Shown here one piece after another: positions 1 through 30,192 of a DNA stretch of 30,192 bases. Under the pieces are notes generated by a model. The model ran no database searches and was not told the origin of the DNA. It worked only from the letters and a program-made list of their open reading frames with translations. This DNA is from a virus: the IMG/VR virus record IMGVR_UViG_3300015262_000026, positions 1-30,192 of that record. One strand, written 5' to 3'. How positions within the stretch are numbered: the first letter of the stretch is position 1; each line of letters begins with the position of its first letter. The translations under genes were made by a program, and so were the position numbers.

Positions 1-735
1 AACGGCCTCTGCCCCGGCCTGCTCCTGCCCGCCGACGGCAACAACGACCTCGTACTCGTCCGCAACGTCACCTGCCACGGCGGCTACACCTACGCCCTCT
101 TCGCCACCGAACACTTCGACGGCCTCGGCATCCGCATCCTGTACTGCTGGGCCGCGTTCTGCCCCGTCGGCACCTACTACGGCTCCGTCGGCTCCACCCA
201 CGCCATCGTCGCGACCCTGCTGTCCATCGAATCGTGCTCCTACCTCGTGTACATCATCGGCGGCGGATCCGGCGGCATCGGCCCCTTCCTCCACCTCCGC
301 ATCGACACCGAAACCGGCCTGCCCCGCTTCGGCGACAACAACTCCGGCTTCGCGAGCTCCACAGCCCGGGGCGACATCGTCCTCACCGGCCTCTACACCG
401 CCAGCTCACTCCTGCTCGACAACCCCATCGCCTACGACCTCATCGACGGCCAGCGCTCCTACCCGAGCATCGCCGTCACCAACAACTACACGGTGTCCAC
501 GTTCGACGAGGTCGTCACCGTCGACGCATCCGCCGCCGGACGCACAATCACCCTGCCGACCGCCGTCGGCCGCAACCGGCGCATCGTCGTCACCAAAACA
601 GACTCCAGCGGCAACACGGTCACCGTCGCCACCACCGGCGGACAGACCATCAACGGCGCCGCCACCAAGAGCCTGGCCTCCCAGTGGGCCACCGCAGAGT
701 TCCTCCCCGCGGCCGGCCAGTGGATCGCCCTATGA
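1..735 (+). CDS. C-terminal part of a phage structural protein (spike/fibre-like), 5' truncated
   Basis: The reading frame is open from base 1 to a TGA at 733-735, giving 244 visible residues and no start, so the gene begins upstream. The first ~130 residues are a run of short alternating hydrophobic/polar strands rich in G, N, T and Y, as in right-handed beta-helix or pectate-lyase-like phage spike proteins. The last ~60 residues (TVSTFDEVVTVDAS, then TITLPTAVG, VTKTDSSGNTVTV and a final W-I-A-L) look like the small beta domain that often closes phage fibre and decoration proteins. That places it on the virion surface, probably binding the host or decorating the particle. Its position just before the terminase genes is unusual for a tail gene but seen in some actinophages. 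Its stop overlaps an unused ATG at 732. The structural assignment is inference from sequence texture, with no catalytic motif seen. Confidence 0.6.
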   Translation, partial: NGLCPGLLLPADGNNDLVLVRNVTCHGGYTYALFATEHFDGLGIRILYCWAAFCPVGTYYGSVGSTHAIVATLLSIESCSYLVYIIGGGSGGIGPFLHLRIDTETGLPRFGDNNSGFASSTARGDIVLTGLYTASSLLLDNPIAYDLIDGQRSYPSIAVTNNYTVSTFDEVVTVDASAAGRTITLPTAVGRNRRIVVTKTDSSGNTVTVATTGGQTINGAATKSLASQWATAEFLPAAGQWIAL

Positions 736-755
736 CCCGGAAGGAGGCCCCCGCC

Positions 756-1232
756 ATGGCCACACCCGTCCCCTCCGGCCCCACCACCGAGCAGCACCCC
801 GCACCCGCCCCGGCCGCACCGGCGCTGGCTATGCCGTCCGGGCCTGTGTGCGCCGCCTGCGGTGATGAGGCTGTCGTGCACTGGCGGCGCCGCCCGACCG
901 ATGCTGAACTCGCCGAGCTCGTCGCGGCCGAGAAGTCCCGCCGCGCCGAGATCCTCCAACTCGCCGACCCGCAGCTCCCGCCGCCCGTCTTCCCGCCCCT
1001 GCCGACCGCGGACGGCATGACCCGCACCGTGTACGCGTGCGGGCCGCACGCCATCACCAGGGACGCCGCCGCCCTCGTCCACCGGAGCAGCTGCACCGCC
1101 CCCAACGAAGCGCATCTTCCCGGCTGCGACTGCACCCCCGAACCCCACCCCCAGGCCGCGCCCGCCCGCGCCGAGGGCCAGGAACCGGCACCCAGCCGGC
1201 TGCCCGCCCACTGGCAGACCGGAGGCGACTGA
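756..1232 (+). CDS. Small Cys/His-rich protein upstream of terminase, unknown function
   Basis: This encodes 158 aa. I chose ATG 756 because a perfect AAGGAGG lies at 741-747, 8 nt upstream; the longer open frame upstream is an arginine-rich shadow of the preceding gene. After a Pro/Ala-rich N-terminus come VCAACGDE, a His in AVVHW, then YACGPHAI, and finally a C/H cluster (SSCTAPNEAHLPGCDC). These paired Cys/His positions suggest one or two small zinc-binding knuckles. The C-terminal ~30 residues are Pro/Ala-rich and probably disordered. The stop shares one base with the small terminase start (TGATG), so the two are translationally coupled. A role in packaging is possible from position only; I do not recognise a named family. 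Confidence 0.75.
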   Translation: MATPVPSGPTTEQHPAPAPAAPALAMPSGPVCAACGDEAVVHWRRRPTDAELAELVAAEKSRRAEILQLADPQLPPPVFPPLPTADGMTRTVYACGPHAITRDAAALVHRSSCTAPNEAHLPGCDCTPEPHPQAAPARAEGQEPAPSRLPAHWQTGGD

Positions 1233-1909
1233 TGCCCCGGAAAGGCACCGGCCACGACCGGGCACTCCCCGAAGGGTTCGCGGAGCTCTGCGGCAACGGC
1301 GTACCCCGCTGCTGGGCCCGCGCCAAAAGCACCGGCGGACAGTGCGTGCAGCCGGCCGCGGCCGGCCAGAACGTGTGCCGCTACCACGGCGCCAACGCCC
1401 CGCGGAGCCTCGCCAAGGGCAAGGAACGCGTCGCCGAAAAGAAGGCGAGGGCACTCGTGGCAACCTACGGCCTCAAGATCGAAACAACGGCCACCGAAGC
1501 CCTCCTCGACGAAGTCCAGTGGACCGCCGGCCACGTCGCATGGCTCCGAGAACGCGTGCAGGAAATCGAGTCTGCCGCCCTCGTCGAAGCAGTCGACGCC
1601 GAGCACCCCCTGGTGTGGGGCGTCACCAAGAAGAAGACCGGCGGCGAAGACTTCGGCACCACCGAAGAAGCCACCCCGAGCATCTGGCTCAAGCTCTACC
1701 AGCAAGAACGAGCCCACCTCGTCAAGGTCTGCTCGGAAGCGATCCGCGCCGGCATCGAAGAACGCCGCGTCCGTCTCGCCGAGTCCCAAGGCGCCCTGGT
1801 CGCTCAGGCCATCAGAGCGATCCTGGCGGACCTCGGACTGAACACGGAGCAGCAGGCCCTGGTGGCTGAGGTCGTGCCGCGGCACCTTCGGGCGCTCGCC
1901 TCGGCCTGA
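1232..1909 (+). CDS. Probable terminase small subunit
   Basis: A 225-aa protein. ATG 1232 has GGAGG at 1221-1225 and overlaps the previous stop by one base. The N-terminus carries a Cys/His cluster typical of many actinophage and Gram-positive phage small terminases (RCWARAKSTGGQCVQPA, then VCRYHGANAPRS, like the common 'C-x-H-G-G-x-x-P' signature). A basic helix (KGKERVAEKKARAL) follows, then a long helical region to about residue 190 and a C-terminal helix ending VVPRHLRALASA. Small terminases form rings that recognise phage DNA and regulate the large subunit. The position directly upstream of the large terminase supports the call. The Zn-knuckle reading is inference. Confidence 0.75.
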   Translation: MPRKGTGHDRALPEGFAELCGNGVPRCWARAKSTGGQCVQPAAAGQNVCRYHGANAPRSLAKGKERVAEKKARALVATYGLKIETTATEALLDEVQWTAGHVAWLRERVQEIESAALVEAVDAEHPLVWGVTKKKTGGEDFGTTEEATPSIWLKLYQQERAHLVKVCSEAIRAGIEERRVRLAESQGALVAQAIRAILADLGLNTEQQALVAEVVPRHLRALASA

Positions 1910-1927
1910 CAGCGGGAGGCGGTGACG

Positions 1928-3402
1928 ATGACCGCCACCCTCGACTGGGCCGAGTTCGCCGCCCGCGAGTTCGAGCCAGCCAGCAACCACCGCCGGTGGG
2001 CCACGCCCGGCGCGCTGGCCAGGCACATGGACCCACGCACCGTGCAAACTGCGGCACTCGATCTCCTCGACCAGAACCTCGTCGACGTCGCCGAAGGCCG
2101 CTGCCGGCGACTCATGTGGTCGATGCCCCCACAAGAGGGAAAAGCGAACGGACCAGCCGCCGCTTCCCACTATGGCTGCTGGTCCAAAACCCGGATCTAC
2201 GGATCGCGATCGTCTCCTACGAGATGGGCGTCGCCCGCCGCTGGGGCCGCGCAATCCGCAATGACATCATCGCCCACCCGGAGCTCGGACTCCGCGTCCG
2301 GGACGACACGGCTGCGGCTCACGAGTGGCAACTCGACGGCCACCTCGGCGGCGTGTACTCGGTCGGTATCGGCGGCGCGCTCACGAGTCGTCCGGTTGAT
2401 GTCCTGTTGATCGATGACCCGCTGAAAGGCCGCAAGGAGGCAGACAGCGAGGCGTACCGGCAAGCGGGCAAGGACTTCTACACGGACACGGCGCGGACCC
2501 GTCTCGGGCCAACCGCCATGCAGATCATCATTCAGACCCGTTGGCACGAGGACGACCTGACTGGCTGGCTGCTGGCAGGGCCGTCTGGTCACGAGTGGCG
2601 GTACATCAACATCCCGGCTCAGGCTGAGAGCGCTGACGACCCGCTGGGGCGTGAACCGGGCCAGTTCCTGGTCTCCGCGCGCGGCCGGTCGGCGGCCGAC
2701 TGGGAGGCAACGAAGCGCGATGTCGGCGCCCGCACGTGGGCGGCCCTCTACCAGGGGCGCCCGGCGCCGGCGGAGGGCAGCCTCTTCAAGCGGTCGCACT
2801 GGCGCTGGTACGCCGCTCCTCGGGCCGTCCGTCGCGACGACGGCACCTGGTGGGTGCACGGCGCGGACGAGATCATTCAGTCCTGGGACATGGCGTTCAA
2901 AGACACCAAAGCATCCGACTTCGTGGTCGGGCAGGTGTGGGCCCGCTACGGCGCCGACGTCTACCTCCTCGACCAGGTCCGCGACCGCCTCGACTTCCCG
3001 GCCACCGCGCAGGCGGTCAAGGCCCTGTCGGCGAAGTGGCCGCAGGCTCACGCCAAGCTGGTCGAGGACAAGGCCAACGGTCCGGCGATCATCGCCCAAC
3101 TGCGGTCAGCGGTACCGGGCATGATCCCGATCACCCCGCAGGACTCGAAGTACGCCCGCGCCTCCTCCGTGGCCCCGTTCGTCGAGTCCGGGAACGTGCA
3201 CCTGCCCGACCCGGCGCTCGCACCGTGGATCGACGACTACGTCCAGGAACACACCGCGTTCCCCAACGCCAGCCACGACGACCAGGTCGACACCACGAGT
3301 CAGGCCCTGCACCGCCTCCTTGCCGGGCAATCAGGGGCCGAGCAGGCGATGGCTTACCTGCGCGCCTACCAGAACGCCGCAACGCCCCGAGCTGCTGGAT
3401 AG
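1928..3402 (+). CDS. Terminase large subunit, read through a -1 frameshift at 2137-2143
   Basis: ATPase/nuclease that pumps DNA into proheads. ATG 1928 has GGGAGG at 1914-1919. The N-terminal 72 codons lie in one frame and residues 73-491 in the -1 frame; joining them at AAA 2141-2143 gives a normal 491-aa terminase. The join is inside Walker A: PPQEGK in the first frame and SERTSR in the second. Walker B is VDVLLIDDP (about 157-165), followed by a TRWHEDDLTGWLL motif. The C-terminal RNase H-like nuclease has QSWDMAFKD, an acidic VEDKANGP segment and NASHDDQVDT. Without the shift, translation stops at 2408-2410 after about 160 aa and the product lacks every catalytic motif. The upstream part of the second frame (from 1996) is arginine-rich and not a real N-terminus. 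Whether the shift is programmed or a one-base deletion cannot be settled from sequence alone. Confidence 0.9.
2137..2185 (+). promoter_or_regulatory. Candidate programmed -1 ribosomal frameshift signal in the large terminase
   Basis: The heptamer GGGAAAA (2137-2143) is phased G-GGA-AAA in the upstream reading frame, the X-XXY-YYZ geometry of -1 slippage; both tRNAs can re-pair as GGG-AAA. After a 6-nt spacer (2144-2149) comes a perfect 8-bp stem, GGACCAGC (2150-2157) with GCTGGTCC (2178-2185), closing a 20-nt loop. The codons CCA, CAA, GGA and AAA just before the slip are unusual in this GC-rich genome, where CAG, GGC and AAG dominate. The alternative is a 5-to-4 loss in an A run, by mutation or sequencing error, which would give the same frame change. 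Confidence 0.6.
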
Positions 3403-3423
3403 CGACCCAGGAAGGGGTGACGC

Positions 3424-6111
3424 GTGGCCCGCTGGTTCCCCTCCCTACGCCGTACGACGACCACCGAGCCAGAGGTGACGAAGAGCGCGGGCGTCCCGGC
3501 CGCGGCCACCTTCACCCCCACCCAAGTCGCCGCGCTCCTGGGATCCGTCTCCGTCAACGGTCAAGTCACCGGCGTGATGAACCCGCTGCCCCGGACCGAC
3601 CCCATGGTCGCGTTCGGGCCCGGCGTCCCCCTCATCCCCGCCCCCCTCGACCCGGTCCGGCAGGACACCGGCCGGCCCGAGCCACGGCTGACCGAGTACC
3701 AGGTCTCCACGAACTTGCCCGGGATCACAGACCGGCTGGTGCCGTGGAAGGTGCTCCGTGACGCTGCAGGCGTCGGCGGGCTGGCCCGGCGCTGCATCGA
3801 GATCCGGAAAAACGAGGTCGCCACCCTCGACTGGACCATCACCATCGAGCAGGGCGCAGCAGAGAAGGCGCAGGCAGAGAACCCGGGTGCGTCCCGCGCC
3901 GAGATCGAGGCCGAACTCGGTCGCCGGCTCGGCCCGGAGATTGCCCGCTGCACCCGCTTCTGGGAGGAGCCGAACCCGCGTGAGGGCGAGAACTTCGCCG
4001 AGTGGATCTCCAAGCTCCTCGAGGAGCACCTCGTCCTCGACGCGTTGGCGATCTACCCGCGGCGGACGTACGGCGACGAACTCTACGCCCTGGAGGTCGT
4101 CGACGGGTCCACCATCAAGGTGCTCCGCGACAACACCGGCGGCCGCCCCCAGCCTCCACAGCCGGCCTACCAGCAGATGCTGTGGGGCTTCCCCCGTGGC
4201 GAGTTCGTCGCCGACACCGACGACCAGGGGCAGGTCCTCAACGGCTACCGCTCGGACCACCTGATCTACAAGCGGCGCAACGTCCGCACCTTCACCCAGT
4301 ACGGGTACAGCGCTGTTGAGCAGGCGCTGGAGGACATCGACGTCTGGCTGCGCCGCCGGAAGTGGATCCGCGACGAGTACACCGAGGGCACCGTGCCCAC
4401 CGGGATGCTCACTAACAACGGCGCCACCGGCTGGACCGCCCAGCAGATCCTCGACTACGAGCGGTCCCTCAACGACACCTTCTCCGGATCGACCGCCGAA
4501 CGGCACCGGCTGCGGATCCTGCCCCCCGGGTTCGAGCTGCATACCAATGACGACGTCGCAGAGAAGTACCGGCCGGACTACGACCTGTACCTCATCAAGC
4601 AGATCGCCTCGCACTTCGACGTCACCATCGCCGAGCTCGGCTTCACCGAGCCCGGCGGCCTCGGCTCGACGGGCTGGCACGAGGGCCAGGCCGACGTCCA
4701 GCACCGCAAGGCCACCCTCCCGACCCTGCGGTGGCTGCAGCAGCTGCTGACGACCATCAGCCGCAAGCACCTCGGCATGCCGCCGGAACTGGAGTTCCGT
4801 TTCCTCGGCTTGGAGGAGGAGGACGAGGCCGCCGCGGACGAGGTTGCCCGCCAGCGCGTCGTCTGGGGCCGGATGACCCTCAACGAGGACCGTGACCGGC
4901 TCGGCCTGCCCCGTTATCCGTTCCCCGAGGCGGACATGCCGATGGTCATGACGACCCGCGGCGTCATCTTCCTCGAGGGCGCGTCCAGCGACGCGTCTCC
5001 TGGCGTACCGCTCGTCCCCGGCGACCACACCGACGAGGACGGCACGGACGACACCACGTCCGAGGACGACGAGCCAGGACACGACGACGGGAAGGAAGGC
5101 GAGGACGGAGGCCGTGGGGACGCCGTCAAGACCGAACTCGCCGCGTTCCGCCGCTGGTCGAAGAAGAACCCAGCCCCACGCCGACCGTTCGAGTTCCAGA
5201 CCGTCACCAAAGCCGACGCACCCGACTTGGCCTTCGACGAGCGAATCGTGTTCGCCAGCCCGGGCGGTGACCCCGGCCCAAAAGGTGAGCCGGTCGCGTG
5301 GCCCGGCTGGGACCGCGACCAGACCACCGCCGCTGCGTGGGAGGCCCGGCTGAAGAGGGCGATGGGCCGAGCCGTGGACTGCGACGCCCTCGCGGAACGC
5401 TGGCTGGCCCAGGAACTCGTCAAGGCCGACGAACCCGACACCGCGACGGCCGAGACGCCCGAGCAGCAGCCCGAGGACAGCAACACAGGCGAGTGGGCGG
5501 CCGCGATCGCCGTCGCGTTCCTCCTCGCCGAGGGCGTCGCCCTCACCGCGCCTCTCGCCGTCGCGCTCGCCGGCATCTGGGCGGAAGGCTGGGCGATCGG
5601 CAACACCGCCGCCCACGCCATCCTCACCGGCAGCCGAGCACGCTACGGGTGGAAGATCGGCGACGAGACCGCGGCCAGACGCACCCTGACCGCGACCATG
5701 GCGGACGCCCTCAAAGCGTTCGTGGACCAGAACCGCACCACCATCCCGGTGATCGCCGACCGGCGTCTGCAGGTCTTCGCCCGCGTGCTGGCCGACGCCA
5801 AGGCTCGCGGCCTGACCGTGAAACAGCTCGCGGACGCACTGAGGGACGCGCTGCAGGACGACGCATGGGCGCGGATGGTGGCCCTCACCGAGCTCACCCG
5901 TGCCAGCGCCGAGGCCGCCCGGGCCGCCTACACCGCCGCGGGAATCACGACCTGGCGGTGGATGACCGAACCGGACGCCTGCCCGGTCTGCGTGGCCAAC
6001 GAGGCGGCCGGACCGCGGTTCATCGGCGAAGCGTGGCCGGACGGCTCGGCCGCCCCGCCGGCCCATCCGCACTGCAGGTGCAGCGTCCTCCCGCTGGACA
6101 GCCCGTCGTAA
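3424..6111 (+). CDS. Portal protein fused to a MuF-like minor head domain
   Basis: 895 aa. GTG 3424 follows GGAAGGGG at 3410-3417. Residues ~90-540 form a portal (HK97/SPP1-type): an N-terminal VPWKVLRDAAGVGGLARRCIEIRKNEVATLDW segment split by a linker, a central region with YPRRTYGDELYALE, and a helix-rich stem with IKQIASHFDVTIAELGF. A very acidic Asp/Glu linker follows (about 540-565). From ~690 to the end is an SPP1 gp7/Mu gpF head-morphogenesis domain: long helices, WRWMTEPDACPVCVAN and the terminal HPHCRCSVLPL, with Cys/His residues that could bind zinc. The portal is the dodecameric DNA entry ring and MuF proteins sit inside the head. In many phages these are two adjacent genes; here there is no internal stop or ribosome binding site, so it is a genuine fusion unless processed. 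Confidence 0.9.
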   Translation: MARWFPSLRRTTTTEPEVTKSAGVPAAATFTPTQVAALLGSVSVNGQVTGVMNPLPRTDPMVAFGPGVPLIPAPLDPVRQDTGRPEPRLTEYQVSTNLPGITDRLVPWKVLRDAAGVGGLARRCIEIRKNEVATLDWTITIEQGAAEKAQAENPGASRAEIEAELGRRLGPEIARCTRFWEEPNPREGENFAEWISKLLEEHLVLDALAIYPRRTYGDELYALEVVDGSTIKVLRDNTGGRPQPPQPAYQQMLWGFPRGEFVADTDDQGQVLNGYRSDHLIYKRRNVRTFTQYGYSAVEQALEDIDVWLRRRKWIRDEYTEGTVPTGMLTNNGATGWTAQQILDYERSLNDTFSGSTAERHRLRILPPGFELHTNDDVAEKYRPDYDLYLIKQIASHFDVTIAELGFTEPGGLGSTGWHEGQADVQHRKATLPTLRWLQQLLTTISRKHLGMPPELEFRFLGLEEEDEAAADEVARQRVVWGRMTLNEDRDRLGLPRYPFPEADMPMVMTTRGVIFLEGASSDASPGVPLVPGDHTDEDGTDDTTSEDDEPGHDDGKEGEDGGRGDAVKTELAAFRRWSKKNPAPRRPFEFQTVTKADAPDLAFDERIVFASPGGDPGPKGEPVAWPGWDRDQTTAAAWEARLKRAMGRAVDCDALAERWLAQELVKADEPDTATAETPEQQPEDSNTGEWAAAIAVAFLLAEGVALTAPLAVALAGIWAEGWAIGNTAAHAILTGSRARYGWKIGDETAARRTLTATMADALKAFVDQNRTTIPVIADRRLQVFARVLADAKARGLTVKQLADALRDALQDDAWARMVALTELTRASAEAARAAYTAAGITTWRWMTEPDACPVCVANEAAGPRFIGEAWPDGSAAPPAHPHCRCSVLPLDSPS

Positions 6112-6146
6112 CCCATTGATCGCGCGCTCACCGGAAGGAGCCGCAC

Positions 6147-7907
6147 ATGACCGATGTCGCCTACGCGTGGGCGCCGATCACCAAGACCGAGGAGCAGGAC
6201 GACGGCACGCTCATGGTCTACGGGCCTGCCGCCTCCAGCGACCTCGACCGCGACCAGCAGCGCCTGAACGCCGACTGGCTGGACCGGGCCATGCCGGAAT
6301 GGGCACAAATCGGAAACATCCGCGAACAGCACGACGCCAAAAGGGCGGTCGGAGTCGGCGTGGGCCTCTCGAAGGCTGACGACGGCCAGCACCACATCGC
6401 CGCACACATCGTCGACGAGTCGGCGGTAAAGAAGATCAAGGCCAAGGTGCTGAAGGGCTTCTCCGTCGGCATCAAGAACCCGAAGGTCGTCCTCGGCAAG
6501 GCGGACGCCCCCGGCGGTGAGGTCGTCGACGGCAGCATCTGCGAAATCAGCGTCGTCGACCGGCCCTGCAACCCCAACACCCTCTTCGAGATCGCCAAGG
6601 CCGACGGCGCCGGCGCACTCGAAGCGGTCGAGGGAGCCGGCGTGGTGGAAAAGACCGACGCCGAGGCATTCGGTATCCCGGACGAGCTGTACGAGCGGCT
6701 TCCGGACGTCGTCCGCACAGCGCTGACGACCCTGGCGGCCGCTGGAGCCGCAGTCTCAACCGACGCCGTGAAGGCGGAGGGCACACCGAACGCGGGGGTC
6801 GTGGTGTCCTCACCGTCACTGCTGCTCAAGCTCGATGGGCTCCCGGTCACAGAGGACATGCTCCGCGGGCTCGTCGACGAGCGCGTCAGCGAGCAGCTCG
6901 GCGCGCTCGACAAGGCGGACCTGTCGGCAGCCGGACGGCGAAAGGCCGCTGCGTCGGGGGCGGCGATGCCGGACGGCTCATACCCGATCAAGACCAAGAG
7001 CGACCTGCGGAAGGCCATCAAGGCCGTCGGCCGGGGTAACGCCGACCACTCGGCGATCAGGAAGCACATCATCAAGCGAGCCAAGGCGCTCGGACTGGAG
7101 AGCATGGTGCCCGAGAACTGGAACGCCGACGGCTCGCTGAAGGACGCGAACAAGTCCGACGCCGACGAGACGATGGTCGCGAAGGCCGAGCAGGTACTGC
7201 GCGACGTGCGGGCGCTCGCCCCGTCGCTGACGAAGGCCGACGACGGCGAATCCGCCAGCGAGGAAGTCGACGAGTCCGAGGACATCGCGAACGCTGAGCA
7301 GGCCATCGCGGTCATCGCGAAGCTGATCATCGCCGAGGCCGAATCGCTGGCCATGGGCAACCTCAACGAGGCCTGCGACATCGACCTCCTGCTGTCCGCC
7401 GTACGCTCCCTCACCTGGTTCAAGCGGCGCGAAGAAGCCGAGCAGGCCGGCGGCAGCGACATGGAACTCGCCGACAAGCCCCCCAAGAAGACTCCCGCCG
7501 CCCCCGCCACCACCGATGGTGACGAGGACGACGAAGAGGAGGACGAGGACGACGACGAGGCGTCGAAGTCCGAGGCCCCCACGCTCACCAAGGCAGACGT
7601 CACCGAGCTGGTGAAGTCCGCTGTCGCAGAGGCCAACAAGGCCGCAGAGGAGCGCACCACGGCGCTCGCGGCTGATCTGGCGAAGGCGCAGCAGACCATC
7701 GACGAGCTGAGGGCTCTGCCGCAGCCGGGCGGACCGGTGCTCACCCGCACCACCATCCAGGAGGCCGAGGCGCGTAAGAGCGACGCGGCCATCCTCAAGG
7801 CGCAGGCCGACGAGTACCTCGCCAAGGCCGACCAGTGCTCGGACCGCTATCTCGCGGACGGCTACCGCGAGAAGGCCCAGGAGCTCCTGGCCAAGGCCGA
7901 CGCCTGA
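6147..7907 (+). CDS. Prohead protease with C-terminal scaffold region
   Basis: 586 aa; ATG 6147 has GGAAGGAG about 8 nt upstream. The N-terminal ~160 residues look like a phage prohead serine protease (S78/XkdF-like): GPAASSDLDRDQQRLNADW, a candidate catalytic His in NIREQHDAK, a candidate Ser in KGFSVGIKNP, and the family-like CEISVVDRPCNPN. The remaining ~420 residues are charged and helical, with a strongly acidic stretch near 450-475 and a coiled-coil-like tail, as expected for an internal scaffold cleaved and expelled during maturation. The tripeptide K-A-D, mostly preceded by Leu/Ile/Val and one residue, occurs eight times and also twice in the portal-MuF protein upstream. A terminator-like hairpin follows the stop. 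Confidence 0.85.
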   Translation: MTDVAYAWAPITKTEEQDDGTLMVYGPAASSDLDRDQQRLNADWLDRAMPEWAQIGNIREQHDAKRAVGVGVGLSKADDGQHHIAAHIVDESAVKKIKAKVLKGFSVGIKNPKVVLGKADAPGGEVVDGSICEISVVDRPCNPNTLFEIAKADGAGALEAVEGAGVVEKTDAEAFGIPDELYERLPDVVRTALTTLAAAGAAVSTDAVKAEGTPNAGVVVSSPSLLLKLDGLPVTEDMLRGLVDERVSEQLGALDKADLSAAGRRKAAASGAAMPDGSYPIKTKSDLRKAIKAVGRGNADHSAIRKHIIKRAKALGLESMVPENWNADGSLKDANKSDADETMVAKAEQVLRDVRALAPSLTKADDGESASEEVDESEDIANAEQAIAVIAKLIIAEAESLAMGNLNEACDIDLLLSAVRSLTWFKRREEAEQAGGSDMELADKPPKKTPAAPATTDGDEDDEEEDEDDDEASKSEAPTLTKADVTELVKSAVAEANKAAEERTTALAADLAKAQQTIDELRALPQPGGPVLTRTTIQEAEARKSDAAILKAQADEYLAKADQCSDRYLADGYREKAQELLAKADA

Positions 7908-7934
7908 CCGCCTCTCCACCCGAACGCTTCCCCT

Positions 7935-7956
7935 GACCCCCGCGTGGGGTCTTTTT
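7935..7956 (+). terminator. Intrinsic terminator between protease and capsid genes
   Basis: GACCCC (7935-7940) pairs with GGGGTC (7946-7951), closing loop CGCGT, followed directly by TTTTT (7952-7956). The stem is short but GC-rich. It lies 17 nt before the capsid GTG and may be a partial terminator or processing site that separates capsid mRNA from upstream mRNA. Confidence 0.7.
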
Positions 7957-7973
7957 CATGAAGGGAGCCCGCT

Positions 7974-9692
7974 GTGGCTCTGCCCAACGCAGAAGTGCTG
8001 TTCGGCGACTCGCCGGACGCACCCAAGCTCGCCAAGGGCGAGGTCGCGACCCGCTTCGACGCCCTGATGAAGGCCGTCGACGGCGCCCCGACCCGCACCC
8101 TCGGCCCGCAGGACGTCACCAACGCCTTCGCCGCCGGCCACGGGATCGACTTCACGCAGCAGCCGCGCTCGGCGTACGGCGTGCTGACGAAGGCTCTGGC
8201 CGCGCCGGAGCTGACGAAGGGCATCAGCGCGGAAGCCCTGGCCTCCGTCACATCGGCGCTGGACGAGCTGAAGGCGCAGCAGCCGGACCTCGTCAAGGAC
8301 ATCACCACCAGCAGCCCGGTCTCGACCGGTCTGGTGGCGTTCGACCTCGAGGCCCCGGCCAAGATGCTCACGCCGCGGCCGACTCCGCTGCGGAACCGGC
8401 TGCCGCGCCGTAAGGGCATCGGCACGTCGCACCGCTTCAAGCGGATCACCGGGTTCACGGGCACGGGCACCGGCGGCGTCGGCAACATCCACCCGGGTAT
8501 CGCCGACACCACGCAGACGAACTTCGCCCCCTCCGGCGCGTCGCAGTCGCTGTACTACGCGCGCGGCCCGAAGATCTCGTACGCGGGTGACGACCAGGTC
8601 GTCCCGTACAGCCAGTTCTCCGTGTCGGACGAGGTCACGTGGTCCGCGCAGTACGCCGGCCAGGGCTTCCAGGACATCCGTCAGCTGTCGCGGACGTCGC
8701 TGCTGTATTCGTCGATGCTGCTGGAGGAGCGCATGCTCCTCATGGGCCGCGGCACCGCGTCCGGGTTCCTCGGCGCGCTGTCCGCGCCGACCGGCGTCAC
8801 CGCGACCGCCCGCACCGCGGCCTCGGGCGAGACCGCCCTGACGGGTTTCACGACCGCCGTCTACGTCAAGGTCACGGCCGACGCCGGCGACTTCGGTCAG
8901 TCGGTCCTGTCCTCGGCTGCGACCGTCGCCGTGTCCGCCGGGCAGGTCGTCGACGTCACCGCGGTCCTCCCGGCGGGCGCTACCGGTATGCGCGTGTACG
9001 TGTCCACCGGCGCCTCCGACCCCGGCGACGCGTCCCGCTGGTACGCGGGCAAGTCCGGCTACAACCTGTTCACGCTGCAGGGCGCCCTCCCGACGTCGGG
9101 TACCGCTGCCTCGACGGTCACGGCGGACACGTCGGCGTACGCGAACGGCTACGACGGCATCCTGCCGGTGTGCACCGGCGCCAACAGTGGCTACGTCAAC
9201 CGGCTGAACGCCGCGCTGTCCACGGCCAACCCGGGTGTGGAGTGGCAGAACGCGTTCGCCGCGCTGTACCAGACCGTGAAGGCCGACCCGGACCGCACGC
9301 TGCTGAACGGCTCGGACCGTAAGCAGCTCTCCGACGCGCTGAAGACCAGCTCGTCGAGCAACTACCGGATGACCATCACGCAGGACGAGGTGTCCGGTGT
9401 GACCCTCGGCGACGTGGTCAACACCATCGTCAACGAGGTCACCGGCAAGGGCGTCTCGGTCGAGGTCCACCCGTGGATGCCGCAGGGCAACAGCGTGATC
9501 ATGTCCGACACGCTGCCGATCCCGGACTCCCAGGTCTCCGAGTGCTGGGCCGTGTGGAACGTCCAGGACCTCATGGGTATCGACTGGCCCGTCACCCAGT
9601 TCGCGTACGAGTCCAGCTCGTACTGGTACGGCACGCTCGTCCCGTACGCGCCCGCCTGGAACGGCGCGATCACGGGTATCAAGTCAGCCTAG
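7974..9692 (+). CDS. Major capsid protein with an inserted Ig/Fn3-like domain
   Basis: 572 aa; GTG 7974 is preceded by AAGGGAG at 7961-7967. The protein follows the protease/scaffold gene, where HK97-fold capsid proteins sit. The N-terminal ~115 residues are helical and charged, resembling a delta (scaffolding) domain removed by the prohead protease. The core contains SHRFKRITGFTG, an E-loop/spine-like region ending SLLYSSMLLEERMLLMGRG, and a C-terminal P/A domain with SDTLPIPDSQVSECWAVWNVQDLMGIDW. Residues ~265-370 (SAPTGVTATAR through RVYVSTG) interrupt the core with a Ser/Thr/Val-rich beta sandwich resembling fibronectin-III or Ig domains, likely displayed on the capsid surface. The call rests on position and texture, with no direct homology search. 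Confidence 0.88.
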   Translation: MALPNAEVLFGDSPDAPKLAKGEVATRFDALMKAVDGAPTRTLGPQDVTNAFAAGHGIDFTQQPRSAYGVLTKALAAPELTKGISAEALASVTSALDELKAQQPDLVKDITTSSPVSTGLVAFDLEAPAKMLTPRPTPLRNRLPRRKGIGTSHRFKRITGFTGTGTGGVGNIHPGIADTTQTNFAPSGASQSLYYARGPKISYAGDDQVVPYSQFSVSDEVTWSAQYAGQGFQDIRQLSRTSLLYSSMLLEERMLLMGRGTASGFLGALSAPTGVTATARTAASGETALTGFTTAVYVKVTADAGDFGQSVLSSAATVAVSAGQVVDVTAVLPAGATGMRVYVSTGASDPGDASRWYAGKSGYNLFTLQGALPTSGTAASTVTADTSAYANGYDGILPVCTGANSGYVNRLNAALSTANPGVEWQNAFAALYQTVKADPDRTLLNGSDRKQLSDALKTSSSSNYRMTITQDEVSGVTLGDVVNTIVNEVTGKGVSVEVHPWMPQGNSVIMSDTLPIPDSQVSECWAVWNVQDLMGIDWPVTQFAYESSSYWYGTLVPYAPAWNGAITGIKSA

Positions 9693-9702
9693 AGCGACGT
9701 CT

Positions 9703-9737
9703 GAAGGCCCGTGTCCCCATCTGAGGCGCGGGCCTTC
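9703..9737 (+). terminator. Strong stem-loop after the capsid gene
   Basis: A perfect 9-bp stem, GAAGGCCCG (9703-9711) with CGGGCCTTC (9729-9737), has a 17-nt loop and no T-tract after it. It starts 11 nt after the capsid stop and may attenuate transcription or protect the 3' end of capsid mRNA. Confidence 0.6.
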
Positions 9738-9760
9738 GGCGTTCCTGGAAGGAGACCGGC

Positions 9761-10033
9761 ATGGCGCGCATGTGCCTGCCCGACGGCGCCGTGCGCGGCG
9801 TCGACTTCGAAGGCGCCCGCACCGGCGCCCGCATGGGCTCGTACACGCCCAGCAGCGACGGCACCGTCACCGTCGACAACCCCCGCCACATCAAGGCGCT
9901 GCGCGAGATGGGCGCCTTCCCCGCGAACCTCGGCGGCCGGACAAGCGGCGGATACCGCTGCCCAGATTGCGGCTTCGCCGCCTACGTGAAGACGTGTTCC
10001 CGCTGCGGCGGGACCTGCGAGAGGGAGGGCTGA
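9761..10033 (+). CDS. Small zinc-ribbon protein
   Basis: 90 aa; ATG 9761 has GGAAGGAG at 9747-9754. The N-terminal half has LPDGAVRGVDFEGARTG and VDNPRHIKALREMGAF, a short globular region. The C-terminal third is a clear zinc ribbon: YRCPDCGF, then TCSRCGGTC, with two CxxC knuckles 14 residues apart. Similar small Zn-ribbon genes follow the capsid gene in many actinophages; their role is unknown to me. It is close to the next gene (1-nt gap), suggesting coupled translation. Confidence 0.85.
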   Translation: MARMCLPDGAVRGVDFEGARTGARMGSYTPSSDGTVTVDNPRHIKALREMGAFPANLGGRTSGGYRCPDCGFAAYVKTCSRCGGTCEREG

Positions 10034-10034
10034 C

Positions 10035-10340
10035 ATGCCCCCGAGGAAGCGCGCCGCAAGCGCACCGAAGACCGAAGAGCCCGACGAGCAGACCCTCGAG
10101 GCGCCCGCCGAGGCCGAAGCCGGCGGCGGGGACGAGGCTGCCGCTGAGGCACCCGTCGAATCCGTGGCCGAGGAGTCTGCCCAGCCGGACGAGTCCGACG
10201 GCGAGCAGACCCGCAGCGACGTCCAGACCGGCGGCGAGCCGTGCGGCTACTGCTTCCCGGGCGGCTGGGCAGCCAAGGCCGACACCGTGGGCGCGCTCGG
10301 CTGCGAGCACGGCACCTGGCAGCGCGACCCTGTCAACTGA
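10035..10340 (+). CDS. Small acidic protein with C-terminal Cys cluster
   Basis: 101 aa; ATG 10035 lies one base after the previous stop with GAGGGAGG just upstream. The first ~65 residues are low-complexity, Ala/Glu/Asp/Pro-rich and very acidic after a basic PPRKRAA start, so probably disordered. The C-terminus is conserved-looking (GEPCGYCFPGGWA, then LGCEHGTWQRDP), with C-x-x-C and C-x-H that could form a small metal site. It sits between capsid and connector genes, so a head or neck accessory role is possible. No family recognised. Confidence 0.75.
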   Translation: MPPRKRAASAPKTEEPDEQTLEAPAEAEAGGGDEAAAEAPVESVAEESAQPDESDGEQTRSDVQTGGEPCGYCFPGGWAAKADTVGALGCEHGTWQRDPVN

Positions 10341-10387
10341 GCCCACCGCCAGCCTGACCGTCCTCGACCGGTGAAGGGAGGCGGCTG

Positions 10388-11275
10388 GTGCCTTCCATCC
10401 CGTACGTGTCCGCTGCCGCGTTCAAGGCTCACCCCACCTACCTCGACGTGGACGATCTGCGTTCCGGTTCGTACCTGGACGCCGATCAGACTGCCGAGTT
10501 GGTCAATATCCTGCTCATGGCGTCGGACTGGGCTGACAACCGGTGCGGTCAGAATCTGGGCGCCCACGTCGTCGTGCAGAACTGCCGGGCCCGCTTCGAC
10601 CGGTACGGCAACCTGCGTATCCACGCCGACAACTCGCCTGTCCTGTCGGTGCTGTCGGTTGGCTACGGCTGGTCTCCGACGGCGCTGACCACGGTCAGCG
10701 TCACCTCGGCGTGGGTGGAGGACGGCCAGCAGATCGTCATCCCTCTCGGTGGGGGCGGAGGCGCCTGGTCGGGGTCCTTGCAGTTCGGTTCGCCCACTCC
10801 TGGCGGCGAGGCGTTCGTGCAGCTCACGTACATCGCCGGATGGGTGGCGAGTCAGCTGTCGGCGGCCGCCACCGCGGGAGCAATCACGCTGATGGTGGCC
10901 GATCCGACGGGCATCGTGCCGGGCGGCAGCTACCGCATCTGGGAGCCGGGCGCCGAGGAGGACGTGACCGTCTCAGCGAGCTGGGTTCCGCCGGCTCCGG
11001 CTGTGCCGACCATGGCGACGGCGGTGTCGCTGGCGGTGCCGACGGTGTATGCCCACGAGCCGGCCCACGACTTCTCTGGGATGCCGTCGGACGTGCGTCT
11101 CGCGGTCACCAACTACGCGGTGTCGACGCTGATGCGGCCAGACACCGCACGCGAGGACTCCTACCCGGACACGCAGCTGTCGTCTGGGACCCGGCAGAAC
11201 GATCCACGGCAGGACGGGTCGGGCCTGGTCGCGGAGGCCGAGCGGATCTTGTCTCGATACCAGCGCATTCGCTAG
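10388..11275 (+). CDS. Head-tail connector (adaptor) protein with an inserted beta module
   Basis: 295 aa; GTG 10388 has AAGGGAGG at 10374-10381. The N-terminus (YVSAAAFKAHPTYLDVDDLRSG, then QTAELVNILLMASDWADNRC) and the C-terminus (PSDVRLAVTNYAVSTLMRPD and AERILSRYQRIR) have the helical pattern of HK97 gp6/SPP1 gp15-type adaptors, which sit under the portal ring. Between them, residues ~156-226 (about 10855-11065) form a beta module: TAGAITLMVADPTGIVPGG, a central acidic EEDVTVSA, and a terminal YAHEPAH. A related module recurs in the tail tube and the large minor tail protein. The stop is 8 nt before the next GTG. Confidence 0.75.
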   Translation: MPSIPYVSAAAFKAHPTYLDVDDLRSGSYLDADQTAELVNILLMASDWADNRCGQNLGAHVVVQNCRARFDRYGNLRIHADNSPVLSVLSVGYGWSPTALTTVSVTSAWVEDGQQIVIPLGGGGGAWSGSLQFGSPTPGGEAFVQLTYIAGWVASQLSAAATAGAITLMVADPTGIVPGGSYRIWEPGAEEDVTVSASWVPPAPAVPTMATAVSLAVPTVYAHEPAHDFSGMPSDVRLAVTNYAVSTLMRPDTAREDSYPDTQLSSGTRQNDPRQDGSGLVAEAERILSRYQRIR

Positions 11276-11283
11276 GGGGCCGG

Positions 11284-11820
11284 GTGAGCATTCAGACGGT
11301 CCTGGACGGCATCTGCCGTTATTACGGCGGTCCGTATGACCCGCAGACCCGCACCTATCGTTCCTCGCCGCTGTCCCAGTACGGCGTCGGCGTCGTACGC
11401 CGGGCGTGGGCCAAGCGCGACGACCACAACGACTACTTCCACGGCCAGTCCGCTGGAGCGCAGACGGGCTGCATGATGGTCGTCTTCATCCCCCGCAGCA
11501 CCGAGACCCGCTTTACCGTGGGCGGCGCCCACGGCGGCCAGAAGAACGTGGTCTATGAGGTGCAGCTCTGCTGCTTCACCCGCTCGCGCACACCCCACGC
11601 CGAAGACGCCCAGGACGACGTCTACGCCCTACGGGACGCCCTGGTGGACCACCTCCACTTGGACCGCACCCTGGGCGGAGCCGTCTTCGAGGCCGGTGAG
11701 CACGTCGACGGCGGTAGCGGCTCGATCGACTTCGAGTACGGGCAGCCGGAGACGAAGGCGGAACTGACGAAGAGCTTCCTACTTATGACGTTCCCGGCGC
11801 TTGAGATCATCAACGCCTGA
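11284..11820 (+). CDS. Probable tail terminator / minor neck protein
   Basis: 178 aa; GTG 11284 follows AGGGGG at 11274-11279, close to the connector stop. The sequence begins SIQTVLDGICRYYGGPYD and has a central beta region (CMMVVFIPRSTETRFTV). The second half, DVYALRDALVDHLHLDRTLGG then a terminal beta strand KSFLLMTFPALEI, resembles tail terminator proteins, which cap the tail tube and join it to the head. The place between connector and tail tube supports this. Identification is by pattern and synteny only; a head-closure protein is the main alternative. Confidence 0.65.
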   Translation: MSIQTVLDGICRYYGGPYDPQTRTYRSSPLSQYGVGVVRRAWAKRDDHNDYFHGQSAGAQTGCMMVVFIPRSTETRFTVGGAHGGQKNVVYEVQLCCFTRSRTPHAEDAQDDVYALRDALVDHLHLDRTLGGAVFEAGEHVDGGSGSIDFEYGQPETKAELTKSFLLMTFPALEIINA

Positions 11821-11832
11821 CGGGGCGCTGCT

Positions 11833-12093
11833 CTAGCCCGGATAGGCGTCGCCGAGCACCTCACGCCGCGCCTGCTCGGCCTTCCGGTTCAGCGCGTTCG
11901 TCATCCGGAACAGCGCCACCGTCAACGCGAGGAATACGACGACGAGCAGCACCTGCGTGATGGCACTGACCACGGCCACGTTCTTCGTGGCGTTGGCGAT
12001 CATCAGCATGATGAAGTTCCCCGCGATCCAGCCCATCCAGATCCTGAACTTCTCGACCCTCACGGCCTTCTGGACGTCGCTGTAACTCGCCAT
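11833..12093 (-). CDS. Lone minus-strand two-helix membrane protein (moron-like)
   Basis: 86 aa on the reverse strand; start ATG at 12093-12091 with a G-run (12106-12101) as a weak ribosome binding site. Upstream codons in the same frame are arginine-rich and unlikely to be real. After a polar amphipathic start (ASYSDVQKAVRVEKFRIW) come two hydrophobic segments, about residues 18-36 (MGWIAGNFIMLMIANA) and 43-64 (AITQVLLVVVFLALTVALF), then a basic tail (NALNRKAEQARREVLGDAYPG). It is the only supported minus-strand gene, ends 13 nt from the convergent upstream gene, and interrupts the block between the connector and tail-tube genes. This fits an independently expressed cargo gene that could alter the host membrane (for example exclusion or lysis control); that role is speculation. 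Confidence 0.7.
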   Translation of the reverse strand: MASYSDVQKAVRVEKFRIWMGWIAGNFIMLMIANATKNVAVVSAITQVLLVVVFLALTVALFRMTNALNRKAEQARREVLGDAYPG

Positions 12094-12239
12094 TGCATTA
12101 CCCCCCAAGAGCGTTCCTGCTGATCTCGGCATGATGCTCGCCCATTCGGGCCTCGTGTAGGCGCTGTGTCCATGTTGTGACCGGGTCGCGCCGATTACCC
12201 GCTTCTCCCTTTCTCGTTGTCGCCGGACTGGAGTTCCGC
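12094..12239. other. Divergent intergenic region between the minus-strand gene and the tail operon
   Basis: This 146-nt gap must hold the promoter and leader of the minus-strand membrane gene and the leader of the + strand gene at 12240. I looked for -35/-10 pairs on both strands and found none convincing; TTGTGA at 12175-12180 has no well-spaced -10. No long hairpin was seen. Confidence 0.5.
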
Positions 12240-12617
12240 ATGCCCGCGAAGCCTGCCCAAGAGTCGGAGCGCACTCCGGCCGCCACCCGTACCAGCGAAC
12301 CCGCCGACGCCCCCGGGCCCGACACGACCGCACCGAAGGCCGCCGCGGAACCGGACGAGGTACCCGAGGGCCGACTCCCGGCCGGTGTCTACGAGTTCGT
12401 CGGCACCGTGGCCACCCAGTACCTCGACGTGCCGCTCACCGCGCACCCCGAGATCCCCGGCCGCGACGCCACCGACGACGAGGCCGCCGTGCCGGCCATC
12501 CCGGCGACGGTCTTCCACTGGCCGTTCAGCGCCCCCGGAGACGGCCGCTGGAAGTCCAGCAAGAAGAAGCCCAACCAGCAGCCGGACAACGCCCCGGCCG
12601 ACTCCGAAGGGGAGTGA
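12240..12617 (+). CDS. Small protein before the tail tube gene, unknown function
   Basis: 125 aa; ATG 12240 has GGAG at 12230-12233. The first ~45 residues are Pro/Ala/Thr/Glu-rich and probably disordered. The core, GRLPAGVYEFVGTVATQYLDV through ATVFHWPFSAPGDGRW (split here by a variable loop), is beta-rich, and the tail is basic then acidic (KSSKKKPNQQPDN). Its stop is 3 nt before the tail tube GTG, so the two are probably co-translated. By position it could be a neck or tail-completion component. I do not recognise the family. Confidence 0.75.
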   Translation: MPAKPAQESERTPAATRTSEPADAPGPDTTAPKAAAEPDEVPEGRLPAGVYEFVGTVATQYLDVPLTAHPEIPGRDATDDEAAVPAIPATVFHWPFSAPGDGRWKSSKKKPNQQPDNAPADSEGE

Positions 12618-12620
12618 CCG

Positions 12621-13871
12621 GTGGTCGCCACCTACGCATCCACGAAGCAGTTCGTCGGCATCGCGCCCGAGACCGCGCAGGGCACTGCGGTCGCGATGAC
12701 CACCACGCAGCTCCTGACCACGTTCACGCCGTCCGACAAGCCGACGTTCCTCAAGGACCAGTCGTGGCGCGGCTCGATGGGTACCGACGCGTTCGCGCAG
12801 ATCCTCGGCGTTGGCACCGCCGACGTCAGCCTCGGCGGCCCCGTGTACGGGGACACGGCCGGGTTCTGGCTGCGGAACATCCTCGGGGACGTCGCCACGA
12901 CGGGCACGCCGACCGGGACCGGTTCCACGACGCTGTCCGCGCAGGCCGCGGCCGGGGCCACGTCGATCTCGACAGTGGCGTCGATCCCGGCGGCCACGCT
13001 GGTACAGATCGGCACCGGGGCCACCGCCGAGATCGTCACCACCGGCACCCCGTCCGGGGCGGGCCCCTACACCATCCCGATCACCACCCCGACGACGGGC
13101 CTGGCCTATGCGCACGCCTCCGCGCAGACTGCCGTCCCGGTGCAGTCGGCGGGCCCGTTCACCTACGCGTGGTCGCTGCTGAACTCCGGTGGCGGGCAGC
13201 CCGTCAGCCACACCCTCACCCACTCCCTGGGCCCCACCGCTACGGTGGGCGCCCGCCAGTACCCGGGCTTCTGCCTCAGCCAGTGCAACTTCACGTTCAA
13301 CGCCGAATCCGAGCTGTTCGCGTGGACGGGGCAGGGCACGTCGTGGCCGTCGGTGGCCGCCGGGTCGGCGCCGACCGCGAACCCGACCACCGTCTTGCCG
13401 ACCGCTTCCTGGCGCACGAAGGTCGGCATCGGCGGCCCGGCATCCGGCGGCACCCTGGTCAACACGGTGATGGACGGTGAGGTCGACATCACCCGGGAGT
13501 TGCAGCCGGTGTTCACCGCGACCGGTGTGCGTACCCCGTACATCATCCAGCGCGGCGGCCTCTCCGTGGCCGGGAAGCTGAACTTCGGGGCGGTGTCCGA
13601 CGAGAGTGTCCTGCTGTACATGTTGAACAACACGCAGCCCCAGGTGCAGATCGTGTGCGACAACGGTGGCGTCGGCGCCGCCCAGGTCGTCGTCCAGATC
13701 GACATGCAGTCCGCGGTGTTCACGCAGGCCGACCCCGACACCTCGAAGGCCGCCGTCGGCTACCAGGCCAGCTTCCAGGCCAACTTCAACACCACGAACG
13801 CGGGCGGCTCCGGCGGCCAGTCCCCGGTCAAGGTGTCCGTCACCTGCGCCGTCGCCCCCGGCAGCTTCTGA
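12621..13871 (+). CDS. Major tail (tube) protein
   Basis: 416 aa; GTG 12621 follows AAGGGGAG at 12607-12614. The start, STKQFVGIAPETAQGTAVA, is typical of actinophage tail tube subunits, as are the DGEVDITRELQPVF region and the closing ASFQANFNTTNAGGSGGQSP. The subunits stack as hexamers around the tape measure. Residues ~103-172 (about 12926-13141) form an inserted beta module: AAGATSISTVASIPAATLV, IGTGATAEIVTTG, then LAYAHASAQTAV. A related module is present in the connector and the large tail protein. A very strong hairpin follows the gene, as after the capsid gene. Confidence 0.85.
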   Translation: MVATYASTKQFVGIAPETAQGTAVAMTTTQLLTTFTPSDKPTFLKDQSWRGSMGTDAFAQILGVGTADVSLGGPVYGDTAGFWLRNILGDVATTGTPTGTGSTTLSAQAAAGATSISTVASIPAATLVQIGTGATAEIVTTGTPSGAGPYTIPITTPTTGLAYAHASAQTAVPVQSAGPFTYAWSLLNSGGGQPVSHTLTHSLGPTATVGARQYPGFCLSQCNFTFNAESELFAWTGQGTSWPSVAAGSAPTANPTTVLPTASWRTKVGIGGPASGGTLVNTVMDGEVDITRELQPVFTATGVRTPYIIQRGGLSVAGKLNFGAVSDESVLLYMLNNTQPQVQIVCDNGGVGAAQVVVQIDMQSAVFTQADPDTSKAAVGYQASFQANFNTTNAGGSGGQSPVKVSVTCAVAPGSF

Positions 13872-13900
13872 GCGTCCCGTCTCGCGCCATCCCATTTGAC

Positions 13901-13936
13901 TGCGGCCCCGGAGCCGGACGGGACTCCGGGGCCGCA
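13901..13936 (+). terminator. Very strong stem-loop after the tail tube gene
   Basis: A perfect 13-bp stem, TGCGGCCCCGGAG (13901-13913) with CTCCGGGGCCGCA (13924-13936), closes a 10-nt loop. No T-tract follows. It lies 29 nt after the tail tube stop. It may be an actinomycete-type terminator without a U-run, or an mRNA 3'-end stabiliser for an abundant transcript. Confidence 0.7.
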
Positions 13937-13964
13937 CCCTCCCGTCCACCTGAAAGGCACCACC

Positions 13965-14327
13965 ATGTCCGAGCGCCAGCCCCTGGCCACCGAAGGCTCC
14001 TGGGTCCAGATCCGCGACCCCCACACGCTGAAGTCCGGAGACAAACGGCGCGTCCTGCGCGCGATCCGCGACAACGCCGAAGCCGGCGAGGTCGCCCTCA
14101 GCATGCTCGACGCGATCGCCACCGTCGCCGTCGAGGCGTGGAGCCTGCCACTCCCGGTCCCGTCGCAGGACATCAAGGTCCTGGACCTGATGGAGATCGG
14201 CGACTACGACAAGCTGTCGACGCTGCTCGGGCCGACACAGGACGCCCTGTTCCCGACCCCGGTCGAGGAGACCCCCGAGCAGGAGGCCGACGAAGCGTCC
14301 CCTACCGAGCCTTCCGCCGGATCGTAG
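13965..14327 (+). CDS. Tail assembly chaperone, short form (gpG-like)
   Basis: 120 aa; ATG 13965 has GAAAGG at 13952-13957. It lies between the tail tube and tape measure genes, where siphophages encode chaperones that coat the tape measure during tail assembly. The sequence is helical, with QIRDPHTLKSGDKRRVLRAI, AEAGEVALSMLDAIATVAVEAW and an acidic, Pro/Thr-rich end, as usual for G-type chaperones. A second open frame (-1) overlaps its 3' end and continues to 14563, consistent with a G/GT arrangement made by programmed frameshifting, well known from phage lambda and many siphophages. Confidence 0.85.
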   Translation: MSERQPLATEGSWVQIRDPHTLKSGDKRRVLRAIRDNAEAGEVALSMLDAIATVAVEAWSLPLPVPSQDIKVLDLMEIGDYDKLSTLLGPTQDALFPTPVEETPEQEADEASPTEPSAGS

Positions 14328-14563
14328 CCCGGTTGGAAGGACGCCCCATCCCCGGCAGCGACACCATCCCGATGACGCTGCTGGAACAGGTCGCCGACTA
14401 CGCCTGGTTCGCGGAGCGGTGGGGCTGGCCCCCGTCCGTGGTGGACGAGCAGCCCGCATGGATCGTCGAGCGGCTGCCGACCCTTGCGATCGCATTCGAC
14501 GAGGCGAAGGCGACCGCGCAGGAGCAGGCCAACGCGCAGGCCGCCCAGCAGCAAGGGGGGTAA
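14273..14563 (+). CDS. Tail assembly chaperone GT extension (-1 frame)
   Basis: This frame has no start codon with a ribosome binding site, but its codons after ~14300 are clearly coding: PYRAFRRIVARLEGRPIP, then TLLEQVADYAWFAERWGWPP and IVERLPTLAIAFDEA, ending Gln/Ala-rich at TAA 14561-14563. It is expected as a C-terminal fusion to the 120-aa chaperone. No perfect X-XXY-YYZ heptamer is present in the overlap. The best slip candidates are the C5 run 14272-14276 (Pro CCC can re-pair one base back) and the C4 run 14299-14302 (CCT to CCC). The coordinates here cover the zone where the shift must occur plus the extension. Reinitiation is less likely because no start site is visible. Confidence 0.7.
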   Translation, partial: PRAGGRRSVPYRAFRRIVARLEGRPIPGSDTIPMTLLEQVADYAWFAERWGWPPSVVDEQPAWIVERLPTLAIAFDEAKATAQEQANAQAAQQQGG

Positions 14564-14568
14564 CCCCG

Positions 14569-15015
14569 GTGGATGTCAGCGTGAACGTCCAGGGCGCCGA
14601 TCAGCTCGCGGCCGCCCTGGACCGGATGGCGCTGCGGGTCCGCACCGCGACCCGCTCCGGCGCCAAGGACGGGATCCGGCTCGTGCAGCGGCGCGCGTTC
14701 GTGCAGCTGTCGCGCTACTCCCACCCCCCGCACACGCCCACCCCGTCACCGCCCGGCCAGCCCCCCGCCCGGATCAGCGGGCATCTGCGGGGCGGCCTGT
14801 CCCCGACCGGGCCGTATCCGACCGGTGGGGGCTTCGGCGGGAAGATCGGGCCGACGGCCGTGTACTCGCGCATCCAGGAACTCGGCGGGCAGACCGGCCG
14901 CAACCACTCCGTGACGCTGCCACCGCGCCCCTACATGCGGCCCGTCCACAGGCAGGTCATCGCCGACGGATCGCTGCGCCGTGTGTTCATCGGCGCCTGG
15001 CGCCGCGCCCTGTAA
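14569..15015 (+). CDS. HK97 gp10-like head-tail joining / tail completion protein
   Basis: 148 aa; GTG 14569 follows AAGGGGGG at 14553-14560. The pattern matches the HK97 gp10 family: an N-terminal helix VNVQGADQLAAALDRMA, the central SGHLRGGLSP signature, GPTAVYSRIQELGG, and near the end LPPRPYMRPVHRQV, then a short C-terminal helix. Members usually join tail to head and lie upstream of the tail tube gene. Here it lies between the chaperone and the tape measure, which is unusual order. Confidence 0.75.
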   Translation: MDVSVNVQGADQLAAALDRMALRVRTATRSGAKDGIRLVQRRAFVQLSRYSHPPHTPTPSPPGQPPARISGHLRGGLSPTGPYPTGGGFGGKIGPTAVYSRIQELGGQTGRNHSVTLPPRPYMRPVHRQVIADGSLRRVFIGAWRRAL

Positions 15016-15055
15016 CCCCGGTCACCGCTTGAACATCTGAAGAGGGGGCTGGGCT

Positions 15056-18000
15056 GTGGCCGACTATCTGGACCCGGTTGTCATCGAGCTCGAGGGCCGT
15101 GACCGCAAGCTCCTGGACACGCTCACCCGGGCCAAGGCGGAGGTACGACGGTTCACCGCCGACGTCGGCCGGATGAACGCGACCATCAAGGTCGACGTCA
15201 AGCTCAAGGACGGCGCGCTCGCGGAGGTGCGCCGGCGGGTCGCGGAAAGCCCGGCCGCGAAGCTGAAGGTCGACTTGCAGCTCGGTGCGGGGCAGCGGGA
15301 CCAGTTGCGCGCGCAGCTGGAGGGCCGGCCGATCACGGCGAACGTGCGCCCGGTCATGGACCAGGCCGCGCTGCGGCGCGTGCAGACGGTGTTGCGTGAG
15401 CTGGGACGGCGGATTGATGTGCAGATCCGTCCCGATCTGGACGGGGGTGCGCAGCGGCGTGCTCAGCGCCGCTTGGACCGTATGTCTCAGGACCGGACGG
15501 TCGTGATCCGTACGCGGGTCATCGGCGACTCCAACCGGGTCCCGAGCGGCGGGGGTGGGGGTGCTGATGGCGGCGGCGGCCTGATGAAGGCGCTGCTGCC
15601 CTTTGCTCCGGCACTGGCCCCCGTCGCAGCCGAGGCGACTGCGGTTGCTGCAGCGGCCGGGGCTGCGACGGTTGCTGTGGGTGCGTTCGGCGTGGCCGTG
15701 AAGTCGCAGCTGTCGTCCCTGGGCGATGCCGCGGACGCACAGACGAAGTACACCGAGGCGGTCGCCAAGTACGGGCCCGCCTCCACGCAGGCGGCGCAGG
15801 CCCAGCAGCAGATGTCTCAGACCCTCGCCGCGATGCCCGCCCAGACTCGGCAGGCCGCCGGAGCCTTCCTCAACCTCAAGAGCGACTTCAAGTCCTGGTC
15901 GGATGGTCTCGCGAAGTTCACGATGGTGCCCGTCACGCAGGGCATCGGCATCCTCGACGCGCTGCTGCCGAAGCTGTCACCTTTGGTGAAGGACACGGCC
16001 GGACAGTTCACGCGGCTGACGGCGCTGCTGGCCGGGGGCGTCAACTCCGGTGCGTTCGACGGGCTGATGGCCCGGTTCACGACGTTCGCGAACAGCGTGG
16101 TGACCAAGGCCGTCGACGGCATCGTCCACTTCACGCGCGTCCTGGCCCAGGGCGGCGGGAACAGCGCGTTCAACCAGTTCATGGCGTACGCCAAGGCGAA
16201 CGCGCCGCTGGTGAAGGACACCCTGAAGAACCTCGCCGAAGCCGTGCTGAACATCCTCCGAGCGGCATCGCAGGCCGGCCCGGGAATGCTCACCCTGGTC
16301 AACACCTTCGCGAAACTCGTCGCCGCCCTGCCGCCGTCGGTCATCGCAACGATCATGCAGATCGCTGCCGCCATCAAGATCCTGTCGCTGACCAAGGCCG
16401 GGATCACCGCGCTCGGAGGGAGCATCGGAGGCCTCCTGGAGCGGTTCACCACTCTGCGGGCCGCATCAGCCGCGGCCGGCGGGGGCCTCGCCGGACTACG
16501 GGCCGCGTTCCTGTCGCTGGGTACCGCAGCTAAGGCGACGATCGTTGTGGCGGCGATCGCCGCCGTGGTCGTCGGCGTGTCCAAGCTAGCGTCGCTGGGG
16601 CAGAAGGCGCCCCCGGACATCGACAAGCTGACCAACTCCCTCGGGCGTCTGGGCCAGACCGGGCAGGTCAACGGCGAGGCCCTGAACGCGTTCGGGAAGA
16701 ACCTGTCCGGGCTACGCGACGCGGTGAAGAGCTTCGTCGCGCCCAGCGTCCTGGACAACATCCAGCAGGGCATCATCAAGGTCGTCACCCTCGGCACCAC
16801 CGACAGCACGCCGGTCAAGGAAGCCAAGGACAACATCAAGGCAATCGACCAGGCCCTCGCCAACCTGGTGCAGAACGGCCACGCGGACCTCGCCGCGGCG
16901 GCCCTGGTCAAGCTGAAGGCCGCCTACGCCAAGGGCGGCCACGACGTCGGGGACTTCACCGGCAGCCTGAAGGAGTACAAGAAGGCCGTCGACGACGCCA
17001 AGTTCGCCTCCGAGCTGACCGCCCAGTCGCAGGGACTGTTCGGGCAGCAGGCGCTGAAAGTGCAAGCCGCCCTGGACAAGCAGAAAGCGGCAGCGGAGGG
17101 ACTCCAGCAGGCGATCCTGGACCTGAACGACACGAACAGGTCCGCCCTGGACGCGGAGTCGGCGTACCAGCAGGCCATCGACGACGCCACCGCAGCGATC
17201 AAGGGGCACCGTGATGCGCTGAAGTGGTCGAACGGGCAGCTCGACCTCAGCAGCAAGGCCGCCCGTGAGGCGTGGCAGCCGCTCAGCCAGCTCACTGCGG
17301 CTGCCGAGGAATCAGCGAAAGCCACACTGCAGCAGACCGGCAGCCAGGACAAGGCCAACCGGGTGCTGATCGACGCGCACGCCCACCTGGTGCGAGTGGC
17401 CAGGCAGATGGGCCTCAGTGCGTCGGAGGCCAACACGCTCGCGGACCGCCTCGACAACATCAAGGACCCGAAGATCCAGGTCACGGTCAAGGCGATGCAG
17501 GCGGAGTCCGACCTGAGGGCGTTCAACGCCGCCCTGAAAGCGGCACCGAACGCCAAGAGCGTCACGCTGAAGACGCTGTCGGCCACGGCCGAGCAGGTGC
17601 TGGAGAAGTTCGGGTTCAAGGTCGCCCACCTGAAGAACGGCCAGGTGAGGATCAGCGCGGCGAACGGGCAGGCCCTCAGCGCTATCCGTAACGTTCAGGG
17701 CGCGGTCAACAGCCTGCACGGCAAAACCATCACGATCATGACGCAGTACTTCACCGCGAAGTCCGCGTCCCAGCTGGCCGCCGCGCACGGCCGCGCGCAC
17801 GGCGGTGTCGCCCCCGGCTACGCCGACGGCGGCCACGTCCAGACCCACCCCAACGGCGGCCTCATCACCGGCCCGGGCAGCAGCACCTCCGATTCGATCC
17901 TGGAAATGTCCCCCAACGGGGGCATGTACCGCACCTCGAACCGCGAGTACATCGTCCAGGCCCGCGCCGTCGACAAGTACGGTGTCGGCCTCCTCGACGC

Positions 18001-19171
18001 CCTCAACGCAGGCCATTTGAAGATGGCCGCGTACGCGAAGGGTGGTCTCACCCAGGCGGAGAAGGACGCCCGCAAGCAGCTCGCCGGGGGCTTCGGCATC
18101 AGCACGTTCGGCAGGGAGGCCGGATACCAGCGCACCCCGTTCGAGCACGCCCTGGCCGTCCCCGGGGACATCAACTCCCTGGTGCAGGCCCTGAACGGGT
18201 TCCGCGCGGAGATCAAGGCCGCGTTCAAGGGGCACACCGAGTCGTCGCTGCTGAACCAGCTGAACAAGGCCGGCAAGAGCCTCATCAACTACGACAAGCA
18301 GCTGACGAAGGTCACCGCCTCTCTGGCGTCGGCGAAGAGCAAACTCGACGACCTGAAAAACAGTGCGGCGCAACTGAAGTCGTCGGTCGCGTCCAGCATC
18401 ATGCAGGGCGCCGGCGTCGTCACCCAGGCCCCGCAGGAAGGGTTCGCGCTCTCCAGCCAGGACGTCGTCAACAACATGTCCGCGGAGTTGTCGAAGGCCC
18501 TCGCGTTCTCGAACCAGCTGCAACAGCTGAAGAAACGCGGCCTGTCCGCCGACCTGCTGGACCAGATCGCCTCCGCGGGGGTGGACCAGGGCGGTGCGAC
18601 CGCGGCCGCGCTGGCCGGGGCGAGCGACGCCCAGATCAAACAGCTGAACAGCATGCAGTCCCAGCTGAAGAAGTCCGCCAATGCGGCCGGTTCGGCGGTC
18701 TCCGACGCCATGTACGGGGCCGGGATCCGGGCCGCCGAGGGGCTCGTCAAGGGATTGGAGCAGAAGCAGAAGGCCATCGAAGACGCCATGCTCCGCATCG
18801 CGAAGAGCATGGAGAAGGCGATCAAAAAGGCGCTCGGTATCAAGAGCCCCTCGACCGTGATGGCCCAGCTCGGCGACTACACCGCGCTCGGTCTGGCGCA
18901 CGGCATCACCCGCAGCAGCAAGCACGCGGAGATCGCAGCTCGCGGGATGGCCATGTCGGTCGCCCAAGGAGCGGCTGTGACGGGCACACCGTCATGGGCG
19001 GGCGTACCGACGGGCGGCGGCCGGGGTGGCGGAGTGGTGGTGCACAACCACTTCCACTTCCAGATCGCAGGCAACGTCCGGACGATCGAGGGTCTCGCGA
19101 AGGACGTCGAGGAGCAGTTCCTGCGCCGCGGCGGCCGCAACCCGCTCACCTACCCCGCATACAAGCGCTGA
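15056..19171 (+). CDS. Tape measure protein
   Basis: 1371 aa, by far the longest gene; GTG 15056 with AGAGGGGG just upstream. The position after the chaperone frameshift and the composition (long Ala/Lys/Gln-rich helices and coiled coils) are diagnostic. The first ~150 residues are charged repeats of alpha/beta character (VKLKDGALAEVRRRVAESP). Hydrophobic helices are at about 176-216 and 494-512 and may insert into the host membrane during DNA ejection. Near 915-985 is a Gly/His-rich region (GGVAPGYADGGHVQTHPNGG, then SNREYIVQARAV) often seen near the C-terminal end of actinophage tape measures. If each residue spans about 1.5 angstrom, the tail would be near 200 nm. No lysozyme or peptidase motif was seen. 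Confidence 0.92.
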   Translation: MADYLDPVVIELEGRDRKLLDTLTRAKAEVRRFTADVGRMNATIKVDVKLKDGALAEVRRRVAESPAAKLKVDLQLGAGQRDQLRAQLEGRPITANVRPVMDQAALRRVQTVLRELGRRIDVQIRPDLDGGAQRRAQRRLDRMSQDRTVVIRTRVIGDSNRVPSGGGGGADGGGGLMKALLPFAPALAPVAAEATAVAAAAGAATVAVGAFGVAVKSQLSSLGDAADAQTKYTEAVAKYGPASTQAAQAQQQMSQTLAAMPAQTRQAAGAFLNLKSDFKSWSDGLAKFTMVPVTQGIGILDALLPKLSPLVKDTAGQFTRLTALLAGGVNSGAFDGLMARFTTFANSVVTKAVDGIVHFTRVLAQGGGNSAFNQFMAYAKANAPLVKDTLKNLAEAVLNILRAASQAGPGMLTLVNTFAKLVAALPPSVIATIMQIAAAIKILSLTKAGITALGGSIGGLLERFTTLRAASAAAGGGLAGLRAAFLSLGTAAKATIVVAAIAAVVVGVSKLASLGQKAPPDIDKLTNSLGRLGQTGQVNGEALNAFGKNLSGLRDAVKSFVAPSVLDNIQQGIIKVVTLGTTDSTPVKEAKDNIKAIDQALANLVQNGHADLAAAALVKLKAAYAKGGHDVGDFTGSLKEYKKAVDDAKFASELTAQSQGLFGQQALKVQAALDKQKAAAEGLQQAILDLNDTNRSALDAESAYQQAIDDATAAIKGHRDALKWSNGQLDLSSKAAREAWQPLSQLTAAAEESAKATLQQTGSQDKANRVLIDAHAHLVRVARQMGLSASEANTLADRLDNIKDPKIQVTVKAMQAESDLRAFNAALKAAPNAKSVTLKTLSATAEQVLEKFGFKVAHLKNGQVRISAANGQALSAIRNVQGAVNSLHGKTITIMTQYFTAKSASQLAAAHGRAHGGVAPGYADGGHVQTHPNGGLITGPGSSTSDSILEMSPNGGMYRTSNREYIVQARAVDKYGVGLLDALNAGHLKMAAYAKGGLTQAEKDARKQLAGGFGISTFGREAGYQRTPFEHALAVPGDINSLVQALNGFRAEIKAAFKGHTESSLLNQLNKAGKSLINYDKQLTKVTASLASAKSKLDDLKNSAAQLKSSVASSIMQGAGVVTQAPQEGFALSSQDVVNNMSAELSKALAFSNQLQQLKKRGLSADLLDQIASAGVDQGGATAAALAGASDAQIKQLNSMQSQLKKSANAAGSAVSDAMYGAGIRAAEGLVKGLEQKQKAIEDAMLRIAKSMEKAIKKALGIKSPSTVMAQLGDYTALGLAHGITRSSKHAEIAARGMAMSVAQGAAVTGTPSWAGVPTGGGRGGGVVVHNHFHFQIAGNVRTIEGLAKDVEEQFLRRGGRNPLTYPAYKR

Positions 19172-19220
19172 CCGGACGAAGGATCGAGGGCGCCGCCGGG
19201 CGCCGGATGGGTGGTGCCCG

Positions 19221-22200
19221 GTGGCGAAGCTCGCGACCCTGATCGACGCGTTCACCGCGTCGACGATCAACCTGGGCGTGTGGAACTCGTCGTCCATCGG
19301 CCAGTTCGCTCTGGACGCGGTCAATGACCTGGTCACCCTGAACGTGGGGACCACGTCGGGCACCTTCAACAGCTTCGGCGCGAGCTCGTACGACGCCACG
19401 AACTCCAGCCTGTACGCGCAGATCACGGTCCCGCCGAACGGCAACGGCGGCACCCAGTTCAACTTCAAGCTCGCCCTGGACGGCAACAACTCCGTCATCG
19501 CGAAGTGGTCGGCATCCACCGGGTTCCAGATGCAGATGCAGACCGCAGGCAACTTCGTGACGACGACGCTGCCCGCCTACGATCCGCACCAGCACCGGTG
19601 GTGGCAGCTCAGCGAGTCCTCCGGGAGTTTCACGTTCTCCACCAGCCCGGACGGCCTGAACTGGACGTCGCTGGCGACCATGGCCCATGCCTGGTCGGCG
19701 ACCGTCGTGTCGCTGTTCTTCCAGACCGGCGTCACGGACACCGAGCCGTCCGGCATGGTCGCGGTGATCTCGAACGTCAACACGCGCTTCGGCGGTGTCG
19801 CCAACGCGAACTGGCCGGTGGTCGAGGACGCCTGGGGTGCGGTGTGGAACGCCAACGGCGGCGACTCCCCGCTGGACCGCTATGTCGACGTCACCGACCG
19901 CACCCGGCAGAGCGTGACGGTGTCCCGGGGGCGTCAGTACGAGCTGGACCAGGTGCGTTCCGGTGAGGCCGGTATGACGCTGGCGAACACGGACGCCGTG
20001 CTCGACCCGGTGAATGCGTCGGGCCCGTACTACGGGCACATCCTGCCGTATCAGCCCTACCGGCGGCGGGCGCAGTGGCCGGCGACCCGGAACCGGCTGA
20101 CGCAGGTGCAGGCCACGGGTGGTGACCTCGGCGGGGTTGCGGCGGGGACGATCCCGCAGGGCTCGGGCGGCATCGACGTGTTCTCGTTCACCGACAGCGG
20201 CGGCGGCACGATCACCGCCTCGGCCACCGCGTGGCAGGGCGGCAACGTCTTCCAGTTCTCGGTGCCCAACGCGACGGCCACGCACACGGCGATCTGCTAC
20301 ACCGCGCAGCCCGCCGCGAAACCGGGCGCCACCTACACGGTGTCGATGTGGGTCCGGGATGTGACCGCATCAACGTCGTTGCAGGTGAATGCGTGGATCG
20401 CGTTCGTCAACGTGTCAGGCACCCAGACCACGACACGGTCGTCGGCGGTCACCCTGACGGGGTCGACGACGGCCGGGTGGACGCAGGTCACCGTGTCGGC
20501 GACAGCGCCGGCGGACGCTGCACGCCTGTCGGCGGGGGTGGAGACGGCCGCGACAGCAGGCGCGACGTGCAGTGTGCAGGTGGATGGCTGGCAGTTCGAG
20601 CAGGCCGCCGTAGCGTCGGCGTGGGCGTGCCCCGGCATCTGGTACCCGGTGTATGCGGGGTTCATGGAGCGCTGGCCCAGCAGTTGGGACATGTCGGGCA
20701 CGTACGGGCTGGTGCAGCCGTCCGCCGTCGACGCGTTCTCCCTGCTGTCGCAGAAGCAGCTCTCGGACCCGCTGACGCAGGAGATCAACTCCCACTCGCC
20801 GCGCTTCGTGTACAAGCTCGACGACCCATCCGGCTCCACCAGCGCCACGGACTGGACCGGCAGCTACCCGGCCGCGCAGCTGGGCATCAGCAAGTACGGC
20901 GCGGGCAGCTGGGTGTGGGGAACCTCCATCACCGCTACGGACTCGACCGGCGTCTACACCGGCAGTTCGGGAACCGTCGCAACGCTGAACAACGCCAGCC
21001 CCGGACAGGCCGTCATCGCAGCCGCGACGTTCCTGCGGCTGACGAGCGCAGGCATCGCCGGGCCGGCCGACCCCACGGTCTGGACACGCATGATCGCCTT
21101 CCGCTACACGGGGCCGGCCGTGACGGCCGCCGCCTGCCTGTGGTCCTCCATGGACCAGCAGCGCTCGGGCGGCCAGCCCTCTGGCAGTCACATCTACCTG
21201 TACCTGGGCAGCGACGGGCACCCGGTGATGTCGATCCAGGGCCCGACCGGCGTCGGCGGCGCGTACGGGGCCGGCGGGGCGACGAACTGCGTGGACGGCG
21301 ACTGGCATCTGCTGCTGGTCGGCTACAGCCAGATCACCCAGCAGGTCATGGTCTCCCAGGACGGTGCGGCCGCCGCGTTCTACAACTCGATCCCCACGAC
21401 GTATACGCCGTCGGGGATCATCGCGGACAGTGTGGGCGCCTTCGTGGACGTGACCGTCGGCAACGGCACCACCTGGAATTTCAAGGGCGACATTTCGTTT
21501 GCTGCGGAGTTCCCGGTGCTGCTGACCTCGTCGGACATCACCAACCTGTATGCGGCGTGGAAGTCGGCGTGTGCGGGCGAGTCGACGAACGCCCGCTACG
21601 CGCGGATCCTCAAGTACGCCGGATACACGGGGCCGTCGAGCGTGCAGACGGGGTTGACGACGTCGATGGGCCCGGCGGCGATCGACGGGCAGGACGCGGT
21701 CTCCGCGTTGCAGAGCGTGGTGGACACGGAGAACGGCGAGCACTTCATGGACCGCAGCGGGTTCGTGCAGTTCAAGGCCCGCAGCGCCCGCTACAACTCG
21801 ACCACCCCGCTCTACGTGTTCGGGGAGAACGCGGCATCGGGTGAGTGGCCGTACGAGGACGTCACCCTCGACTACGACTCCACCCACCTCAGCAACCAGG
21901 TCACCGTCACCCAGGAGTCGAGCGGCCAGAACTTCTACGCCACCGACGCGACGTCGACCACGAACTTCTTTCCCCGCACGATGTCCCGCTCGATCAACAG
22001 CAGCAGTGCGACGGAATGCCAGGACGCCGCCGACTACCTCCTCAACAGGTACAAGAACCCGGCCACCCGCGTCTCGTCGATCAAACTGCACCCCAGCGCG
22101 TTCCCGGCGCTGTGGTCTGTCTGCCTCAGCCTGGAACTCGGCACGCGGGTACGGGTGATGCGCCGCGCCCCGAACGTGCCGACCGTGCAGGTCGAGTGCT

Positions 22201-22634
22201 TCGTCGAGAACATCCAGTGGGACTTCGGGAACGACGGCGAAGCCTTCGTCACCTTGCAGTGCAGCCCGGCTGATCCGACGTCGTACGGGATCTTCTCGTC
22301 GTGGCACACCACCCTGAACGCGTCGTACGCGTCGGGGGTCACGTCGATCGTGGTCAACGCCTCGGCCGACAACACCAACCCGCTCGCCACGCAGCTGGCC
22401 GCCGGGGACACGATCGTGCTGGGGCAGAACACCGCCAACCAGGAGACCGTGACGGTCAGCGCGGTGGGCGCGACGTCACCGGGCTGGACGACCGCCACCA
22501 TCACCCTCACCGCCGCCACCACCAAGGCGCACACGGCCGCCGACGTCGTGTGCGAGCCGCTCCCGACCGGGGTGACCGACCCGACCGTGTACGACGCCGT
22601 GTCGAAGTTCGACTCCGCAGCCTTCGCCTACTGA
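19221..22634 (+). CDS. Large multidomain minor tail protein (baseplate/hub region, sugar-binding modules)
   Basis: 1137 aa; GTG 19221 is chosen because upstream codons are the shadow of the tape measure gene; the ribosome binding site (GGGTGGTG) is weak. The order of regions by eye is: an N-terminal beta sandwich with LamG-like texture (1-190); a distal-tail-like segment (210-290, DVTDRTRQSVTVSRGRQYEL); a jelly-roll resembling carbohydrate-binding modules (about 357-473, PGATYTVSMWVRDVTA and VQVDGWQFEQA); a second LamG/concanavalin-like sandwich (about 577-780, GDWHLLLVGYSQ); a hub-like region with DYLLNRYKNPATRVSSIKL; and a C-terminal beta module (about 1030-1110). It probably forms the tail tip and binds host surface sugars. 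Domain names are by texture, not by search. Confidence 0.75.
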   Translation: MAKLATLIDAFTASTINLGVWNSSSIGQFALDAVNDLVTLNVGTTSGTFNSFGASSYDATNSSLYAQITVPPNGNGGTQFNFKLALDGNNSVIAKWSASTGFQMQMQTAGNFVTTTLPAYDPHQHRWWQLSESSGSFTFSTSPDGLNWTSLATMAHAWSATVVSLFFQTGVTDTEPSGMVAVISNVNTRFGGVANANWPVVEDAWGAVWNANGGDSPLDRYVDVTDRTRQSVTVSRGRQYELDQVRSGEAGMTLANTDAVLDPVNASGPYYGHILPYQPYRRRAQWPATRNRLTQVQATGGDLGGVAAGTIPQGSGGIDVFSFTDSGGGTITASATAWQGGNVFQFSVPNATATHTAICYTAQPAAKPGATYTVSMWVRDVTASTSLQVNAWIAFVNVSGTQTTTRSSAVTLTGSTTAGWTQVTVSATAPADAARLSAGVETAATAGATCSVQVDGWQFEQAAVASAWACPGIWYPVYAGFMERWPSSWDMSGTYGLVQPSAVDAFSLLSQKQLSDPLTQEINSHSPRFVYKLDDPSGSTSATDWTGSYPAAQLGISKYGAGSWVWGTSITATDSTGVYTGSSGTVATLNNASPGQAVIAAATFLRLTSAGIAGPADPTVWTRMIAFRYTGPAVTAAACLWSSMDQQRSGGQPSGSHIYLYLGSDGHPVMSIQGPTGVGGAYGAGGATNCVDGDWHLLLVGYSQITQQVMVSQDGAAAAFYNSIPTTYTPSGIIADSVGAFVDVTVGNGTTWNFKGDISFAAEFPVLLTSSDITNLYAAWKSACAGESTNARYARILKYAGYTGPSSVQTGLTTSMGPAAIDGQDAVSALQSVVDTENGEHFMDRSGFVQFKARSARYNSTTPLYVFGENAASGEWPYEDVTLDYDSTHLSNQVTVTQESSGQNFYATDATSTTNFFPRTMSRSINSSSATECQDAADYLLNRYKNPATRVSSIKLHPSAFPALWSVCLSLELGTRVRVMRRAPNVPTVQVECFVENIQWDFGNDGEAFVTLQCSPADPTSYGIFSSWHTTLNASYASGVTSIVVNASADNTNPLATQLAAGDTIVLGQNTANQETVTVSAVGATSPGWTTATITLTAATTKAHTAADVVCEPLPTGVTDPTVYDAVSKFDSAAFAY

Positions 22635-22642
22635 CCGTCTCC

Positions 22643-22658
22643 GGGCCCGCGCGGGCCC
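22643..22658 (+). terminator. GC palindrome after the large tail gene
   Basis: GGGCCC (22643-22648), loop GCGC, GGGCCC (22653-22658) forms a compact 6-bp hairpin 8 nt after the stop, without a T-tract. It is probably a weak transcript boundary or RNA stabiliser. Confidence 0.45.
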
Positions 22659-22679
22659 CTCACCCATGGGAGGTCCCGC

Positions 22680-23243
22680 GTGGCCCGCACCGTGCCGTCC
22701 ATTGCGACCGAGTCCGTCGGCAACTTCATCACGTCCGCGCTGTGGACGTCGCAGGTCTCCGGCATCATGCAGTGGCTCGTCGGCTCGGGCAGCAACGGCC
22801 TGCCGATGTTCTTCGGCTACCAGGCAACCCTTCAGGCCGTCGGATCAGGCACGACGGGCGCTGCGATCACCATTGACACCGAAGTCATCGACACCGACGG
22901 CGCCCACTCCACCGTCACCAACAGCAGCCGCTTCACCTGCCAAGTCCCCGGCTACTACCTGATCTGGGGCTCGGTCGCGTGGGTCACGAACGCAACCGAT
23001 GAGCGGATCACCTACTACCAGAAGAACGGCGCGCAGATCGTCGGCGGTAGCAGCGTGCAGGCCAACCCGGTCACCAGCGCCCACGCAACCGTCGTCCCCG
23101 GCAACATCATGATCCTCCCGATGGTCGCGGGCGACTACTGGGAGGTGTGGGGCTCCCAGGTGTCCGGCAACTCCCTGAATACCCAGGCCGACGCGACGGC
23201 CGGCAAGAACTCGACCATGCTCGCCATCTGGATCCACGCCTGA
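22680..23243 (+). CDS. Minor tail protein with C1q-like receptor-binding domain
   Basis: 187 aa; GTG 22680 has GGGAGG at 22668-22673. The first ~45 residues (VGNFITSALWTSQVSGIMQWL) are a short tail-attachment region. Residues ~70-187 show the strand pattern of C1q/TNF-like trimeric heads: RFTCQVPGYYLIWGSVAW, then ERITYYQKNGAQIVGG, MVAGDYWEVWGSQVSG and a final MLAIWIHA. Such domains are common at the tips of Gram-positive phage fibres and bind cell-wall glycopolymers. This is a likely host-range determinant. Confidence 0.75.
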   Translation: MARTVPSIATESVGNFITSALWTSQVSGIMQWLVGSGSNGLPMFFGYQATLQAVGSGTTGAAITIDTEVIDTDGAHSTVTNSSRFTCQVPGYYLIWGSVAWVTNATDERITYYQKNGAQIVGGSSVQANPVTSAHATVVPGNIMILPMVAGDYWEVWGSQVSGNSLNTQADATAGKNSTMLAIWIHA

Positions 23244-23276
23244 CCAGCCGGTTGCAACAACTACGTCGGAGGGCAC

Positions 23277-23531
23277 ATGAGTTCCACCATCAGTCAGACC
23301 CGGTACGTCCTCAACTTCAGCGTCTCCAAGGGCGACTTCACCGATACGGGGTCTATCGCCCTCACGTCGGACACGGGGGTGACCGACGGCGTTGCACTGT
23401 CGCTGGTCGAGGCGTTCAACGGCCTTTCATGGCCGAGCGGAACAACAGCCGAGATCTTCGTTACAAGGCATGCCGTGACTGAGGTGCAGTCCGAAGGCGA
23501 CCTGAACGCCACGCCGCCCGTCTTCATCTGA
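23277..23531 (+). CDS. Small beta-rich protein of the tail module, unknown function
   Basis: 84 aa; ATG 23277 has GGAGGG at 23267-23272. The sequence is beta-rich (TRYVLNFSVSKGDFTDTG, then EIFVTRHAVTEVQSEGD) without transmembrane or catalytic motifs. It follows the C1q-like gene and precedes the peptidase, so it may be a small tail component. No family recognised. A terminator-like hairpin follows at 23569-23592. Confidence 0.65.
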   Translation: MSSTISQTRYVLNFSVSKGDFTDTGSIALTSDTGVTDGVALSLVEAFNGLSWPSGTTAEIFVTRHAVTEVQSEGDLNATPPVFI

Positions 23532-23568
23532 CCTTTCCGCCTCCATCGGGGAGACGCCCCCCTCGCCC

Positions 23569-23592
23569 AGCCCTCGGCCCATGTCGGGGGCT
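23569..23592 (+). terminator. Hairpin between tail and lysis modules
   Basis: AGCCCTCG (23569-23576) pairs with CGGGGGCT (23585-23592), with one T-G pair, closing an 8-nt loop, followed by TTC. It lies just before the peptidase gene and encloses an ATG (23581) that is therefore unlikely to be a start. It may be a partial terminator separating tail and lysis expression. Confidence 0.5.
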
Positions 23593-23613
23593 TTCGCACG
23601 CCCAGGAGCACCC

Positions 23614-24531
23614 TTGACCATCACCTTCCAGGGCGGCCGGCTTCCCGCCGAGCCCGCCCGGCCGCACCTCACGTTCGGCGCCTATCTGAGACCCGAACTG
23701 CCCGCCCCGCCCGCTTCTGCGGACTGGCTCACGCCCGTCCCGGGTGACACCTGGGGGATGCTTGGGAACGCGAAGTTCGGCGACTGCACGTGCGCCGGCG
23801 TCGGCCACAAGCGGATCGGCGACGTGTTCGTCAACCAGGGGACCGTCCTCAAGGTCACCGATAAGGACGCGCTCGCCCTGTACTCGGCCGTCACGGGCTT
23901 CAACCCGAACGACCCGTCCACCGACCAGGGCGCGGTCTGCCAGGACGTCCTCGACTACTGGCGCAAGCACGGCTTCCTCGGCGAGAAGATCATCGCGTTC
24001 GCCAAGGTCGACCTGTCCAACCTGACCGAGATCAAGCAGGCGATCAGCCTGTTCGGACAGATCTACTGCGGGTTCAACTTCCCCGGCAGCGCCATGGACC
24101 AGTTCAACAACGGGCAGCCGTGGGACGTCGTCAAGGGAGCCCGCATCGAGGGCGGCCACTGCGTCACCATCGGCGCCTACGACGCGGCCGAACTGGAGTG
24201 CGTCACCTGGGGGAAGGTCCAGAAGCTGACCTGGGCGTTCTTCAGGAAGTACTTCGACGAGGCGTGGGTCATCGTCACCCCGGACATGATCGACCCGAAG
24301 TCGGGCACGGACATCGCCGGGTACGACCTGTACGCGCTCGGGCAGGGCTTCGCGTCACTGACCGGGCACGCCAACCCGGTGCCAGCACCTCAGCCGCAGC
24401 CGGCCCCGGTGCCTTCCCCTCCTCCTTCGCCCACTCCTGCTCCGGATCCTCGCCTGGCTGAGGCGGCTGTTCTGGTCGGCCGGTTGAGCACGCTGATGCA
24501 GCCGTGGGCGCCCAACAACGGAGGCAACTGA
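23614..24531 (+). CDS. Papain-like cysteine peptidase with Pro-rich linker
   Basis: 305 aa from TTG 23614, which has CAGGAG 6 nt upstream; the in-frame ATG 23581 lies in a hairpin loop without a good ribosome binding site. Residues 51-66 (GNAKFGDCTCAGVGH) give the candidate nucleophile Cys58, and GGHCVTIGAYD gives candidate His182, followed by VTWGKVQKLTW, where papain-like enzymes have an Asn/Asp and Trp-Gly. The Asn position is Thr here, so the third catalytic residue is uncertain. Pro-rich linker at 256-279, then a short helix. No signal peptide is visible. It stands directly before the endolysin genes, so it may cut peptidoglycan peptides or a host protein; the target is unknown. Confidence 0.65.
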   Translation: MTITFQGGRLPAEPARPHLTFGAYLRPELPAPPASADWLTPVPGDTWGMLGNAKFGDCTCAGVGHKRIGDVFVNQGTVLKVTDKDALALYSAVTGFNPNDPSTDQGAVCQDVLDYWRKHGFLGEKIIAFAKVDLSNLTEIKQAISLFGQIYCGFNFPGSAMDQFNNGQPWDVVKGARIEGGHCVTIGAYDAAELECVTWGKVQKLTWAFFRKYFDEAWVIVTPDMIDPKSGTDIAGYDLYALGQGFASLTGHANPVPAPQPQPAPVPSPPPSPTPAPDPRLAEAAVLVGRLSTLMQPWAPNNGGN

Positions 24532-24532
24532 C

Positions 24533-30192: not shown

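Follow-up and report, generated by a model that had tools for sequence, protein, structure and literature searches.

A recurrent −1 frame change at a slippery sequence in the Walker A codons of phage terL genes, probably decoded by ribosomal frameshifting

Recoding in phage structural operons and terminase genes

The lambda-type gpG/gpGT tail chaperone is produced by a −1 frameshift for which G_GGA_AAG serves as the slippery sequence. This heptamer is listed as highly shift-prone in E. coli in the available portion of PMC5009743. The locus described here is the large terminase gene (terL) of a single virus record of 30,192 bases, the whole of which is referred to below as the window. Both systems would slip by −1 at a G_GGA_AAR sequence within a phage structural operon, but here the gene encodes the packaging ATPase, the site lies early, in the P-loop, and activity is possible for the shifted product alone. 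Moreover, lambda-type gpG/gpGT frameshifting is conserved across tailed phages, whereas the terL state is sporadic among relatives.

Recoding of terL itself has been put forward in other phages. For the Microbacterium phage vB_MoxS-R1 (MW073100), an induced phage, a terL frameshift was proposed from alignment (PMC9030533, section 3.7). In this record (L367:3557-5168), the zero frame stops at a TAG following RPRGWG, so that the break, RPRGWG-stop / SKSPF, falls in the P-loop; its CDS coordinates imply a +1 offset, whereas PMC9030533 states −1, and the homologues listed from the phage collection give an unsplit match. The split in the P-loop region is thus shared with the present locus, but vB_MoxS-R1 is a single case from another TerL subfamily and no XXXYYYZ heptamer was given for it. 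The terminase of Streptomyces phage Hau3 is described, in the accessible part of PMC5009743, as a likely instance of bypassing, with KGWG preceding the key UUA. Its record (NC_018836; L368:2329-3995) carries terL as a misc_feature with no CDS, and the frame breaks between KGWG and GKDPLLA, again in the P-loop. Hau3 and the present locus therefore have terL recoding at the P-loop in common, although several nucleotides are bypassed at a UUA codon in the former, as far as that part of the source goes, in place of a −1 slip on a heptamer. The terL of Nyceirae is split elsewhere, between the ATPase and the nuclease. No terL recoding beyond these three was found in the literature searched, as far as the accessible text of those sources extends. 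The earlier note had considered frameshift control of the dosage of a packaging motor ATPase to be novel, a view that survives only in part, given the proposals for vB_MoxS-R1 and Hau3. A further class, corrective frameshifting of problem indels, is described in the same portion of PMC5009743; it resembles the present case in that slippage restores a required gene carrying an indel, but here a single codon triple is hit recurrently and a downstream stem is added.

The frame change and its signal in the window

In the window, terL and the features within it lie on the + strand, downstream of an unnamed gene (1037-1909, phrog_3678) and directly 5′ of an intact gene on the same strand for an 895-aa portal protein fused to a Mu-F-like head protein (3424-6111). 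The split gene is hence terL and not a tail-assembly chaperone gene of the G/GT kind. The zero frame runs from about the ATG at 1928 (within an open reading frame listed as 1922-2410) via MPPQEGK to a stop at 2408-2410, and the −1 frame reads SERTSRRFP... up to a stop at 3400-3402. The N-terminal half (1928-2143), ending in ...MPPQEGK in the zero frame, aligns in frame +2 with the unbroken TerL of relatives at up to 87% identity, and the C-terminal part in the −1 frame (2143-3402; 419 aa from the Ser of GKS to the stop) supplies the rest of the ATPase and the nuclease, matching the phrog_38 terminase large subunit (E 4e-92) and Terminase_6C. The tail that the zero frame encodes if no shift takes place (2144-2410; 88 aa after GK) has no family match. 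Joined, the two parts yield a protein with both ATPase and RNase-H-like nuclease domains, scoring 62 bits against Terminase_6C and 29.6 bits against Terminase_6N, for which the cut-off is 22; the −1 frame part alone reaches 21.0 and passes that cut-off only as the joined protein, in which the PPQEGKSE Walker A noted earlier is indeed intact. Comparison by sequence of the C-terminal part with solved structures gave no match.

The position of the switch was located by comparing the TerL of relatives with the window, the upstream half aligning in frame +2 and the downstream half in frame +1, with the change at 2128-2149. This two-frame alignment was seen with the TerL of G004, G003, G005, L002, L003, L007, and L009, so that one homologous protein is encoded by both frames across the junction; the remaining two-frame rows are read as the boundary between the terL and portal genes and as an antisense open reading frame of L009. 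The switch is also visible in codon-position GC.

The frame changes by −1 within the Walker A codons, at the heptamer G_GGA_AAA (2137-2143), which is in phase with the upstream frame from the ATG at 1928. A 6-nt spacer (2144-2149) separates it from a stem with its 5′ arm, GGACCAGC, at 2150-2157 and its 3′ arm, GCTGGTCC, at 2178-2185, all eight pairs being Watson-Crick; an inner 4-bp stem (5′ arm 2159-2162, partner 2173-2176) is added in the minimum-energy structure. An in-phase heptamer followed by a structure about 5-9 nt away (here 6 nt), as expected of −1 frameshifting, is accordingly present, and the frame change, the heptamer, the spacer, and the perfect 8-bp stem that the earlier note had described at 2137-2185 were all confirmed. 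GGGAAAA occurs once in the window against 1.17 occurrences expected by chance. The stem region folds at −21.5 kcal/mol (z −3.48), with none of 200 shuffles equally good. As a stand-alone chance argument the stem is weaker than this figure suggests, because 29% of the 57-nt stretches in the GC-rich window fold at least equally well and an 8-bp stem lies 4-9 nt downstream of 0.7% of its positions (210/30,112).

Recurrence among related loci and the link to slippery codons

A first set of relatives comprised 160 loci (80 viral and 80 cellular contigs), of which 155 covered Walker A, all of them continuous. These 155 unbroken relatives, together with the heptamer and stem that the close relative L009 has in a continuous frame, were the basis of a first reading as an ordinary deletion or assembly error, which was dropped once L188 and more breaks were found. 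L188 was the one stretch that came out one base short among the 26 returned by an optional-base pattern, the other 25 being full length. A scan for the shifted motif then gave 59 stretches, nine of which are terL with the break. In a scan for motifs one base short, with the E, K, and S codons left free and MPPQ and GGA fixed, 13 contigs were recovered, namely nine broken terL genes, two terL genes with an intein at the site, and two unrelated sequences; GAG GGA AAA GY was present in all nine of the broken genes. Frame-blind searches with C-terminal queries only added further relatives, including a new broken pair (L293/L297). No match to the shifted motif was obtained in actinomycete genomes (394 and 396 in two overlapping sets), and the eight isolated phages checked for the break are all unbroken. 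Two of the loci, L214 and L217, have contig names in a form that we take to be used for isolate genomes.

The 238 distinct loci that could be assigned by frame comprise 228 continuous, ten −1, and no +1 alleles, after exclusion of the ten of 299 loci that had no clear motif (seven of those ten carry inteins); as some of the loci came from pattern scans containing the heptamer, the broken count is not a frequency. All ten of the other −1 loci, from about eight lineages, break at the same codon on an identical in-phase heptamer, which in eight loci is followed 6 nt downstream by the full 8-bp stem; with the window, about nine lineages are affected. Near-identical broken alleles with the break in common were found on separate contigs in three pairs, L286/L287, L279/L276, and L293/L297. 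In every broken locus surveyed, the upstream part is intact to GK and the C-terminal part measures 418-472 aa (L245 is cut by the contig end, and L293/L297 lay outside this survey). The zero-frame tails of the other broken loci range from 12 to 249 aa and are unlike one another. The split is therefore real at the sequence level and has recurred, always together with a slippery signal of a kind known to work. The programmed −1 frameshift claimed earlier draws support from these ten other loci as far as slippage is concerned; its extension to dosage control is a matter of inference. An unbroken gene in related phages had been named as evidence against the frameshift, and conservation of heptamer and stem as a check on it: the gene is unbroken in 228 of 238, but these mostly lack the signal, and the heptamer and stem recur in the other broken loci, with the split scattered among relatives.

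The breaks are confined to slippery codons. All 11 broken alleles, the window among them, have codons capable of forming the heptamer, as do 8 of the 122 continuous E-G-K alleles (Fisher p 2e-11); the full stem is present in nine of the 11 and in eight of the 122 (p 4e-8). A GGGG run exists in 25 continuous alleles, only five of which have slippery-capable codons. That all nine lineages should sit on slippery-capable alleles has a chance of about 2e-11 if any allele could break, and of 5e-7 given a GGGG run, both figures ignoring shared descent and pattern-based sampling. Elsewhere in the viral DNA covered the tract is unremarkable, since a frame change was seen at 8 of 22 testable GGGAAAA tracts, every one of the eight being the terL site. 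For GGGGAAAA, an apparent frame change was seen in one of six cases, at L040, where homology shows the frame to be continuous. Nine broken contigs were screened without finding a second frame change backed by more than one query, the single-query signals in L217 and L239 being traceable to one opposite-strand open reading frame of L278. Among the 226 loci in which a stop was found, a single one (L115) has an early stop in the C-terminal part of terL; this gene is broken at about query residue 357 on a contig with a title coverage of 1.95, and is likely an assembly error.

On the tree, the broken state requires at least nine changes for 11 rows, with a shuffled mean of 10.7, and well-supported branches force eight and six changes in two analyses, values matched or undercut by 22 and 13 of 500 shuffles, respectively. 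The window and L188 are each nearest to an unbroken relative (L190, 92%, and L178, 94%, respectively); with these relatives and the scatter, there is no sign of a broken lineage that has persisted for long. Judged from the tree, the broken state probably arises repeatedly and is unlikely to be an ancestral, conserved trait. In both halves of the gene, the members of broken pairs differ mainly at third codon positions, a bias that is weaker for the two most distant pairs and that does not in itself amount to selection on the broken form because the break may postdate the divergence.

The stem varies among the broken loci, being incomplete in L265 (6/8 pairs) and L297 (7/8) and formed with a different partner in L214. 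Fold z-scores extend from −6.6 (L188) to +0.7 (L209), and the stems of L239 and L245 are not better than shuffles. The aligned-stem pair count is likewise no better than shuffles (152/500 for cells paired); double changes are seen in two of the eight pairs, which is better than slid controls but not than shuffles. Tests on independent pairs all pointed in one direction without reaching significance (median p 0.25 for the stem, 0.0625 for the heptamer). L009 and L325 have a continuous terL, yet both retain GGGAAAA and the full 8-bp stem, and are possibly intermediates or reversions.

Decoding, deletion, and the origin of the broken alleles

These data are best explained by recurrent −1 slippage, which probably makes full-length TerL. 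Ribosomes would read terL in the zero frame from about 1928 to GGA AAA, where a fraction may slip back by one base at G_GGA_AAA, putatively aided by the stem-loop 6 nt downstream, and would continue in the −1 frame to give a full-length TerL (about 491 aa) in which the PPQEGKSE Walker A is intact. In the absence of a slip, the product would be roughly 160 aa long and lack the motor. That slippage happens and suffices at this site is putative, as is the stimulation by the stem; control of TerL dosage by such a shift, limiting the amount of motor made, is plausible and equally putative. Within this TerL family, the state would have arisen several times from alleles one base away, at E-G-K-S codons of the form GAG-GGN-AAA-AGY. 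Transcriptional slippage is unlikely at a run of only four A.

Three other accounts of the same breaks were weighed. Real one-base deletions at a mutation-prone G/A run might simply inactivate terL and leave recent dead or helper-dependent alleles, in keeping with the placement of broken alleles at the tips beside unbroken relatives, with the retention of tract and stem in the unbroken sisters L009 and L325, and with the fact that a deletion in GAG GGN AAA AGY creates the heptamer automatically. We consider this unlikely, as the broken alleles, with 11 rows from about nine lineages, are no rarer than the eight eligible parents, GGGG runs without AAA-AGY are never broken at the site, no additional frame change with more than one query is present in the broken contigs, and the stem is enriched among broken alleles. 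Sequencing or assembly error at a homopolymer appears very improbable. The window is a single virus record for which no coverage is given, and the low-coverage L115 (2x in its title) has a break elsewhere in terL, but some nine lineages share the present break, as do near-identical pairs on separate contigs, breaks are limited to one codon triple and are all −1 with none +1, and other GGGAAAA tracts are unbroken.

The remaining account accepts the slippage and denies it a regulatory use: the shift would merely rescue a deletion, perhaps one left behind by inteins or homing nucleases that target GK^S, or one that evades them. In seven related loci (L253, L254, L298, L063, L064, L281, and L142), an intein sits exactly at the GK^S/T junction of the TerL Walker A and the sequence ahead of S/T ends in HN; L253 has Intein_splicing and LAGLIDADG domains. 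The unconserved zero-frame tails of 12-249 aa and the repeated gain or loss of the broken state would also fit such a rescue. No direct link between intein presence and broken alleles emerged, however, and the stem enrichment suggests stimulation beyond bare rescue, so that this account is held to be quite improbable.

With the breaks of vB_MoxS-R1, Hau3, and the present terL genes added to the intein loci, inteins and three proposed kinds of recoding are seen to use the same G-K-S/T junction. It may be speculated, at rather long odds, that the TerL P-loop is a recoding hotspot at which separate TerL subfamilies have evolved different solutions (−1 slippage in the about nine lineages of the present family, the +1 type of vB_MoxS-R1, bypassing in Hau3, and inteins), perhaps driven by homing nucleases or inteins that target this conserved DNA, with recoded alleles as escape variants sustained by a decoding rescue that would also set motor dosage. 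Should recurrent −1 slippage be borne out, the ATPase of the phage packaging motor would come under decoding control right where its catalytic loop is encoded, and −1 signals would prove able to appear time and again through single-base changes at places where coding constraints abut a G run and an A run. A terL gene annotated as broken in a viral genome may then still be functional.

Apart from terL, a run of six G beside a stop (14549-14566), upstream of the window's tape-measure gene, is flagged by codon-position composition (GC3) as a −1 shift in coding frame; it might mark the boundary between genes or be a second slip site.
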